DNA of 64,000 bases from positions 26,188-90,187 of the forward strand of contig NZ_AQXC01000011.1 in NCBI RefSeq assembly GCF_000375525.1. Direction: 5' to 3'. A model generated the notes under the pieces. It was not told the DNA's origin, did no database searches, and was given only the letters and a program-made list of their open reading frames with translations. A program made the translations under genes and the position numbers. Origin of the DNA: Corynebacterium propinquum DSM 44285 (GTDB taxonomy: Bacteria > Actinomycetota > Actinomycetes > Mycobacteriales > Mycobacteriaceae). Positions 1 through 64,000 of the stretch are shown in pieces. The stretch's first letter is position 1, and each line of letters opens with the position of its first letter.

Positions 1-756
1 AAACCGCTTGGTGTCATCGCCGTCGCTGAGCCAACGAAACCGGTCTCAGTTGAGGCTCCGGAACCAACACCACTTCGCGAAATCCGGGTCACCGAACTGG
101 AGACCACCCGCACCGTAAAATCACCGCCTGAGCGCAAGGTCATCTCTCCGACCACACCAAAGCAGCGAAAATTAGCCCCGGTACACACTCCGGAACAACA
201 ACCGCTGCGGGAAGTCAACGTGTCAGCACCAGCTGCCTTACGGGAGATCTCTGTCGGTGAGCTTCCGGAAGTATCGGTTGCTACGCCAAAGCAGCAACCA
301 CTACGCGAAGTTACTGTGCCGGAACCACAAGAGCTGACGAACGTCAACACTCGCACATTTGCACCGCGTTCAGTCTCACTACCGCCCGAGCGAAAACTGC
401 GTGAAGTGGTCTCGCACAAACCACGTGTCCGCAGCGTTACTGCTCCAAAACCGCGGAAACCGCGTGCGGTTGATGTGCGCCGGAAGAAACTTCGTAAGGT
501 ACAAGCTCCACGACCAGTGCCGTTGCGCGACATAGAAGTTGCCGACTTGGGGCACCCTCGTAAACCCGAGGTACCGAAGCCACGGAAACTGCGGAAGGTG
601 CGCACACCAATGAAGCAGCAACTGCGGAAACCGTACGCCCCTGCCGATCATCCTTTCCGTTCAGTCACCGTTCCCCAACCGCAACCGTTGCGCGCGATCT
701 ATCTCAAAGATCCACGCGAAGTAGCCCGAGAGATTAGAGGTGGTTCACGTGGCTAA
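1..756 (+). CDS. Repeat-rich basic protein, 5' end outside window
   Basis: The frame is open from base 1 to the TAA at 754-756, giving about 251 residues without a start, so the N-terminus lies upstream. I recognise no domain. The visible part is built almost entirely of degenerate 10-12-residue units with a pattern like P-L-R-E-V-x-V-x-x-P, rich in Pro, Arg, Lys and Val. The units drift from acidic/neutral at the left to strongly basic at the right. The end overlaps the ribosome-binding site of the next gene, so it is probably co-transcribed and coupled to the two envelope-stress membrane proteins that follow. An upstream Asp23/Gls24-type gene would be expected from such operons, but this is inference. 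Confidence 0.6.
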   Translation, partial: KPLGVIAVAEPTKPVSVEAPEPTPLREIRVTELETTRTVKSPPERKVISPTTPKQRKLAPVHTPEQQPLREVNVSAPAALREISVGELPEVSVATPKQQPLREVTVPEPQELTNVNTRTFAPRSVSLPPERKLREVVSHKPRVRSVTAPKPRKPRAVDVRRKKLRKVQAPRPVPLRDIEVADLGHPRKPEVPKPRKLRKVRTPMKQQLRKPYAPADHPFRSVTVPQPQPLRAIYLKDPREVAREIRGGSRG

Positions 757-1306
757 GGAGGCTTCGTTCCAAGGACAAGAACCAAAGGCATCGCCGATCG
801 CGCGTGCTTTGAGCGTTCTCCTCGGCCTTGTGCTGTTGGCGTTAGCTGGAGTATTAGTCCGCGAAATCTGGCTCGTACTTCCGAACGACGCACAGCAAAG
901 TTGGGTCACCCCAATCACGGATTTCTTCGGTCAAGATGAACTTCCTGAATGGATCGTCTGGGTCGGCGTGGGTTCGATCGTCGTTGGCTTATTACTGCTT
1001 ATCGTGGCTTTCAAACCTCGGCCACGCACACACCGCGCGGTAAACAGCACCGCTGCAGCCTGGATGCGCCCAGTAGACATTGCACGCATCAGCTCGGCTA
1101 CGGCACAACAATTACCAGGTGCTCGATCGGCTCACTCGAAGATATCGAAAAAGAAGCTTCAGGTTGTGATCGAAGGCGACGTCAACGATTCTTCGTTGCC
1201 ACAGCGCGCTGAGGAAGCTATCAGCAGAAAGCTTGCCTTTTTGCAGAACCCACCCGTTATCGATGTCAGCGTCGAAAATGAACACTCCCAGGAGGGCGTA
1301 TCATGA
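749..1306 (+). CDS. DUF6286-like membrane protein of an Asp23/AmaP-type operon
   Basis: A protein of about 185 residues with two hydrophobic segments (roughly residues 20-43 and 68-88) separated by a short loop, followed by a soluble C-terminal domain of about 95 residues. This matches small envelope-stress membrane proteins found in actinobacterial Asp23/alkaline-shock clusters. Two in-frame GTG starts exist, at 740 and 749. I prefer 749 because AGAGG at 736-740 sits eight bases before it. The gene begins inside the end of the repeat protein and its stop overlaps the ATG of the next gene (ATGA), so the three are translationally coupled. The domain name comes from memory of the family; function is inferred. 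Confidence 0.6.
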   Translation: MAKEASFQGQEPKASPIARALSVLLGLVLLALAGVLVREIWLVLPNDAQQSWVTPITDFFGQDELPEWIVWVGVGSIVVGLLLLIVAFKPRPRTHRAVNSTAAAWMRPVDIARISSATAQQLPGARSAHSKISKKKLQVVIEGDVNDSSLPQRAEEAISRKLAFLQNPPVIDVSVENEHSQEGVS

Positions 1307-1866
1307 GCAAACTGACCGCTTTCATCGATCGGTTCATCTTCTTCCTCATCGCGATCGGCCTGATCGTATTTGGGCTGTGGCCAGTCCTGGTGCACTTTGA
1401 CGTGCAATTTGCCAAAGACCTAGCGCTCTGGAGAGACCCAGAAGCGTGGAAAACGCTACCTGAGCAAGATTGGTACGAATACCTGCTATGGGGTGTGCTG
1501 GCGGGATCGATCATTATCGGTTTGTGGTTGATCATCATCAACCTCCGTCGCCGTACGTTCTCGCAGGTAGGTTCCACGGCATCGGATTCTGCTGGCGAGA
1601 TTACGATGCACATTGGACATATTGCCAAGGCGGTCGCGGCTCAACTAGAGACCGACTCCGACATAACCTCGGCGAAGCACAAGGTGTCCATCGACCGGGC
1701 ACGTCCGACCATTGAGTTCACTGTTACTGCTCGACCCGAGGCGGATTTAACCAAGCTCAACGACATGATCGAGACCAGCGAAGCAGACTTGCGGGATGCC
1801 ATCGAGGACGTCGATATCGATACTGTTTACCGGTTGCATATGGACAAAGTCGAGCCTGCCGTTTAG
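1303..1866 (+). CDS. AmaP-like alkaline-shock membrane anchor protein
   Basis: A 187-residue protein with two membrane helices (about residues 10-30 and 60-80) joined by a loop, then a basic RRR stop-transfer signal and a cytosolic alpha/beta domain containing a GEITMHIGHIAKAVAAQL stretch. This is the architecture of AmaP-type anchors, which hold Asp23/Gls24 proteins at the membrane in Gram-positive bacteria. Its start overlaps the preceding stop by four bases and a clear intrinsic terminator follows, so it is the last gene of the operon. The family call is fair. A specific role in this organism is inference. Confidence 0.6.
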   Translation: MSKLTAFIDRFIFFLIAIGLIVFGLWPVLVHFDVQFAKDLALWRDPEAWKTLPEQDWYEYLLWGVLAGSIIIGLWLIIINLRRRTFSQVGSTASDSAGEITMHIGHIAKAVAAQLETDSDITSAKHKVSIDRARPTIEFTVTARPEADLTKLNDMIETSEADLRDAIEDVDIDTVYRLHMDKVEPAV

Positions 1867-1898
1867 CTAGCAGCACAGCGTCGCAAAGGCTAGATCGT

Positions 1899-1938
1899 AA
1901 CCGCGTGTAAGGAGCTTATTGCCCACACGCGGTTTTCT
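1899..1938 (+). terminator. Intrinsic terminator of the AmaP-type operon
   Basis: AACCGCGTGT (1899-1908) pairs perfectly with ACACGCGGTT (1925-1934) around a 16-base loop and is followed by TTCTT. It lies 33 bases after the stop of the preceding plus-strand gene. Confidence 0.8.
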
Positions 1939-1961
1939 TATGTCTTGCTCGCGGTTATGCG

Positions 1962-1967
1962 TAATCT
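1962..1967 (+). promoter_or_regulatory. Candidate -10 box of a leaderless antiporter transcript
   Basis: TAATCT ends seven bases before the ATG at 1975, so a transcript would start at or next to the start codon. There is no Shine-Dalgarno sequence in between. No good -35 hexamer is seen at normal spacing, so this is tentative. Confidence 0.35.
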
Positions 1968-1974
1968 ATAGATC

Positions 1975-3249
1975 ATGGACAGCAGCGGAGCACACGCAAC
2001 TGACACGATAATTCTCGCAGCTGGAGCAACAGAATATACTGATGCGCTGGTTTCCTTTGCATGGATCATGGCTGCAGCACTACTTGCCCCATTAGTAGCG
2101 TATCTGTTTAATAATAGAATTCCCGCCGTTGCACTGCTACTGGTATTTGGCATGGTCATCGGTCCTTCCGTACTCGATCTCGCTGCCGAAGAAGAAGGCA
2201 TCGGCATGCTCAAGGAACTGGGCGTTGGCGCGTTATTCTTACTAGCAGGCTTCGAAATCAATCTGCAGTCTCTGCGCTCAAAGCAGGCGAAGATCGGCTT
2301 ATCAACGTGGCTAGTTTGCGCGGTCGCCTGCGGCATCGGTGCATACTTCCTAGTTGATACTTTCCCGGGTGCGATCGTCGTTGCGCTGGCTCTCACATCA
2401 ACGGCGTTAGGCACGCTAACTCCAATGCTCAAGCAAGACAACGTAACCGACACGAAAGTCGGTAATTCGGTCTTGATACACGGGGCAATCGGTGAACTCG
2501 CTCCCATTACAGCGATGGCGCTCCTGCTGGGAACTCATGACACCTGGACGACTTTTCTAGTCATGGTTGCGTTTATCGGCGTTGCCGTTTTGGTAGCCAT
2601 CGCGCCCGCAGCAATTATCCACGCGATCCCCGGCGTGGGGCGCGCATTTGTGTCTGGTGCAGGATCAACAAACCAGACGATTTTGCGGTTTATCATCTTA
2701 ATCTTGGCGACATTGATGGCCGTTACTGCAGTGTTCGAACTCGATATTGTATTGGGTGCATTCGCCGCCGGAATTATCCTAAACCGCATCATTCCAGATG
2801 AATTTCATAAGCCCCTTGAACACCGGTTAGACGTGGTTTTTTATTCTATGTTGATCCCGGTGTTTTTCGTGGTGTCGGGAATGGCAATTAATTGGCAGAC
2901 CATCGCCGATAACCCGGGCAAAGTATTGGGCATTCCTGCACTGATTCTGGTCACTCGCGGGCTTCCCGTATACCTGCGGGAAGTGTTCACCGACACCGGC
3001 TCAGGCATCATAAAGCCGCGTGAGCAACTGCAAGTCGGGTTATATTCGGCGACGGGACTTCCGATCATCGTCGCAGTCACCGGGCTAGCAGTAGACTCCC
3101 AACTCATGCAACAACAGACCGCCTCGATCTTCGTCGCTGGTGGAGCGTTGACGGTCGCCGTGTTCCCTTTCTTAGCCAGCATAATCGGCGGTAAGAAGCC
3201 TTGCGAGGTAGATACCGTGGAAAAGTCCTCCCCCACGCCCCAAGCATGA
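1975..3249 (+). CDS. Cation:proton antiporter (CPA2/KefB type)
   Basis: A 424-residue, very hydrophobic protein with about 11-13 membrane helices running from residue 25 to 410. The segment GALFLLAGFEINLQSLR near residue 85 and the helices VALALTSTALGTLTPML (near 140) and LGAFAAGIILNR (near 260) are typical of the CPA2 Na+/H+ or K+/H+ exchanger fold. No C-terminal TrkA-N or RCK domain is present. It acts in the cytoplasmic membrane, exchanging a monovalent cation for protons; which cation cannot be told. The gene stands alone: a terminator precedes it and the facing neighbour is tuf on the other strand. Confidence 0.8.
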   Translation: MDSSGAHATDTIILAAGATEYTDALVSFAWIMAAALLAPLVAYLFNNRIPAVALLLVFGMVIGPSVLDLAAEEEGIGMLKELGVGALFLLAGFEINLQSLRSKQAKIGLSTWLVCAVACGIGAYFLVDTFPGAIVVALALTSTALGTLTPMLKQDNVTDTKVGNSVLIHGAIGELAPITAMALLLGTHDTWTTFLVMVAFIGVAVLVAIAPAAIIHAIPGVGRAFVSGAGSTNQTILRFIILILATLMAVTAVFELDIVLGAFAAGIILNRIIPDEFHKPLEHRLDVVFYSMLIPVFFVVSGMAINWQTIADNPGKVLGIPALILVTRGLPVYLREVFTDTGSGIIKPREQLQVGLYSATGLPIIVAVTGLAVDSQLMQQQTASIFVAGGALTVAVFPFLASIIGGKKPCEVDTVEKSSPTPQA

Positions 3250-3532
3250 GGAAGGCGTTGTAACACGCAAGAGCTGTCGGACATAGTGGTATTTCCGTGT
3301 AACTTCCCCATCGAATCCAGGATGCCTTCGACCCAAACCGATGTATGAAGACGAGACCCGGGACCCGTTACGTGAAGATCCCGTGCATCAGGGCGCCCGG
3401 ATTCGGCCCCTGAACTAGTTACGCAAACCGCGTCGCTCAAGCAACGCCCAAATTCCAATTAGAAGTTAGCTAGCCCCACGCAGATCTGTTGTTTCCGGGA
3501 CCAGTAGAAACCTCGCCTAGGAAAATAAAAGC
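3250..3532. other. Gap between convergent antiporter and tuf genes
   Basis: Both flanking genes end here. Apart from the tuf terminator at its right edge I see no convincing ORF, RNA gene or repeat. A minus-strand frame overlapping 2841-3458 is a shadow of the antiporter. Confidence 0.5.
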
Positions 3533-3565
3533 AAAAAGCCGCTACCGAGAATTCGGTAGCGGCTT
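3532..3565 (-). terminator. Intrinsic terminator of tuf
   Basis: AAGCCGCTACCG and CGGTAGCGGCTT form a 12-bp perfect stem (3536-3565) with a six-base loop. Read on the minus strand it is followed by TTTTT. It lies about 57 bases past the tuf stop. Confidence 0.9.
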
Positions 3566-3622
3566 GCGAGTCAGCGAGCTACTGCAGTAGATGCAGATAG
3601 CTGTGCCGAGCAAAATCCGGAA

Positions 3623-4813
3623 TTAGTCCAGGATCTTGTTGACGACACCGGCGCCAACGGTACGGGAGCCTTCGCGGATAGCGAAGCGCAGGCCCTCGTC
3701 CATAGCGACTGGCTGAATCAGTTCGACGGACATGTCGACGTTGTCGCCTGGCATGACCATCTCGGTGCCCTCAGGCAGGGAAACAACACCGGTAACGTCG
3801 GTGGTGCGGAAGTAGAACTGAGGACGGTAGTTGTCGAAGAATGGGGTGTGGCGGCCACCTTCGTCCTTGGACAGAACGTAGACGGAACCCTCGAACTTCT
3901 TGTGGGTGGTGTATGCACCAGGTGCAACGATGACCTGACCACGCTCGACGTCTTCGCGCTTGGTACCACGAAGCAGCAGACCAGCGTTGTCGCCAGCTTC
4001 GGTGTAGTCCAGCATCTTGCGGAACATCTCGATACCGGTGATGGTGGTCTTCTGGGTCTTGTCCTTGATGCCGATGATCTCGACTTCTTCGTTGACCTTC
4101 AGGGAGCCACGCTCAACACGACCGGTAACAACGGTACCGCGACCGGTGATGGTGAAGATGTCCTCGATAGGCATCAGGAATGGTTTGTCGGTTGCGCGGT
4201 CTGGATCTGGGATCGACTCGTCGCAGGCGTCCATCAAGTCAACGATGGCCTGAACCCACTTCTCCTCGCCTTCCAAGGCGCCAACAGCGGAGATGTGAAC
4301 GATTGGTGCTTCTTCGTCGAATTCCTGGTCAGCCAGGAGCTCACGGATTTCCATCTCGACGAGCTCGAGGATTTCCTCATCGTCAACCATGTCGCACTTG
4401 TTCAGAGCGACCAGGATGTAAGGAACGCCAACCTGGCGGGCCAGCAGAACGTGCTCACGAGTCTGTGGCATTGGGCCGTCGGTAGCTGCAACAACCAAGA
4501 TAGCGCCGTCCATCTGAGCGGCACCGGTGATCATGTTCTTGATGTAGTCAGCGTGACCTGGGGCGTCCACGTGCGCGTAGTGGCGCTTAGGAGTGGAGTA
4601 CTCCACGTGGGAGATGTTGATGGTAATACCGCGCTCCTTCTCCTCAGGAGCCTTGTCGATCATGTCGAACGCGAATGCCTGGTTTTCATCAGGGTACTTG
4701 TCCGACAGAACCTTGGTGATAGCTGCGGTGGTGGTGGTCTTGCCGTGGTCGACGTGTCCGATAGTGCCGATGTTCACATGCGGCTTCGTACGCTCGAACT
4801 TCTCCTTTGCCAC
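3623..4813 (-). CDS. tuf: Elongation factor Tu
   Basis: 396 residues, full length. EF-Tu brings aminoacyl-tRNA to the ribosome as a GTP complex. The G1 motif GHVDHGKTT is near residue 19, G3 DAPGH near residue 81 and G4 NKCD near residue 136. Domains 2 and 3 follow, including the EVEIIGI and RTTDVTG segments. Translation starts at GTG with a strong AGGAGG eight bases upstream. It lies downstream of fusA, the str-operon order, but with a long 451-bp gap that probably holds its own promoter. Codon use is strongly biased, as expected for a highly expressed gene. Confidence 0.98.
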
Positions 4814-5264
4814 TGTATGTCCTCCTGGACTTTATCGGTGGCTACGACCTTCGCAGCCACGGGGTTTATCTCTTTTGCCTACTAAGTTACCTGCGTTTTC
4901 GCCACAGGCTTGTGGCAGGCAACGTCTTACAGGTATGCCCGTTACCTGATCCTAGAATTATGGCACAGATATATCAAACCGTTGTTACTAATAAACGGCT
5001 TTCTTCTCACCATAGCATTAAGATCATGGGCCTTCGGGTAACGGCCGACTCAATCCACGCAAGTGGGCTATTCGAAGCCCCCGCTGCCATAGATTCCCAG
5101 TCAGGAAATCATTAGAAGCGTATCCGCTATGAATTCAGCCCGGCCGCAACCCGATGGTCCCGAGTTCTCCGCACGGGGATGGTGCTAATGGATAATGGAG
5201 CACCATCCTACCGCGAACGGAAAGCGACCCGGGACGGGGATGTTAACTCCCCTGGGTGTTCGAT
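4814..5264 (-). other. Long fusA-tuf intergenic region
   Basis: This 451-bp region separates fusA from tuf. It contains the tuf ribosome-binding site at its left end, AT-rich stretches around 4950-5010 that may hold a tuf promoter (for example CATAAT on the minus strand at 4957-4962, without a good -35), and a perfect hairpin at 5177-5208. No protein-coding gene is convincing here. Confidence 0.5.
5177..5208 (-). other. Perfect 10-bp hairpin downstream of fusA
   Basis: GGATGGTGCT (5177-5186) and AGCACCATCC (5199-5208) are exact inverted repeats around a 12-base loop. No T-tract follows on either strand, so it is not a standard intrinsic terminator. It may be a processing or mRNA-stabilising element, or an operator before tuf. 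Confidence 0.5.
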
Positions 5265-7397
5265 CTAGTTAGCCGAACCGCCGGTGCGTGCAGCGATGAC
5301 TTCTTCAGCCACAGACTGCGGAACTTCACCATAGGAGTCGAAGACCATGGTGTAGTTTGCACGACCCTGGGTACGGGAACGCAAGTCACCGACGTAACCG
5401 AACATGGAAGACAGTGGAACGCGAGCCTTGACAACCTTGGCGCCCGAACGGTCATCCATCGATTCGACCTGTCCACGACGAGCGTTGATGTCGCCGATGA
5501 CGTCACCCATGAATTCTTCAGGGGTAACAACTTCGACAGCCATCAGAGGCTCGAGGAGGACTGGTTTAGCCTTGGCGACTGCTTCCTTCAGAACCTGGGA
5601 ACCAGCCAGTTTGAAGGCCATTTCCGACGAGTCAACATCGTGGTAAGCGCCGTCTTCCAGCGTCGCCTTGATGTTTACCAATGGGTAGCCGGCCAGGTAG
5701 CCGTACTGCATTGCGTCCTGGATACCAGCATCGACGGAAGGGATGTACTCCTTCGGAATACGGCCACCGGTGACCGCGTTTTCGAACTTGTACAGTGGGC
5801 TCTCGCCTTCTTCCAGCTCGCTCTCGTCAGGAGCGTAAGGCTCGATGGAAACGATAACCTTAGCGAACTGACCCGAACCACCAGTCTGCTTCTTGTGGGT
5901 GTAATCCAGGGAAGCAACAGATTTACGGATGGTCTCGCGGTAAGCAACCTGCGGGTTACCGATGTTTGCTTCGACCTTGAACTCGCGCTTCATGCGGTCA
6001 ACCAATACGTCCAAGTGCAACTCGCCCATACCACCGATAACGGTCTGGCCGGATTCTTCGTCCAACTTGACGGTGAAGGTTGGGTCTTCGTCGGCAAGAC
6101 GCTGGATAGCGGTGGACAGCTTCTCCTGGTCAGCCTTGGTCTTAGGCTCGATGGCAACCTGGATAACTGGGTCTGGGAAGTCCATGGACTCGAGGATGAT
6201 TGGATCTTCCTTCGAGCAAATGGTGTCACCGGTGGTGATGTCTTTCAGACCGATGATCGCGTAAATATTACCTGCCAGTGCTTCGTCAACAGGGTTTTCC
6301 TTGTTGGCGTGCATCTGGAAGATCTTACCGATGCGCTGCTTCTTGTTCTTGGTCGAGTTCAGGACTTCGTTGCCTGGTTCCACGCGGCCGGAGTACACGC
6401 GAACGAAGGTCAACTGACCGAAGAATGGGTGCGCAGCAATCTTGAATGCCAGGCCGGAGAATGGCTCTTCCGACGATGGCTTACGACGCATCTCGACTTC
6501 TTCGTTGCCCATCTCGTGACCGATAACTTCGCCGACGTCCATTGGGTTCGGCAGGAAGTCGATAACAGCATCGAGCAGTGGCTGGACACCCTTGTTGCGG
6601 TAAGCGGTACCGCAGTAAACAGGGTAAATCTCAGAGTTGACGACCAGTTTACGGATCTGGGCCTTCAGTTCATCGATGGAGATTTCTTCGCCACCGAAGT
6701 ATTTTTCCATGAGCGCTTCATCGGTCTCAGCGACAGCCTCGACCAACTTCTCACGGTATTCTTCAGCCTTGTCCTTCATGTCCTCAGGGATGTCTACCAG
6801 CTGAGGTTCTGCACCGACCTCAACTTTGCCAGGCCACAGGTAGGCCTTCATCTGCAGCAAGTCGACAACGCCGTCGAAGTCATCTTCAACACCAATTGGC
6901 AGCTGCATAACGAGTGGCTTGGCACCGAGGCGGTCGATGATGGTCTGCACGGTGTAGTAGAAGTCCGCACCCAGCTTGTCCATCTTGTTCACGAAGCAAA
7001 TACGTGGAACGTCATACTTCGCAGCCTGACGCCACACCTGCTCGGACTGTGGCTCAACGCCTTCCTTGCCGTCGAAAACGGCTACGGCGCCGTCCAGAAC
7101 ACGCAGGGAACGCTCCACCTCAACGGTGAAGTCAACGTGGCCTGGAGTGTCAATGATGTTGACCTGGTTACCTTCCCAGAAACAGGTAACAGCTGCGGAC
7201 GTAATGGTGATGCCGCGTTCTTTTTCTTGCTCCATCCAGTCGGTAGTCGAACCACCGTCGTGGGTTTCACCAACCTTGCGGTTAATACCGGTGTAGAACA
7301 AGATACGCTCGGTAGTGGTGGTTTTACCAGCATCGATGTGGGCCATGATGCCGATATTGCGAACCTTTTTTAGATCCTTAAGCACTTCTTGTGCCAC
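5265..7397 (-). CDS. fusA: Elongation factor G
   Basis: 710 residues, normal for EF-G, the GTPase that drives translocation on the ribosome. G1 [14 protein letters not shown] is near residue 19, G3 DTPGHVDF near 83 and G4 NKMD near 137, with domains II to V following. Translation begins at GTG (GTG-GCA-CAA). It follows rpsL and rpsG in the usual str order, but an intrinsic terminator lies between rpsG and fusA, so part or all of its expression may come from a separate start. The long plus-strand open frame opposite it is a codon-bias shadow. Confidence 0.98.
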
Positions 7398-7500
7398 AGT
7401 TTTACCCCATCAAAATAGTTGTTGCTGTAAATTTCCGCGCGCAATTCGCGTTACTTGCGATAATGCCACGAAAAGTTTCATTTGGCAGCTATGCGCTGCT

Positions 7501-7548
7501 AAACAAAAGACCCGCAAGCCTCCAGGTTGTGCTGGTGCATTCCGGGTC
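7501..7548 (-). terminator. Terminator-like hairpin between rpsG and fusA
   Basis: GACCCG (7509-7514) pairs with CGGGTC (7543-7548), with inner CCAGG/CTGG pairing in the loop. On the minus strand the stem is followed by TTTTGTTT. It lies 85 bases after the rpsG stop and about 100 bases before fusA. Confidence 0.65.
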
Positions 7549-7632
7549 AATCTGTGATATCCAGGCCGCGAACGGCTCCTCACTGGGAAGCACCTCACAT
7601 GGTTAAGCTTCGCAGCCTGGCTATACAGCGAA

Positions 7633-8100
7633 TTACCAGCGGTAGTGGGCGAAAGCGCGGTTGGCTTCTGCCATCTTGTGAGTGTCTTCACGGCGCTTCA
7701 CGGAAGCACCCAAACCATTGGAGGCATCCAGGATTTCGTTAGCCAGACGCTCGATCATGGTGTTCTCGCGACGCTTACGAGTAAAGGTAACCAACCAACG
7801 CAAAGCCAAAGTGTTCGCACGGCTTGGACGAACTTCCATAGGAACCTGGTAGGTAGCGCCACCAACACGACGAGAGCGGACCTCGAGATCCGGACGGATG
7901 TTGCCCAGGGCCTTTTCCAGGGTACCCAATGGGTCAGTGCCGGTCTTTTCCTTGCACTTGTCTAGCGCACCGTAAACGATACGCTCAGCGGTAGCCTTCT
8001 TACCGTCGAGGAGAACCTTGTTGATCAGCTGAGTGACCTGCTCAGACTGGTACACCGGATCTTTGACAACTGGACGCTTTGGAGCTTGATTCTTACGCAT
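7633..8100 (-). CDS. rpsG: 30S ribosomal protein S7
   Basis: 155 residues, full length. S7 binds the 3' domain of 16S rRNA and starts assembly of the 30S head. The sequence carries the conserved N-terminal basic segment, [20 protein letters not shown] near residue 25, and [11 protein letters not shown] near residue 79. It starts six bases after the rpsL stop and is clearly co-transcribed with it. The promoter mapped upstream of rpsL should drive both. Confidence 0.98.
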
Positions 8101-8106
8101 TGTTTA

Positions 8107-8475
8107 TTACCCCTTCTTTGCGCCGTAACGGGAACGAGCCTGCTTACGGTCCTTAACACCCTGGGTGTCAAGAGCACCACGGACGATCTTGTAACGAATA
8201 CCTGGAAGGTCCTTTACACGACCACCGCGAACCAACACCATGGAGTGCTCCTGCAGGTTGTGGCCCTCACCTGGGATATAGGCTGAAACCTCAACACCGG
8301 AGGTCAGGCGAACACGGGCGAGCTTACGCAACGCGGAGTTCGGCTTCTTTGGGGTGGTGGTGTACACGCGGGTGCACACGCCACGACGCTGTGGGGAACC
8401 CTTCAGCGCTGCGGTTGCCACCTTCGACTTCTTATCGTGGCGGCCCTTGCGGACCAGCTGTTGAATAGTTGGCAT
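8107..8475 (-). CDS. rpsL: 30S ribosomal protein S12
   Basis: 122 residues, full length. S12 sits at the decoding centre and controls accuracy. It starts [12 protein letters not shown] and contains the conserved [12 protein letters not shown] segment with Lys43 (the classic streptomycin-resistance position) in its susceptible-type Lys form, and later [12 protein letters not shown] around Lys88. It is the first gene of the str transcription unit, with a leader of roughly 200 bases between the predicted promoter and its ATG. Confidence 0.98.
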
Positions 8476-8824
8476 AAACCAGTCTTTCTTGTCGGTTGAG
8501 TTTTCTTACACCTTGCTACGTAAAGCACGCTACTTGCTGGCAAACGTACCCAAACACGCAAAAATGGGGGCTCTTTTCCGGGGCCCTTCCGCGTGTCCAG
8601 AACGTCTCCATGAGCAATTTTGTGCACCGTGAAGATGATCAGACTTTCATCCCACAACAAAGGCGGGACGAACCAGACTGAAGTATAACAGTTTTTGAGT
8701 TGGATCTCAATACCGTTATTCACACCGGGTGTTCAACAGCAGCGCTCAACAGCGATGCGTGCCGCATTTCTCACTTTTTACCGAATTTCCTGCAGTTCTC
8801 GCCGCCGTTACTTACCGTGAAGAT
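8476..8824. other. Divergent control region between rpsL and the deacetylase
   Basis: A 349-bp gap holding the rpsL leader and promoter on the minus strand and the upstream region of the plus-strand deacetylase. I could not assign a plus-strand promoter and see no small gene. Confidence 0.5.
8682..8710 (-). promoter_or_regulatory. Predicted sigma-A promoter of rpsL-rpsG
   Basis: On the minus strand TTGAGA (8710-8705) and TATACT (8687-8682) are separated by exactly 17 bases, close to the housekeeping consensus. Transcription would start near 8675 and give a leader of about 200 nt before rpsL. Confidence 0.65.
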
Positions 8825-10408
8825 ATGACAGCTTCAAACATATTTGGGTCAACAGCCACGAAAGCACGCTACGCAACCCTGGCTAGCGTGGCTTCCCTAT
8901 CGCTGCTACTTGCCAGCTGCGCTGAAGCTTCCGACGAGGCCTCCACCGCTGAGAAAAATGCAGGCAACAACGCGGCGACCACCGAATCGGAGGCACCGAC
9001 GACGTCGGCAAGCTTGTCACCTGCACCCACCGACGATAATTTTTATTTCGCGAATTCGGATTATGCGGGGATCAAATCCGTTGTCAGCAAGGAAGAGACC
9101 GCGACGGTGGAATCTTACGTCGAAATCCCGGAGACTGATTTCCCGGGAATCAACAAAATTATTCAGGCCGAAATCAAAGACCTCCGCGAGCATTTCCGTT
9201 CAGTGACCCGAGTTTCCACGCCACAGTTCGACGGTAAATTCAGCGAACGGCTAAGCTATACGGTTCTTTACCGCGGCAACGGCGTGCTGACGTTGGCGCT
9301 CAACACGCTGTTCGATACCCAGGGCGCGGCCCCCGAACGCAACCACCGGGTGCTGAGCTTTGATACCGCCAATGACGCTCACATCTCCGTAGCTGACCTT
9401 TACGACGGCGCCGTCACCGCAGATGGCGAAATTATTCCCGATCACCCGGGAATCGCTGAGCTCTCCACACTTGCACGCGAAGAATTAGTCGCCAACTACG
9501 ACGCCGCCGCGGTATTCCCAGATAATCTCACCCCCGATGCCCTCGGCGGATTCACGCTTGCCGACGACGGCCACACGTTGGTTCTCCATTTCGATGCAGG
9601 CACCGTAGGCGCATACTCCACCGGCAAAATTGCGGTCGCGGTAGATACGCAGAAATTAGCTCATACTCCAGATTCCGCATTGGCAACGCGGCTATTAGGC
9701 ACGAACGGCGACGACGACGCGAAGCGCACCAGTTCAGACGAGCACGCGGCCGGTGTAGAACCTGCAAACACAGCAAACCATAGGCACCTCGCGAAAGCCC
9801 CACGGAATCCTGATGCTCCACGAGTTGCGTTAACCTTTGACGATGGACCGGCCGCCAACACCAACCGCCTGCTGGACACTCTCGCGCAATACGACGCCAA
9901 AGCGTCATTTTTCACCGTCGGCTCCAGCATCGACGCCAACCCGGCACCGGTAGCCCGAGCTCTCAACGAGGGCCACGCCGTCGGCAACCACACCTACAAT
10001 CACCCGGACCTGACCACACTCGGCGCAGATGGAATTCGCAGCGAACTACAACGCGGAAATCAAGCCATTGCGGCGGCCACCGGTGGTTATACCCCCAATT
10101 TGCTCCGTCCGCCCTATGGTTCCACCAACCAGACGGTCAATAATATCGCAGCTGAATTTGGCTTGGCGAACATGATGTGGTCCGTAGATACCCGCGACTG
10201 GGAGCACCGAGACTCTTCACTCGTCTGTAACCGCGCGGTGACCAATGCCTACGACGGCGCAGTGATTTTGATGCACGATTTACACGCCTCTACCGTCGAC
10301 GCAGTGCCATGCATCCTGGATTCCCTCAGCAGCCAGGGCTATGAATTTGTCACCGCAGACCAAATTTTCGGCGGCATACAACCCGGTATGAACTACTACG
10401 GCGGTTAA
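8825..10408 (+). CDS. Lipoprotein polysaccharide deacetylase with N-terminal RsiV-like domain
   Basis: From ATG 8825 the product has 527 residues. The frame is open further upstream, but this start gives a lipoprotein signal peptide with lipobox LLASC (Cys32). A Ser/Thr/Ala-rich linker (35-70) is followed by a DUF3298/RsiV-like domain (about 75-290), then a NodB-type deacetylase domain. The metal-binding Asp pair of TFDDGP lies near residue 339 and the metal His residues in NHTYNH near 388-392. RPPYGS, DTRDW and LMHDLH follow in family order, so the active site looks intact. It probably N-deacetylates peptidoglycan or another surface glycan from the outer face of the membrane. Substrate is not determined by sequence. 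Confidence 0.88.
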   Translation: MTASNIFGSTATKARYATLASVASLSLLLASCAEASDEASTAEKNAGNNAATTESEAPTTSASLSPAPTDDNFYFANSDYAGIKSVVSKEETATVESYVEIPETDFPGINKIIQAEIKDLREHFRSVTRVSTPQFDGKFSERLSYTVLYRGNGVLTLALNTLFDTQGAAPERNHRVLSFDTANDAHISVADLYDGAVTADGEIIPDHPGIAELSTLAREELVANYDAAAVFPDNLTPDALGGFTLADDGHTLVLHFDAGTVGAYSTGKIAVAVDTQKLAHTPDSALATRLLGTNGDDDAKRTSSDEHAAGVEPANTANHRHLAKAPRNPDAPRVALTFDDGPAANTNRLLDTLAQYDAKASFFTVGSSIDANPAPVARALNEGHAVGNHTYNHPDLTTLGADGIRSELQRGNQAIAAATGGYTPNLLRPPYGSTNQTVNNIAAEFGLANMMWSVDTRDWEHRDSSLVCNRAVTNAYDGAVILMHDLHASTVDAVPCILDSLSSQGYEFVTADQIFGGIQPGMNYYGG

Positions 10409-10504
10409 TCAGCCGGTCTGCTCAGCGCCAAACTAGTACCAAGCGAGCGCGAAACCAGCCCCAAACCTACACCAAACCAGTACCAGCTGACAGAGCGAGC
10501 CAGT

Positions 10505-11290
10505 TTACAGGCCGAACCAACGCCAACTGCCGACAAGCACAGCAATTACCACCGGGATTGCAGCGCACACCGCAGCTGCACCTAGTGCTTGCCAATCGGC
10601 CGAGTGCAAACGCGATGGGCGTGCCCATGTGCGCTTAGCGCCATGCAGCGGGGCACGACCAAAACCACGTGCCTCCATGGCGGTGGCGAGTTTTCCGCCA
10701 CGACGCAAAGCCAACACCAACAGGCCAAAAGCCATGGTGAAAAAATGTGCAATCCTGCCGCGGTCAGCCAGCCCGCGAGCACGACGGGCTCGATGCATCG
10801 CCACCCAATCGTCGTGGAACAGGCCAGCCATGCGCACCCCGGCAACAGAACCGATGACAAAGCGTTCCGGGAAGTGCAGAATCTGCGCCAGAGCATCTCC
10901 CAGCCTGGTCGGGTCGATATTTCTTGCCAATAAGATCACCGGGCTGGCCACTGCCAGAATACGGATCATGATGGCAATAGACAGCTCAATCGAGTTATCC
11001 GAAATGGTCATTAACCAAAACTCAAAATAAACCTCGCCACCCTCGGCTCCATACAGCAGCATCGACGCACCAGAAATCGGGGCGATCAGTAGCAGCGGAC
11101 ACAAAACACCGAAAATCCGTTTCGGCCCTACCCCAAGCAGCAGTGCCACGAGGATAGTAATGCTGAGCGACATCGTCGCACTCACCCAATCCAGGCTCAA
11201 CAGCAACGGCGTGGTGATAATCAGCATGATGATGATCCGCGTCAGCGGGTTAATCCGGGACATGCCAGACGGACTCACTTCTGCAGACAT
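10505..11290 (-). CDS. ecfT: ECF transporter membrane component EcfT
   Basis: 261 residues with about five membrane helices, and the family's cytoplasmic coupling signatures: ARRARGLADRG near residue 177 and an AMEARGFGR motif near 210, both containing the conserved Ala-Arg-Gly core that contacts the ATPases. It forms the scaffold of an energy-coupling-factor vitamin importer. I chose the ATG at 11290, one base after the upstream gene's stop and preceded by GGGGG at good distance; a GTG at 11308 is an alternative. It lies directly downstream of the fused ATPase and the S component, so the three genes form one operon. Confidence 0.88.
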   Translation of the reverse strand: MSAEVSPSGMSRINPLTRIIIMLIITTPLLLSLDWVSATMSLSITILVALLLGVGPKRIFGVLCPLLLIAPISGASMLLYGAEGGEVYFEFWLMTISDNSIELSIAIMIRILAVASPVILLARNIDPTRLGDALAQILHFPERFVIGSVAGVRMAGLFHDDWVAMHRARRARGLADRGRIAHFFTMAFGLLVLALRRGGKLATAMEARGFGRAPLHGAKRTWARPSRLHSADWQALGAAAVCAAIPVVIAVLVGSWRWFGL

Positions 11291-11291
11291 G

Positions 11292-12704
11292 TCACTGACC
11301 CCCTGCACGTAACAATTCCACGTGGTTATCCCCTAGAGCTGCGCGGTAGTGCTTGTCATGGGTCACCGAAACCACCGTGACGCCATCGTCGACCAGCCCG
11401 CGCACAATCGAGACCAATTCGCCGAAAGTATGTGGGTCTTGACCAAAAGTAGGCTCGTCGAAAAGCAACAACTGTGGTGCGGCGATCAACGCGGTGGCCA
11501 CCGACAGGCGTCGTTTCTCCCCGCCAGAAAGAGTGAAGGGATTGGCCTGCGCCAGGTGTGCCAGGGACAGCCGTTCTAATAGTTCGTCTGTGCGTTTGCT
11601 CCCCACCTTGATTCCCATCACCTTGGGGCCCACGTGGAGTTCTTCCAGCACTGTTCGGGCAACAAACTGGTGCTCCGGGTTTTGAAACACATAACCAATC
11701 CGCTGCGCTAACTGCCGGGACTTCCACTTCGCGACGGGCCCACGCAGGCCATCTCGGATCGACTCAGAAAATTCGATGCTTCCCGACGCCAGCGGCCGCA
11801 GGCCCGCCAGTGTCATCAATAGCGTGGTTTTCCCCGCTCCATTTTCACCGGTAATCACGGTCGAAGCATGGGCCGGTAATTCCAGGCTACGCGCTGGCAG
11901 ATGCTTTGGTTGTTCTGTTGCCGTCACAGAATCCGCCGTCAGTGCCGCGGAATCCTTAGCCAACTCTATCTGGGCATGCGGTAGTCCGGCTATGCGGCGT
12001 CGGGCGATTATTTCGCGGGCCGGCGCGTCGTCGACAAGCCTGCCGGAGGCAAACTCCAATCCACGTTCCAGCACATCCTCCCACACCTCGTAGTTATGCT
12101 CGACAACGAGCAGCGTCGCACCAGTGTGCTCAACGACGTTCGCTACCGCTGCAACCACATCATGAGCGCCCTGCGGATCCAGGTTCGCCGTGGGTTCGTC
12201 GAGGATGATGATTCCCGGGCGCATGGCGATAACCCCAGCGAGTGCCAAGCGTTGTTTTTGGCCCCCGGATAGTTGCGCCGTGGGGTGGTCTAGCGGAAGA
12301 TCCAGACCCACCAACGGCAATGCCTCGCGCACACGCCGCCAAATTTCGGTGCGCTCCAGCCCTAAATTTTCACAGCCGAACGCCACATCGTCACCCACGC
12401 GGGAGGCAATCACCTGCGAGTCGGGGTCTTGCAGCACGAGCCCGACTGGAATCATTGAGTCCGCAGCCTCCCGGGTTCCGGAATCATCACTGAGCTTGAG
12501 GCTTCCGGTTTGGTCGCCTTCTTCATCTCCGCCGAGAACGCCCGCGATGGCAGACACCAGGGTGGATTTTCCGGATCCAGAATCGCCGCAAATCAGCACC
12601 CGCTCCCCGGCAGGAATGCGCAGATTGAGCTTGTCGACGGCAGGCTGGACACGTCCGGCGTGCGTCCAGGTGTAATTCGAGATCTCGACGGCGGTAGCTG
12701 GCAT
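11292..12704 (-). CDS. ecfA: Fused double ATPase of an ECF importer (EcfA1-EcfA2)
   Basis: 470 residues containing two complete ABC ATPase domains in one chain. Domain 1 has Walker A GDSGSGKST (near 39), signature LSGGQKQRLALAG (near 144) and Walker B IIILDEPTANLDP. Domain 2 has GENGAGKTT (near 288), LSGGEKRRLSVA (near 393) and LLLFDEPTFGQDP. This is the fused form seen in YkoD-type ECF systems. It powers uptake through EcfT and the YkoE-like S component encoded immediately upstream, 40 bp away. All key nucleotide-binding residues are present. Confidence 0.92.
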   Translation of the reverse strand: MPATAVEISNYTWTHAGRVQPAVDKLNLRIPAGERVLICGDSGSGKSTLVSAIAGVLGGDEEGDQTGSLKLSDDSGTREAADSMIPVGLVLQDPDSQVIASRVGDDVAFGCENLGLERTEIWRRVREALPLVGLDLPLDHPTAQLSGGQKQRLALAGVIAMRPGIIILDEPTANLDPQGAHDVVAAVANVVEHTGATLLVVEHNYEVWEDVLERGLEFASGRLVDDAPAREIIARRRIAGLPHAQIELAKDSAALTADSVTATEQPKHLPARSLELPAHASTVITGENGAGKTTLLMTLAGLRPLASGSIEFSESIRDGLRGPVAKWKSRQLAQRIGYVFQNPEHQFVARTVLEELHVGPKVMGIKVGSKRTDELLERLSLAHLAQANPFTLSGGEKRRLSVATALIAAPQLLLFDEPTFGQDPHTFGELVSIVRGLVDDGVTVVSVTHDKHYRAALGDNHVELLRAGGQ

Positions 12705-12744
12705 GACTGAAATTTATAAGTTAGCTAGTTGGCTTTAACAAGGA

Positions 12745-13377
12745 TTAGGCGCGTTGTTCACGGCCTGCGGAAAACCGATCAAGAGCACCGGTTTTCGCGA
12801 GCGATTTCATCAGGTAGAAGCCGACCATACCGGCCAAAATCGCACCAGAAATTACTACGCACACCAAGTAAATGATGTTGAATTCTAAGGATTTAGCGAG
12901 ATTTGGCGACAAAAACAGCTCTAGGGTCCACGCACCTACACCAGCGCCAATACCGGACAGAGTGGCAACGAACAGGTTGAAGCGGCGATATGCAAAAAGG
13001 AAAAAGATGAGCTCTGCACCGAGGCCTTGTGCCAAGCCCGAATACAGTGTTTCCGGGCCCCACTGTGAGCCCAGTGCAGCCGAGACACTGGCCGCAATAA
13101 CCTCGACGAGGATGGCCGCACCCGGTTTACGAATGATCAAACCACCCAGCACACCGCCGAGTAGCCAAATGCCCACGGCGAGGCCACCCAACCCCGGCGT
13201 CAGACTATCCATCGCGGTAAACCACGCGTAGCCAATGTTGTTCCAGACGACGAAGATAAAACCGGTCGCGATACCAAGAATGGCCATAATCACGATGTCT
13301 ACCGGACGCCAGTTGAGCTTTCGCTTCGGCGGGGTCGTGGTCATGTTCGCAGAGGCGGTTCTCGCGTTTTCAGTCAT
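12745..13377 (-). CDS. ykoE: ECF transporter substrate-binding component, YkoE-like
   Basis: 210 residues with five or six membrane helices and a short hydrophilic N-terminus. The segment VVWNNIGYAWF followed by GGLAVGIWLLGGVLGGLIIRKPGAA resembles YkoE, the S component of a dedicated thiamine-precursor (hydroxymethylpyrimidine) importer, and the YkoD-like fused ATPase next door fits a YkoEDC arrangement. I looked for a TPP riboswitch upstream and found none, so the substrate is a family inference. It is the first gene of the ecf operon. Confidence 0.75.
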   Translation of the reverse strand: MTENARTASANMTTTPPKRKLNWRPVDIVIMAILGIATGFIFVVWNNIGYAWFTAMDSLTPGLGGLAVGIWLLGGVLGGLIIRKPGAAILVEVIAASVSAALGSQWGPETLYSGLAQGLGAELIFFLFAYRRFNLFVATLSGIGAGVGAWTLELFLSPNLAKSLEFNIIYLVCVVISGAILAGMVGFYLMKSLAKTGALDRFSAGREQRA

Positions 13378-13424
13378 CCTAAACCTTTCTCAAGGATCCC
13401 TATGATTTCTTAAGCTTGCTTTAC

Positions 13425-13452
13425 GCTATACCCAACCTGCTGGTTTACCAAA
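13425..13452 (-). promoter_or_regulatory. Candidate ecf operon promoter with overlapping inverted repeat
   Basis: On the minus strand TTTGGT (13452-13447) and TATAGC (13430-13425) have a 16-base spacer. The spacer contains the palindrome AACC-TGCT-GGTT (13434-13445), which could be an operator for an unknown repressor. Both hexamers are weak, so this is tentative. Confidence 0.3.
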
Positions 13453-13586
13453 GGAATATGGGGATAATCACGCCTAGCTAGGGCCAGGATCTATGTCAAG
13501 TTCTCGGGCATTCGCTTGTTACTAGTGGGGCCATTTGCAAGCTTTTCGGTAGGGCGAGCACGAGGCCGTGAAGTGATAGGGAATGC

Positions 13587-13617
13587 GAAAAGCCCTATCC
13601 CAGGAAGGGATAGGGCT
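13587..13617 (-). terminator. Intrinsic terminator of rpoC
   Basis: AGCCCTATCCC (13591-13601) pairs with GGGATAGGGCT (13607-13617) in a perfect 11-bp stem with a five-base loop. On the minus strand it runs into TTTT. It ends the rpoBC transcript about 85 bases past the rpoC stop. Confidence 0.9.
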
Positions 13618-13701
13618 AGTGCTTGTGCTACTCCGGCAGAAACAACCAGCGGACCAGGGCCGGTTGCACCGCCGAAAGTTTAGAGCACGCGGTCTACAGG
13701 T

Positions 13702-16700
13702 TTACAGCTCGAAGGTCTCATCCAATGGGACGGAAGCGCCAGTGAAGTCACTGTAACCATCATCGCCGTAAATGGAATCACCGTAGGTCGGGATGGAGTA
13801 TGCCGCATTGCGGGCAGCCTCCGTCGGCTTGACGGTGATGTTGCGGTAACGGTTGATGCCGGTACCAGCCGGGATGAGCTTACCGATGATGACGTTCTCC
13901 TTCAGACCGATCAACGAGTCGGAACGCTTGTTGATGGCGGCGTCGGTAAGAACGCGGGTGGTCTCCTGGAACGATGCAGCCGACAGCCACGACTCGGTAG
14001 CCAGGGAAGCCTTGGTGATACCCATGATCTCGGAACGCATCTCGGCAGGCTGGCCACCTTCGGCGACCTGTGCCGCATTGACCTGCTTGGCCTCGGAGAG
14101 GTCGATCAGGTTGCCCGGCAGCAGCGAGGTAGTACCGGAATCGATGACGGTACCGCGACGCAGCATCTGGCGGATGATGATCTCGATGTGCTTGTCGTGG
14201 ATAGCCACACCCTGGGTGCGGTACACGGCCTGCACTTCGTCGATCAGGTGCTTTTCGACGCCACGACGCCCCAGAACTTCCAGAACATCGTGTGGATCGG
14301 CCGCACCGCGCAACAGACGCTCGCCGACCTCGACGTGGTCGCCGTCGCGCAAAGCGCGCTCGATCATGGCATCCGGGTTGGATTCCATTGGGCGACGCAC
14401 CTGGGCCAAGCCCTGGCGCTTCGACAGCTTCTCGTAGACGACGTTGTCCGAACCATCATCTGGGTGGATGGTCAGAGTCCAGAAGTTGCCTTCATCCGAC
14501 AGCGAGATCTCGCCGGCGACGGAGGCGATTGGGGCGCGGTTCTTCGGGTTGCGGGCCTCAAACAGCTCCTGCACACGTGGCAGACCACCGGTAATGTCGC
14601 CACCGACACCACCCTGGTGGAAGGTACGCATCGTTAGCTGGGTACCAGGCTCACCAATCGACTGGGCAGCCACGATACCGACGGCCTCGCCGATGTCGAC
14701 CAGGTTGCCGGAAGCCATGGACTTGCCGTAGCACTTCGCACAGACACCTGCTGGGGTCTGGCAGGTCAGAACCGAACGAACCTTGATTTCGGTGATGCCA
14801 GCGTCGACCAGCTTCTGTGTGTTCTCTTCGGTCAGGTCGTCGCCACCAGCAACCAGGACTTCGCCATTCGCGTCCTTGACGTCGCTGGCAACCACGCGGC
14901 CAGAAGCGGAGGTCTCCCACAGCTCGTGTACCGCGTAGGTGTCGTCGGTGATCTGCTCGCCGATCGGAACACGCACGCCCTGACGGGTTGCACAGTCTTC
15001 TTCGCGGACGATGACGTCCTGAGCGACGTCGACCAGACGGCGGGTCAAGTAACCGGAGTCTGCGGTACGCAGCGCGGTATCGGCCAGGCCCTTACGGGAA
15101 CCGTGCGAGTTGTTGAAGTACTCGAGAACCGACAGGCCTTCGCGGAAGGAAGTCTTGATCGGACGGGTGATGTAATCACCCTTCGAGTTCACGACCATGC
15201 CCTTCATACCGGCCAGCGTCCAGATCTGGCGCATGTTACCGGCCGCACCCGACTTCACGATCATCGGAATTGGGTTGTCATCTGGGTACAAGTCCTCGAC
15301 GGAGGAACCAACCTTGTCGGTGGCATCCTTCCAAAGTTCCACGAGACGCTCGTAACGCTCGCGCTCGGTCAGCGCACCCTGCTCCCAGTATTTGCGCTCG
15401 ATACGCTCGGCCTCGGCCTCGTAGGATTCCAGGATCTCGGTCTTGTTCGGCAGGACCAACACGTCGTGCATGGTGATGGTCACGCCGGAGCGGGTTGCCC
15501 AGTAGAAGCCGGCATCCTTCATCTTGTCCAAAGTCTGTGCCACGGAGATCATTGGGTACTTAACGGCCAAGTCATTGATGACGTCGCCAAGCAGGATCTT
15601 CTCGTCGCCGCCGCCCTTACGGACCATGACGCCCTCGAGATAAGGGTAGTCCCAAGGCAGGAGTTCATTGAACATGATGCGACCCAGGGTGGTATCAGCC
15701 AACCAGGTGTCGCCGCGCTGCCAACCTTCTGGGAACTGCGCTTCTTCAATCTCGCGCGGTGGGCGCAAGTGGGAGATGCGGACCTTGATCGGTGCCTGCA
15801 CACCAAGGACGCCGCGGTCGCGCGCCATGATGGCTTCCGCGTAGGACGAATAAACACCCTGCGCTGGACCGTTTTCGTCACCTGGCTGGTAACGGCCCTC
15901 GCCGCCCTGCTCGTCGGCACGCTTGTTCATGGTCAAGAAGTACAAACCGGTGACCATGTCCAGACGCGGCATCGCCAATGGCTTACCGGATGCTGGCGAG
16001 AGAATGTTGTTCGACGACAGCATCAGCACGCGGGCTTCGGCCTGGGCCTCGGCCGACAGTGGTAAGTGGACTGCCATCTGGTCACCGTCGAAGTCGGCGT
16101 TGAAGGCCTCACAGGCCAGCGGGTGCAGCTGAATAGCTTTACCTTCGACGAGTTTCGGCTCGAATGCCTGGATACCCAGACGGTGCAGGGTTGGTGCACG
16201 GTTCAGCAGAACTGGGTGCTCGGAAATTGCTTCTTCCAGCACGTCCCAGACCTCTGGGCGCTGGCGCTCAACCATGCGCTTCGCGGACTTAATGTTTTGC
16301 GCATAGTCATTTTCCACCAGACGCTTCATGACGAACGGCTTGAAGAGCTCCAACGCCATCAGCTTCGGCAGACCACACTCGTGCAGCTTCAGCTGCGGAC
16401 CGACGATAATAACCGAACGGCCGGAGTAGTCCACACGCTTACCCAGCAGGTTCTGACGGAAACGACCCGACTTACCCTTCAGCAAGTCAGACAGCGACTT
16501 CAGCGGGCGGTTGCCTGGGCCTGCGACTGGACGGCCACGACGGCCGTTGTCGAACAGTGCATCCACCGACTCTTGCAGCATGCGCTTTTCGTTGTTCACA
16601 ATGATCTCAGGAGCACCAAGATCCAGCATGCGCTTCAAACGGTTGTTGCGGTTGATGACACGACGGTAAAGGTCGTTCAAGTCTGAGGTCGCGAAACGGC

Positions 16701-17697
16701 CACCGTCCAGCTGCACCATCGGACGCAGCTCCGGCGGGATGACTGGAATAGAATCCAGGACCATACCGGCAGGGTCATTGCCGGAGTTCAGGAACGCAGC
16801 GACGACCTTCAGGCGCTTCAACGCGCGCATCTTCTTCTGGCCCTTGCCTTCGTTGATGATGCCGCGCAGCTCCTCAGCTTCGGCCTCCAGGTCGAAGTTC
16901 CGGATCAGGGTCTGGATAGCTTCCGCGCCCATGCCACCGGTGAAATAATCCTCGTAACGATCGACGAGCTCTTCGTAGATGGTCTCGTCGATGATCATCT
17001 GCTTTGGAGCCAGCTTGACGAAGTGGTTCCAGATTTCATCCAAGCGATCGACTTCGCGCTCGCCGCGCTCGCGCATGTGCTGCATTTCTTTCTCGGCAGC
17101 GTTTTGCACCTTACGACGTGCGTCGGCCTTCGCACCGGCTTCTTCCAGTTCCGCCAGGTCCTGCTCCAGCTTTTGGGCGCGCTCGGCGATCTCGGACTCT
17201 GTGTCGTCTTCTACGTCCTTCTTTTCCAGAAGCATTTCTGCTTCCAGGGTGGACAAGTCGTTGTGGCGGGCTTCCTCATCTACCGAAGTGATGATGTTCG
17301 CCGCGAAGTAGATGATGCGCTCCAGGTCCTTTGGAGCCAAGTCCAGCAGGTAGCCCAAACGGGAGGGAACACCCTTGAAGTACCAGATGTGGGTCACTGG
17401 AGCGGCCAGTTCGATGTGGCCCATGCGCTCACGGCGCACCTTGGACTTGGTCACCTCAACGCCACAGCGCTCACAAATGATGCCTTTGTAGCGGACACGC
17501 TTGTACTTGCCGCAGGCACATTCCCAGTCGCGGGTTGGTCCGAAGATGCGCTCACAGAACAAGCCGTCGCGTTCCGGCTTCAGGGTGCGGTAGTTAATGG
17601 TTTCCGGCTTCTTGACCTCGCCCTTGGACCAACGGCGGATGTCGTCGGCAGTGGCAAGACCAATGCGGAGTTCGTCGAAGAGGTTTACGTCAAACAC
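13702..17697 (-). CDS. rpoC: RNA polymerase beta' subunit
   Basis: 1331 residues from GTG 17697, which gives the corynebacterial N-terminus [12 protein letters not shown]. The frame extends 13 codons further (to 17736), but AAAGGG seven bases before the GTG supports the shorter form. The N-terminal zinc site CACGK...CERCG is near residue 60-80, the catalytic [12 protein letters not shown] near 525, and the second zinc site [11 protein letters not shown] near 1000. It forms the active-site cleft with RpoB. It follows rpoB by 82 bp and shares its transcript. Codon use is highly biased, which creates long antisense frames. Confidence 0.97.
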
Positions 17698-17779
17698 GTA
17701 AATGCCCTTTCCCCTCCGATGAAGGAGGGATTGCAATGACTATTAAGGACTTTTGGTATTTCGGCGTTGGTGTTGCCGT

Positions 17780-20700
17780 TTAGGAGATGTCTGCAGCGGC
17801 GCCCTCATCGCGGGACAAGTTAATGCCCAGCGATGGTCCGGCTTCGTCGTCCTCGTCAGAGCCAGACAGCTCCATCGGGGTTCCGTCAGAAGAAAGAACC
17901 TCAACGTTCAGACACAGCGACTGCAGCTCCTTGAGCAAGACCTTGAAGGACTCTGGGATACCCGGATCCGGGATATTGTCGCCCTTCACGATCGCCTCGT
18001 AGACCTTCACACGTCCAACCACGTCGTCGGACTTGATCGTCAGAAGCTCCTGCAGGGTGTAGGCGGCACCGTATGCCTGCATTGCCCACACCTCCATCTC
18101 ACCGAAGCGCTGACCACCGAACTGTGCCTTACCACCCAGTGGCTGCTGGGTAATCATGGAATAAGGACCAGTGGAACGAGCGTGAATCTTCTCGTCGATC
18201 AAGTGGTGCAGCTTCAGGATGTACATGTAGCCGACGGAGATCGGGTGCTCGAATGGCTCACCGGAGCGGCCGTCGAACAAACGAGCCTTACCGTGGCGGT
18301 CCACCATGACGTTGCCGTCACGGTTTGGACGGGAGTTAGCCAACAGACCAGAGACTTCTTCGTTGGAAGCGCCGTCGAAAACCGGGGTTGCGGTCAGCGA
18401 GTTAGCTGGAACGTCATACAGTTCCTTTGGCAGGGTCTTGATCAACTCTTCGTTCTGCGGATCGTTGGGATCAACCTTCCAACCGGCGTGTGCCAGCCAA
18501 CCCAGGTGAATCTCCAGGACTTGACCAATGTTCATACGACGCGGAACACCGTGGGTGTTCAGGATGACATCAACCGGGGTTCCGTCTTCCATAAACGGCA
18601 TATCTTCTGGTGGCAGGATCTTGCCGACGACACCCTTGTTACCGTGGCGTCCGGCAAGCTTATCGCCGTCCTGGATCTTGCGCTTCTGGGCGACGTAGAC
18701 GCGGATCATCTCATTGACGCCTGGCGACAAATCATCATCGTCTTCGCGGGAGAATCGAGCCACACCGATGACCTTGCCGGTTTCACCGTGTGGAACCTTC
18801 ATCGAGGTATCGCGAACCTCGCGGGCCTTCTCGCCGAAGATGGCACGCAGCAAGCGCTCTTCTGGGGTCAGCTCCGTTTCACCCTTCGGGGTGACCTTAC
18901 CGACGAGGATGTCGCCTGGGCGGACGTCCGCACCAATGCGGATGATGCCGCGCTCGTCGAGATCACGCAGGACATCTTCCGAAACATTCGGAATCTCGCG
19001 GGTGATTTCTTCGGCACCCAGCTTGGTGTCGCGGGCATCAATCTCGTGCTCTTCAATGTGCACGGAGGTCAACGAGTCATCTTCCACGATGGACTGATTC
19101 AAGATGATCGCGTCCTCGTAGTTGTGGCCTTCCCATGGCATGAACGCCACCAGCATGTTGCGGCCCAGCGACATTTCACCGTTGTGAGTACCCGGACCGT
19201 CGGCAAGCACCTGGCCTGCCTCGACACGGTCCCCAATGTTGACCAGTGGAGTCTGGTTGTAGTTGGTTCCCTGGTTGGTGCGCTCGAACTTACGCAGCAT
19301 GTAGGTGTCACGGATGCCGTCATCATCCATGATGGTGATCAGGTCCGCCGAAACGTTTTCGACGACACCTGCCTTCGGGGTGATGACGACGTCGCCAGCA
19401 TCGTAAGCGGCGCGCAGCTCCATGCCGGTACCGACGTATGGTGCCTCGGAGCGAACCAGCGGGACTGCCTGACGCTGCATGTTGGCACCCATCAGTGCAC
19501 GGTTAGCGTCGTCGTGCTCCAGGAACGGAATCATCGCGGTAGCGACAGAGACCATTTGGCGTGGGGAGACGTCAACGTAGTCCACACCATCAGCAGTGGT
19601 CACCGCAATATCGCCGTCTTTCTGACGGACCTCGATACGGTCGCTGAGGATGGTGCCGTCTTCTGCGGTTGGAACCTCAGCCTGCGCAATGGAATAACGG
19701 TCTTCCGCATCCGCAGCCAGGTATTCCACCTCGTTGGTGACTTTGCCGTCCACAACCTTACGGTATGGAGTCTCAATGAATCCGAAGGAGTTCACGCGGC
19801 CATAGGAAGCCAGCGATCCGATCAGACCAATGTTTGGACCTTCGGGTGTCTCAATAGGACACATACGTCCGTAGTGCGAAGGGTGCACATCTCGGACCTC
19901 AATGCCGGCGCGCTCACGCGACAGACCACCTGGGCCCAGCGCGGACAGACGGCGCTTGTGGGTCAGACCCGACAGCGAGTTGTTCTGGTCCATGAACTGG
20001 GACAGCTGGGAGGTACCAAAGAATTCACGAATCGATGCGGATACCGGGCGCACGTTAATCAGCGAGGTCGGCGTGATCGACTCCGCATCCTGGGTGGTCA
20101 TGCGCTCACGCACAACGCGCTCCATACGGGACAAGCCGACGCGAACTTGATTCTGAATCAACTCGCCCACGGTACGCAGACGACGGTTACCGAAGTGGTC
20201 GATGTCGTCGGTGTCCAACATCAGGTGCTGACCATCCGGCGATTCCATCTCCCGCTCGCCGGTGTGCAGGCGCACCAAGTATTCCAGGGTGGTGGCGATG
20301 TCTTCTTCAGTCAGGGTGCTCAAACCATCGTGATCGCCGCCCAAGCCCAACTTGCGGTTGATCTTGTAACGACCAACGCGTGCCAAGTCATAACGCTTCG
20401 GGTTAAAGAAGGAGTTATCCAGCAAGGACTGCGCCAGATCGCGGGTAGGCTGCTCACCCGGACGCTGCTTGCGGTAAATCTCCAGCAAAGCCTCATCGGT
20501 ATTAGCCACGCCATCAGCTTCCAGCGTGGACATCATGAGCTCAGAGAAGCCAAAACGCTCGCGGATCTTCTCTTCAGTCCAGCCCAAGGCCTTCAGCAAG
20601 ACGGTAACCGGCTGGCGGCGCTTACGGTCAATACGGACGCCAACGGTATCGCGCTTGTCGACGTCGAATTCCAGCCAAGCACCGCGGGAAGGAATAACCT

Positions 20701-21274
20701 TCACGGCATGCAACGGACGCTCGGTGGACTTGTCGATTGAGCGATCAAAATAAACACCCGGGGAACGCACCAACTGCGATACGATAACGCGCTCGGTACC
20801 GTTCACGATGAACGTGCCTTTTTCAGTCATCATTGGGAAATCGCCAATGAAGACAGTCTGGGACTTAATCTCCTGGGTATCGGAGTTAATGAATTCCGCG
20901 GTCACATACAGTGGCGCGGAGTAGTTAATGTCTTTTTCTTTCGCTTCGTCGACGGTGTTTTTCACCGGCTCGAAACGTGGCTCGGACAACGAAAGAGACA
21001 TGTTGCCTGAGTAATCCTCAATAGGCGAAAGCTCATTCAGGATATCCTCGAGCCCTGAAGTAATCTGCGCATCGGCACCGCGGCGTTCTTGCTCGCGCTC
21101 ACGCCATTCCGGCGTACCGATGAGCCAATCATAAGAGTCTCGTTGTAGGTCTAAAAGCCCCGGGACGGCGATAGGTTCGTCGATCTTCGCGAACGAGTAC
21201 CGTTGCGGGGCTCCAGGAATATTAGCCACTGAACTGGTCTGGCGGGAGACTGCCAAGATGGGTCCTTCCAGCAC
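17780..21274 (-). CDS. rpoB: RNA polymerase beta subunit
   Basis: 1164 residues. The rifampicin-binding cluster [20 protein letters not shown] and [14 protein letters not shown] are intact and of susceptible type (Asp, His and Ser at the classic positions). The conserved GRHGNKGVV and [20 protein letters not shown] segments follow near the C-terminus. The GTG at 21274 gives the usual corynebacterial annotation starting [16 protein letters not shown] six codons later (21256) is preceded by GGAAGGA at better spacing and may be the true start. It is transcribed with rpoC. The 995-codon frame on the opposite strand is an artefact. Confidence 0.98.
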
Positions 21275-21369
21275 CTCACGCGGAAGCGGGTGTCAGCCAC
21301 TCTGGCATGTGACTGCCCCACAACCGCTGGTATTTTTTAGCATCTTTTATTGCTGTGGATTCCCGTGAT

Positions 21370-21409
21370 CAGATAGCATAAAATCACCTTGTCAAGTGAA
21401 CGTTTTCAC
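21370..21409 (-). promoter_or_regulatory. Candidate rpoB promoter with adjacent palindrome
   Basis: On the minus strand a perfect TTGACA (21395-21390) is followed by TATCTG (21375-21370), preceded by TGC like an extended -10, but the spacer is only 14 bases. Immediately upstream lies GTGAA-N4-TTCAC (21396-21409), which on the minus strand resembles the operator class of LacI-family regulators (TGAAAACG core). Both calls are tentative. Confidence 0.3.
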
Positions 21410-21547
21410 GAAAATTAACAAGGCTCAATCACGCACCTGTCCCCAGGATCCAGCGCAACGTAGCAGTTTATTGCAATTTGCTTATTTTGTAAAGTCCTGA
21501 TCAGCAACTGTGACAGATGGGGTTAATGGATTAACCGTGGCTCAGGA

Positions 21548-22588
21548 TTAATTCTGTCGGGCCCGTCGAAAGCCACCAAACACACCGATCAGTGCCAGCA
21601 CCGTAATGACCGCACCAATTCCCAACACAATGTAGCGGATGAGACGCACTGTGTCATCGTCAGGGAATGATTCCGCCTGGGTAATAAGCTTGTCGACGTC
21701 TGCGTCGGTAAGCTGCGCCTGGTATGCGACGTCGTTTTCGATGCGCTCTCCCGTGTAAGTTGCAAAATAGTCGTCGACAGTTACGTGCAGATCGACGATC
21801 ATTCCGGTGCGCGGATGTACGAAATAATCGCGCGTCGCCGAATGATGCAAATACAGCTGCTGGCCGATTGCGGGAGCCGGAGTTTGCTCAAGGGCTTCTT
21901 CCGGAAGTTCTTCTGCGTTTTCTTCTGGAGCTCCTTCAGGAGCCGGAAGCTCCTCCTGCTTAGTGTTGCGCGCATCCGCGTATTTCGAGGCGACGTTGAC
22001 CGGGTCGATGACCTGGCGGTAGCGATACAGCTCCACCCCATCGACCGTGACTTCCTCCTGAAATGCCGCCGGGTGGGATTCACGAAGTGTCTCGTCAAAC
22101 ACGTCATAGCTGGTCTTTTCCGCGTTAACCGGGAATTTCAACCACTGGCCAGCGATCTCGACGTGCGCGGCCGGTGTCACCAACGTGTGGCTGAGTTGCG
22201 CGGTGCTCAGCGCTTCCCCCGTCCGACGGTCCATGTCGAAGGCCCAGACGTCGGCGTCGACAAGCTCGGTTGCATCTGGGGTATCGTCCGCGTGGCTATT
22301 CTCAGCCTGCTCGTCGGGCTGGCCTGCTTGGCTATCCGTGGTGCGTCGCACAAGCGTCGAACCGACACGAACGGCGACGGATTCTGCATCAGCAGGCTCC
22401 AGCAGATCCCAATGCAACTGACGCTGGTAACCAGTGGCGTCGTCGACAAGCCGAAAGGTGGTGTGCTGGACATCAAGCGGCAATCGCGCGTCAATGTGCA
22501 CAAAGCGCGGAGCCAGGCCGGCGCCGACCACCAAGGCAAGGCCAATACCGATCGCAATGGCAGACAAAACGCGTGAGGCAGGCAGCAT
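21548..22588 (-). CDS. DUF3068 (PorA-family) membrane protein
   Basis: 346 residues from ATG 22588, placed where an N-terminal membrane segment (about residues 5-27) begins at once; the frame is open 20 codons further. A large extracytoplasmic domain follows with the pattern of DUF3068 proteins, including VDVWAF-like and KTSYDVFDE segments and a Glu-rich insertion (PEGAPEENAEELPEE, near 235-250). It ends in a membrane helix (about 320-342) and a short basic tail. The family is largely confined to mycolic-acid bacteria and unknown in function. It precedes rpoB on the same strand, 273 bp away. Confidence 0.75.
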   Translation of the reverse strand: MLPASRVLSAIAIGIGLALVVGAGLAPRFVHIDARLPLDVQHTTFRLVDDATGYQRQLHWDLLEPADAESVAVRVGSTLVRRTTDSQAGQPDEQAENSHADDTPDATELVDADVWAFDMDRRTGEALSTAQLSHTLVTPAAHVEIAGQWLKFPVNAEKTSYDVFDETLRESHPAAFQEEVTVDGVELYRYRQVIDPVNVASKYADARNTKQEELPAPEGAPEENAEELPEEALEQTPAPAIGQQLYLHHSATRDYFVHPRTGMIVDLHVTVDDYFATYTGERIENDVAYQAQLTDADVDKLITQAESFPDDDTVRLIRYIVLGIGAVITVLALIGVFGGFRRARQN

Positions 22589-22682
22589 GTGTGGCAGTTT
22601 ACCGCACCCGGGGACCGAGGACCTTCGATGATCCCCGCGTACCGTCACACCATATGAGATGACCGCGCTACAGGGTGGCTAC

Positions 22683-23222
22683 TTAAAGCTCCTCACCGTG
22701 AAGCTCAACTGCCACCCAGGCGTCAACATCTTCCCCGGCACCTTCTGCATCCTCACCACGAACCGGAAGTCCCTGGTGCACGGTCGCCTTCGGACATGCC
22801 GCATCCACCTCCGACAATGCAGCACCCGCGCCGCCAGTAAACGTCACAAACGGATAGACATCCTTGCCTGCCAAACCGTCGGTCTCATCAAAAAAAGTAC
22901 GAAGAATCATGGGGAGCTCCGCGTGCCACACCGGGCTGCCGACGATGATGCGCTCATACTTGCCGACGTCGGGCAGTTCGCCAGCGATGGCCGGACGGGC
23001 GTTGTCGCGCAGTTCTTGTGCCGAGCGCTGGTCGACGGAATCGAAGCCGTCGGAATAAGGATCAGCGGCGGTGATCTCGAAAGTGTCGCACTCGATGCGT
23101 TCGGCGATCATATCGGCGACACGCTTGGTATTACCGATTTCTAGTGTGCGGCGACCACCATCCCAGAGGTTTTCACCGCTGCGGGAAAAGAAAACGAGAA
23201 GAGTGTTCGGGGTGTTGGTCAT
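22683..23222 (-). CDS. Flavodoxin-family protein
   Basis: 179 residues from ATG 23222, chosen because AAGGA lies just upstream; the open frame extends 26 codons further without flavodoxin character. The N-terminus LLVFFSRSGEN is the FMN phosphate-binding loop of long-loop/Flavodoxin_4 proteins, followed by GNTKRVADMIAERI and IIVGSPVWHAELPMILRTFF, the second flavin-contacting segment. It likely binds FMN and carries electrons or acts as an oxidoreductase in the cytoplasm. The partner is unknown. Confidence 0.8.
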   Translation of the reverse strand: MTNTPNTLLVFFSRSGENLWDGGRRTLEIGNTKRVADMIAERIECDTFEITAADPYSDGFDSVDQRSAQELRDNARPAIAGELPDVGKYERIIVGSPVWHAELPMILRTFFDETDGLAGKDVYPFVTFTGGAGAALSEVDAACPKATVHQGLPVRGEDAEGAGEDVDAWVAVELHGEEL

Positions 23223-23542
23223 GGGGAATCCTTTCTTCGCGAATGGTGGCATCCTGCGCGGGCAGCATGCCGACGATGCCGCCAATTGTGGTGGCATCAC
23301 TAGGGTCTAGATTACCCCTTCTGGAGCCGAAAAATCATCCGAAAGTATGAGTAAACGGTGAAAGGTGGTTGCGCCCGCTAGCCTGGAAACACCTGAAAAA
23401 CCATTGGCTCACAGCTAGGTCAACGCGTAGCGGCAACCGTCGTTATCTACCTCGGGGACAAGGCGCTCCGATTCCGCGACGATGGGCACACGATATTCGT
23501 TCTTCCAGTGACATCGCTGTGGCAACACCCCTAGCCGCACCA

Positions 23543-23591
23543 GGGTTAATAGGGGTCAAGGGGCAATAAGGGGTTAAAGGGTTATTCGGGG
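23543..23591 (+). other. Putative G-quadruplex-forming G-run cluster
   Basis: Six runs of three to four G (starting near 23543, 23552, 23560, 23570, 23579 and 23588) are separated by four to six bases on the plus strand. This satisfies the common G3+N1-7 quadruplex pattern. It lies upstream of the minus-strand flavodoxin and downstream of the rplL terminator. Confidence 0.45.
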
Positions 23592-23624
23592 TTGAACGAC
23601 GGGAAACGTGCGCCAAACCCCATA

Positions 23625-23664
23625 ACAAAACCCGCGGGCACCTAAAGAGGTGAACCCGCGGGTT
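23625..23664 (-). terminator. Intrinsic terminator of rplJ-rplL
   Basis: AACCCGCGGG (23629-23638) pairs with CCCGCGGGTT (23655-23664), extended by CACCT/AGGTG inside. On the minus strand it is followed by TTTTGTTA. It lies about 60 bases past the rplL stop. Confidence 0.9.
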
Positions 23665-23726
23665 AGCGATTGTTACGAGTTATAACCGACTCGCGGCGGT
23701 AGCAAGAATGCTTGAGGTAGTAAAGA

Positions 23727-24113
23727 CTACTTCAGCTCGACAGAAGCGCCAGCTTCTTCCAGCTTGGTCTTTGCAGCCTCGGCGTCGTCCTTGGAGGCGC
23801 CCTCGATGATAGCCTTTGGAGCGGACTCTACGAGTTCCTTGGCTTCCTTCAGGCCCAGGCCGGAAACGATTTCGCGGACAGCCTTAATAACGCCGATCTT
23901 CTTAGCGCCAGCGTCGGTCAGGACAACGTCGAACTCGTCCTTCTCTTCAGCAGCGCCTTCGCCAGCACCAGCGGCTGGAGCAGCAGCTACAGCTGCAGGA
24001 GCAGCAGCTTCAACGTCGAATACTTCCTCGAATTCCTTAACGAAATCGGAAAGTTCGATCAGGGTCATTTCCTTGAACGCTTCAATGAGCTCGTCCTTGG
24101 AGAGCTTAGCCAT
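23727..24113 (-). CDS. rplL: 50S ribosomal protein L7/L12
   Basis: 128 residues from ATG 24113 ([13 protein letters not shown]), with GGAAG upstream; the frame is open 19 codons further but the family starts here. The N-terminal dimer domain is followed by an Ala-rich hinge (about 38-58) and the globular C-terminal domain with the conserved [11 protein letters not shown] and [12 protein letters not shown] factor-binding helices. It forms the flexible stalk that recruits EF-Tu and EF-G, both encoded in this window. It is co-transcribed with rplJ. Confidence 0.98.
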
Positions 24114-24262
24114 GTCAGGCTTCCTTTCTATAGTTGCGTGTTCTGCGCATTCGCGCTTCACAGTGCACAATGTGTCGTTGGTTCCGGCACATCGTCGGCA
24201 TGCGGGCCACGCTGGATATTCCAGCCAGGCCGTGCAACCACGAGGGCCAGCACCGTGTGGTT

Positions 24263-24784
24263 TTAGCCTTCGTTCTGCTTCTTCTCTTCGAGAGCAGCGC
24301 CGAGGCGAGCCATCTTGGTAGCAGGTGCGTTGAACACTGCTGCTGCCTTTGCCAAGTTGCCCTTCATAGCGCCAGCCAGCTTCGCGAGGGTTACCTCGCG
24401 GCTGTCCAGGTCAGCCAAAGCCTTGACTTGGTCGGCATTCAGTGCGTTGCCATCCATGTAGCCGGCCTTAACGACGAGAGCGTCGTTTTCAGAACCGAAC
24501 TTCTTGAATACCTTTGCAGCATCAACAGCTTCGCCCTTAATGAAGGCGATAGCGGTTGGGCCCTGGAAGTATTCGTCAAGGTCAGTGATTCCCGCTTCGT
24601 TAGCGGCAATCTTCAGAAGGGTGTTCTTGGCGACGGAGTATTCAACATCGAAACCCAGCTGATCACGCAGCTCGGAAATCTGCGGAACAGTCAGACCACG
24701 GTATTCAGTCAAAACAACCGAGTCAGACTCAGCCAGCTTGTTCTTCAGCTTGGCCAGCTCCGCAATGTTTTTCGGGTTTGCCAT
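24263..24784 (-). CDS. rplJ: 50S ribosomal protein L10
   Basis: 173 residues, full length. L10 anchors L7/L12 dimers to 23S rRNA. It starts [15 protein letters not shown], contains the conserved [15 protein letters not shown] segment near residue 27, and ends in the helical L12-binding tail. It is the first gene of rplJL and is preceded by an L10-type leader with a terminator-like hairpin, which suggests autoregulation by L10(L12)4. Confidence 0.97.
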
Positions 24785-24879
24785 GGTTACTCACGCCTCC
24801 TTTCGATACATCCTAGTGGTGTCACCACGAGACTCCCCTGCCCCGGAATACCACCCATTCAGACTGGCATTCCGGCAAC

Positions 24880-24907
24880 AAAAAAGCCCCGTGCAAGAGC
24901 ACAGGGC
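24880..24907 (-). terminator. Attenuator-like terminator in the rplJ leader
   Basis: GCCCCGTGC (24886-24894) pairs with GCACAGGGC (24899-24907) through one non-Watson-Crick pair, loop AAGA. On the minus strand six T residues follow. It lies upstream of rplJ and downstream of the L10 leader fold, as expected for transcription attenuation. It could also end the upstream oxidoreductase transcript. Confidence 0.75.
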
Positions 24908-25030
24908 GCACACAACCTTCTGGTTGGGATACACAAGTGTCTCCTGCGTGGGTCGTCGCCACCACGAGCAACTCGTGGGGTAACCTTCGATCCGCTACGC
25001 GGATAACCGACGGTCTTCGGTGAAACTTGA
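24880..25030 (-). ncRNA. Ribosomal L10 leader upstream of rplJ
   Basis: On the minus strand this stretch contains the sequence CCGAAGACCGTCGGTTATCC (around 24991-25021) and, further on, paired arms CCACGAG/CTCGTGG (around 24963-24979), matching the appearance of L10 leader RNAs with a kink-turn and L10 recognition stem. It ends in a strong terminator hairpin about 100 bases before rplJ. The call rests on recognised sequence pattern and position. A covariance-model search against RF00557 would decide it. Confidence 0.6.
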
Positions 25031-25108
25031 GCGCGGCATCAAAGCCGTTCAAACTTCACAATGAACTCTACCATTGGGTGTTGGCAGCGCCAAATCTCAA
25101 TTAACCGA

Positions 25109-26650
25109 TCAGTCGGCCAATCTTCGCAGTACACGTTGCGCTGCTCGCCACCCTGCCATGCCGTGCACACCTGCGCCTGGCAGGCTCGCCCCACTCGCCT
25201 GCAGCACCGGGACCTCCGGATTCATCGTCAGCGTGCCGACGTACTGGCGCTGGCGTGGCATCTGCGCCAAATTCATGGCCCCGCCTGCGATATCCCCGCC
25301 GATCACATTCGCGTTGGCTTCCTGCAACTGTGCTGGGGAAACCTGGTGGCGTTCGATAATTTGCGCAGAAAACCCGGAAGCAAATCGCGAAATCTGCGTT
25401 TCTATCAGGCCTGCTACTTCACCCGGGAATTTCTCCTGGTAACCATGCGGCACGTGGGCATAGGCCCAGAGGATGTGCGGTTGCGGTGAACCCTCCAGAA
25501 CTTTTCCTGAATCTGGTTGTGCCTGCGCCGCCCGTCCAGTCCCCACCGACCACCGACTGCCGGAAAAGCGCGTAGGGTCCGCGGCCTGTTGTTGGCAGAC
25601 CATCACGAATGGGTGCTCCGGCAACGTTCCCGCTGCTGCCTGGCTTTCCGCTAACTGCATCTCAGCCACGGATCCACCCACATGTACCGTGCCCGCCTCT
25701 GCCACCCGAGGGTCATTCCACTTCACCGGACCATTCATCAGATAGTCCACTTTGTACACCGCAGTCCCGTACTTCCATCGGCGTAGACTCCGCGAACGCA
25801 GCCTAGATAACTCTAACCCCTGTAAGGCCAGTAGCTGCCGCGGGGTTTGGGTGGTTACCACAGCGTCATAGGTTGCAAAACCAGAAAGATCCCGGATCTC
25901 AGCACCAGTTTCAATAGTCCCGCCGTAATGCTCAATCACGCGTGCTAAAGCCCTGGTCAACTGTCCGGTGCCGCCAAAAATCACCGGCCAGCCCGTGGAC
26001 ATCCCGAGTGCATTAAACAACAATCCAAACGCTGCGGTACCGGGCTGGGTCGGCGGGCGAATCGCGTGTACAGCAGAGCCGACCAGTAATGCCCGGGCAG
26101 ATTCGTCGGCAAGCAGTCGCGAGCTCAAGCTGCTCGCTGACCACACACCCCACAAGCCCAAGCGCGCGAGAGCAACCGGGTGACGTGGGCGGACCGGAAG
26201 CACCGAGTTGACGAGCTTGCCGACGCCGTCGACAAGCGGTCTATGCAGGCGGTTCCACATGCGACGGTCGTGGTCGGAAAACTGTGCGGCGGTGGTTGCA
26301 AGGTCGCGGTGCACAATAGCCGCGGGTGCGTCGGCAAGCGGGTGCGCCATCGGGTACTGCGGATGCTGCCACTCCAACCCGTAGTTTTCGAGCCCTAACT
26401 GGCGAAACGCCGGGCTCACGACACCAAACGGATGAGCCGCCGCACCGAAATCAACTGCGCTCCCCGGCCCGAACGCAGGGTGGGTGCGCGCGGATCCACC
26501 GATGTGGGCGGCGGCTTCAAAAACTTCTACCCGGCATCCAGCCTGCGCTAAAACCGCTGCAGCAGTAAGGCCGTTCGGCCCGGCACCAATGACGGCGACC
26601 CGGGCCGCGCCATGGTGGGCAAAGGAAGGCCGAGCAAAACCAGAACTCAT
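25109..26650 (-). CDS. FAD-dependent oxidoreductase, phytoene-desaturase-like
   Basis: 513 residues. The N-terminal dinucleotide-binding motif VIGAGPNGLTAAAVLAQAG starts near residue 20, followed by the acidic residue of VEVFEAAAHIGG that binds the FAD ribose. Near the C-terminus the flavin-contacting VQ-like stretch ends in ASGASLPGAGVHGMAGW, typical of CrtI/NAD(P)-FAD amine-oxidase-fold proteins of the YieF/PDH-like group. No carotenoid genes are nearby, so a carotenoid role is not supported and the substrate is unknown. It is on the same strand as the ribosomal genes but separated by the rplJ leader. Confidence 0.75.
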   Translation of the reverse strand: MSSGFARPSFAHHGAARVAVIGAGPNGLTAAAVLAQAGCRVEVFEAAAHIGGSARTHPAFGPGSAVDFGAAAHPFGVVSPAFRQLGLENYGLEWQHPQYPMAHPLADAPAAIVHRDLATTAAQFSDHDRRMWNRLHRPLVDGVGKLVNSVLPVRPRHPVALARLGLWGVWSASSLSSRLLADESARALLVGSAVHAIRPPTQPGTAAFGLLFNALGMSTGWPVIFGGTGQLTRALARVIEHYGGTIETGAEIRDLSGFATYDAVVTTQTPRQLLALQGLELSRLRSRSLRRWKYGTAVYKVDYLMNGPVKWNDPRVAEAGTVHVGGSVAEMQLAESQAAAGTLPEHPFVMVCQQQAADPTRFSGSRWSVGTGRAAQAQPDSGKVLEGSPQPHILWAYAHVPHGYQEKFPGEVAGLIETQISRFASGFSAQIIERHQVSPAQLQEANANVIGGDIAGGAMNLAQMPRQRQYVGTLTMNPEVPVLQASGASLPGAGVHGMAGWRAAQRVLRRLAD

Positions 26651-26694
26651 AGGTTAAGTCTAAGCGTCTGCGTTCTACGGCGACCATGTTGGCG

Positions 26695-27144
26695 TCATTT
26701 CTGGAGGCGTTCTTGTTGGCGGCGTTCCTTTTGGCGGCATTCCTGGAGGCGAGCAGATTCTTCATAACGGCGCCAAAAACGAGCTACCTTTTCTGGTTTG
26801 GGCTCGCGGCGCCAGATCACGGTCGCGGCAATTATCGCGATGCCTGCCATCATGACCGCGAACCACAATTTTCCCACCACAACCGTCGACAAGATCATTG
26901 AGGCCCACGCCGTCGCAATGATGTAAATCCGACGCTTGCGGCTTAAGGAACCAGAGTAAAAATCGATGAGATAATTACGCAGCGGTGAACGGTGCAGAAT
27001 ATAATATTCCAGCCGCTGCGAACTACGCGTGAAAAAGAAAAACGCCAGCAGCACAAACGGAGTTGCAGGTACCAACGGCACTAGCGCGCCGAAAGCACCA
27101 AGCCCCACACACAGCAGCCCAAGGGCCAGATAGAGATACCGCAT
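26695..27144 (-). CDS. DUF454 (YbaN-type) small membrane protein
   Basis: 149 residues. The opening LALGLLCVGLGAFGALVPLVPATPFVLLA is the hallmark of the DUF454/YbaN family, followed by FFFTRSSQRLEYYILHRSPL, two further membrane helices (about 72-110) and a basic cytosolic tail. The tail is a degenerate Arg/Gln/Glu/Lys repeat (ARLQECRQKERRQQERLQK) that probably grew by tandem duplication of a short DNA unit and is not part of the family core. Function of the family is unknown. The gene lies upstream of the FAD oxidoreductase, with a 44-bp gap. Confidence 0.78.
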   Translation of the reverse strand: MRYLYLALGLLCVGLGAFGALVPLVPATPFVLLAFFFFTRSSQRLEYYILHRSPLRNYLIDFYSGSLSRKRRIYIIATAWASMILSTVVVGKLWFAVMMAGIAIIAATVIWRREPKPEKVARFWRRYEESARLQECRQKERRQQERLQK

Positions 27145-27194
27145 AGCATCTTCAAGATTACCCCGAGTTCAGCAGAGTGAATAGAGATAATAGA

Positions 27195-27238
27195 CAAAAC
27201 CCACCTTCACTGTCCCCATAAACGGGAGTGAAGGTGGG
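27195..27238 (-). terminator. Intrinsic terminator of rplK-rplA
   Basis: CCCACCTTCACT (27200-27211) pairs with AGTGAAGGTGGG (27227-27238) in a perfect 12-bp stem. On the minus strand TTTTG follows. It lies about 70 bases after the rplA stop. Confidence 0.9.
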
Positions 27239-27308
27239 CGGGAGCTTAAGTCTTGAGCTACTTAAGGCTTGGAGTATGAAACCTCGAGATGATTAAACCT
27301 GGAGAGGT

Positions 27309-28019
27309 TTAAGCCTCGACGGTGTAGTTCTTCTGCACCGATGGATCAACTGGAACACCAGGACCAGTAGTGGAAGAAACGGTAACCTTCTTCAGGTAAA
27401 CACCCTTAGCAGCCGATGGCTTCAGACGCAGAACTTCGTCCAACAATGCGCCGTAGTTCTCAGCCAGAGCCTGCTCGCTGAACGATGCCTTACCGATCAG
27501 GGCGTGCAGGTTGGAAGCCTTGTCGACGCGGAAAGAGATCTTACCGCCCTTAACTTCCTTGATCGCCTTGGTGACGTCGTTGGTGACGGTACCGGTCTTA
27601 GGGTTCGGCATCAGGCCACGAGGACCCAACACGCGAGCGATACGACCAATCTTGGCCATCTGATCAGGGGTAGCAATTGCGACGTCGAAGTCGATCTTGC
27701 CTTCAGTCACCTGGGAAATCAGCTCATCAACACCAACGATGTCGGCGCCAGCCTGCTCAGCTTCGGTGGCCTTCTCGCCAGCTGTGAAAACAGCAACGCG
27801 AACGTCTTTACCGGTGCCATTTGGCAGGGACACGGTGCCACGAACCAACTGGTCAGCCTTGCGTGGGTCAACGCCCAGACGCATAGCAACGTCGATGGTG
27901 GCGTCGAAGTTCTTCGAAGAAGTGTCCTTAGCCAGCTTTACTGCCTCGAGTGGGCGGTACAGGTGGTCGCGGGAGATTTTGGTCGCGGCTTCTTTGAAAG
28001 CTTTGGACTTAGTGCTCAT
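27309..28019 (-). CDS. rplA: 50S ribosomal protein L1
   Basis: 236 residues, full length. L1 forms the mobile L1 stalk at the E site and often represses its own operon. The conserved [11 protein letters not shown] near residue 80 and [17 protein letters not shown] near residue 130 are present. It follows rplK with a 157-bp gap, longer than usual for this pair, and ends in a strong terminator. Confidence 0.97.
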
Positions 28020-28176
28020 TTCTCAATTCCTTCTGTTGTGGGATTGTCGTGGTCAGCGAGCCGAAGCTGGCTCTGCCACGGTGGATGCGGCCGCATCGGA
28101 CTGCGGCCGTGGGGCAAACATCAAGGCTGCGGTACGACAGACCTTAACGCTTGCGGGGGCCAGACTGGTGCCAGAT

Positions 28177-28626
28177 TTAAGCGTCTGGGTGTCCGTCAAC
28201 GTTCAGGCCCATGGAGCGAGCGGTACCAGCGATGATGCGGGCAGCGTTTTCCTCGTCACGAGCGTTCAGGTCTTCGAACTTGGTCTTGCCGATTTCCTTG
28301 CACTGTTCCCAGGTCACGGTGCCGACCTTCTGGGTGTGCGGAACGCCGGAGCCCTTCTGCACGCCAGCAGCCTTCAAAAGCAGCTTGGCAGCAGGTGGGG
28401 TCTTGAGCTTGAAGTCGAAGGAGCGATCCTCGTAGACGGTGATTTCTACAGGGATAACTTCGCCGCGCTTGTCTTCGGTAGCAGCGTTGTAAGCCTTGCA
28501 GAATTCCATGATGTTGACCTGGTGGGCACCCAGGGCAGGACCGACTGGCGGAGCAGGGTTTGCCTGACCAGCCTGGATCTGCAGCTTAATAAAGCCTGCT
28601 TGCTTCTTTTTCTTCTTTGGAGCCAT
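28177..28626 (-). CDS. rplK: 50S ribosomal protein L11
   Basis: 149 residues, slightly longer than the usual 141-145. The N-terminal domain has the family segment [19 protein letters not shown], the target area for thiopeptides and for Lys methylation, and the C-terminal rRNA-binding domain has KTKFEDLNA and [13 protein letters not shown]. It supports GTPase-centre function and stringent-factor activation. The extra lysines of [11 protein letters not shown] are a common actinobacterial variation. It is first in the rplK-rplA pair and lies 209 bp downstream of nusG. Confidence 0.97.
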
Positions 28627-28835
28627 CGTTTTACCTCAATTCCGTGGTACCAGCACCCCGCCACGATGAATAACGGGGACTGTCCGGATTCCGGCCTTCG
28701 CCGGCAACCGGGGATGTGTATTTTCCGATGTGCAGCACAATCGTTTTCAGCATGCCGTCTGGTATCTAACCGCAGGCACCCCAATCAGGCGCACACGAGG
28801 GACTAGCCTACTGCACGGTGTGGGGTCTTCCCAAA

Positions 28836-29789
28836 CTACATAATGCGTTCGACCTGATCGGCGGTGAGCTCAACAGGAGTCTCACGGCCAAAGATGGATA
28901 CCAATGCCTGCATCTTGCCGGTTTCTGGATCGATCTCAGAAATCGTCGCCGAAACGGAGGCCAACGCGCCGGACAGGATCGTGACAGCTTCGCCAACCTG
29001 GTAGTCGTGATTGACGCCGGATGCTGCAGGTTTTTGCGGAGCAACGGCCTGCTCTTCATCTACATGTGCTGGGGTCTCGTCGCGCGCCTCGGTAGTCTTC
29101 GGCAGCAGGAATTTAGCAACCTCACGGGTCTTGACGACGGTGGCGTTACCTTCGTTACCCACGAACGACGTCACACCCGGGGTGTCGCGAACAACAGACC
29201 ACGCACGATCGTTAATTTCCATGCGCACCAGAACATAGCCAGGCAGAAGCTTTTTCTTGACGATCTTCTTCTTGCCGTCCTTTTTCTCCACGACGTTCTC
29301 GATCGGAACCACAACGTCGAAGATCGAGTCCTCAACCTCGAGAGTCTGGATACGCATATCCAGGTTGGTTTTCACCTTGTTTTCGTAACCCGAGTAGCAC
29401 TGGATGATGTACCACTGCCCTGGCTGTTTCTTGAGTTCCCTCGTGAACTCCCGCAAGCGCATTCGGTAAGCGACATCTTCATCGGCGTCCTGAGCAGAAG
29501 CTGCGGCAGCAGATTCGGCGGAATCGTTCGTGGACTTCGATGCGGCAGCGCTGTCGCTTTCTGCAGCTTTCGCGGCAGCCTCGGTAGCTTTGACTGCTTC
29601 CTCATGGTCTTTCGCAAAATCATCAGAATCTGCGTCATAGTCGTCGCCAAGAGACTCACGATCTTCCTCGGCTGCCAGCTCTGCTGCTTCGCTGGCCTTT
29701 GCGACCTCAGGAGTTACTTCTTCAAAAACGTCGTTCTCGTTGTGGTAATCGTCGTGGTGATTATTGTCGTTCTGAGTTTCTTCGCTCAC
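28836..29789 (-). CDS. nusG: Transcription termination/antitermination protein NusG
   Basis: 317 residues, much longer than the 180-residue enterobacterial protein because of an acidic, Ala/Ser-rich N-terminal extension of about 115 residues. Such extensions are usual in actinobacteria. The NGN domain starts at [15 protein letters not shown] near residue 128 and contains [10 protein letters not shown]. After a Pro/Ala-rich linker, the KOW domain [18 protein letters not shown] begins near residue 260. It binds RNA polymerase and links it to Rho and the ribosome. It follows secE, with a terminator-like hairpin between them. Confidence 0.96.
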
Positions 29790-29846
29790 GTTAGCGCTAC
29801 TCCCTTGTGCCTAGGGTTGTCGGGTGATTCGGACTGGTTATGCTCA

Positions 29847-29883
29847 AAAATTATCCCGCTTATCCATAAGGGACAAGCGGGAT
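29847..29883 (-). terminator. Terminator-like hairpin between secE and nusG
   Basis: ATCCCGCTT (29853-29861) pairs with AAGCGGGAT (29875-29883), with further TCC/GGA pairing inside. On the minus strand it is followed by AATTTTTG. It lies 26 bases after the secE stop and 58 bases before nusG. Confidence 0.7.
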
Positions 29884-29909
29884 CACAACCTGATATATAG
29901 CGATTATAC

Positions 29910-30242
29910 CTAAGGAGTTAGAACTGCTTCAACTCCCATGGTAGCAACCGTGTCGATGCTCCATACCAGGGCAGTAAGTACGAAAAGGAAGGCAAATACG
30001 ACAATGGTGTACTGCACCATTTGCTTAGCGGTGGGCCACACAACCTTGCCCATTTCCGAGACAACCTCAGGAACGAAACGAGTAGGACCGCCGCCTGGCT
30101 TGTCATCGCGGACAGAGGAATCATCCACGTTCACGACGCGCTTTGCCTCGTAAGAAGCACTCGAGGTGGTAGAGGCACCGGAGCGTTGACGTTTACCGAC
30201 TGGGCGAGCTGCTCCGCCGGTTGCGTTGTTCTCTTCGCTCAC
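29910..30242 (-). CDS. secE: Preprotein translocase subunit SecE
   Basis: 110 residues with a hydrophilic N-terminal extension (about 1-50) and the conserved core: FVPEVVSEMGKVVWPTAKQM, the amphipathic helix that lies along the membrane, followed by one membrane helix VVFAFLFVLTALVWSIDTV. SecE clamps SecY in the translocon. The secE-nusG order is the standard one. It starts 61 bases after tRNA-Trp on the same strand and may share its transcript. Confidence 0.95.
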   Translation of the reverse strand: MSEENNATGGAARPVGKRQRSGASTTSSASYEAKRVVNVDDSSVRDDKPGGGPTRFVPEVVSEMGKVVWPTAKQMVQYTIVVFAFLFVLTALVWSIDTVATMGVEAVLTP

Positions 30243-30302
30243 GTCAAAAACTCCTCAATGACCTACATTGGCCTCGGTGAATGACCTCATAAAAAATAAT
30301 GG

Positions 30303-30375
30303 CAGGGGCGACAGGACTCGAACCTGCAACCTACGGTTTTGGAGACCGTTGCGCTACCAATTGCGCCACGCCCCT
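30303..30375 (-). tRNA. tRNA-Trp (CCA)
   Basis: 73 nt. The 7-bp acceptor stem AGGGGCG/CGCCCCT, D-arm GCGC-AATTGGTA-GCGC, anticodon loop CTCCAAA with anticodon CCA, and T-arm GCAGG-TTCGAGT-CCTGT are all present. Discriminator is G. No encoded CCA. Confidence 0.97.
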
Positions 30376-30497
30376 AGAGGGTGCTGGGTAACAGACCAGG
30401 CATCCAACTAGCAGAAGCCCGAACTTACAGCAGCCTTCACCTTAGCAGACCGGAAGCCGGTCAGCGCAAGGCTTGAGGTTATGGGAAAAGTTCCCAG

Positions 30498-30569
30498 TAG
30501 CGATGGCGGGAATTGAACCCGCGACACAACGATTATGAGTCGTATGCTCTACCACTGAGCTACACCGCC
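30498..30569 (-). tRNA. tRNA-Met (CAT)
   Basis: 72 nt. D-arm GCTC-AGTGGTA-GAGC, anticodon loop CTCATAA (CAT) and T-arm GCGGG-TTCAATT-CCCGC are clear. The acceptor stem GGCGGTG/CATCGCT has two G-U pairs. It has a normal first acceptor pair, so it looks like the elongator, not the initiator. Confidence 0.95.
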
Positions 30570-30612
30570 TGGTGTTGCAGCGTCTAAGGTGTTCGACCCT
30601 AAACAGCAACAG

Positions 30613-30685
30613 AGCCCCCTGACGGAATCGAACCGTCGACCTTTTCCTTACCATGGAAACGCTCTACCGACTGAGCTAAGGGGGC
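30613..30685 (-). tRNA. tRNA-Thr (GGT)
   Basis: 73 nt. The acceptor stem GCCCCCT/AGGGGGC is perfect. D-arm GCTC-AGTCGGTA-GAGC, anticodon stem-loop TTTCC-ATGGTAA-GGAAA (GGT) and T-arm GACGG-TTCGATT-CCGTC are intact. Discriminator is T. Confidence 0.97.
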
Positions 30686-30937
30686 GCAGCCTCGAAACCA
30701 ACTTGCAGTCTTTCGATCTACTTTGTTGCGCTCCGTTGAAGCCTCACACAGCCTAACCCAATTGAATACAAGTACACAAATCAGCAGCTTAGAATAGATT
30801 TTTCGGCAAAATACCCCCTTTGAACAGTTTACGATTACCGAAAGTCAATTGTTTTGTGGCGATCGCAGGCAGTAGGCCATCTTATAGTCATTGCAGGCGG
30901 ACGACTGCTTAACGGCGGCATCAAGTTTCTTTCCGGA

Positions 30938-31924
30938 TTATCCCCGGCTAAACACAGTAATCCTGACGGCTCCATAAGATGCCCACATAACGTGGAGCAA
31001 AAGAAGAACAAGCAGGCCGACACTGACGATATCAACCCATCCCATACCCCACTTCAGTGCTGCGGGTTGCGTCGACAAGGTATGCGTACCGAGACAACAG
31101 GTGCCAACAGGAAAAGTACTGGCCCACCACGTGGGGTTATAAGACATTGGGATGTTGCCGAAGACTGCTCCCCAATGCTTGATAATGGCATAACCAGCCA
31201 ACGGAATGCCGAGACCAAGCATCACAACTCCATAAATCATTGCTCGGAAATGCCACTGCTCACCGGCAATCAACTGTGCACCAGCAGTGGACTGGCCGAC
31301 AAGGCCCAGCGGAATCCAAGCAGTGGTGGCAAAGCTGGTGGGAAGATTGGGGAATGTACGCAAATAAATGAAGGCGAACGTCGGCACTGCTGTAGCCAAA
31401 GCCAGTGCAAAGCAAATTATGCCAATGTCGTGCACCATCGAACCCCACTCCCCCGCGTGCGGCACCAACTGAGCCGAGGAGGTTGCGGAAACCATCGGTG
31501 CAACCAGGGGCAACCCCAAGGTAAAAGCAGGAGCGACGGAACGGTCAAAAATAAGGAAATGTAGAAACCTTAGGCAGGTAGTTACACCAAGGATGGTTCC
31601 GGATCCCCAACATAAAATATGGATCAACCAAGCATCAAAAATAAGCGAGTAGGCGCTACCTAAAGCTAAAATCCCCATAGAGACCATGCCCCACGCAGGC
31701 ATGTTGTTGGGGCGAAAGCCCGGATTCCGGTACGTAATGAAGCCTATCGAGAGCGCCAGAGCGAGAAGAGTTGCGGCAACAACCATGATCTTCGCGGGGA
31801 GATGTCCCACAACCGGGCTGAGATGAGTCTCAATAAGGGATGAGGAGATCCCTAATCCCATTACTGCTCCGGCCCAGCCAGGTCCGAGTGGCGGAAGCTC
31901 CATTTTATTCTCAATTTTAAGCAT
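30938..31924 (-). CDS. TDT/SLAC1-family transporter (tellurite-resistance/dicarboxylate type)
   Basis: About 328 residues from ATG 31924 (a start at MELPPLGPGW, 31903, is also possible). Ten hydrophobic segments fill the chain, and the opening PPLGPGWAGAVMGLGISS is typical of the TDT/SLAC1 group, which includes C4-dicarboxylate and sulfite exporters and TehA channels. No substrate can be fixed. It is divergent from a LysR regulator whose start lies 70 bp away, so that regulator probably controls it. The pair sits between tRNA-Thr and tRNA-Tyr, and its GC content looks lower than that of the menaquinone genes to the right. Confidence 0.75.
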   Translation of the reverse strand: MLKIENKMELPPLGPGWAGAVMGLGISSSLIETHLSPVVGHLPAKIMVVAATLLALALSIGFITYRNPGFRPNNMPAWGMVSMGILALGSAYSLIFDAWLIHILCWGSGTILGVTTCLRFLHFLIFDRSVAPAFTLGLPLVAPMVSATSSAQLVPHAGEWGSMVHDIGIICFALALATAVPTFAFIYLRTFPNLPTSFATTAWIPLGLVGQSTAGAQLIAGEQWHFRAMIYGVVMLGLGIPLAGYAIIKHWGAVFGNIPMSYNPTWWASTFPVGTCCLGTHTLSTQPAALKWGMGWVDIVSVGLLVLLLLHVMWASYGAVRITVFSRG

Positions 31925-31982
31925 GCGCTTCAGGCTATGTACTGCTGGACGTTTGCGGGAGGGCACAAAATCCGCACAGGGT

Positions 31983-31988
31983 TACAAT
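31983..31988 (+). promoter_or_regulatory. Predicted -10 box of leaderless LysR transcript
   Basis: TACAAT is followed by six bases (GAATGC) and then the ATG at 31995. This is the spacing of leaderless corynebacterial genes, and there is no Shine-Dalgarno site. The same 14 bases, ACAATGAATGCATG, occur at the menA start. Confidence 0.5.
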
Positions 31989-31994
31989 GAATGC

Positions 31995-33002
31995 ATGTAC
32001 CCCGCACGAGATTGTGATGACGCTCGGTTCTCTTCCGTTCGACGTAGCTACGTTCCCGATGCCCTCACGGTTGACGCCGTCCTCGCTGTAGCCCGACACG
32101 GAGGAATGAATCAGGCTGCCAAATATCTCAATGTTTCCCAACAGATGGTCAGTACACGTGTCGCTAAATTGGAAAAACAGCTAAATACACGTATTTTTTG
32201 GCGTGGCGCCGCGGGTAGTTCCACCACAAAAGTCGGACACCAAGTGATCCGTGTTCTTGAGGGTTTAGAGGGGGCACTCAACGATTGCGCGCATGGCCTG
32301 AAAGCAGCTACCGACAATGCTGTAACCGAGGGTCTTAAGCTGGTGGTTTCTCATACTGTGGCAGAAATAGACTACCCCCGGTGGGCAGCGGCCTTCCAAC
32401 ACAGTCACCCGCAGACGCATCTGCACATGCGTCAACTCAACAGTCGAGAGGCGCAGCGATACGTGGTCCAGGGACATGCGGAACTAGCTCTAGTTGAGGG
32501 TAACTGGGTGGCCCACGAACTACACCAGCGAGTGATAGGGCACGACGAGCTAATCGTTGCTGCACCCGCGCATCACCCCTGGGCAAAATCAAATAATCAC
32601 AATGACCTGGATATGCCTTCAGCATCAATACCAGTGACGGAAACGGCTCCGATAACAAAAGAGGAGTTGCAATCCACACCTTTGGTGCTGCGCGAGCGGG
32701 GAAGCGGCACTCGAGAAGTCTTAGAAGACGCTCTGGAAGGTCTCGCCCCACCGATAGGAGAGTTTGGATCATTAGGAGCACAACGTACCGGGATAGGCAC
32801 TCTAGGAGCACCAGGGGTAATCGCGAGACGCGCGGTATCATCGCAGTTAGCCACCGGGGAATACCTAGAGGTTCCGGTGATTGGCGTCAGTTTCGATCGT
32901 CCGCTACGGGTGGTGTGGAGCTCGAAGAACCGACTCTCCGCCCCAGCACGGCTGTTTTTGCGATTCCTTGTGGACTATACCGACAGACCTTTTGTCGCAT
33001 AA
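31995..33002 (+). CDS. LysR-family transcriptional regulator
   Basis: 335 residues from ATG 31995. The frame is open 24 codons upstream, but this start fits a leaderless -10 box and leaves about 20 residues before the DNA-binding domain. The winged helix-turn-helix (about 25-85) contains GGMNQAAKYLNVSQQMVSTRVAKLE, in normal LysR form, followed by a two-lobed effector-binding domain. Near residue 230 RERGSGTREVLE is the conserved LysR substrate-domain segment. It faces the TDT transporter and probably responds to the transported compound. Confidence 0.85.
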   Translation: MYPARDCDDARFSSVRRSYVPDALTVDAVLAVARHGGMNQAAKYLNVSQQMVSTRVAKLEKQLNTRIFWRGAAGSSTTKVGHQVIRVLEGLEGALNDCAHGLKAATDNAVTEGLKLVVSHTVAEIDYPRWAAAFQHSHPQTHLHMRQLNSREAQRYVVQGHAELALVEGNWVAHELHQRVIGHDELIVAAPAHHPWAKSNNHNDLDMPSASIPVTETAPITKEELQSTPLVLRERGSGTREVLEDALEGLAPPIGEFGSLGAQRTGIGTLGAPGVIARRAVSSQLATGEYLEVPVIGVSFDRPLRVVWSSKNRLSAPARLFLRFLVDYTDRPFVA

Positions 33003-33079
33003 CCCCATAACTCCGAATTCTCCCCAGACCCACGCATGCGACGAACCCCACGCGGTAATTCGCGTGGGGTTTCACACTG

Positions 33080-33161
33080 TGCCAGGTAGAAGATTCGAAC
33101 TTCTGAAGGCAATGCCGGCGGATTTACAGTCCGCTCCCTTTGGCCGCTCGGGCAACCTGGC
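33080..33161 (-). tRNA. tRNA-Tyr (GTA)
   Basis: 82 nt with the long variable arm expected for bacterial tRNA-Tyr. Acceptor stem GCCAGGT/ACCTGGC, anticodon loop CTGTAAA (GTA) and T-arm AGAAG-TTCGAAT-CTTCT are intact. Discriminator is A. Confidence 0.97.
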
Positions 33162-33296
33162 GTGCACTATTTGGTGCAGTTACCTACCCTACTATAGACA
33201 CCCAATAAACCTACAAATCGGCACTACAGTTGGGGTTTCGCGAGCCGAATAAGCGCATGTACAGGGAGCCAGCACCCAATGCTCCCAGCAACCGGA

Positions 33297-34313
33297 CTAG
33301 CCCACCCGGCGCATGGTGTATTCCGCAAGCACACGCAGCGCGCGCGTGGCAGCAATATCCGGCAACTTGTCCAATTCACGATCCACGACATCCAAGTGGG
33401 CCTGGACGTCGGCAAGAGCTTTCGCACGCCCATCAGTCTCTCGGATCAACGCGATCGCACGCTGCACGTCGTCCTCAGCCTCCAGCGGACCCGTCAACAA
33501 TGCGCGCAAATCACTACCAGCAGCGCTGTCATCTTCCAACGCATACAGCACTGGCAACGTAAACACGCCCTCGCGCAAGTCCGTACCAGGAATCTTGCCG
33601 GAATCCTTCGGATCCGAGAACAAATCGATAATGTCGTCGACGATCTGGAAAATCATTCCAATCGCCCCGCCGATAATCTGCAGGGAACGCTGTGTCGGCT
33701 CATCAGCACCAGCGTGGTAGGCGCCCAAGTAGCCCGCTGAAGCAATCAATACGGCAGTTTTTTCCTCAATCACCTTCTGATAATGCTCCACCGGGTTAGA
33801 CTCACCCGCGCCGAGCGTCTCACGCATCTGGCCGGTGACCAACTCCTGAAACGTCTCACCAAAGTGGCGCACCGTCAAACTATCCATGGTTGACATAATG
33901 CGAGAAGCATGCGCCAACAACACGTCGCCAGACAAAATCGCCACCGAATTACTCCACCGCGAATTCGCCGATTCCACCCCACGCCGCTGGTCGGCTTCAT
34001 CCATCACATCGTCGTGATAAAGCGTCGCCAAGTGCACAATCTCCACCACACTCGCTGCTTTATACACGTTGTCCGACTCTGCACGCGGGCCATATTCAGC
34101 CGCAAGCAACGCCATCATCGGGCGGAAGCGCTTGCCACCAGCGGTAGTTAAATGCAAAACCTTATCCGTGATGAACTCTGCGCCCTGCGAAAGCTCCGAA
34201 CGCAGCAGGTCTTCGACCGTTTCCATCCCGGCAGCAATGCGCGAATTGAGCTGTTCATCCCCCAAATCCACAGCGGGGGTGTAACCAGAAACCTGGTTTT
34301 GGCCAGTGGTCAT
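33297..34313 (-). CDS. Long-chain polyprenyl diphosphate synthase
   Basis: 338 residues. It elongates allylic diphosphates with isopentenyl diphosphate, probably making the side chain of menaquinone. The substrate clamp GGKRFRPMM lies near residue 58, the first Asp-rich motif is DDVMDEADQRRG near 100 and the second DDIIDLFSD near 228. Residues before the first motif (VHLATLYH) lack bulky chain-length stops, consistent with a long product. It is the IspB/GrcC-type gene found beside menG in corynebacteria. Product length is inference. It is divergent from the MenJ-like flavoprotein. Confidence 0.9.
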   Translation of the reverse strand: MTTGQNQVSGYTPAVDLGDEQLNSRIAAGMETVEDLLRSELSQGAEFITDKVLHLTTAGGKRFRPMMALLAAEYGPRAESDNVYKAASVVEIVHLATLYHDDVMDEADQRRGVESANSRWSNSVAILSGDVLLAHASRIMSTMDSLTVRHFGETFQELVTGQMRETLGAGESNPVEHYQKVIEEKTAVLIASAGYLGAYHAGADEPTQRSLQIIGGAIGMIFQIVDDIIDLFSDPKDSGKIPGTDLREGVFTLPVLYALEDDSAAGSDLRALLTGPLEAEDDVQRAIALIRETDGRAKALADVQAHLDVVDRELDKLPDIAATRALRVLAEYTMRRVG

Positions 34314-34418
34314 ATCCGAGGTTTATCCTTGCGCTTATTCGTTCCCATAATTCCCGTCCTAACAGTAGTCGACGGAACAGGGCAAAAACACTTCCGGGGT
34401 CATAGTCATGCAACAATA

Positions 34419-35858
34419 ATGGCCATGAGCCTTGCCGACGACTCCCCCGCTCGGCCCGATTCCGGGTCCCACACTGCGTCTTCCACGTCGAAACCTCCGA
34501 AAAGCGACATTCTTGCCGACGCCTCCAGCACCGGTAATGACGCTGTTTCCTGCGACATCGCGATTATTGGCGGTGGTCCAGCTGGATCCGCGGCTGCGAT
34601 TTATGCCGCACGCGCCGGATGGGACGTCGTATTGGTAGACCAAGCACAATTTCCCCGCGATAAGACCTGCGGCGATGGCCTCACCCCACGCGCGATGGCG
34701 AAACTCCGGGAGCTAGGGCTTCTGGATGGAGTGAACCCGGGATACCTCAACCGGGGATTAAAACTGCACGGCTTCGGCGGATCAGTGACCGCCGCCTGGC
34801 CAGACGGGCACTTCGGGGCTGTGGGCACGGCCTGGCCACGGCGCGAATTAGACAACTACCTGGTGCAGCAAGCCGCGGCTGCCGGCGCACGGGTGTGGAC
34901 CGGGTATTCGGGCGCTGATGTCGTCGTCAAGAACAATTCAATTGCGACCATCACGGTGCGACGGGTCGGTGGCCAGCAGGCGGCGGAGCAGTCGACTTCC
35001 TCGGGCAGCCAACAGCCAACAAACGACCAGCAGCCGTCGGCAAGCGAGATTACGCTGCGGCCGCGGTGGGCGATCGTGGCCGACGGGGTGCGCTCGACGT
35101 TTGGCAAAAAACTAGGGCGCGAATGGCACCGCAGTGAAGTCTATGGGATCGCCGCGCGGTCGTATTGCAGCTCGCCATACTCGGATGAACCGTGGATGCA
35201 TTCGCACGTGGAACTGACCGACGAACAAGGCACCGTCCAGCCTGGTTACGGGTGGATTTTCCCGCTTGGCGACGGCACGGTGAACCTGGGATGCGGCGCA
35301 TTGTCGACAGATAAACGTCCGGCAGCGATCAACACCAAGAAACTGCTGGAATTTTATGCCAGCCAACAGCGAGAGGCCTGGGGTTTGGGGGATCCCTACG
35401 AAGTGGCCTCGGCGTTATTGCCCATGGGTGGGGCTGTATCGAACGTAGCCGGGGCGAACTGGATGCTGATCGGCGACGCGGCGGCATGCGTGAATCCATT
35501 GAACGGTGAAGGTATCGACTACGGGCTGGAAACCGCCGAGCTAGCCGTGGGCCTGTTGGGCAGCGGCGTCGACCTCACCTTGGTATGGCCCGAAGTGTTG
35601 CGGGCGCATTTCGGCGAAGCGTTCATGTGGGCACGCACCGCGGCCCGGCTTTTGACCTACCCGCAGTTTTTGCCGGTATTCGGCCCGTTAGGGTTGCGGG
35701 GCCCGGCGGCGCGCTATTTAATGCCAGCGGCTGCTCGGTTGATGGGCAACTTAGTTACCGACGAAGACCGGGACCTGATTTCCCGGTTGTGGAAGAAAGC
35801 CGGAAAATATGCGGCAACGGTGCGGGCCGACACGCCGCTGTGGGATTCGACGGTTTAG
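34419..35858 (+). CDS. Geranylgeranyl-reductase-family flavoprotein (MenJ-like)
   Basis: 479 residues from ATG 34419; a second ATG (34425) may be the true start because AACAAT lies seven bases before it. After a Ser/Pro/Asp-rich head of about 45 residues comes the FAD motif IIGGGPAGSAAAIYAARAG, then CGDGLTPRAM, and GDAAACVNPLNGEGIDYGLE near residue 360, both diagnostic of GG reductases. In actinobacteria such enzymes saturate an isoprene unit of menaquinone (MenJ). Its position beside polyprenyl synthase and menG supports this. The linker SSGSQQPTNDQQPSASE near residue 195 is an unusual low-complexity insertion. Confidence 0.85.
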   Translation: MAMSLADDSPARPDSGSHTASSTSKPPKSDILADASSTGNDAVSCDIAIIGGGPAGSAAAIYAARAGWDVVLVDQAQFPRDKTCGDGLTPRAMAKLRELGLLDGVNPGYLNRGLKLHGFGGSVTAAWPDGHFGAVGTAWPRRELDNYLVQQAAAAGARVWTGYSGADVVVKNNSIATITVRRVGGQQAAEQSTSSGSQQPTNDQQPSASEITLRPRWAIVADGVRSTFGKKLGREWHRSEVYGIAARSYCSSPYSDEPWMHSHVELTDEQGTVQPGYGWIFPLGDGTVNLGCGALSTDKRPAAINTKKLLEFYASQQREAWGLGDPYEVASALLPMGGAVSNVAGANWMLIGDAAACVNPLNGEGIDYGLETAELAVGLLGSGVDLTLVWPEVLRAHFGEAFMWARTAARLLTYPQFLPVFGPLGLRGPAARYLMPAAARLMGNLVTDEDRDLISRLWKKAGKYAATVRADTPLWDSTV

Positions 35859-35976
35859 GGAATATGGGGAACCTGCGATGCTAAAACCAATGGCGAGACA
35901 TAAGTAAACAAGGCATAACTAAACAAAGCCAAACAAAGCCACCGCCGATATTAAGGAATCTGGCCAGTTTATCTGG

Positions 35977-36285
35977 TTATCTGGGCTTCTTAGTGTTTTC
36001 GTCACTCGTGACTCCTGTGTTCTTACGCTCCGACAGCACAAGTTTTGTTTCTACAAGCACCAGAAGCACGAAAATATAAACAGCAATCGCGATGACTTCA
36101 ACTAGAGGCATTTCCTGAAGGCCGCCGGCAGTAGCGCGATAAAGAATCCACGCAGCGGGTAATGCTAAGAGAACTCCAGCCCAGGCCACTATCCTGGCTC
36201 GTGGCCGATTCCCATGTTTAAATTCATAGATAGCAGATAAGCCCGCTACGGCTATCGCGATTATCAAAATAGACAGAATTATCAT
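35977..36285 (-). CDS. Small membrane protein of unknown function
   Basis: 102 residues with three hydrophobic helices (about 2-18, 34-50 and 62-80) and a hydrophilic basic C-terminal tail ending TKKPR. I do not recognise a family. Codon use and the clean hydropathy pattern support a real gene, although it could be poorly conserved. It is preceded by a 30-bp direct repeat at 36296-36355. Confidence 0.55.
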   Translation of the reverse strand: MIILSILIIAIAVAGLSAIYEFKHGNRPRARIVAWAGVLLALPAAWILYRATAGGLQEMPLVEVIAIAVYIFVLLVLVETKLVLSERKNTGVTSDENTKKPR

Positions 36286-36295
36286 TAGGGGCTCC

Positions 36296-36355
36296 GAACT
36301 GAGCTTACGGACGGCGAATATGGTTGAACTGAGCCTACGGACGGTAAATATGGCT
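36296..36355. repeat. 30-bp tandem direct repeat, two copies
   Basis: Two adjacent 30-bp units, each beginning GAACTGAGC and ending AATATGG plus two bases, differ at four positions. They lie immediately upstream of the 102-residue membrane protein gene. Confidence 0.8.
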
Positions 36356-36482
36356 CCAGTAAAATCTCACAACGGCATCGTATATTTTTTTCTTGGCGCC
36401 CTGGGGAATTAACGCCGGGGCCGGGACCGGAACCACTGCACCACTCGGGACGGTAAGCCCAATCGGACCCAGCCCAGACCAA

Positions 36483-37283
36483 TTAAGCCTTCACAGCAGA
36501 ATGCAGAGCCACAATTCCGCCAGTCAAGTTCTGCCAACCGCACTCAGTCCACCCATTAGCGTTGATATCGGCAGCCAAAGTCTCCTGATCCGGCCACATA
36601 CGGATCGATTCCGCCAGGTACTCATACGCTTGCGCATTCGAAGAAATCACCCGCGCGATCGCAGGCAGCGCGCGCATCAGATACTCCTTGTACACCGTGC
36701 TAAATACTGGAACTACCGGGGTAGAAAATTCAGCCACTGTGAGCTTGCCGCCCGGTTTGGTCACCCGCGCCATTTCCCGCAGCCCGGCGCGAAAGTCGTG
36801 GATATTACGCAGCCCATACGAGATCGTGACGGCGTCGAAACTGCCATCCGCAAACGGCAAATGCATACCATCGCCAGCAACCTTAGGCACATCACGGTGG
36901 GCGCCGGCGGCCAACATGCCGGTGGAAAAATCACAGGCCACGCACCAAGCTCCGGAGCGCGCCAACTGCACGGTAGACACCGCGGTTCCGGCTGCTAAGT
37001 CCAGCACCTTATCCCCGGGCTGCAGATCCAGACGCTCACGGGTGCGCTTGCGCCAATAATTATCGATTCCGAGCGAGAGGACGGTATTGGTCAGGTCATA
37101 ATTCTTGCTGACCGTATCAAACATCGACGCCACATCCACCGGCGCCTTATCCAGCGTCGCACGAGTGAGTTTCGGTGCTTGCTGAGGTTTATTGTCCTGG
37201 CCCTTTTTATCCTGGGCCTTTTTATCCTGGGCTCTAGCACCCTGGGCTTTATTGTCTTGCTCAGCCTTATTCGAAGAATCCAC
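36483..37283 (-). CDS. menG: Demethylmenaquinone methyltransferase with repetitive N-terminal extension
   Basis: 266 residues. It makes the last step of menaquinone synthesis by SAM-dependent C-methylation. The family core begins [17 protein letters not shown] near residue 38, with the SAM motif VLDLAAGTA near 94, the acidic GDGMHLPF near 137 and SYGLRNIHD near 155. The first 37 residues are a Lys/Gln/Asp repeat not found in the family as I know it. No in-frame ATG, GTG or TTG lies between it and the core, so the extension is likely translated. It follows mgtA closely. Confidence 0.93.
37181..37270. repeat. 15-bp tandem repeat inside menG 5' coding region
   Basis: Six degenerate 15-bp units, most of the form CCTGGGCYTTTTTAT on the plus strand, are phased exactly and encode the Lys/Gln/Asp N-terminal extension of MenG. 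Confidence 0.8.
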
Positions 37284-37292
37284 CCCACCAGC

Positions 37293-38585
37293 TTAATGGT
37301 TGGCGCCCGGAGATTCCCACGCAGCTGGGTTCACCTCCGCCAGCACCTGCCGGTAATAGTCCACCAACTGAGCACAGATCCTCGGCCAGGTCTTATCCTC
37401 CACGTGTTCGCGAGCTGCAGCGGATAATTCTTGCCGACGGCTCGGGGCTGCTAACCAGCTGACCGCGTCGGCAAGCTCGGCTTCGAAATTATCGGGATCC
37501 AGTAGCAGCCCAGTGCAGCCAGCAGGGTTTCCGTTGCTGTCACCAAGGTTCCCGTTGCTACCATCCCGGATCAGATCGACTGGGCCGCCTACCCGCGGGG
37601 CGATCGTCGGCACGCCGCTAGCCTGCGCTTCCTGGATGGTTTGGCAAAAAGTCTCCAGTTCCCCGGGGTGGACGAAAACATCGAAACTGGCATAGGCGGC
37701 CGCCAGTTCGCTGCCGCTGAGCGCACCGCAAAACACCGCATCCGGCATCGCGGCTTCCAACTCAGAACGGCACGGACCATCACCGACGATGACGAGCTGC
37801 ACATTAGTCCGCCCGGACAAGGCAGCCAACCGGTGCACACCCTTCTCGTTGGCCAGGCGCCCCACATAACCGACGATGATTGGCGCTGTTTGCTCGGGCC
37901 GCCCTGCACACCACTTCCGACGCAGCGCATCCGAGCGTTTCTCCGGATGAAACAACTGCGTATCCACCCCGCGTCCCCACAGCGCAAGATTGCGCACCCC
38001 ACGGGATTCCAACTGCTGGATGGTCTCCGTCGACGGCGCCAAGGTCAGCTGGCAATGGTTATGCATCCGCCTGATCCAACGCCAGGTAGCGCGCTGCAAC
38101 ACCCCCAACTGGTACAGACCTGCGAAACCTGCAATATCAGTCTGAAACACCGCGACTCTAGGAAGGCCTAGCCGCCGAGCAACCCAACCACCACCGCGCC
38201 CCAGCGCGAAGGGACTAGCCAGGTGCACGATATCCGGGCGGAATTCGGCGAGCGTGCGGTAGACGGTCGGCGTCGGCACGCCGATGGGCAGAGAATCGAC
38301 GAACGGCAAGCGGATCGTCGGCACGCGCACGACCCGGAAACCCGCGTAGTGGGAAATTTCAGTATGGTCCGGGCCCCAGCTGTGTGGATCCCTGCTGTGT
38401 GGGCCCGTGCCCTGGGAACTCTTGCCGTGTGGTCCGGGCGCGATAACGATGGCGTCGTGGCCTTGCGCGTTCAGATATTCCAGAATGCGGAGGACGGAGT
38501 TGCTGACCCCGTTCACGTGCGGCAAAAAAGACTCGGCGACGATGGCCACGCGCAGCCGCGATCGGGCCGAAGGTGCAGACAACAA
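37293..38585 (-). CDS. mgtA: GT4 mannosyltransferase (MgtA/PimB type)
   Basis: 430 residues with the two-domain GT-B fold of family GT4. The N-terminal VAIVAESFLPHVNGV starts near residue 12, and the C-terminal nucleotide-sugar site includes GYVGRLANEKGVHRL (near 238) and the catalytic E-x7-E segment PGELETFCQTIQEAQ (near 322). The C. glutamicum protein in this gene neighbourhood (formerly PimB) mannosylates a glucuronosyl diacylglycerol for lipoglycan synthesis. Here that role is assigned by homology and context. A short Asn/Gly repeat (GSNGNLGDSNGN) interrupts the C-terminal domain. It lies upstream of menG, 9 bp away. Confidence 0.82.
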   Translation of the reverse strand: MLSAPSARSRLRVAIVAESFLPHVNGVSNSVLRILEYLNAQGHDAIVIAPGPHGKSSQGTGPHSRDPHSWGPDHTEISHYAGFRVVRVPTIRLPFVDSLPIGVPTPTVYRTLAEFRPDIVHLASPFALGRGGGWVARRLGLPRVAVFQTDIAGFAGLYQLGVLQRATWRWIRRMHNHCQLTLAPSTETIQQLESRGVRNLALWGRGVDTQLFHPEKRSDALRRKWCAGRPEQTAPIIVGYVGRLANEKGVHRLAALSGRTNVQLVIVGDGPCRSELEAAMPDAVFCGALSGSELAAAYASFDVFVHPGELETFCQTIQEAQASGVPTIAPRVGGPVDLIRDGSNGNLGDSNGNPAGCTGLLLDPDNFEAELADAVSWLAAPSRRQELSAAAREHVEDKTWPRICAQLVDYYRQVLAEVNPAAWESPGANH

Positions 38586-38591
38586 CTAGCA

Positions 38592-39164
38592 TCACCCGCG
38601 ATTAATTGTCTTGGGAGTTCTTGGTGTGCTCGTCGGCCTTCGGCGGCGCTGCGTTGTGGGACGCGTCGCGAAGCTAATCAACTGCCACAACACCAGCGTG
38701 ACGACGATAACCAGCGCCGCGACACTCAGCCCCGGGATAATTGCCAACGTCCAACCGCGCCCTGCGACTTTCACCAGGTCCGGATCCGCGCGCGAATACT
38801 GCACCCAAACCTGCTGGCCCTGGGCAAGCCCGGTGGGATACAACACGCCTGTCGACGGCGCCCGATACAAACCTTCGCCGTCCCGGAATTCCACGGTGGT
38901 GCGCAACAAGGAGGTCCCCGTGACCGTCGCTAGGGCCCGACCTGGATCAGATTCAATCCTGTGATCATTCGCCGCTGCCCCACCAATCATGGCAACCGAG
39001 CCCAGTAGCCCGGCTATGCACAAGGTTGCGACCAACTGGTGTAAACGGCGCCGCCACTGCCGACGCCGCCGGTGCGGATCATAAGACTGCACGGTGGAAG
39101 GTGCAGTTTTATCCGGGCTTGCTTCGTGCGCACTCGTGGCTTGGGGATCTACGGAATCTGCCAT
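38592..39164 (-). CDS. DUF3592-like membrane protein
   Basis: 190 residues with a hydrophilic N-terminus, a membrane helix (about 42-65), an extracytoplasmic beta-rich domain of about 85 residues, a second helix (about 148-168) and a very basic tail (TQRRRRPTS). The middle domain, with YPTGLAQGQQVWVQYSRADPDLVKV, is of DUF3592 type. Function is unknown. It lies between menD and mgtA on the same strand, with gaps of 6 and 12 bases, so it is part of that operon. Confidence 0.7.
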   Translation of the reverse strand: MADSVDPQATSAHEASPDKTAPSTVQSYDPHRRRRQWRRRLHQLVATLCIAGLLGSVAMIGGAAANDHRIESDPGRALATVTGTSLLRTTVEFRDGEGLYRAPSTGVLYPTGLAQGQQVWVQYSRADPDLVKVAGRGWTLAIIPGLSVAALVIVVTLVLWQLISFATRPTTQRRRRPTSTPRTPKTINRG

Positions 39165-39176
39165 AGGGAACCAGAC

Positions 39177-40931
39177 TTATCCCCCGAGGACAGTATCGAT
39201 CGCCTGGTGCAATTGCCGACGCGTCGCGCGGGTGGTCGTCGCCTCAATGACCAGGATCGGTTCCGGAAATTCGGTTTGGGCGGCCAAGGCGTCGAGAAGC
39301 TCCTGTGGGCTCTTCACACGCTGGTAGGCCAGGCCGTAGCCCTCACAGAGCGCGGCAATGTCCACCCCATGCGGGGTTCCGAAGGCCTGCTCAAAATCAC
39401 GGCGCAAGCCGGGCTGGCCCACTTCGAGGGATTCGAAAATTCCGCCGCCGTCGTCGTTGGCCACCACGATCGTGAGGTTTTCCGGCTCCGGCTGATCCAC
39501 CCCGCGCAACAGGCCCCCAACGTCGTGCAAAAAGGTGATGTCGCCGAGCAAGGCTACAGTACGCGGGGCGCGAACCTCGTCGGCACGCAAAGACTGCGCA
39601 GCGATAGCCACCCCCACGGCCTGGGAAATATTGCCGTCAATCCCGGCAGCTCCCCGCGGGGAATAGGTATCAACGCCATCAAACGGCAGGCCAGTCAGAG
39701 CGACATCCCGGACTGGGTTCGACGGGCCGACGAACACCGTATCTCCGACAGCCAACGTGTCCGTGACAGCGGCAGCAACGTGGAGGCCAGTAAAGCCGTG
39801 TGATTCGTCTTCCAGTGCATCGCGGACTGCCCCGGCGGCCAGATCAGAGGCGGCCTGGCATACTTGCAACCACTCCCGGGTGGGTTCACCAGTGGCCTTC
39901 ACGCGGGTGCCGCGGGTCTCTTGGGTGCTCTGGGCGCTGTGTGCGCGCAGACTCAAGAAATCATCGGTGCGGGACAGCACAATAACCTCGATATCCGGAT
40001 CGGTGATCAGCGAGAGCACCCGGCGATGCAAGGTCGGGTGGCCGACCACAATCACCTGGGCAGGTTTGGTGCGCACATAATAGTCGCCAACCTGGGCATC
40101 ATCTTTGGCGAAAATCGCGGCCGCCCCCGGGTGCACCGGAACATACGGCGCCGGAGCGCTCGGCTCCGCAATCGTGGGAACATCCTCGAGCCCGTCGACA
40201 CGCCAGGCCTCATCACCGGCAATCACCAGGGTTGGTTTACTCAGGTCAACGGCAACCTCTCCGTGATCAGACCAGGAAGGCAGCCTACGACGGGCAGGGT
40301 GCGCGGGATCTGCCGGTGAAATTGCGGGGGTGTCGGCCGTACGCCCTGAAACAGAGTCGTTGGCAGGGTGGGCGTTGGCAAGACCATCTGTACAAGGTTC
40401 GGCCAGCTCGCTTCCCACCAGCGGCACATCAAAAGCCACATTGATGTGTGCCAGACGGTCAGAATGTAAACGGTCAGAAAGAGCTGGGAGATCCGCCGCA
40501 GTATTGATCTGGGTAGTGGCCGTAAACGTGGAGAAAATGCCCTGCTGCTGGATCGTCTGCGAAGCCCCCGTGCCGACGAGCCGCTGCGGGCGATCCGCGC
40601 TCAACACAACCAGCGGCGTATGCGAATGCGAGGCCTCGACGACGGCCGGCAAACAATTCGACACCGCCGAACCCGAAGTCATTACCACCGCAACATGTCT
40701 CTGCTGCACGCGCGCCAAGCCCAACGCCAAAAAGGCTGCGCTGCGTTCATCCAGGCGCACATGCACCCGCAACCCTGGGTGCGCAATGAGTGCCAACGAA
40801 AGCGGGGCGTTACGCGAACCCGGACACAGCACGACATCGGTGGCGAATTCTGCGAGCCGGGCAGCGACCTGTTGGGCCAGGTGGATGGCCTCCGGTTGAG
40901 GTGGGGTTTCAGACTGTGGGGATTCGGGCAT
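39177..40931 (-). CDS. menD: 2-succinyl-5-enolpyruvyl-6-hydroxy-3-cyclohexene-1-carboxylate synthase
   Basis: 584 residues, thiamine-diphosphate enzyme of menaquinone synthesis that joins isochorismate with 2-oxoglutarate. The N-terminal CPGSRNAPLSLALI and DERSAAFLALGLA, with the catalytic Glu for TPP activation, lie near residues 37-75. The TPP/metal motif GDITFLHDVGGLL is near 475, followed by NDDGGGIFESL. All family landmarks are present. It heads a run of menD, DUF3592 protein, mgtA and menG. Confidence 0.95.
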   Translation of the reverse strand: MPESPQSETPPQPEAIHLAQQVAARLAEFATDVVLCPGSRNAPLSLALIAHPGLRVHVRLDERSAAFLALGLARVQQRHVAVVMTSGSAVSNCLPAVVEASHSHTPLVVLSADRPQRLVGTGASQTIQQQGIFSTFTATTQINTAADLPALSDRLHSDRLAHINVAFDVPLVGSELAEPCTDGLANAHPANDSVSGRTADTPAISPADPAHPARRRLPSWSDHGEVAVDLSKPTLVIAGDEAWRVDGLEDVPTIAEPSAPAPYVPVHPGAAAIFAKDDAQVGDYYVRTKPAQVIVVGHPTLHRRVLSLITDPDIEVIVLSRTDDFLSLRAHSAQSTQETRGTRVKATGEPTREWLQVCQAASDLAAGAVRDALEDESHGFTGLHVAAAVTDTLAVGDTVFVGPSNPVRDVALTGLPFDGVDTYSPRGAAGIDGNISQAVGVAIAAQSLRADEVRAPRTVALLGDITFLHDVGGLLRGVDQPEPENLTIVVANDDGGGIFESLEVGQPGLRRDFEQAFGTPHGVDIAALCEGYGLAYQRVKSPQELLDALAAQTEFPEPILVIEATTTRATRRQLHQAIDTVLGG

Positions 40932-41068
40932 GGTCTCCTACTCAGGATTTACAGTTTCAGTATTTATGAGCGCACTACTTACGATCGGGTGAGCGTTGAT
41001 ACGGCCAGGTGATGACTAGCCAGGCCTAAACTAGCCAGGCTTAATCAGGTGCCTATTCAGGTTAAAAA

Positions 41069-41923
41069 CTAGCCGAAAATATTACTCAACCAGCTGCGCA
41101 GATCGAACTCTTCACCTTCCGGCGGCAGCAGTTCCTCTGGCACCTCAGTTGGGATCTGGTCGCGCCAACTTCCGCCGTCGCCGCCAGGTACAACGGGTTC
41201 TTCGATAACGGTGGTTGGCTCTGTCACCGTGACATTAACCTCTTCTGTCTGTGTGGAGGTCACAGTAGTTGGTGTCGGCGACGTAGCCTGCTCATTATCG
41301 GCGGAGCGCCACAGAAAGAAAAACACCACGGCCAGCAACAGCGCCAGGCCAGAGATGATTCCGAGCAGCATCTGCCAGGAACTCGAGCCACCCGAAGCCT
41401 GCGCTGCTTGCTGCGGCTGGTGCGCATTATGCACCGAGGCCTGCTGCGCGGCAGGACCATAACCAGCGTTATACGGTTGGCCATATTGCTGACCATACTG
41501 GCCTTGACCATATTGATTCTGCCCATACTGTTGGACGTACTGGCCCTGCTGGCCTTGATACTGCTGGGTGTGCGGGTAAGGCTGGTTCTGGTACTGATCC
41601 TGATCCGGGAAATACTGCTGCGGACGATCCGACTGGCGCCCACCCTGGCCTGCGTCATAACTTGTACCCGAGCCCTGATTCGGACGATTTATGTGCTGCG
41701 TCTGCTCATTGGAGCCGAAATACTGAGTCTGCTCGTTGGAACCAAAATACTGCGTGCGCTCATTCGAGCCAAGATACTCCGTGCGGTCATCGCCGCGGAA
41801 AAACTCGGTGCGATCATCACGGCCCGGGCGGCCACTATGGTTCGAGCCACCGTGGTTCTGCCCACCGTGGTTCGCTCCAGAACGGCCGGAATTACCAGAA
41901 TTGCCAGAATTCGGTGTCATCAA
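41069..41923 (-). CDS. Membrane protein with Gln/Asn/Tyr-rich domain and 9-residue repeats
   Basis: 284 residues, no known family. The head (1-35) is Ser/Asn/Gly/His-rich. Residues 36-80 are five 9-residue tandem units such as DDRTEYLGS and NEQTQYFGS. Residues 85-180 form a prion-like Gln/Tyr/Gly region (repeated QYGQ). One membrane helix lies near 185-206 (MLLGIISGLALLLAVVFFFLW), then a Thr/Val/Glu-rich stalk and an acidic tail ending in a hydrophobic DLRSWLSNIFG. The Thr in each repeat is followed three residues later by Leu or Phe. Topology is uncertain: Arg after the helix argues against a simple N-in arrangement. Confidence 0.6.
   Translation of the reverse strand: MMTPNSGNSGNSGRSGANHGGQNHGGSNHSGRPGRDDRTEFFRGDDRTEYLGSNERTQYFGSNEQTQYFGSNEQTQHINRPNQGSGTSYDAGQGGRQSDRPQQYFPDQDQYQNQPYPHTQQYQGQQGQYVQQYGQNQYGQGQYGQQYGQPYNAGYGPAAQQASVHNAHQPQQAAQASGGSSSWQMLLGIISGLALLLAVVFFFLWRSADNEQATSPTPTTVTSTQTEEVNVTVTEPTTVIEEPVVPGGDGGSWRDQIPTEVPEELLPPEGEEFDLRSWLSNIFG
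41684..41818. repeat. 27-bp tandem repeat, five units, in coding sequence
   Basis: Five in-phase 27-bp units encode 9-residue repeats with the core R/Q-T-E/Q-Y/F in the Gln-rich membrane protein. The central three units are the most alike. Confidence 0.85.
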
Positions 41924-41980
41924 TCCTCCTCAAAGGGTTAGACCCAGTCTAGACATCTTACGGATGAGCACACGAGACGA

Positions 41981-44593
41981 TCAGCCCGCCACGCGCCGGG
42001 CCAATTCCCGACCCGTAGCAGTATCTTCTTCCGCCAACTTCTTCGGGCTCGCCTGCGCCAGGATGCGACCTCCAGCAGCTCCCGCCCCAGGGCCAAGCTC
42101 AATCACACGATCCACCCGCGCCAGCGCCTCCAAGTTGTGCTCAACCATGACGACGGTGGCGCCGGCGTCGGCAAGAGCTTCCAATTTATCCAACAACTTC
42201 GCGCTATCGTGCGGGTGCAGACCCATGGTTGGCTCATCGAGCAGATACACACTGGATTTCTTCTGCGCCCGCTGCAGCTCCGTCGCCAACTTGATGCGCT
42301 GGGCCTCGCCACCAGACAACTCCGGCGCACCCTGCCCTAAACGGAGGTAACCCAAGCCGAGTTCATCCAGCACCTCTAAAGCCCGCACCACCTGGGTGAT
42401 CTGGGAATGGTCGGGATCCTTACTGCCGTCGTCATTGCCAGTGCCGCCGTCGGCAAGGTCACGGAAAACCTCCAACGCTTCCGAAACCCGCAACCGCAAA
42501 ACATCAGCGACCGTGCGCCCATGCCAACGCACCTCCAGCGCTTCGTCGTTAAACCGGCCGCCCTGGCACCGCGGGCACAACGTATAGGTCCCGGGCAAAA
42601 ACACCAACTCGACCTCAATGTGGCCAGCCCCCGAGCACTCCGGGCACTGGCCCTTTTTCGTGTTATAGGAAAACTTCGAGGCATTCCACTTCTTCGCATC
42701 CTTGCCATCCCGGCGCGCCTGGGCAGCGAAAATACTGCGGACTCGGTCAAACATCCCGGTATACGTCGCCAGGGTGGAACGCGGAGTGCGCCCGATGGGT
42801 TTCTGCGTAATCGTGACGACGCGACTAATATCCGGGTGCTCAGTTGCGCGCTTGCCGACGACATCTGTCACCAACGTCGACTTACCCGAACCAGACACGC
42901 CAGCCACCGCGGTGAACTGGCCCAAGCCGAGCTCCAGATCGAGCTCGCGCAGGTTCCGGTGGTTGATTCCCTGCAGTACCAGCTGGCCGCTGGCGTCGCG
43001 CGGGGCGTCGGCAAGCTGCAAGTGACGGTTCGCCAGGGCGCGGGCTGTGGGGTATTCGGCTAGCTGCCCGTTGGCGTCGATACGGGCGTCGACAAGCTCG
43101 CCGGGCTTGCCCGCGAACACGACGGTGCCTCCCCCATCACCGGCATAGGGTCCAATGTCGATGAGGTAATCGGCCTGAGCAACGAAATCCATGTCATGCT
43201 CAACGACGAACACGTTATTACCCGCGGCCAGCAGGCGACGGATGACCGTCAGCACGGCCGTGCGCTCCTGCGGATGCAGACCCGCGGTAGGTTCGTCGAG
43301 AATATAGGTCACACCGAACAAGGAACTGTGCAACTGGGAAGCCAGGCGCAGGCGCTGCAGCTCACCGGCCGACAGGGTGGTGGCGACCCGGTCCAGGCTC
43401 AAATGGCCGAGCCCAAGTTCCAAGGCGGCAGCCAGCGGAGGGACAATCTGGGTCAGCAACAAGGCCTCTGCATCATCCTGCGCAGTACGGGTCGCCGAGG
43501 CCGCAGCAGTGTCGGGCTGGTCATCACGGACGGCGTTGCTATTGCTGCTGCCGGCACGCTGGCCAAGCTCCTGCTGGCGGTCCACCAACGCCTGATGCAA
43601 AGAATCCAAAGACCACGCATTCAACTCATTAATCGGCACCCCGAGATAGCGCACCTGTAGCGCCTGCGGCCGCAAACCCGCGCCACCGCAATTGCTGCAG
43701 GTATGCGATTCCAGGAAAGATTCCGTGCGACGGCGCAGCGAATCCGATTCCGTTTCGCGAAGCGTTTTATACAAATACTCGGCCACGCTACGCCAGGTCC
43801 CCTGGTAAGTGCGCTGAACCTGGTCAGCGCCGCGGTGCGGAACAATCTCGACGACGGGGCGTTCGCGGGTGAACAGGATCCAGTTGCGGTCGGCGTCGGA
43901 AAGTTCCTGCCACGGGCGGTCGAGGTCATAGCCCAAGGCCTCCAAGATGTCGCGGAAGTTCTTGCCCGCCCAGGCGCCCGGCCACGCAGTAATCGCGCCG
44001 TCGCGGATCGACAACCCCGGTTCGTGCACCATCGACGCTTCCGTAGCGACAAACTTCGTGCCCGTTCCACGGCACTCTGGGCACATGCCATCGGCCGTGT
44101 TGGGGCTGAAGGCGTCAGAAGCCAGGCGAGTGATTGGGGTTTCGGACTTCGCATCGCCAGACAGTGCGCTGTAATCGCCACACCGGGAATACAACAGACG
44201 AACAATATTCGAGGTGGAGCTAATCGTGCCCACCGTCGAGCGAGCCCCCGGCGCCGTGGTCTGCTGCTGGAGCGCAACCGTCGGCGATAGCCCCTCAATG
44301 GATCCGACCTGTGGATCGGTCGCCTGGCTGATCAAGCGGCGCGCAAACGGGGCCACCGATTCCAGGTAACTACGCTGGCCTTCCCCGTGGATCGTGCCGA
44401 AGGCCAACGAGGATTTACCCGAGCCACTAATACCGGTGAACGCCACCAGCTTGCCGTGCGGGATGGTCACGTCAATGTGGCGCAAATTGTGCAGATTGGC
44501 ATCATGGATGCTCACGTAGGTCGGGACCTGTATGGATTGTCCCTGGTCAGAGGCTGTGGTGTGTGGCAGGTTCGAAGGATCCGAAGAAGGCAT
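41981..44593 (-). CDS. UvrA-like ABC ATPase (short UvrA paralogue)
   Basis: 870 residues, about 80 shorter than standard UvrA. Two UvrA-type ABC modules are complete: GISGSGKSSLAFGTI, LSAGELQRLRLASQL and ILDEPTAGLHP in the first; AGVSGSGKSTLVTDV, LSGGEAQRIKLATEL and LLDEPTMGLHP in the second. Zinc-type cysteine pairs occur as CPECRGTGT, CSNCGGAG and CPECSGAG...CPRCQG. Shortened UvrA paralogues (UvrA2/DrrC type) are linked to drug tolerance or accessory repair rather than core excision repair. That assignment is inference. It stands alone on the minus strand between men genes. Confidence 0.85.
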   Translation of the reverse strand: MPSSDPSNLPHTTASDQGQSIQVPTYVSIHDANLHNLRHIDVTIPHGKLVAFTGISGSGKSSLAFGTIHGEGQRSYLESVAPFARRLISQATDPQVGSIEGLSPTVALQQQTTAPGARSTVGTISSTSNIVRLLYSRCGDYSALSGDAKSETPITRLASDAFSPNTADGMCPECRGTGTKFVATEASMVHEPGLSIRDGAITAWPGAWAGKNFRDILEALGYDLDRPWQELSDADRNWILFTRERPVVEIVPHRGADQVQRTYQGTWRSVAEYLYKTLRETESDSLRRRTESFLESHTCSNCGGAGLRPQALQVRYLGVPINELNAWSLDSLHQALVDRQQELGQRAGSSNSNAVRDDQPDTAAASATRTAQDDAEALLLTQIVPPLAAALELGLGHLSLDRVATTLSAGELQRLRLASQLHSSLFGVTYILDEPTAGLHPQERTAVLTVIRRLLAAGNNVFVVEHDMDFVAQADYLIDIGPYAGDGGGTVVFAGKPGELVDARIDANGQLAEYPTARALANRHLQLADAPRDASGQLVLQGINHRNLRELDLELGLGQFTAVAGVSGSGKSTLVTDVVGKRATEHPDISRVVTITQKPIGRTPRSTLATYTGMFDRVRSIFAAQARRDGKDAKKWNASKFSYNTKKGQCPECSGAGHIEVELVFLPGTYTLCPRCQGGRFNDEALEVRWHGRTVADVLRLRVSEALEVFRDLADGGTGNDDGSKDPDHSQITQVVRALEVLDELGLGYLRLGQGAPELSGGEAQRIKLATELQRAQKKSSVYLLDEPTMGLHPHDSAKLLDKLEALADAGATVVMVEHNLEALARVDRVIELGPGAGAAGGRILAQASPKKLAEEDTATGRELARRVAG

Positions 44594-44641
44594 AACCTCC
44601 AGTCTAGGCGGTGGTGGGACCTGTACGTAGTGGGATTTGTA

Positions 44642-45772
44642 CTACGCCTGCGCTTCCAATTGCGCATAAGCCGCACGCAACCGGTCCAACCACCAATCGC
44701 GCGTCGCACCGTCCGCGGCCAAAGCAGTCAACCGATCAGCATCGGGTGCCACCGGGGCAGTCGCCAGCATGCCGTCGACAAGCGAACGCGGCGCAGCCAC
44801 ATCCTCCACAAACAACGAGCCCGTCGCCAAGCCTGCCGGTGCCGGGGCCACATCGATGTCCTCGTCGTCGTTCAACTTCGGCAAACTCGCCACCGCCGCC
44901 AGCCCAGCATTAATACCAACCGCGCTGTCCAAAGCCGAGGCAATCGTCACATCCATATGGCGCGCACGCAGATCCGCACTCAGCTGCAACACCCGGCGCA
45001 CCCCACCCAACGGGGCCACCTTGACGACGGCCACATCCGCCGCCTGCAAATCCGCCACCCGATACGGATCTTCCACCCGACGGATGCTCTCATCGGCGGC
45101 AACGCGAACAAAGATCCCGCGGCACATCAGCTGGGTGCGAACCTCCGCCAGCTCCTCTGGCGTGGCGCACGGCTGCTCCACATAATCCAGCGGGGCCAAC
45201 GCAGACACCGCCTCCACGGCCTGCTCGACCGTCCACGCGCCGTTAGCGTCCACGCGAATGCGGGTGCCCGGAATTCCGGAAAGCTCCGCACGCACCGCGG
45301 ACACCCGGGCGATGTCGTCGGCAAGCGCATCCCGGAAATCCTTGCCAGGCTCAGCCACCTTCACCTTGACGCAACGTGCGCCGGGCATGCGGGAAAGCAC
45401 CTCCGGAACCTGAGCTGGCTCCACCGCCGGTACCGTGGCATTGACCTCAATATAGTCACGGTTTGGGGAAGGAAACCCCTGGTAGGCAGATTCCAACCCA
45501 GAGCGCAGCCAGGGGGCGGTCTCGCGGGCGGAGTAATCAGCGAACGGGGCGAATTCTCCCCAGCCAGCCGGGCCGTCGATAAGCACAACTTCCCGGTGGC
45601 GCAGGCCACGGAATTTCACCGCCATGGGCAAAGAAACGACGTGGGTGCGCTCGAGGATGTCTGCGAGAGGGGGCAGGGGTGATTGAGGCGCCTGCGGTAA
45701 GCGCGGTGGACGCGATGAACTCGGTGAGCGCGGCGGCTGTGGTAGCCGAGCGTCGTGATTTGGAAAATTCAT
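44642..45772 (-). CDS. menC: o-Succinylbenzoate synthase
   Basis: 376 residues, enolase superfamily, dehydrating SHCHC to o-succinylbenzoate. The catalytic Lys of VKVKVAE lies near residue 136, the metal Asp of RIRVDANGAW near 171, Glu of YVEQP near 200 and Asp of VAADES near 226, followed by VVKVAPLGG. The first 35 residues are a Pro/Ser/Arg-rich repeat stretch (PRSPSSSRPPRLPQ) before the family core PPLADILERTHVVSLPM; I think it is a translated extension, but no second start is obvious. It is divergent from menB, only 27 bp away. Confidence 0.92.
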   Translation of the reverse strand: MNFPNHDARLPQPPRSPSSSRPPRLPQAPQSPLPPLADILERTHVVSLPMAVKFRGLRHREVVLIDGPAGWGEFAPFADYSARETAPWLRSGLESAYQGFPSPNRDYIEVNATVPAVEPAQVPEVLSRMPGARCVKVKVAEPGKDFRDALADDIARVSAVRAELSGIPGTRIRVDANGAWTVEQAVEAVSALAPLDYVEQPCATPEELAEVRTQLMCRGIFVRVAADESIRRVEDPYRVADLQAADVAVVKVAPLGGVRRVLQLSADLRARHMDVTIASALDSAVGINAGLAAVASLPKLNDDEDIDVAPAPAGLATGSLFVEDVAAPRSLVDGMLATAPVAPDADRLTALAADGATRDWWLDRLRAAYAQLEAQA

Positions 45773-45799
45773 GCCCCAAGCCTAGCTAGACTGAAGGCC

Positions 45800-46807
45800 A
45801 TGACTAGCACTCCTGAGCACAAACCCGACGCCACCGCCGACGTCAGCCCCAAGGCTAATCCCGACGCCAACCCCTTTGATCCCACCCAATGGCGCACCGT
45901 CCCAGGTTTCGAAGACTTGACCGATATCACCTACCACCGCCACGTAGGTACCACCCGGCGCGACGGGATCGTGCGCATCGCCTTCGACCGGCCGGAGGTG
46001 CGCAACGCTTTCCGCCCACACACCGTCGACGAGCTCTACCGGGTACTCGACCACGCCCGACGCACCCCCGACGTGGGCACCGTGTTGTTGACCGGCAATG
46101 GGCCATCGCCGAAAGATGGCGGATGGGCGTTTTGTTCCGGCGGTGACCAGCGCATTCGTGGTCGTTCCGGGTACCGTTATGCCACGAGCCACGATTCGGA
46201 TGTCGCCGGTGCCGACGAATCCGGTGTGGATACCGCCCGCGAGAAAGTCGAGGGTGGGCGTTTGCACATCTTGGAAGTGCAGCGGCTGATCCGCACGATG
46301 CCGAAAGTGGTCATCGCGGTGGTCAATGGTTGGGCCGCTGGTGGTGGGCACTCGCTGCATGTGGTGTGCGACCTGACGATCGCCTCGCGCCAACACGCCC
46401 GTTTTAAACAGACCGACGCCGACGTGGGAAGTTTCGATGCCGGTTATGGTTCGGCCTACCTGGCGCAGATGGTGGGGCAGAAAAACGCGCGCGAGATCTT
46501 TTTCTTGGGCCGGTCTTATGATGCCACCCACATGATGAAGATGGGGGCGGTCAATATCGTGGCCGATCACGCCGAGCTTGAGGCCGAAGCCATCCAGGCT
46601 GCCCGCGAGATCAATTCCAAGTCGCCGACGGCGCAACGCATGTTGAAGTTCGCCTTCAATCTTGCCGACGACGGGCTGGCCGGCCAGCAAGTCTTCGCCG
46701 GCGAGGCCACGCGCTTGGCGTACATGACCGATGAGGCTGTGGAAGGTAAGGAAGCGTTTTTGGAAAAGCGCGACCCGAATTGGGAGGAGTTTCCTTATTA
46801 CTACTAA
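45800..46807 (+). CDS. menB: 1,4-Dihydroxy-2-naphthoyl-CoA synthase
   Basis: 335 residues from ATG 45800 (the frame is open 15 codons upstream, overlapping menC). Crotonase fold: FDRPEVRNAFRPHTV near residue 60, the oxyanion-hole segment FCSGGDQRIRG near 112, VNGWAAGGGHSLHVVCDLTIA near 178 and the catalytic Asp region VGSFDAGYGS near 215. The C-terminus LEKRDPNWEEFPYYY is the MenB signature. It closes the naphthoate ring of menaquinone. menE begins 85 bp downstream. Confidence 0.95.
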   Translation: MTSTPEHKPDATADVSPKANPDANPFDPTQWRTVPGFEDLTDITYHRHVGTTRRDGIVRIAFDRPEVRNAFRPHTVDELYRVLDHARRTPDVGTVLLTGNGPSPKDGGWAFCSGGDQRIRGRSGYRYATSHDSDVAGADESGVDTAREKVEGGRLHILEVQRLIRTMPKVVIAVVNGWAAGGGHSLHVVCDLTIASRQHARFKQTDADVGSFDAGYGSAYLAQMVGQKNAREIFFLGRSYDATHMMKMGAVNIVADHAELEAEAIQAAREINSKSPTAQRMLKFAFNLADDGLAGQQVFAGEATRLAYMTDEAVEGKEAFLEKRDPNWEEFPYYY

Positions 46808-46892
46808 GGATCTCAGCGGTAGCGGTTCCAGTGGGTGGGGCCGCGACGATCGGGACTCACGCGCGGGCGAGGCAGCAGGACAACCGAGCCCA

Positions 46893-48086
46893 ATGCCCGC
46901 TCCTCTCCCCGCCCACGGCCCGGTGCTGACCGCGCTTCCGGTCCGGCTCGATGACCCCGCAGCGATTCTCGACGACCTGGAAGCAGCCATCGCAGGCCAA
47001 GCGCATTATCTTCCGGTACCGGCGGGCGACCGGGCGCGAACTGAGTTGTTGTATTCCTCGCAACGCGTCGGCCAAGCCATCGACGACGATATTGCCCTGG
47101 TGGTGCCGACCTCTGGTTCTACCGGCACCCCCAAAGGCGCACAGCTCACCGCAGCCAACCTGGTGGCGTCGGCCGATGCAACCCACGAGGTCCTCGGCGG
47201 GCCCGGACACTGGCTATTGGCCCTGCCGGCGTATCACATCGCAGGAATCCAGGTGTTGGTGCGCAGCCTGATCGCCGGGGTGGATCCGGTGTGCCTGGAC
47301 CTTTCCCGTGGTTTCCGCATTCCCGCATTCGCCGCCGCCGCGGAATATTTAGATCACGCCCGGGACGGGAAAACGCCTGCTGCGCGCGAGCCCATGTACA
47401 CCGCATTAACCCCGATGCAGCTGGACAAAGCCATAGAAACCTTAGAAGGCATTACCGCTTTACGACGCTTCGACGCCATCTTGATCGGCGGGGCGGCACT
47501 GAACCCACAATTGGCGGAATCGGCCCGCAAACTGGGCATCCACCTCGTGACCACCTACGGCAGCGCCGAAACCGCAGGGGGCTGCATCTACGACGGCCGC
47601 CCCTTGCCCTGCAGCTCCGTGGCCGTGGAATCCGGCCGCATCATGCTCGGTGGCGCCACCATCGCCTCCGGCTACCGCAATATGCCGGGCCACGAAGCCT
47701 TCACCCACCCGGACTGGCCGGGCTGGTTCGCCACCTCCGACGGCGGACGCATTATCGACGGCCGGTTGGAGGTCAGCGGGCGTCTCGACGCGGTGATCAC
47801 AACCGGTGGTTTGAAGGTGCACCCGGAAATCATCGAAAACGAGCTCCTGGCCGTTCCCGGAGTCAGCACCGCCTGCGTCGTCGGCGTGGATGATCGCCGC
47901 TTTGGGCAGGCCATCATGGCGGCCTACGAAGGGACCGCACAAGCCTGCGAGATTTTCGACGCCCTGTACGACTTGCCCCGCTGGCAGCTGCCGAAAGAGC
48001 TGCTGCGTGTCGACGAACTGCCGCGGACGTCGCTGGGCAAAATCCACCGAGCTGGTGTGGCGGAATTATTCCAGCCTCGGGGCTAG
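46893..48086 (+). CDS. menE: o-Succinylbenzoate-CoA ligase
   Basis: 397 residues from ATG 46893. The frame is open far into menB, but the family core starts shortly after this codon; the true start could be slightly earlier. Acyl-adenylate enzyme motifs are present: the P-loop PTSGSTGTPKGA near residue 74, TTYGSAETAGG near 223, FATSDGG near 276 and the C-terminal catalytic Lys in RTSLGKIHR. It activates o-succinylbenzoate for MenB. Close downstream of menB on the same strand, so co-expression is likely. Confidence 0.93.
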   Translation: MPAPLPAHGPVLTALPVRLDDPAAILDDLEAAIAGQAHYLPVPAGDRARTELLYSSQRVGQAIDDDIALVVPTSGSTGTPKGAQLTAANLVASADATHEVLGGPGHWLLALPAYHIAGIQVLVRSLIAGVDPVCLDLSRGFRIPAFAAAAEYLDHARDGKTPAAREPMYTALTPMQLDKAIETLEGITALRRFDAILIGGAALNPQLAESARKLGIHLVTTYGSAETAGGCIYDGRPLPCSSVAVESGRIMLGGATIASGYRNMPGHEAFTHPDWPGWFATSDGGRIIDGRLEVSGRLDAVITTGGLKVHPEIIENELLAVPGVSTACVVGVDDRRFGQAIMAAYEGTAQACEIFDALYDLPRWQLPKELLRVDELPRTSLGKIHRAGVAELFQPRG

Positions 48087-48136
48087 CTAGTCATGTGCTA
48101 GTCGCGTGCTCGAGTAGGTCGCCAACTAGCCACCAA

Positions 48137-49249
48137 CTAGTCGCGGTCGATAAACCGCAGGTGCTTGTCGACGTAGCGCTCCCCCGCCACCGGATGCGTG
48201 AGCACAAGATTGTCGAGCGCGGCGCGGTCATCGTCGGCAAGCATCAAGCTAGCTGCTGCCACATTCTCCTTAATGCGCGCCGGGTTGATACTGCCCGGCA
48301 ACACCAGCATGCCGCCCGGGTGCTGCGCACCGCGATCCAGCAACCACGCCAAAGCAATCTGGGCGGCGGTGGCGTCGTAACGCTGCGCGATCTCCGCGAC
48401 CCGGGCCGCATTACGCTGGTTTTGCGCGAAATTTTCCGGGTGCAGGCGCGGGCTGTTGGAATCCGCATTCGGCTCGGTGAGCTGGCCAGTAAGCATTCCC
48501 TTTGACAATGGGCTGTAGGCAATAAAACCGATTCCAAGCTGGGCGCAGGTCGGCAGCACGGATTCTTCTACTCCTCGCGACCACAGTGAGTATTCGCTTT
48601 CGACGGCTGCAACCGGGAATTCGCGGTGCGCGCGGGCAATGGTGGTGGCGGATGCCTCACACAAACCAAAGTGGGCGACTAGGCCTTCGTCGACAAGCTC
48701 ACCTACGGTGCCTGCGACCTCTTCGATGGGGACCTCCGGGTCGACACGGTGCTGCATAAAAAGATCCAGGCGCTCAACACCTAGGCGGCGGGCGGATTCC
48801 TGAGCGACACGACGGATATTCTCCGGGCGGGAATTCAGCTCGCCGGTGGGTTGGCCGTTGTCGATATTCCAACCAAACTTGGTGGCAATCGTCGGGGCCC
48901 GTTCCGGAGAGTTGCACGAAGAATTGCCCGGCGCCGCTGACGAAGCCCCCGCGGGGCCCTCCTGGCCCGCAGGCTGGGATTGAGCGCGGGCGAAGGCGTC
49001 GCCAAGCAGCTCCTCGCCGGTGTATGGCCCCTGGATCTCAGAGGTATCGAAAAACTCCACGCCCAGCTCGGCGGCGGTGCGCAACACCTGGATCATTTCT
49101 TCGCGGCGCGGTGAATCCGGATAAGAGTGCGGGGTCATGCCGGTACACCCCAATCCGATCGGGAAAACATCAAGGGGCCCGGACTGTGTTTCAGTCTGGC
49201 TCATTGTGGCGTCGGTGTGATGGTTGGGTTTGTTGGTTTTATCGCTCAT
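48137..49249 (-). CDS. Aldo/keto reductase
   Basis: 370 residues of the AKR superfamily, nearest to the yeast-YakC/AKR13-like group. FDTSEIQGPYTGEELLGDAF near residue 68 holds the catalytic Asp and the active-site Tyr, IATKFGW the Lys, and MQHRVDP the His. Near the C-terminus LPGSINPARIKENVAA binds NADPH phosphate. A Gly/Ala/Ser/Pro-rich insertion (about 92-115) lies between the Tyr and Lys motifs. Starts at 49249 or 49204 are possible. Substrate unknown. It separates menE from menA. Confidence 0.88.
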   Translation of the reverse strand: MSDKTNKPNHHTDATMSQTETQSGPLDVFPIGLGCTGMTPHSYPDSPRREEMIQVLRTAAELGVEFFDTSEIQGPYTGEELLGDAFARAQSQPAGQEGPAGASSAAPGNSSCNSPERAPTIATKFGWNIDNGQPTGELNSRPENIRRVAQESARRLGVERLDLFMQHRVDPEVPIEEVAGTVGELVDEGLVAHFGLCEASATTIARAHREFPVAAVESEYSLWSRGVEESVLPTCAQLGIGFIAYSPLSKGMLTGQLTEPNADSNSPRLHPENFAQNQRNAARVAEIAQRYDATAAQIALAWLLDRGAQHPGGMLVLPGSINPARIKENVAAASLMLADDDRAALDNLVLTHPVAGERYVDKHLRFIDRD

Positions 49250-49463
49250 GCTTCCACTCTAGGTCGCGACCTAGCACTAGTCTGTTCCGCGGAAACATTT
49301 CCACCTAAACATCGGGAATGTGCGCGTACCAGACCCGCGGCAATTCCCCAGCTGATGAGCACGCCGATCTCCCAATTAGTGGCCGCAACGTGTCCGCCGC
49401 TGCCGCCCCATCGTCGAATCCCGCCGATGTCATTCACTGTTTGTTAAGCCGTGAAATATAGCG

Positions 49464-49469
49464 CACAAT
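49464..49469 (+). promoter_or_regulatory. Predicted -10 box of leaderless menA transcript
   Basis: CACAAT is followed by GAATGC and then the ATG at 49476, with no ribosome-binding site. The 14-base stretch ACAATGAATGCATG is identical to that at the LysR gene start. Confidence 0.45.
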
Positions 49470-49475
49470 GAATGC

Positions 49476-50366
49476 ATGAGCGCTACAACGTATTCGGCCA
49501 CTACCCGCGATTGGATCCAGGCGGCACGGCCGCATACGTGGCCGAATGCGTTCGCTCCGGTTCTAGCCGGAACAGGCGCTGCGCTGTATCAAAATTCCGG
49601 GAAATTTGTCCCATTCTTCTTAGCCCTCATCGTCTCCTGGGCTTTGGTCATCGGGGTCAATTACGCAAACGATTATTCGGACGGCATACGAGGCACCGAC
49701 GACGAACGCACCGGCCCCACCCGGCTCACCGCCAGCAAACTCGCCCGCCCTGCAGACGTGAAAAAGGCAGCGTTCATTTCTTTCGGCGTCGCAGGCGTGG
49801 CAGGTCTCATCCTGGCGCTGTTGTCAGCCTGGTGGTTGATCCTGGTGGGCGCAGTGTGCTTGGCCGGGGCGTGGTTTTATACCGGAGGGAAAAACCCTTA
49901 TGGCTATAAGGGCCTGGGTGAGGTCGCGATCTTCATTTTCTTTGGCCTGATCGCGGTACTGGGCACCGAGTTCACCCAAGCAGGTGCCATCTCTGAGGTG
50001 GGCATTGGTTTAGCTATTTCCGTCGGCGCCATGTCCTCCGCGGTGAACCTGACCAACAACATCCGCGATATCGCCACCGACAAGCCAGCAGGCAAACGCA
50101 CCCTGGCGGTGATCCTGGGTGATTCCGCTTCCCGCAAGCTGTATACCGTGCTGCTGATCATCCCGTATATCGTGACGTTCGTCGTCGGCATCCTGGCATT
50201 CCCGGCCACGTGGATCGCGTTTATTTCCGGTTACTGGACGCTGAAGGCCCTGCACCGAGTAAATTCGGGGGCACGCGGTAGGCAGCTGGTCACCGTGTTG
50301 GCGCTGACTGGGCGTGCGATGGCGTTGTGGTCCGGGCTCATGTTTATCGCCCTGGCATTGGCCTAG
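49476..50366 (+). CDS. menA: 1,4-Dihydroxy-2-naphthoate polyprenyltransferase
   Basis: 296 residues, UbiA superfamily, about eight or nine membrane helices. It attaches the polyprenyl chain to dihydroxynaphthoate, using the product of the polyprenyl synthase encoded 15 kb away. The first Asp-rich motif NYANDYSDGIRGTDDERTGP lies near residue 64 and the second, NNIRDIATDKPAGKRT, near 190. The length is normal. The start is apparently leaderless. Confidence 0.95.
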   Translation: MSATTYSATTRDWIQAARPHTWPNAFAPVLAGTGAALYQNSGKFVPFFLALIVSWALVIGVNYANDYSDGIRGTDDERTGPTRLTASKLARPADVKKAAFISFGVAGVAGLILALLSAWWLILVGAVCLAGAWFYTGGKNPYGYKGLGEVAIFIFFGLIAVLGTEFTQAGAISEVGIGLAISVGAMSSAVNLTNNIRDIATDKPAGKRTLAVILGDSASRKLYTVLLIIPYIVTFVVGILAFPATWIAFISGYWTLKALHRVNSGARGRQLVTVLALTGRAMALWSGLMFIALALA

Positions 50367-50516
50367 ATTGCGTTGGCCTAGGTTGAGTCTAAGCCAGGAT
50401 TAGTTCTGGTCTTGGCCGACACCGGAGCCAGCCGTCGTCTGCCGCCGTAAGTCGTTGTCAGCCGTCAGTCGTCGTCAAGATTCAACAAAGCCCAAGAAGC
50501 CCATAGGAGGGCGTAT

Positions 50517-51446
50517 ATGGCAGGTGTGATCACTGCTTTTACCATCATCTTGTCGATCATCGCCGTGGGCTATGCGTTATCCCGATTCGGTGTCATCGGC
50601 AGCGATTCCCAACGGCTGGTCCTGAATAAAACCGCCTTTTACGCAGCCACGCCCTGCCTGCTGTTTACTTCGCTCGCGAAATCCGATCCGGGCACGCTCT
50701 TTTCCCCGGTACTTGCCGCCGTCGTCGCGTCCAGCCTGCTCACGGGCGCAAGCTATATCGTCGCCTCCCGCCTGTTTTTCCCGAAAGACTTGCCGACGAC
50801 CACCATGGGCGCGGCCTCGTCGTTTTATTTCAACTCCGTCAATATTGGGTTGCCGGTGAGTATCTATGTGGTCGGCGAGGCCACTTGGGTAATTTCCATC
50901 CTGATGCTGCAGATGGTGTTTTTCACGCCATTTATTCTGGCTGCGCTCAACGACGGACATGGGCGTACCCGTGGGGCGAAAATTGTTGATGGTATCCGTT
51001 CCGGGTTTTTGTCTCCGCTGGTGCTCGCGGGAATTGCGGGCATGGTTGTTGCGGTCGCTGGGTGGGAAATCCCGGAGGTTGTGATGGAGCCGATGTCGAT
51101 TATTGGTGGCGCATCCATCCCGATGATTTTGATCAGCTTTGGGGCTTCACTGACCTCAATCCATATCCTCGACGACCCGGCGGATCGCCCCGCCGTCATC
51201 ACCTCCACTGTCATGAAACTCGTGCTCATGCCGGTATTCGCGTGGCTGGCCGGCCTCGCACTGGGGCTAAGCAGCGACCACCTCTATGTCGCGGTGATCT
51301 TGGCCTGCTTGCCGACGGCGCAAAACGTGTACAACTACGCCGCGACCTACCAAAAAGGCCTCGCTGTTACCCGCGATACCGTCTTCTTGACGACGTTTGC
51401 TTCCCTGCCAGTCATGGCCGTGGTGGCCGGGATTTTCGGTAGTTAA
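50517..51446 (+). CDS. AEC-family transporter
   Basis: 309 residues with ten predicted membrane helices in two similar halves, the fold of the auxin-efflux-carrier (AEC) family, whose bacterial members move malate, malonate and similar acids. LVLNKTAFYAATPCLLF near residue 35 and the C-terminal CLPTAQNVYNYAATYQKG are conserved features. TAGGAGG lies eight bases before the ATG, an excellent ribosome-binding site. Substrate unknown. It stands alone downstream of menA, after 150 bp. Confidence 0.85.
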   Translation: MAGVITAFTIILSIIAVGYALSRFGVIGSDSQRLVLNKTAFYAATPCLLFTSLAKSDPGTLFSPVLAAVVASSLLTGASYIVASRLFFPKDLPTTTMGAASSFYFNSVNIGLPVSIYVVGEATWVISILMLQMVFFTPFILAALNDGHGRTRGAKIVDGIRSGFLSPLVLAGIAGMVVAVAGWEIPEVVMEPMSIIGGASIPMILISFGASLTSIHILDDPADRPAVITSTVMKLVLMPVFAWLAGLALGLSSDHLYVAVILACLPTAQNVYNYAATYQKGLAVTRDTVFLTTFASLPVMAVVAGIFGS

Positions 51447-51464
51447 AAGAGCTCGATGTGCTGG

Positions 51465-51905
51465 CTAGCGGCCAGCGAGTTCCCGGTTGACCCACTCTTT
51501 GCGGGCCCTGCGCTGCTGCGCCAACTTGGCGACGGCTTCTGTGGTTTCGATGCGGAGTTTTTTGAAGATCAGCATCGACAGCGGCAGCGCCACCAACAAT
51601 GCCAAAAGCGCCGATACCACCAGTGGCACTTGGGCTCCGATGAGTACTGCTAGCGCCTGAATCACGATGGTCAGGCCTAAGAAAAGCCCCAAGCGCGCAG
51701 CCCCGTATTTCAGCATCGCACGGGTTGCTTGCTTGCGGGTTTGTGGGTCGAGTTGAGGTTCCTCGGCATGCGGGCTATTGCTGGACAGGCCCGAGCCTTC
51801 TGCACCTTGTACGCCTTGTGCACCTGGTGCACCTGGTGCACCTGACCGAGCCGGGATACCGGTTTGCCCACCATTGCTATCTGGTTGATTAGTCACGAGA
51901 TTCAT
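51465..51905 (-). CDS. DUF4229 membrane protein with collagen-like head
   Basis: 146 residues from ATG 51905; a GTG at 51917 is the alternative. The C-terminal half has two membrane helices (about 60-105) and the tail FKKLRIETTEAVAKLAQQRRARKEWVNRELA, matching DUF4229 of actinobacteria. The N-terminal part (about 14-45) is a Gly-Ala-Pro repeat, GAPGAPGAQGVQGAEG, produced by short tandem DNA repeats and unlikely to be part of the family. Function unknown. Divergent from the next small gene. Confidence 0.7.
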   Translation of the reverse strand: MNLVTNQPDSNGGQTGIPARSGAPGAPGAQGVQGAEGSGLSSNSPHAEEPQLDPQTRKQATRAMLKYGAARLGLFLGLTIVIQALAVLIGAQVPLVVSALLALLVALPLSMLIFKKLRIETTEAVAKLAQQRRARKEWVNRELAGR

Positions 51906-51928
51906 CCTAAGTCGCACTGATCGTGCCG

Positions 51929-51934
51929 TAAAAT
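51929..51934 (+). promoter_or_regulatory. Predicted -10 box of leaderless transcript
   Basis: TAAAAT is followed by seven bases and the ATG at 51942, with no ribosome-binding site. No -35 box is evident. Confidence 0.45.
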
Positions 51935-51941
51935 GATCAGT

Positions 51942-52385
51942 ATGGGAAAGCTGATCTTGTTAGCGCTAATAGTCTTGGCTGCAGTCTTGGTATGGAAGGC
52001 TTTTGGTCCAGCATCCTGGAATCAAAACCGCCAGGCGAATTCTGTTAATCGTCCAGCAATCAAGGGGCCGGACGATGATGAAGAGTTCCTGTGGAATATT
52101 GAAAAGAATCGGTTTAAAGAACGTCGTCGGCAAGAACAAGAGCGACAACAGCGCCACGACGAGCAACAGCGTCACGAGGAACAACAGCGGGAAGAGAATC
52201 AACAGCACCAAGGCCGAGACCGGGGCACGTCAGACCGACGATCCGACGTGGGTGATCAGACGGATCCGAACACACACGGCGCGGAGGATTCCCGCAATAC
52301 AAACTCCCAGGACGGCTCACCAGATCCGGAGCAGTCGAAGAATTCGGACACCCCACGCGACAACGAGAAAACCGACGATCAGTAG
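51942..52385 (+). CDS. Small membrane-anchored protein with charged coiled tail
   Basis: 147 residues, family not recognised. A single N-terminal membrane helix (about 3-22, KLILLALIVLAAVLVWKAF) is followed by a short linker with PDDDEEFLWNIEK, then a run of Arg/Gln/Glu/His (about 50-85, repeated RHEEQQR-like units, likely a coiled helix) and a disordered Asp/Ser/Asn/Pro tail. The PDDDEEFLW stretch looks like a conserved short motif and may be the functional part. I chose ATG 51942 over 51933 because TAAAAT seven bases upstream suggests a leaderless start. Confidence 0.6.
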   Translation: MGKLILLALIVLAAVLVWKAFGPASWNQNRQANSVNRPAIKGPDDDEEFLWNIEKNRFKERRRQEQERQQRHDEQQRHEEQQREENQQHQGRDRGTSDRRSDVGDQTDPNTHGAEDSRNTNSQDGSPDPEQSKNSDTPRDNEKTDDQ

Positions 52386-52519
52386 CAGGCCGTTTTAGGC
52401 CACTTCAGTCCAATTCATCCCGCCTCAGTCCATTCCAGTCCAATTCCGCCGAAACGAAATTAGCGGTTGCGCGCACCTCTGTGAGCCAGTTAGGCTGCGG
52501 CCTAATTCAGCCCAGAGGC

Positions 52520-53512
52520 CTAGTTCAGCCCGGAGTAGGAATGCAGACCCGACACCACCATATTGATAAAGAAGAAGTTAAAGATCGTGGTGGCCAGGGC
52601 AACAATGTTGATCCACGCCGCACGCATGGCGCGCCATCCGGCGGTAGCACGGGCATGCAGATACGCCGCGTACAAGATCCAGGAGATTAAAGAAACGGTT
52701 TCTTTCGGATCCCAGTTCCACGGCCTACCCCACGCGGCTTCTGCCCAAATCGCACCCAACAAGATCCCCAGGCCAAGGACCGGAAGAGCCACAATCGCAG
52801 ACTTGTAAGCTAGCCCGTCGAGCTTTTTCGCGCTCGGCAGTGGTTTCACGATCGCACCGGCAATGCCGTCGCTCTCCTCGCCTTTCGGCTGCCAACGCCG
52901 CAACAAGTACAGCAGCGAAGCGACACCCGACAGCATGCCGATGGAACCGCCTAACACGGCAATGCCCACGTGGATCGGCAGCCAGAACGAACGCAGCGCT
53001 GGAACCAATGGGGCAGATTCTGCATAGAGGTGTGAACCACCGACGAACATCAAGATGAGAACGGGAAGCAGCAGCCAGGGCCACAACACACGCCATTCTT
53101 GGCGCTGACCAATAACCACAGCCGACACAACCATGGTGAGCAAAGTCAGCATGAGCGAATACTCATACATGTTGCCGAACGGGAACCTGCTGGTCGCCAA
53201 GCCACGAGTAAGCACGGCACCAGCCTGAACAATAATTCCCAGCCAGATCAGAGTCTGCGCCATACCTGACCACTTGCGGGCACCAGCTTCCAGTTCGTCG
53301 ACTGATTTACCACCGGCTCCTGCATCAGCATCGCGGTTATCATCGACAGCGCGACCGTCGGCCCCAACGCGTTCGAGTTGCCGGTGTGCGTCGATCACGC
53401 TTTTCACCTTGACGTAAAACACCAGGGCCACAACCAGGGAAATCGCATAAATAACGAACGTCGTCCGGAACATCAAGTCCGAGAAGTTGGACAGCGTTTG
53501 ATCAGCAAGCAT
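52520..53512 (-). CDS. ccsB: Cytochrome c biogenesis protein CcsB (CcsA/ResC type)
   Basis: 330 residues from ATG 53512. About eight membrane helices carry the haem-handling WWD domain, WAEAAWGRPWNWDPKET near residue 270, and flanking His residues. With ResB it forms the system II synthase that attaches haem to apocytochrome c outside the membrane. A hydrophilic insertion (about 50-80, with DDNRDADAGAGGK) is unusual but tolerable in a cytosolic loop. It follows resB by 262 bp, on the same strand. Confidence 0.93.
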   Translation of the reverse strand: MLADQTLSNFSDLMFRTTFVIYAISLVVALVFYVKVKSVIDAHRQLERVGADGRAVDDNRDADAGAGGKSVDELEAGARKWSGMAQTLIWLGIIVQAGAVLTRGLATSRFPFGNMYEYSLMLTLLTMVVSAVVIGQRQEWRVLWPWLLLPVLILMFVGGSHLYAESAPLVPALRSFWLPIHVGIAVLGGSIGMLSGVASLLYLLRRWQPKGEESDGIAGAIVKPLPSAKKLDGLAYKSAIVALPVLGLGILLGAIWAEAAWGRPWNWDPKETVSLISWILYAAYLHARATAGWRAMRAAWINIVALATTIFNFFFINMVVSGLHSYSGLN

Positions 53513-53751
53513 TAATCCACACTTTCCTATCGTGATCACGACGTTTCCGGACCAACATCCGCGGATGCTGCAGGAAACATTTGCACTTCAAGCTACCGCA
53601 GATCTGCCGTGAACCTCAACTAACGATAGGTTCGACATAATCCTTTCGGATGATGAACGCGAAGCCACAAAACAGCAAACTCTAACTGCCGATTCACCGG
53701 TCACTATTCTCATTCACCGGCCACTGGCCCCAACAAAGGCCGACAGGAACC

Positions 53752-53791
53752 ATGCTAATCCCGGGTATACAATGCTAGTCCCGCGTATACA
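53752..53791. repeat. 20-bp tandem duplication over the resB stop codon
   Basis: Two adjacent 20-bp units (53752-53771, 53772-53791), ATGCTARTCCCGSGTATACA, differ at two positions. The right unit contains the resB stop (TAG at 53775-53777) and last codons; the left unit is its non-coding copy. Confidence 0.85.
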
Positions 53792-55448
53792 AATCGTCTT
53801 CTTCCACATCATCCGGATCCGGCAGCGCAAACAACTCCCGGTAGATCTTGTCCAGTTCTTCACCCCAGCCAGCGCGGTCAGTACGAGCCAGTCCAGCCAT
53901 CTCGATATCCGTGGTGCCATCGCCATTATCGGTAAACCGCACCCAAATACGGCGGCGCTTAATCACCAGCGAACCCACCAACGACAACAGCATCACGATC
54001 GTCGACAGCAACACCCAGCGCTGGAACGGATCATGCGCGATCTGGTAGTTCGCAAACTCCGAAGCACCGTCGAAAGTCAGCTCAGTCCCATCGTCCAGGG
54101 TGATGGACTCGCCTACTTCCAAGTTCACGCGCTCCAACTTCTGCAACTGACCGCTATGGATCAGCGTCTGGTCCAGGTCGAAAATTGACTGCGCGATACC
54201 CGTATCCAATCCGGCATCACCCCGGTAAACATCAATCGCCACCGCAGGATTACGCATCTCCGGGAAAGCTGAAGTCAACAGCTCACCGTTTTCACCCTGC
54301 CAATCAGCCGTCGGCGCGAACAGACCCTGCAGCGCAATCTGATTCTGCCGACGCTCATACAGATCTGGATACATACCGGCGGGAGGATCGAAACGCATCG
54401 CACCGGAAGACAAGAAGTTCACCAAATCATCCGGCCGGAACTGCCAAGTCTGGGTCCGGGTTTCCCCATTAGGCCACTTCACGGTAAACGTCGGCGCGAA
54501 ACCGTGACCTTGCAAATACACGCGATCGCCATCAATACGCAGCGGATCATTCACCCGCAACTGGTAGTCATCCCACGTTTCCGGGTCAGAAAAAATCTCG
54601 TCGCCCTGGGCATAAGAAATATCAGAACTGAACATCTCCGCCTGCCCATTAGGCAGATAATCAGCCTGGAAATTATGGGCAATGAAACAGAACGGGTTCA
54701 GGCCCGTGCCGTCGAAAAGCGGCCCGGCGCGGAAAGAGTCAAAACTAGATACTGAAGTATTACAGAACTCCGTGGACTGATCCAGCTCCACCGCGTGGTC
54801 ATAACTACCAGAGGCAGTAACAATAATGATCTGACCCTCGTAATAGACCATGCGGCCTGCAGCCACCGTCACCAAAATGGCAACCAACGCGATGTGGAAT
54901 AACAAGTTCGCCAATTCGCGCCCGTAACCGCGCTCCGCAGAAATAGACGGTCTCCCGGCGCGGTCCTCATCGGCGCTAAATTCCGAGATCCGCCAGCGGC
55001 GCAGCAGCCGTAACGTCTCAGCGCGGGCGTCGGCAAGCGATTTATCCAGGGTGCCCGTGTGGTGATGCGGCATCCGGTGCAAGAAACGCGGGGCTCGGGT
55101 CGGGCGCGCGCGCCAGGCCTTATAGTGATCCCAACTACGCGGGATAATACAGCCAACCAACGAAGCCGCCAGCAACGTGAAAATCGCAATGAACCAGGAG
55201 GACTGGAAGACGTCGAAAAGCTGCAGCGAATCGTAGACCTCGGCGAGTTTGCCGTTGTTCGCGATATATTCGTTGACGTTGTCCTCATTCAACGAGCGCT
55301 GCGGCAATAACGCGCCCGGCACCGCGGCGATAGCCAACAGGAACAACAGCACCAGCGCCGTACGCATGCTGGTCAGCCAATTCCAGGCTCGTTTCCACAA
55401 TCGCCAAGGCAACCAGGATTTACGCGCGGTAGTGTCCGTAGTGTCCAC
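53775..55448 (-). CDS. resB: Cytochrome c biogenesis protein ResB
   Basis: 557 residues. Three N-terminal membrane helices (about 25-45, 80-100 and 190-210), a large extracytoplasmic domain (about 215-445) and a final helix near 450-470 are the ResB/Ccs1 architecture. The sequence LTSMRTALVLLFLLAIAAVPGALLPQR is a family landmark. It partners CcsB in haem delivery. It lies downstream of ccdA (87 bp), so ccdA-resB-ccsB follow one another and are likely an operon with the resA-like gene. Confidence 0.93.
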   Translation of the reverse strand: MDTTDTTARKSWLPWRLWKRAWNWLTSMRTALVLLFLLAIAAVPGALLPQRSLNEDNVNEYIANNGKLAEVYDSLQLFDVFQSSWFIAIFTLLAASLVGCIIPRSWDHYKAWRARPTRAPRFLHRMPHHHTGTLDKSLADARAETLRLLRRWRISEFSADEDRAGRPSISAERGYGRELANLLFHIALVAILVTVAAGRMVYYEGQIIIVTASGSYDHAVELDQSTEFCNTSVSSFDSFRAGPLFDGTGLNPFCFIAHNFQADYLPNGQAEMFSSDISYAQGDEIFSDPETWDDYQLRVNDPLRIDGDRVYLQGHGFAPTFTVKWPNGETRTQTWQFRPDDLVNFLSSGAMRFDPPAGMYPDLYERRQNQIALQGLFAPTADWQGENGELLTSAFPEMRNPAVAIDVYRGDAGLDTGIAQSIFDLDQTLIHSGQLQKLERVNLEVGESITLDDGTELTFDGASEFANYQIAHDPFQRWVLLSTIVMLLSLVGSLVIKRRRIWVRFTDNGDGTTDIEMAGLARTDRAGWGEELDKIYRELFALPDPDDVEEDDLYTRD

Positions 55449-55535
55449 TGTGGGCTCCTTCGGGAAAATCGCAGGGTGGGCAGGAGGCAGGATAGGCAGG
55501 GTGAGCGGGGTAGCCAGGCTAGCCGGGGCGGCCAG

Positions 55536-56483
55536 TTAGATCAGGGTGGTGCCATAATCGACGGTCCATTGGCGAATGTAATTGATGAATTCCGCCCACA
55601 AGCCCATCGCCAGCGCGAGGCCGACAAGGATCATCAGCACGCCACCGATGGTCTGAATGGTGCGGGAATTTTTGCGCAACCAATCGATCGAACGCATCGC
55701 TTTGGCAGAACCCAGCGCGAACAGCACAAACGGCAGCCCCAAACCCAGGCAATAACCAATGATCATGATCACACCGCGGGCTGCGGTGCTGCCTTCGGTG
55801 CCAGCGGAAATCGAAATGATCGCCGCCAGGGTCGGCCCCAAACACGGCGTCCACCCCAACGCGAACACTCCACCCAGCAGCGGCGCGCCTGCCCAGGTAC
55901 TCCATTTTTTCGGTTCCGCACGGGTGTCACGCTGCAGGAACTTCACGCCACCCAAAAACACGACCCCCATCAGGATCGTGACGACGCCGCCGACCCGCTG
56001 CAAGGTTTCCGCATTGGCATTAATGGCACTCAAGGCACCGAAAACAGAGACCGTCGCCAACAGGAAGACCACGGTAAAACCAGCGATGAATAGCAGCGAT
56101 GCACCAACCACTGCCCACTGGCGGCGCTTGGCGACGCGAACACCATAACGGTCATCCAACTCCACCGACCCGCCAGCGACGCCCGCAAGGTAGGAAATAT
56201 AGCCCGGAACCAGCGGGACGACGCATGGCGATGCGAAAGACACGAGCCCGGCCAGCGCGGCAGCGAGAAACCCCAGAATCAGCGGACCGCTGGCGGCGGC
56301 ATCCGCGAACGACGATGCAGAAGCAGCAGCAATCGAGCTGGCACTGGCAAAAGAACTGTCGCTGACGATAGAACTCGCACTGGCACTGGCGTGAAAGCTG
56401 GCGTTAACGGCTTGTTCGGTAATCACTGGATACGGGTTTTCTGGGTTCAGCAGGTTCACAAACTCCATAGACGCTATAGACAC
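55536..56483 (-). CDS. ccdA: Thiol-disulfide exporter CcdA with Ser/Ala-rich head
   Basis: 315 residues. The family core, with six membrane helices, starts near residue 68 (LGFLAAALAGLVSFASPCVVPLVPGY) and has the two redox Cys: one in FASPCVVPLVPG, the other in WTPCLGPTLAAI. It passes reducing power across the membrane to ResA-like thioredoxin, keeping apocytochrome Cys reduced. The first 65 residues include a 38-residue Ser/Ala repeat stretch (ASASSIVSDSSFASASS) not typical of CcdA. The 9-bp gap to the upstream resA-like gene implies co-transcription. Confidence 0.92.
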   Translation of the reverse strand: MSIASMEFVNLLNPENPYPVITEQAVNASFHASASASSIVSDSSFASASSIAAASASSFADAAASGPLILGFLAAALAGLVSFASPCVVPLVPGYISYLAGVAGGSVELDDRYGVRVAKRRQWAVVGASLLFIAGFTVVFLLATVSVFGALSAINANAETLQRVGGVVTILMGVVFLGGVKFLQRDTRAEPKKWSTWAGAPLLGGVFALGWTPCLGPTLAAIISISAGTEGSTAARGVIMIIGYCLGLGLPFVLFALGSAKAMRSIDWLRKNSRTIQTIGGVLMILVGLALAMGLWAEFINYIRQWTVDYGTTLI

Positions 56484-56492
56484 GACCGTCGG

Positions 56493-57119
56493 CTAGCTTT
56501 CGTCGAGAAGCGGCAATGCTGCATCAAGAATGTCCTGGTCGGTAACTTCCCGCAGGAAAACCGCAGCCGGGCGATGTTGTTTATCCAGGATGATCGTCGT
56601 CGGCACCACGGAAGTGGGGATGCCGCCTAGCGCAGCCGCCGACCGGAATGGTGGATCATAAATCGACGGGTACTCCACGCCATTGTCCTTGACAAAATCC
56701 TGCGCGATCGTCTGGTTATAATCCCGGACGTTTATGCCCAAAACGGTCCCGCCGGATTCACTCAGCTTCTCGTGGGCACGCTGCAGGTCGTCGACCTCAG
56801 CGCGGCACGGCGCGCACCACTGGCCCCACGAGTTCAGGACGACGACTTCGCCCGCGAAATCATCCAGCGCTACTGTCTCGCCCTCATCCAGTAACGACGG
56901 GCCACGTAAATTAGCGATCGGCTGCCGCTCGGATTCCTCATAGAAGATTTCCGTTTGCCCGCCTGGGGTATGAAACTCGAACGTTCCGCCCACATCAGAA
57001 ACCGCATTCTTATTGGCTTCTTCCGACGCACACGCAGCCAAAGTCAACGACAACGCCCCCGCCACGACAAGCGACGCTGCGGCACGGGAACGTCGGAATG
57101 GTCCAAAAGTCGTAATCAT
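56493..57119 (-). CDS. TlpA/ResA-like thiol-disulfide lipoprotein
   Basis: 208 residues from ATG 57119; the frame is open eight codons further. A lipoprotein signal with lipobox LAAC (Cys near 30) is followed by a thioredoxin domain. The active site WCAPCRAE lies near residue 104, preceded by VVLNSWGQ. In system II cytochrome c maturation such proteins reduce the CXXCH motif of apocytochrome c, taking electrons from CcdA encoded next. The cis-Pro loop GGIPTSVVPTTIIL is present, so it should be active. Confidence 0.9.
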   Translation of the reverse strand: MITTFGPFRRSRAAASLVVAGALSLTLAACASEEANKNAVSDVGGTFEFHTPGGQTEIFYEESERQPIANLRGPSLLDEGETVALDDFAGEVVVLNSWGQWCAPCRAEVDDLQRAHEKLSESGGTVLGINVRDYNQTIAQDFVKDNGVEYPSIYDPPFRSAAALGGIPTSVVPTTIILDKQHRPAAVFLREVTDQDILDAALPLLDES

Positions 57120-57200
57120 AGTACCCCTAGTATCGCCCAACATGGCAGCTGAACCAAGTTGGGAACTAGGGGCGAGTATCTGAGACCAGAGCTGTTCGAG

Positions 57201-57887
57201 TTAAATCTCCCGGGCCGGGGTGGAATAGCGGATATCAATAATGTCTTTTCCGCTAAATACCAAGCTGGTCACCGACGCCAGAGCGCACTCTCGATTCCAC
57301 GGAGCATGCGCCAACGCCTGACCGCGCACCGTGCGTTGCACCATGACAATCGGCAATTGGTGAGATACCACAATCCCCTCGTGGCCTTCGGCCTTAGTTC
57401 GAATATCATGCACCGCCGCCATCATGCGATCGGCGATGTCCACGAACGGCTCGCCCCACGATGGTTCCAGAGGGTTATACATCTGCGGCCACCGCTTTGG
57501 GTTCCACAACTGCGAACGCCAGCCCTTCGTGCGCAGGCCCTCAAAATCGTTTCCGGACTCAATCACCTGGGGACATTCCTCGACATCAAGCCCGGTGACT
57601 TGAGAAATTGGTTGGGCGGTTTGCTGCGCACGCAACAACGGCGACGCGGCCAGATATGCCACATCATGGCCTTCGAAAGATTTCGCGGTACGCGCCGCCA
57701 TGGAGTGACCACGCGAGGACAGATGGTACCCCGGGATACGCCCATACAGAATCTTGCCGGGATTAAAGACCTCCCCGTGACGCACCAGGTGGACGATCGT
57801 CACTGGAATCTGCGAGCCCGTGCCACTGGTTTGCTGAGCCTGGTGGGCGGCAGAGTGTTCGCTGGGTGAGGTATTCGACATGGGCAA
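57201..57887 (-). CDS. Histidine phosphatase family protein
   Basis: 228 residues of the phosphoglycerate-mutase-like branch. VHLVRHGEVFNPG near residue 30 carries the RHG active-site His; SPLLRAQQTAQPI, a Glu in the middle and VVSHQLPIVMVQR near 190, with the second His, complete the site. The first 25 residues are a Ser/Gln/His/Thr-rich head. Substrate is not known. In known corynebacteria an equivalent gene lies between hemL and the resA-like gene, and this order is kept here. Confidence 0.87.
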   Translation of the reverse strand: MPMSNTSPSEHSAAHQAQQTSGTGSQIPVTIVHLVRHGEVFNPGKILYGRIPGYHLSSRGHSMAARTAKSFEGHDVAYLAASPLLRAQQTAQPISQVTGLDVEECPQVIESGNDFEGLRTKGWRSQLWNPKRWPQMYNPLEPSWGEPFVDIADRMMAAVHDIRTKAEGHEGIVVSHQLPIVMVQRTVRGQALAHAPWNRECALASVTSLVFSGKDIIDIRYSTPAREI

Positions 57888-57897
57888 TTCTCCTGTT

Positions 57898-57966
57898 CCT
57901 GGTTTTATGAGTCCTGGTTTTATGGGTTCTGGTATTTGGGCTCTGGTATTTGGGCATTGGTTTTGC
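57898..57966. repeat. Degenerate 14-15-bp tandem repeat between hemL and the phosphatase gene
   Basis: Two 15-bp units (CCTGGTTTTATGAGT and a near copy) are followed by two identical 14-bp units (TCTGGTATTTGGGC) and a partial fifth. They fill the upstream region of the minus-strand phosphatase gene. Confidence 0.85.
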
Positions 57967-58036
57967 GGGCCGCGTGACAGTCAGACCATCAACCACGCGG
58001 TACACCGCTAACATTAGTCACCCGGCTGTGCGGCCA

Positions 58037-59371
58037 TTAGGCACTCGGCTGTGCGGCAGCGGCAGCCTTCGCGGCCGGGGCCAGTGCCTTTTCCAGTATC
58101 TCGAAGTCTGCATCACCCAACGCGTCATGCACGAACCAGGTCTCGAAGGCCGAAGGCGGCACTACCACCCCGTTATCCAGCAAGGCATGGAAGAACGGCC
58201 CAAATCGGAACGTATCGGCAGCCTGCATATCAGCAAAGTTGCGCCCTTGGCCTTCGGCGAAACGCACGGACAACATGGTGCCGGCACGCTGGATATTGTG
58301 GGCCACACCTTCTGCCTGCAATGCGTCCGAAATCATCGCACCGAGTTTGTCCGCATGCCCACCAATGCGCTGGTACAGGGATTCGTCGGCAAGCTGGAGC
58401 GATTTCGTTCCCGCCGCAACGGCGACCGGATTACCCGACAGGGTTCCGGCTTGGTAGACGGGGCCTTCCGGCGCCAGGTGCGCCATGATGTCAGCGCGAC
58501 CACCAAAAGCAGCTGCAGGCAGCCCACCAGAAATGACTTTGCCGAACGTCACCAGGTCACCAGCCACGCCATCAATGCCGTACCACCCCTGGTACGAGGT
58601 ACGGAACCCAGTCATAACCTCATCGAGGATCAACAGCGCATCATTGTCGTGGGCTAGTTCCTTCAGCGCCTGGTTAAACCCGTCATCAGGCGCGACGGTT
58701 CCCATGTTTCCGGCTGCCGCCTCGGCGATCACGGCTGCAATCTCCCCCGGGTTTTCGGCAAATGCCTGGCGCACAGCATCCAAGTCGTTGTAGGGGACGA
58801 CGATGGTTTCCGACGCCTGCGCTTTGGTTACGCCCGGAGAATCCGGGCTTGACGATGTCAACACGCCCGAACCAGCAGAAGCCAGCAGGGCATCAACGTG
58901 ACCGTGGTAGCAGCCCTGGAACTTGATGATCTTGCTCTTGCCGGTATATCCGCGTGCCAAGCGCACGGCGGTCATCGTCGCTTCGGTACCTGAATTAACC
59001 AGGCGGACCTTGTCGACGGCAGTGCGCTGAGCAATCAACTCTGCCAGTTCCACCTCACCGGTGGTTGGGGTGCCGAAGCCGAGTCCTTTTTCGGCGGCTC
59101 GGGTGACAGCCTCAACGATCTCTGGATGAGCATTGCCATGGATGCCTGGGCCGTAAGAACACAGCAAATCGACGTATTCATTTCCATCCACGTCGAATAA
59201 GCGGGAGCCCTTGCCGTGATCAATAAACCGGGCGGTACCGCCAACCGCGTCGAATGTGCGAGCTGGAGAGTTTACTCCACCCGGGGTTATCTCCACCGCG
59301 CGGCGGAACCACTCCTCCGAACGGGCAGAAGGCAATCCGGTACCAGCAGCATCTGAATAGTTCTGAGTCAT
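58037..59371 (-). CDS. hemL: Glutamate-1-semialdehyde 2,1-aminomutase
   Basis: 444 residues, a PLP enzyme of the C5 route to 5-aminolevulinate. [15 protein letters not shown] near residue 31, [16 protein letters not shown] near 125 (phosphate loop), [11 protein letters not shown] near 245 and [18 protein letters not shown] near 273, with the Schiff-base Lys, are all intact. The Ala-rich C-terminal tail ([14 protein letters not shown]) is a low-complexity extension. It is downstream of hemY and hemE on the same strand, forming a haem gene cluster. Confidence 0.96.
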
Positions 59372-59557
59372 GCACCCTAGTCTACGGGGTTCGTCTACTT
59401 ACGAGGTTCGCAATCTCAGCACATCTTTCTGCCAGCTGCAAGAACTCGTGCCCATCCAGTATTTGCTACCTGTCAGAACAGGCGACCTACCAAAGCTTGC
59501 GACCTCCCGGAGTTTGCGTCTTGCCAGGACGTGGATCCTCCCGGAGGTGGTGTCCTG

Positions 59558-61033
59558 CTACAGCTGTCGAGCCAGATCTCGTGCGGTCTTACGCGCATGC
59601 GCAATCACTGCTGGCACACCGACCCCACCGGCCCACGCACCAGTAGCAGCGATGCGGTCGGCGTCGGCAAGCTCGGCTTCCGCACGGCGCACAGTTTCTG
59701 TGTGCGTGTGATCGTAGCGCGGTAATCCGCCGAACCAACGCTGCGTGTAGATCTCTTCAACGCCAGCGGCACGACCATCAAATCCGGTAATCGCAGCGAG
59801 ATCATCGAGAGCATGATCAACGAGCTCATCTTCCTGTGCCCGCGTGATCGCATCCTCACCGAATCGACCGAAGCTAGCACGCACAATCGTTCCCTGCTGC
59901 GCCACATGCGGCCACTTCCGCGACGACAAGGTGAATGCTTTCGCAGTCACACCAGGTTGATCCGCAGCAACGAGAATCCCAGAATTTTCTGGAAGCGCGT
60001 TTCCATCAGGGTCCACATCCGAAGCAAAACGCAGACCGACAACAGCAGAACTAGCCAATTTGATAGAACTCATGGCCTCCGCTGCCTTCGCAGTAGCGCC
60101 AGGTAGAGATTTCAAGATGCGCGACGCCATCGGAGCCGGAGTGGCAACGAGGACGGCGTCGTAAAGAGTCTCATCCACGCCCATGCCCACCAACCGGTAT
60201 TGCGGGCGAGCCGCATCTGTTGGCCCAGAAACCTCGGTGATGCCAGTGACAAAAGTTTCCAGGTAAATCTCGGCATCCGCGGCTTGCGCCAAACGCTCAT
60301 ACAAGGTGGCATAGCCATTGCGGAACGTGCCAAAAACCGGGGCTGGTTTCGGCTTTTGGTTAGCCGAAGAATCGTGAGACAAAGAACCAGCCTTGTTCGC
60401 CGAAGAAACCACCCGAGCGACAGCGGCACTCAGCGTCACCGGCTCACCCGCACGAGCCAAATCATCCAGGGCATTGGCCAAAGCAGGAACGGTGGCACGA
60501 ATGCCCAAATCATCCGCGCCACAGGAATACACCCCACCCAACAAAGCCGAAACGCAACGATCCACGACCTCATCACCATAACGATCGCGTACCATCAAGC
60601 CGAGGCTTTGATCTCCGCCAACCTCCCAATTAATCGGCTCGCGTTGAGCTTCCGCATCAATAGCCGCGACCGTTTCCGGGCTGACCACACCGGCCACAGA
60701 CTCCCCCGACGCCGGAATTCCCATCACACCACCGGCTGGCAACACATGCTGTGCACCCTGGGCATACAACACCGGACGCAGCCCCGAGGGATAAACAATC
60801 TCGTCGGCAAGGCCCAATTCCGCGAAAAACTCATGGGCGTCATCCCGCCGAGCCAAAAACGCCTCCGCCCCCATGTCAACAGGACCACCATCGAAAGGCA
60901 CGGTGTGCAGCTTTCCACCAATACGCTCCGAACCTTCCCAAACATCGATCTGAGCCGAGGGCAGTTCCTGGCGCAACTGATAAGCAGCAGTCAGACCGGC
61001 AAGTCCGGCTCCAATAATGGCACAACGGGTCAT
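59558..61033 (-). CDS. hemY: Coproporphyrinogen III / protoporphyrinogen oxidase (HemY/CgoX)
   Basis: 491 residues, FAD enzyme. The N-terminal FAD motif CAIIGAGLAGLTAAYQLRQE and WEGSERIGGKL, and the C-terminal ATGAWAGGVGVPAVIAHA, are family landmarks. In actinobacteria this protein acts in the coproporphyrin-dependent route, oxidising coproporphyrinogen III before iron insertion; that is family knowledge and not visible in the sequence. A linker SANKAGSLSHDSSANQKPK near residue 215 looks like an extra insertion. It lies between hemE and hemL. Confidence 0.92.
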   Translation of the reverse strand: MTRCAIIGAGLAGLTAAYQLRQELPSAQIDVWEGSERIGGKLHTVPFDGGPVDMGAEAFLARRDDAHEFFAELGLADEIVYPSGLRPVLYAQGAQHVLPAGGVMGIPASGESVAGVVSPETVAAIDAEAQREPINWEVGGDQSLGLMVRDRYGDEVVDRCVSALLGGVYSCGADDLGIRATVPALANALDDLARAGEPVTLSAAVARVVSSANKAGSLSHDSSANQKPKPAPVFGTFRNGYATLYERLAQAADAEIYLETFVTGITEVSGPTDAARPQYRLVGMGVDETLYDAVLVATPAPMASRILKSLPGATAKAAEAMSSIKLASSAVVGLRFASDVDPDGNALPENSGILVAADQPGVTAKAFTLSSRKWPHVAQQGTIVRASFGRFGEDAITRAQEDELVDHALDDLAAITGFDGRAAGVEEIYTQRWFGGLPRYDHTHTETVRRAEAELADADRIAATGAWAGGVGVPAVIAHARKTARDLARQL

Positions 61034-61099
61034 GGGAAAATCACTCCGAATAGGTCAAATCTAGGCTGATAGAGGGCAAATCTCGGTTTAATCAGAACA

Positions 61100-61166
61100 T
61101 GGTTTAGTCAGAACATGGTTTGGCCAGAGCAGGGTGTGGCGAAAATATGGTTTGGCCAGAGCAGGG
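61100..61166. repeat. Imperfect 31-bp tandem repeat downstream of hemE
   Basis: ATGGTTTGGCCAGAGCAGGG occurs at 61115-61134 and again at 61146-61165, exactly 31 bp apart, preceded by a partial copy (ACATGGTTTAGTCAGA). It lies in the gap between hemE and hemY. Confidence 0.8.
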
Positions 61167-61317
61167 ACATCATAGGTGGAAGAATCCTGCGACGGTTCGC
61201 AGCGGTTACCGGAGACCATAAGTTGCAACGCAATCATGCCTGGAGGCACAGTCGTCAAGATGGGCTTTACTGGTGCGTTCAGGCTTTTGTTTAGGCTTGT
61301 GTTCAGGCTTTTTATTT

Positions 61318-62415
61318 TTAACGCTTTTCCGGCGCAGCAACCGCCCCGGTATCAACACTATGAATGAGCTCGACAGCCTTCGTAATATCTTCCGGTGCAG
61401 TATTAGGCAACACACCATGCCCGAGATTAAAAATGTGGCCAGTAGCGTGACCGGCAGTAATCGCATCGGCAGCTTCGCCTTTAATGCGAGTAATCTCTCG
61501 GGCCATTGCCTGCTCACCGCTGAACAAAATCGCAGGATCCAAATTACCCTGCAACACCCGCGGCCCCACAGCATTGTGAATACGCTCAGCCGCACTGTCC
61601 ATCGGCACACGCCAATCCACACCCATAACTTCCGAACCCGCCTGGCTCATCGCGCCAAGTAATTCTCCCGTGCCGACGCCGAAGTGGATACGCGGGATCT
61701 CACCTTCCACAGACTCCAGGATGCGCTGCGAATACGGCAGCACGAACTCTCGATAATCGCGCTCTGTGAGATATCCAGCCCAGGAATCAAACAACTGCAT
61801 GGCATCGATGCCTGCAGTAATCTGCGTCTGCAAAAAGCGCGTTACCGTCGGGGTGATTTTTTCCATCAGCAAATGCCACGTATCCGGGTCTGAATGCATC
61901 AGGGATTTCGTGCGCTCATGGTTTTTCGACGGACCACCTTCCACGAGGTAGCTAGCCAAGGTAAACGGGGCTCCAACGAAACCAATGAGCGCCTGGGAAT
62001 CCGTGAGCTCATCCAGAATGATGCCAATTCCCTCTGCCACCTCCGCGATGTCGTCGTCAAGCACCGGCAGGTTGCGCACATCCTGTGGGGTGCGCACGGC
62101 ATGTGCCATCACAGGACCGCGCCCCGGAACAATTTCGACGTCAATGCCCGCCGCTTTCAAGGGGATGACGATGTCAGAAAACAAAATTGCGGCATCGACA
62201 TCGTGGCGTCGGACTGGCTGCATAGTGATTTCCGCAAGCATGTCGGGCTTAAAACACGCATCCAGCATGCTGGTTCCTTCACGCAGCTCGCGATATTCCG
62301 GAAGGCTCCGGCCAGCCTGGCGCATAAACCACACGGGGGTACGGCTCGGGGTGCGGCCGTGAGCAGCAGCAAGGAAAGGCGAATTATTCAGATTCCGACG
62401 CGTCATAGCCCCCAT
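61318..62415 (-). CDS. hemE: Uroporphyrinogen decarboxylase
   Basis: 365 residues. It removes four carboxyls from uroporphyrinogen III to give coproporphyrinogen III. The N-terminal substrate-binding segment PVWFMRQAGRSLPEYRELR lies near residue 27, the catalytic Asp of AILFSDIVIPL near 95, FVGAPFTLASY near 150 and HFGVGTGELL near 245. All are conserved. It is followed by hemY and hemL, so the three genes order as hemE-hemY-hemL on the minus strand. Confidence 0.96.
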   Translation of the reverse strand: MGAMTRRNLNNSPFLAAAHGRTPSRTPVWFMRQAGRSLPEYRELREGTSMLDACFKPDMLAEITMQPVRRHDVDAAILFSDIVIPLKAAGIDVEIVPGRGPVMAHAVRTPQDVRNLPVLDDDIAEVAEGIGIILDELTDSQALIGFVGAPFTLASYLVEGGPSKNHERTKSLMHSDPDTWHLLMEKITPTVTRFLQTQITAGIDAMQLFDSWAGYLTERDYREFVLPYSQRILESVEGEIPRIHFGVGTGELLGAMSQAGSEVMGVDWRVPMDSAAERIHNAVGPRVLQGNLDPAILFSGEQAMAREITRIKGEAADAITAGHATGHIFNLGHGVLPNTAPEDITKAVELIHSVDTGAVAAPEKR

Positions 62416-62576
62416 TATCCACGAGGTAGCGACCTAGAACGAAACCGGAATCAGAGGCTTCACGGGAATCAGGGCAATTCATGGGGGTCAGGGCCATTCT
62501 TGGGTTTCGGGGCCATGGAGGTAGCCAGGGCAATGATGGGATTCAGGCGTGCTGGCGTTCAAAGACATGCTGGTCT

Positions 62577-63521
62577 TCAGTGGCTCAGAGATATTTCACT
62601 AGACCGGGCGTCGTGAGTGCTCCCCGGTTTCTCAGGTTTCTTAGCCTCCGGCGCCTTATTGGCGCCTTTCAGTTTCTTCTCCGACTGCTTTTTCGCTTGC
62701 TTTTCTTTTTTCTTCTGCATGCGACGTTCCTGTTCGGCACGAAGCTCTTGTTCCATCTGCCGCATGCGTTCTAATTCACCCGTGTAATCAAGCGTCTCGT
62801 TACGTCCGCCAAAGATGAGTGTGAGAACAGCAGCGACGCCAACCAGCACTTGCAAATTACCGTCAACGAGGTAGAACGCTTCCGGAATGTCCGACAAAGG
62901 ATTACCCGAGGATCCGAAAATCAAAACCAGCCGGAACGTAAAATATAGGCCAAAGAAAAACAGCATCCGCCGCGCCAATCCGGCCCGTTTATGCTGTGTA
63001 TTCACCAAATACAGCATCGCTGCCAGCAACCCCAATAGCAGCACAGAGATAAGCCCCATCAAGACAATCGAGCCGTAGACACCAAAGTTCAGCAGATTCT
63101 CGCTGATGGTTTGGCCGCTTTCTTCAATGCTGCTGGCAGCCTGCGCCTGCAGCTCAGATGGGTCCCACAACGCCAAAGCGATGTTCAGGATTTGATGGAT
63201 AAGCTCCACGAGCAAAATGCCAGCCCACAGCCGGACATACAGCCGAACGGAATCCGGCTGGTCCGGGCGATCAGATTTCTTCAGCCCCCGCTTCGGGTCG
63301 TGTTCTTTCGCCCCCTGCCCCTGGCGCCCGTACCCTTTCGGCCTCGCTGCTCCCGATGCGTCAAGGTTTGGGTCTGCAGCATTGTTGGTACTTGCTGCAT
63401 TCTTTGTGTTTGCAGCATTATTCGTACTTGCTACATACTTTGTGCTTGCAGCATTATGCATGCTCACTGCATCCTTTGCCGTTGGGCCGGTCACGGGAGA
63501 TTGGGACTGCATATTCACCAT
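62577..63521 (-). CDS. Corynebacterial membrane protein beside hemB/hemE, unknown function
   Basis: 314 residues from ATG 63521, chosen because AAGGTG lies six bases upstream; a start at 63557 is possible. A repetitive Ala/Ser/Asn/Thr head (about 20-55) is followed by a basic linker, four membrane helices (about 95-115, 148-178, 188-205 and 218-240) and a Lys/Glu-rich coiled tail (about 260-310). I know of similarly placed putative membrane proteins next to hemB/hemE in other corynebacteria, but no function. It sits between hemB and hemE. Confidence 0.65.
   Translation of the reverse strand: MVNMQSQSPVTGPTAKDAVSMHNAASTKYVASTNNAANTKNAASTNNAADPNLDASGAARPKGYGRQGQGAKEHDPKRGLKKSDRPDQPDSVRLYVRLWAGILLVELIHQILNIALALWDPSELQAQAASSIEESGQTISENLLNFGVYGSIVLMGLISVLLLGLLAAMLYLVNTQHKRAGLARRMLFFFGLYFTFRLVLIFGSSGNPLSDIPEAFYLVDGNLQVLVGVAAVLTLIFGGRNETLDYTGELERMRQMEQELRAEQERRMQKKKEKQAKKQSEKKLKGANKAPEAKKPEKPGSTHDARSSEISLSH
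63375..63464. repeat. 18-bp tandem repeat, five units, in coding sequence
   Basis: Five in-phase 18-bp units encode hexapeptides SMHNAA, STKYVA, STNNAA, NTKNAA and STNNAA in the N-terminal head of the membrane protein between hemB and hemE. Confidence 0.85.
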
Positions 63522-63589
63522 AGGGTGCACCTTATACACTGCATGATTTTTGTGCACGACCGCAGGCAGCGCTCACCCACCAGGTGGCA

Positions 63590-63660
63590 AGCTACTGCTG
63601 ACAGCTACCGGCTACTACCAGTTACTGCTGGCTACTGCCAGTTACTACTGATTACTGCTG
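63590..63660. repeat. 10-bp tandem repeat at the 3' end of hemB
   Basis: Five consecutive 10-bp units (63611-63660) alternate between forms GCTACTRCCA and RTTACTRCTG, giving a 20-bp superperiod, with looser units to the left. The right end overlaps the hemB stop codon. Confidence 0.85.
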
Positions 63661-64000
63661 GTTCAACATCCGCGCGGCATCGGTGGCGAAATACGTCAGG
63701 ATTTGATTAGCCCCTGCACGCTTAATGCTCAACAACGATTCCATCATGGCAGCGTCGCGATCAACCCAGCCATTAAGGCCAGCGGCCTGGATCATCGAGT
63801 ACTCACCAGAAACCTGGTAGGCGGAGACCGGAACCGGCGAAAACTCTGCAATCTCGCTGATAATATCCAGATACGCCAAAGCAGGTTTGACCATGACAAA
63901 GTCCGCGCCTTCATCGATATCCAGCTGCGCCTCCAGCAAGGACTCCCGGCGGTTAGCAGGATCCTGTTGATAAGTACGACGATCGCCTTGCAAAGACGAA
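63652..64000 (-). CDS. hemB: Delta-aminolevulinic acid dehydratase, 5' part outside window
   Basis: The C-terminal 115 or so residues are present; the frame continues past the window edge, so the TTG near 63993 is internal (it is Leu in [14 protein letters not shown]). The Schiff-base Lys of [14 protein letters not shown] and the downstream [15 protein letters not shown] and [15 protein letters not shown] segments are family landmarks. It condenses two 5-aminolevulinate molecules to porphobilinogen. It is upstream of the membrane protein and hemE on the same strand. Confidence 0.95.

What the first reader, a model, noticed from the sequence alone, without database searches (positions are those of the whole stretch)
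1..756. Repeat protein of 10-12-residue units coupled to an envelope-stress operon
More than 20 degenerate units of the type P-L-R-E-V-x-V-x-x-P fill the visible part, and charge shifts from mixed to strongly basic along the chain. It overlaps the ribosome-binding site of the AmaP/DUF6286-type genes. A basic, Pro-phased rod linked to an Asp23-like membrane complex is not something I know as described. It could bind anionic wall polymers or nucleic acid.
Basis: partly seen in the sequence, partly recalled or inferred. Interest (0 to 1): 0.5.

Follow-up and report, generated by a model that had tools for sequence, protein, structure and literature searches.

The report
Asp23-family protein with 11-residue repeats
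In Corynebacterium, a protein of a stress complex thought to sit under the cell membrane carries a long, probably floppy tail built from copies of one 11-amino-acid motif, and the tail mostly grows and shrinks by whole copies, which suggests a row of docking sites rather than a stiff rod.

Summary
Window 1-756 is the 3' end of a 473-residue gene that starts upstream. Its N-terminus is an Asp23-family domain, so it is the fourth gene of a six-gene asp23/DUF6286/amaP operon rather than a separate repeat protein beside it. The domain does not explain the tail: an array of 11-residue units, P-x-P-[LV]-R-x-[VI]-x-[VAT]-P-x. 575 units in 61 corynebacterial tails against about 65 after shuffling; 268 neighbours exactly 11 apart against 0.3 (cross-validated). 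Among closer relatives, 33 of 45 internal gaps are 11, 22 or 33 residues. In all 61 hand-picked loci the gene lies before DUF6286. In other genera of the order, 23 of 23 unfused homologues end 6-36 residues after the domain with no unit; in three more genomes domain and DUF6286 are one frame. AlphaFold of two relatives gives a confident domain and a low-confidence, unstructured tail: no support for a rod. Wall-polymer binding is unlikely for a cytosolic protein. Best reading: a multivalent array of docking motifs in a membrane-anchored Asp23 complex; partner unknown.

The parts
1..756 (+). 3' part (251 aa and stop) of the 473-aa Asp23-domain protein with the repeat tail; the gene starts 666 bases before the window (L002:11023, G000:C11:25522)
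31..96 (+). two adjacent 11-residue units (PTKPVSVEAPE, PTPLREIRVTE)
   Evidence: profile segmentation
163..261 (+). three adjacent units (QRKLAPVHTPE, QQPLREVNVSA, PAALREISVGE)
292..357 (+). two adjacent units (QQPLREVTVPE, PQELTNVNTRT)
418..450 (+). one unit (KPRVRSVTAPK), in the strongly basic half
481..546 (+). two adjacent units (RKKLRKVQAPR, PVPLRDIEVAD)
580..711 (+). four adjacent units, the last PQPLRAIYLKD; a P..[LVF][RKT].[VI] core lies in the last 45 residues of 49 of 61 homologues
749..1306 (+). DUF6286 membrane protein, start overlapping the repeat gene (GTG 749, or GTG 740); two hydrophobic segments
   Evidence: Pfam PF19803 36.9 bits, cut-off 35; hydropathy
1303..1866 (+). AmaP-type membrane anchor; two hydrophobic segments
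   Evidence: NCBIfam NF033218 58.3 bits, cut-off 55

Best explanation
The gene encodes the second Asp23-family subunit of a cytosolic Asp23 complex held to the membrane by the DUF6286 and AmaP proteins of the same operon. Its C-terminal tail is a disordered 'beads on a string' array of an 11-residue linear motif, P-x-P-[LV]-R-x-[VI]-x-[VAT]-P-x. Each L-R-x-V core is proposed to dock weakly onto a folded partner, most plausibly the Asp23-type, DUF6286 or AmaP domains of the same complex, so that one tail cross-links several subunits; the number of sites is tuned by gaining or losing whole units. Shown here: domain, operon, 11-residue register, mostly unit-wise length change, stronger conservation of the core positions, no predicted structure in the tail. 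Inferred: location at the inner membrane face (from S. aureus Asp23/AmaP). Not shown: the docking itself and its partner.
For: Asp23 domain in the N-terminus (24.0 bits own, below the cut-off of 28; relatives L143 41.8, L149 48.1, L168 42.0, L172 39.8). The gene lies between the TM gene and the DUF6286 gene in 61 of 61 hand-picked loci, overlapping the first possible start of DUF6286 in 58 of 61. Domain and DUF6286 are one frame in L097, L098, L100, which links the two proteins. 11-residue register, recovered when trained on one half and tested on the other: 224 units against 47 reversed and 22-32 shuffled, and 288 against 89 and 31-47; neighbours 11 apart 81 against 4 and 0, and 126 against 6 and 0. 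Length changes in whole units: 33 of 45 gaps in 65 pairs, 18 of 27 distinct inserts, although no DNA-level tandem array is found in the own gene. In 18 pairs positions 4, 10, 1, 7, 5 are 0.93, 0.85, 0.82, 0.80, 0.79 identical against 0.59-0.71 at 2, 3, 6, 8, 11. All 61 tails hold at least 2 units; of 51 named loci, the 48 that are not Mycobacterium or Mycolicibacterium hold at least 1, the other 3 none. The tail has no relative elsewhere in the own genome. The C-tail of the first Asp23 protein is more acidic where this tail is longer (rho -0.33, p 0.009, uncorrected for relatedness, one of three tests).
Against: No partner was found. AlphaFold of single chains docks no unit on the protein's own Asp23 domain, neither in L123 nor in the short-tailed L168 (pLDDT falls 74, 61, 45 over the end). 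Tail codon differences are about 1:1 synonymous to nonsynonymous (1027:1056) against 477:113 in the domain: selection on the tail is loose. Position 9 (0.73) is no more conserved than residues outside units (0.72); 12 of 45 gaps are not multiples of 11. The other two charge tests failed: acidity of the first Asp23 protein's C-tail against net charge of this tail (rho 0.11, p 0.39) and of its second half (rho -0.05, p 0.72). Some tails are nearly free of units by the profile: 1 each in L166, L167, L168; 4 in 336 aa in L165 and L169.
Confidence: 0.48

Rival explanations
1. Electrostatic tether: the basic, Pro-rich tail binds anionic phospholipid (or nucleic acid) at the inner membrane face, with the repeats only a way to space charges.
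For: Own tail net +22; 53 of 61 tails net positive; second half more basic in 48 of 61. Arg is the commonest residue at unit position 5 (0.59).
Against: 8 of 61 tails are net negative, down to -14, and keep 5 to 10 units. Hydrophobic positions 4 and 7 and the prolines are as conserved as Arg or more.
Confidence: 0.25
2. Spacer: the tail is a flexible linker or entropic brush whose length matters and whose sequence matters little; repeats persist by duplication.
For: Tail length varies from 42 to 335 aa; loose selection; unit-wise length change is also what duplication without selection would give; relatives outside the genus join the two domains in one chain with a Pro-containing linker.
Against: Unit register and core positions are kept across the sample; a pure spacer needs no L-R-x-V core.
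Confidence: 0.2
3. Extended rod that binds wall polymers outside the cell.
For: Pro at regular spacing.
Against: No hydrophobic segment in the own protein (hydropathy only; in 4 of 61 homologues a weak one, which lies inside the Asp23 domain); Asp23/AmaP lie on the inner face in S. aureus (passages of PMC6954212); tail not predicted ordered.
Confidence: 0.03

Closest known systems
Asp23 (alkaline shock protein 23) and AmaP of Staphylococcus aureus
   Same: Asp23-family domain encoded with an AmaP-type membrane anchor. By passages of PMC6954212 Asp23 attaches to the inner membrane face through AmaP, and purified Asp23 forms long cord-like structures.
   Different: Here a second Asp23-family gene carries a 42-335 aa repeat tail, and the operon has DUF6286 and two further genes. 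No repeat tail is mentioned in the passages that I saw.
Asp23-domain proteins at the same operon place in Mycobacterium (L172, L173) and Mycolicibacterium (L171)
   Same: Same domain; two AmaP/DUF6286-like frames follow it in each.
   Different: 11 residues after the domain, no unit.
Asp23-DUF6286 single frames of three genomes of the same GTDB family (L097, L098, L100)
   Same: Asp23 domain and DUF6286 domain, which are neighbouring genes here, both above Pfam cut-offs.
   Different: One chain; 0, 1 and 0 units after the Asp23 domain.

Membership tests
Asp23 family (PF03780) | homology to the Asp23 domain by profile | tested here: met
   Own protein 24.0 bits, E 5.3e-5, below the curated cut-off of 28; homologues at the same operon place above it: L143 41.8, L149 48.1, L168 42.0, L172 39.8 bits; L124 23.1 and L129 25.2 below
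Asp23/AmaP membrane-anchored complex | AmaP-type anchor gene in the same operon | tested here: met
   Own AmaP 58.3 bits against cut-off 55; AmaP-type gene in 61 of 61 hand-picked loci; both profiles in 156 of 201 genomes, place in the genome not checked
Asp23/AmaP membrane-anchored complex | protein lies on the inner membrane face and binds AmaP | not testable with these tools
   No localisation data; no hydrophobic segment in own protein
Asp23/AmaP membrane-anchored complex | Asp23 filament formation | not testable with these tools
   Reported for S. aureus Asp23 (passages of PMC6954212); nothing here
Known sequence family or repeat for the tail | match in Pfam, NCBIfam, PHROGs or PDB sequences | tested here: inconclusive
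   Window part: no Pfam match at E up to 1, no PHROGs match at E up to 0.1, one PDB sequence at E 0.39. Whole protein: residues 170-218 match YfhG/QseG lipoprotein models at E 0.16 and 0.043, far below their cut-offs, taken as chance. Low-complexity sequence can hide relatives.

The most novel reading that the evidence does not exclude
The tail is a new class of bacterial tandem docking motif: a length-tunable ruler or cross-linker, one 11-residue unit (about 35 angstroms if extended, from general knowledge) per subunit, that lies along or bridges Asp23 filaments under the corynebacterial membrane and so sets the size or stiffness of that lattice.
Probability: 0.2. Interest if true: 0.7.

Novelty: new variant of a known kind. 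Interest (0 to 1): 0.45.

Why it matters
Asp23 family members are widespread in Gram-positive bacteria (passage of PMC5437119), yet the molecular function of Asp23 is called unclear (passage of PMC6954212). A genus in which one subunit carries a countable array of motifs gives a handle: the motif can serve as bait, and unit number can be varied, to find what the complex holds on to and whether it is a scaffold.

Tried and rejected
Charge pairing with the acidic C-tail of the first Asp23 protein: three tests, none corrected for relatedness; net charge against net charge fails (rho 0.11, p 0.39), against the second half fails (rho -0.05, p 0.72), against tail length rho -0.33, p 0.009; left open, not adopted. 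Docking of units on the protein's own domain: not predicted. DNA tandem array: none found in the own gene. Repeats as copies of the C-terminal R-V-x motif of Asp23 proteins (see noticed): spacing differs, and L072, L166 and L168 keep both. Second such tail in the own genome: only a weak match, E 2.43, within the same gene. PDB relatives of the domain by sequence: none significant. By fold: C-terminal domains of MamM-like transporters, Z up to 11.4, rmsd 1.8, 78 aligned, taken as a shared fold only. Literature: I saw listings (titles, starts of abstracts), and passages of five papers; none describes this tail; DUF6286 occurs in one paper of the library (not opened).

Caveats. The 60 comparison loci were picked by hand from the matches, so 61 of 61 is not a random sample. 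Pairs are not independent. One search left out L069 (run of unknown bases) and 14 of the 51 named loci (domain end not recognised), then near-identical tails (97 to 81); several of the distinct inserts are variants of one event. In one search this gene was chosen as the domain match nearest to DUF6286. My first tree used one and the same frame of L172 and of L173 for two proteins; it is replaced. By eye I had counted two units in L166 and L168; the profile accepts one. One search read one strand only and mixed in chance frames; one search replaces it.

Full report
What was checked. The open frame at 1-756 runs off the window. The genome is held; the window is G000:C11:26188-90187. The upstream stretch (L002) gives a complete gene of 473 aa, L002:11023-12444. 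One unknown base lies at L002:11688 in a CCN codon. The nearest named relatives are Corynebacterium sp. MSK297 (95% in the domain) and C. pseudodiphtheriticum DSM 44287 (85%).

Surroundings. The gene is the fourth of six in one direction: an Asp23 protein (158 aa, 97.6 bits), a 112-aa protein without Pfam match, a small protein with one hydrophobic segment, this protein, a DUF6286 protein and AmaP. Upstream on the other strand lies a cluster that I read as ribosomal proteins; downstream an antiporter-like gene and, on the other strand, genes that I read as tuf and fusA (names by recall from the translations, no family search run on them). Profiles built from the six proteins found the same order in all 61 loci (own and 60 picked by hand); the 112-aa gene was not detected in L064 and L090, and in most loci the first Asp23 gene was matched best by the profile of the fourth gene, so it was told apart by its place.

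Domain. Residues 42-135 match Asp23 at 24.0 bits, below the curated cut-off of 28; homologues at the same place pass it. AlphaFold was run on two relatives, because the own full-length reading contains the unknown base. In L168 (141 aa) the domain is confident apart from a loop at about 31-40, and the end falls to 61 and 45.

Repeat. Pooled over the tails, autocorrelation peaks at 11 and 22. A gapless 11-residue profile fitted to the 61 tails finds 575 units; the same profile on shuffled tails finds 64.8 (sd 8.4); neighbours exactly 11 apart number 268 against 0.3. Trained on 29 loci and tested on 32 it finds 224 units (47 reversed; 22-32 shuffled); trained on 32 and tested on 29, 288 (89; 31-47). 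The most informative positions are 4 (L 0.63, V 0.23), 7 (V 0.51, I 0.42), 5 (R 0.59) and 9 (V 0.34, A 0.25, T 0.19).

How it evolves. Tail lengths run from 42 to 335 aa; the window's own and L033 are the longest of the 61. In 65 pairs of tails at least 65% identical, the 45 internal gaps are 28 of 11, 1 of 22, 4 of 33 and 12 of other lengths; as distinct inserted sequences, 18 of 27 are multiples of 11. On a tree of AmaP, DUF6286 and domain sequences rooted on L171-L173, L090 and L089, with 9 and 8 units, branch off first (supports 0.91 and 1.00 for the groups of 60 and 59 tips that follow), and the two-unit proteins L058 and L072 lie inside a group of 9 whose other 7 have 5-16 units (support 0.91); several deep nodes are weak (0.18, 0.60, 0.63). 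So short tails look like contractions. Outside the genus, 23 of 23 unfused homologues of the order end 6-36 residues after the domain without a unit; of all 52 order-level frames examined, two hold one unit each, L098 and an L106 frame of the first Asp23 type. Of 51 named loci, L171-L173 have no unit, the other 48 have 1 to 21; L165 and L169 (C. parakroppenstedtii and C. pseudokroppenstedtii) have only 4 in 336 residues and L167, a MAG named Actinomycetales, 1 in 114.

Distribution. In 201 genomes of the genus the domain profile matches in 158 and AmaP in 157: 156 both, G114 and G199 the Asp23-type only, G124 AmaP only, 42 neither. The domain profile also sees the first Asp23 protein, so for this gene itself one search is the better count: 151 of 201 match the full protein at E up to 0.001, mostly in the domain.

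Mechanism. Three things argue for a working motif rather than filler: register kept across the sample, core positions more conserved than the rest of the unit, and length change mostly by whole units. Against strong claims: selection is loose (1027 synonymous to 1056 nonsynonymous codon differences, against 477 to 113 in the domain), and unit-wise change is also what duplication would give without selection. The place under the membrane is inferred from S. aureus (passages of PMC6954212) and from the single Asp23-DUF6286 frames L097, L098 and L100. I therefore favour a multivalent docking array with unknown partner, at about even odds, over an electrostatic tether and a plain spacer.

What is known. 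In passages of PMC5437119 Asp23 family members are called ubiquitous in Firmicutes and Actinobacteria, and B. subtilis YqhY is linked to lipid synthesis. Passages of PMC9769785 report lower expression of a Streptomyces Asp23/Gls24 gene after ethanol shock. One passage of PMC7456259 lists two C. pseudotuberculosis hypothetical proteins, Cp1002B_0362 and Cp1002B_0364, as Asp23 family; one passage of PMC10358988 names asp23 in new Corynebacterium species. None of these passages mentions repeats. Six searches listed no paper that describes the tail; the library lacks most subscription papers.

Noticed in passing
L097-L122 (order-level homologues), and the two Asp23 proteins of L002, L033-L092: Asp23 proteins of this operon in other genera end in R-V-x at the very C-terminus: one search prints 26 of 27 for the first Asp23 gene and 17 of 22 for the second; one L102 protein was sorted to the wrong class, and moving it by hand gives 26 of 26 and 17 of 23. 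In the 61 corynebacterial loci 20 and 6 end in R-[VI]-x. It looks like a C-terminal docking signal that the genus largely lost.
   Followed up: partly
L097:910-2007 (-), L098:1243-2433 (+), L100:919-1866 (-): Asp23 domain and DUF6286 domain in one open frame, both above Pfam cut-offs.
   Followed up: partly
L002:10473-10808: 112-aa product with no Pfam or NCBIfam match at E up to 1, detected in 59 of 61 loci; its end (RVDVIFSDA) resembles the last strand of Asp23 domains.
   Followed up: no
G030:C1:765254-765577 and C1:2566543-2566887: Two copies of the domain, each with an AmaP match within 3 kb, in one genome: probably two operons.
   Followed up: no
L138 (NZ_RJWA01000017.1, titled Micromonospora sp. 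HM5-17): Its tail end is that of the C. tuberculostearicum group; the 35.8-kb contig is probably a contaminant or misnamed.
   Followed up: no
L084 tail: Near-perfect array of EVYSPETADGI, period 11, an apparently recent expansion that departs from the usual unit.
   Followed up: no
L123 protein, residues 45-141 (domain): The predicted Asp23 domain is close in fold to C-terminal domains of cation diffusion facilitators such as MamM (Z 11.4).
   Followed up: no
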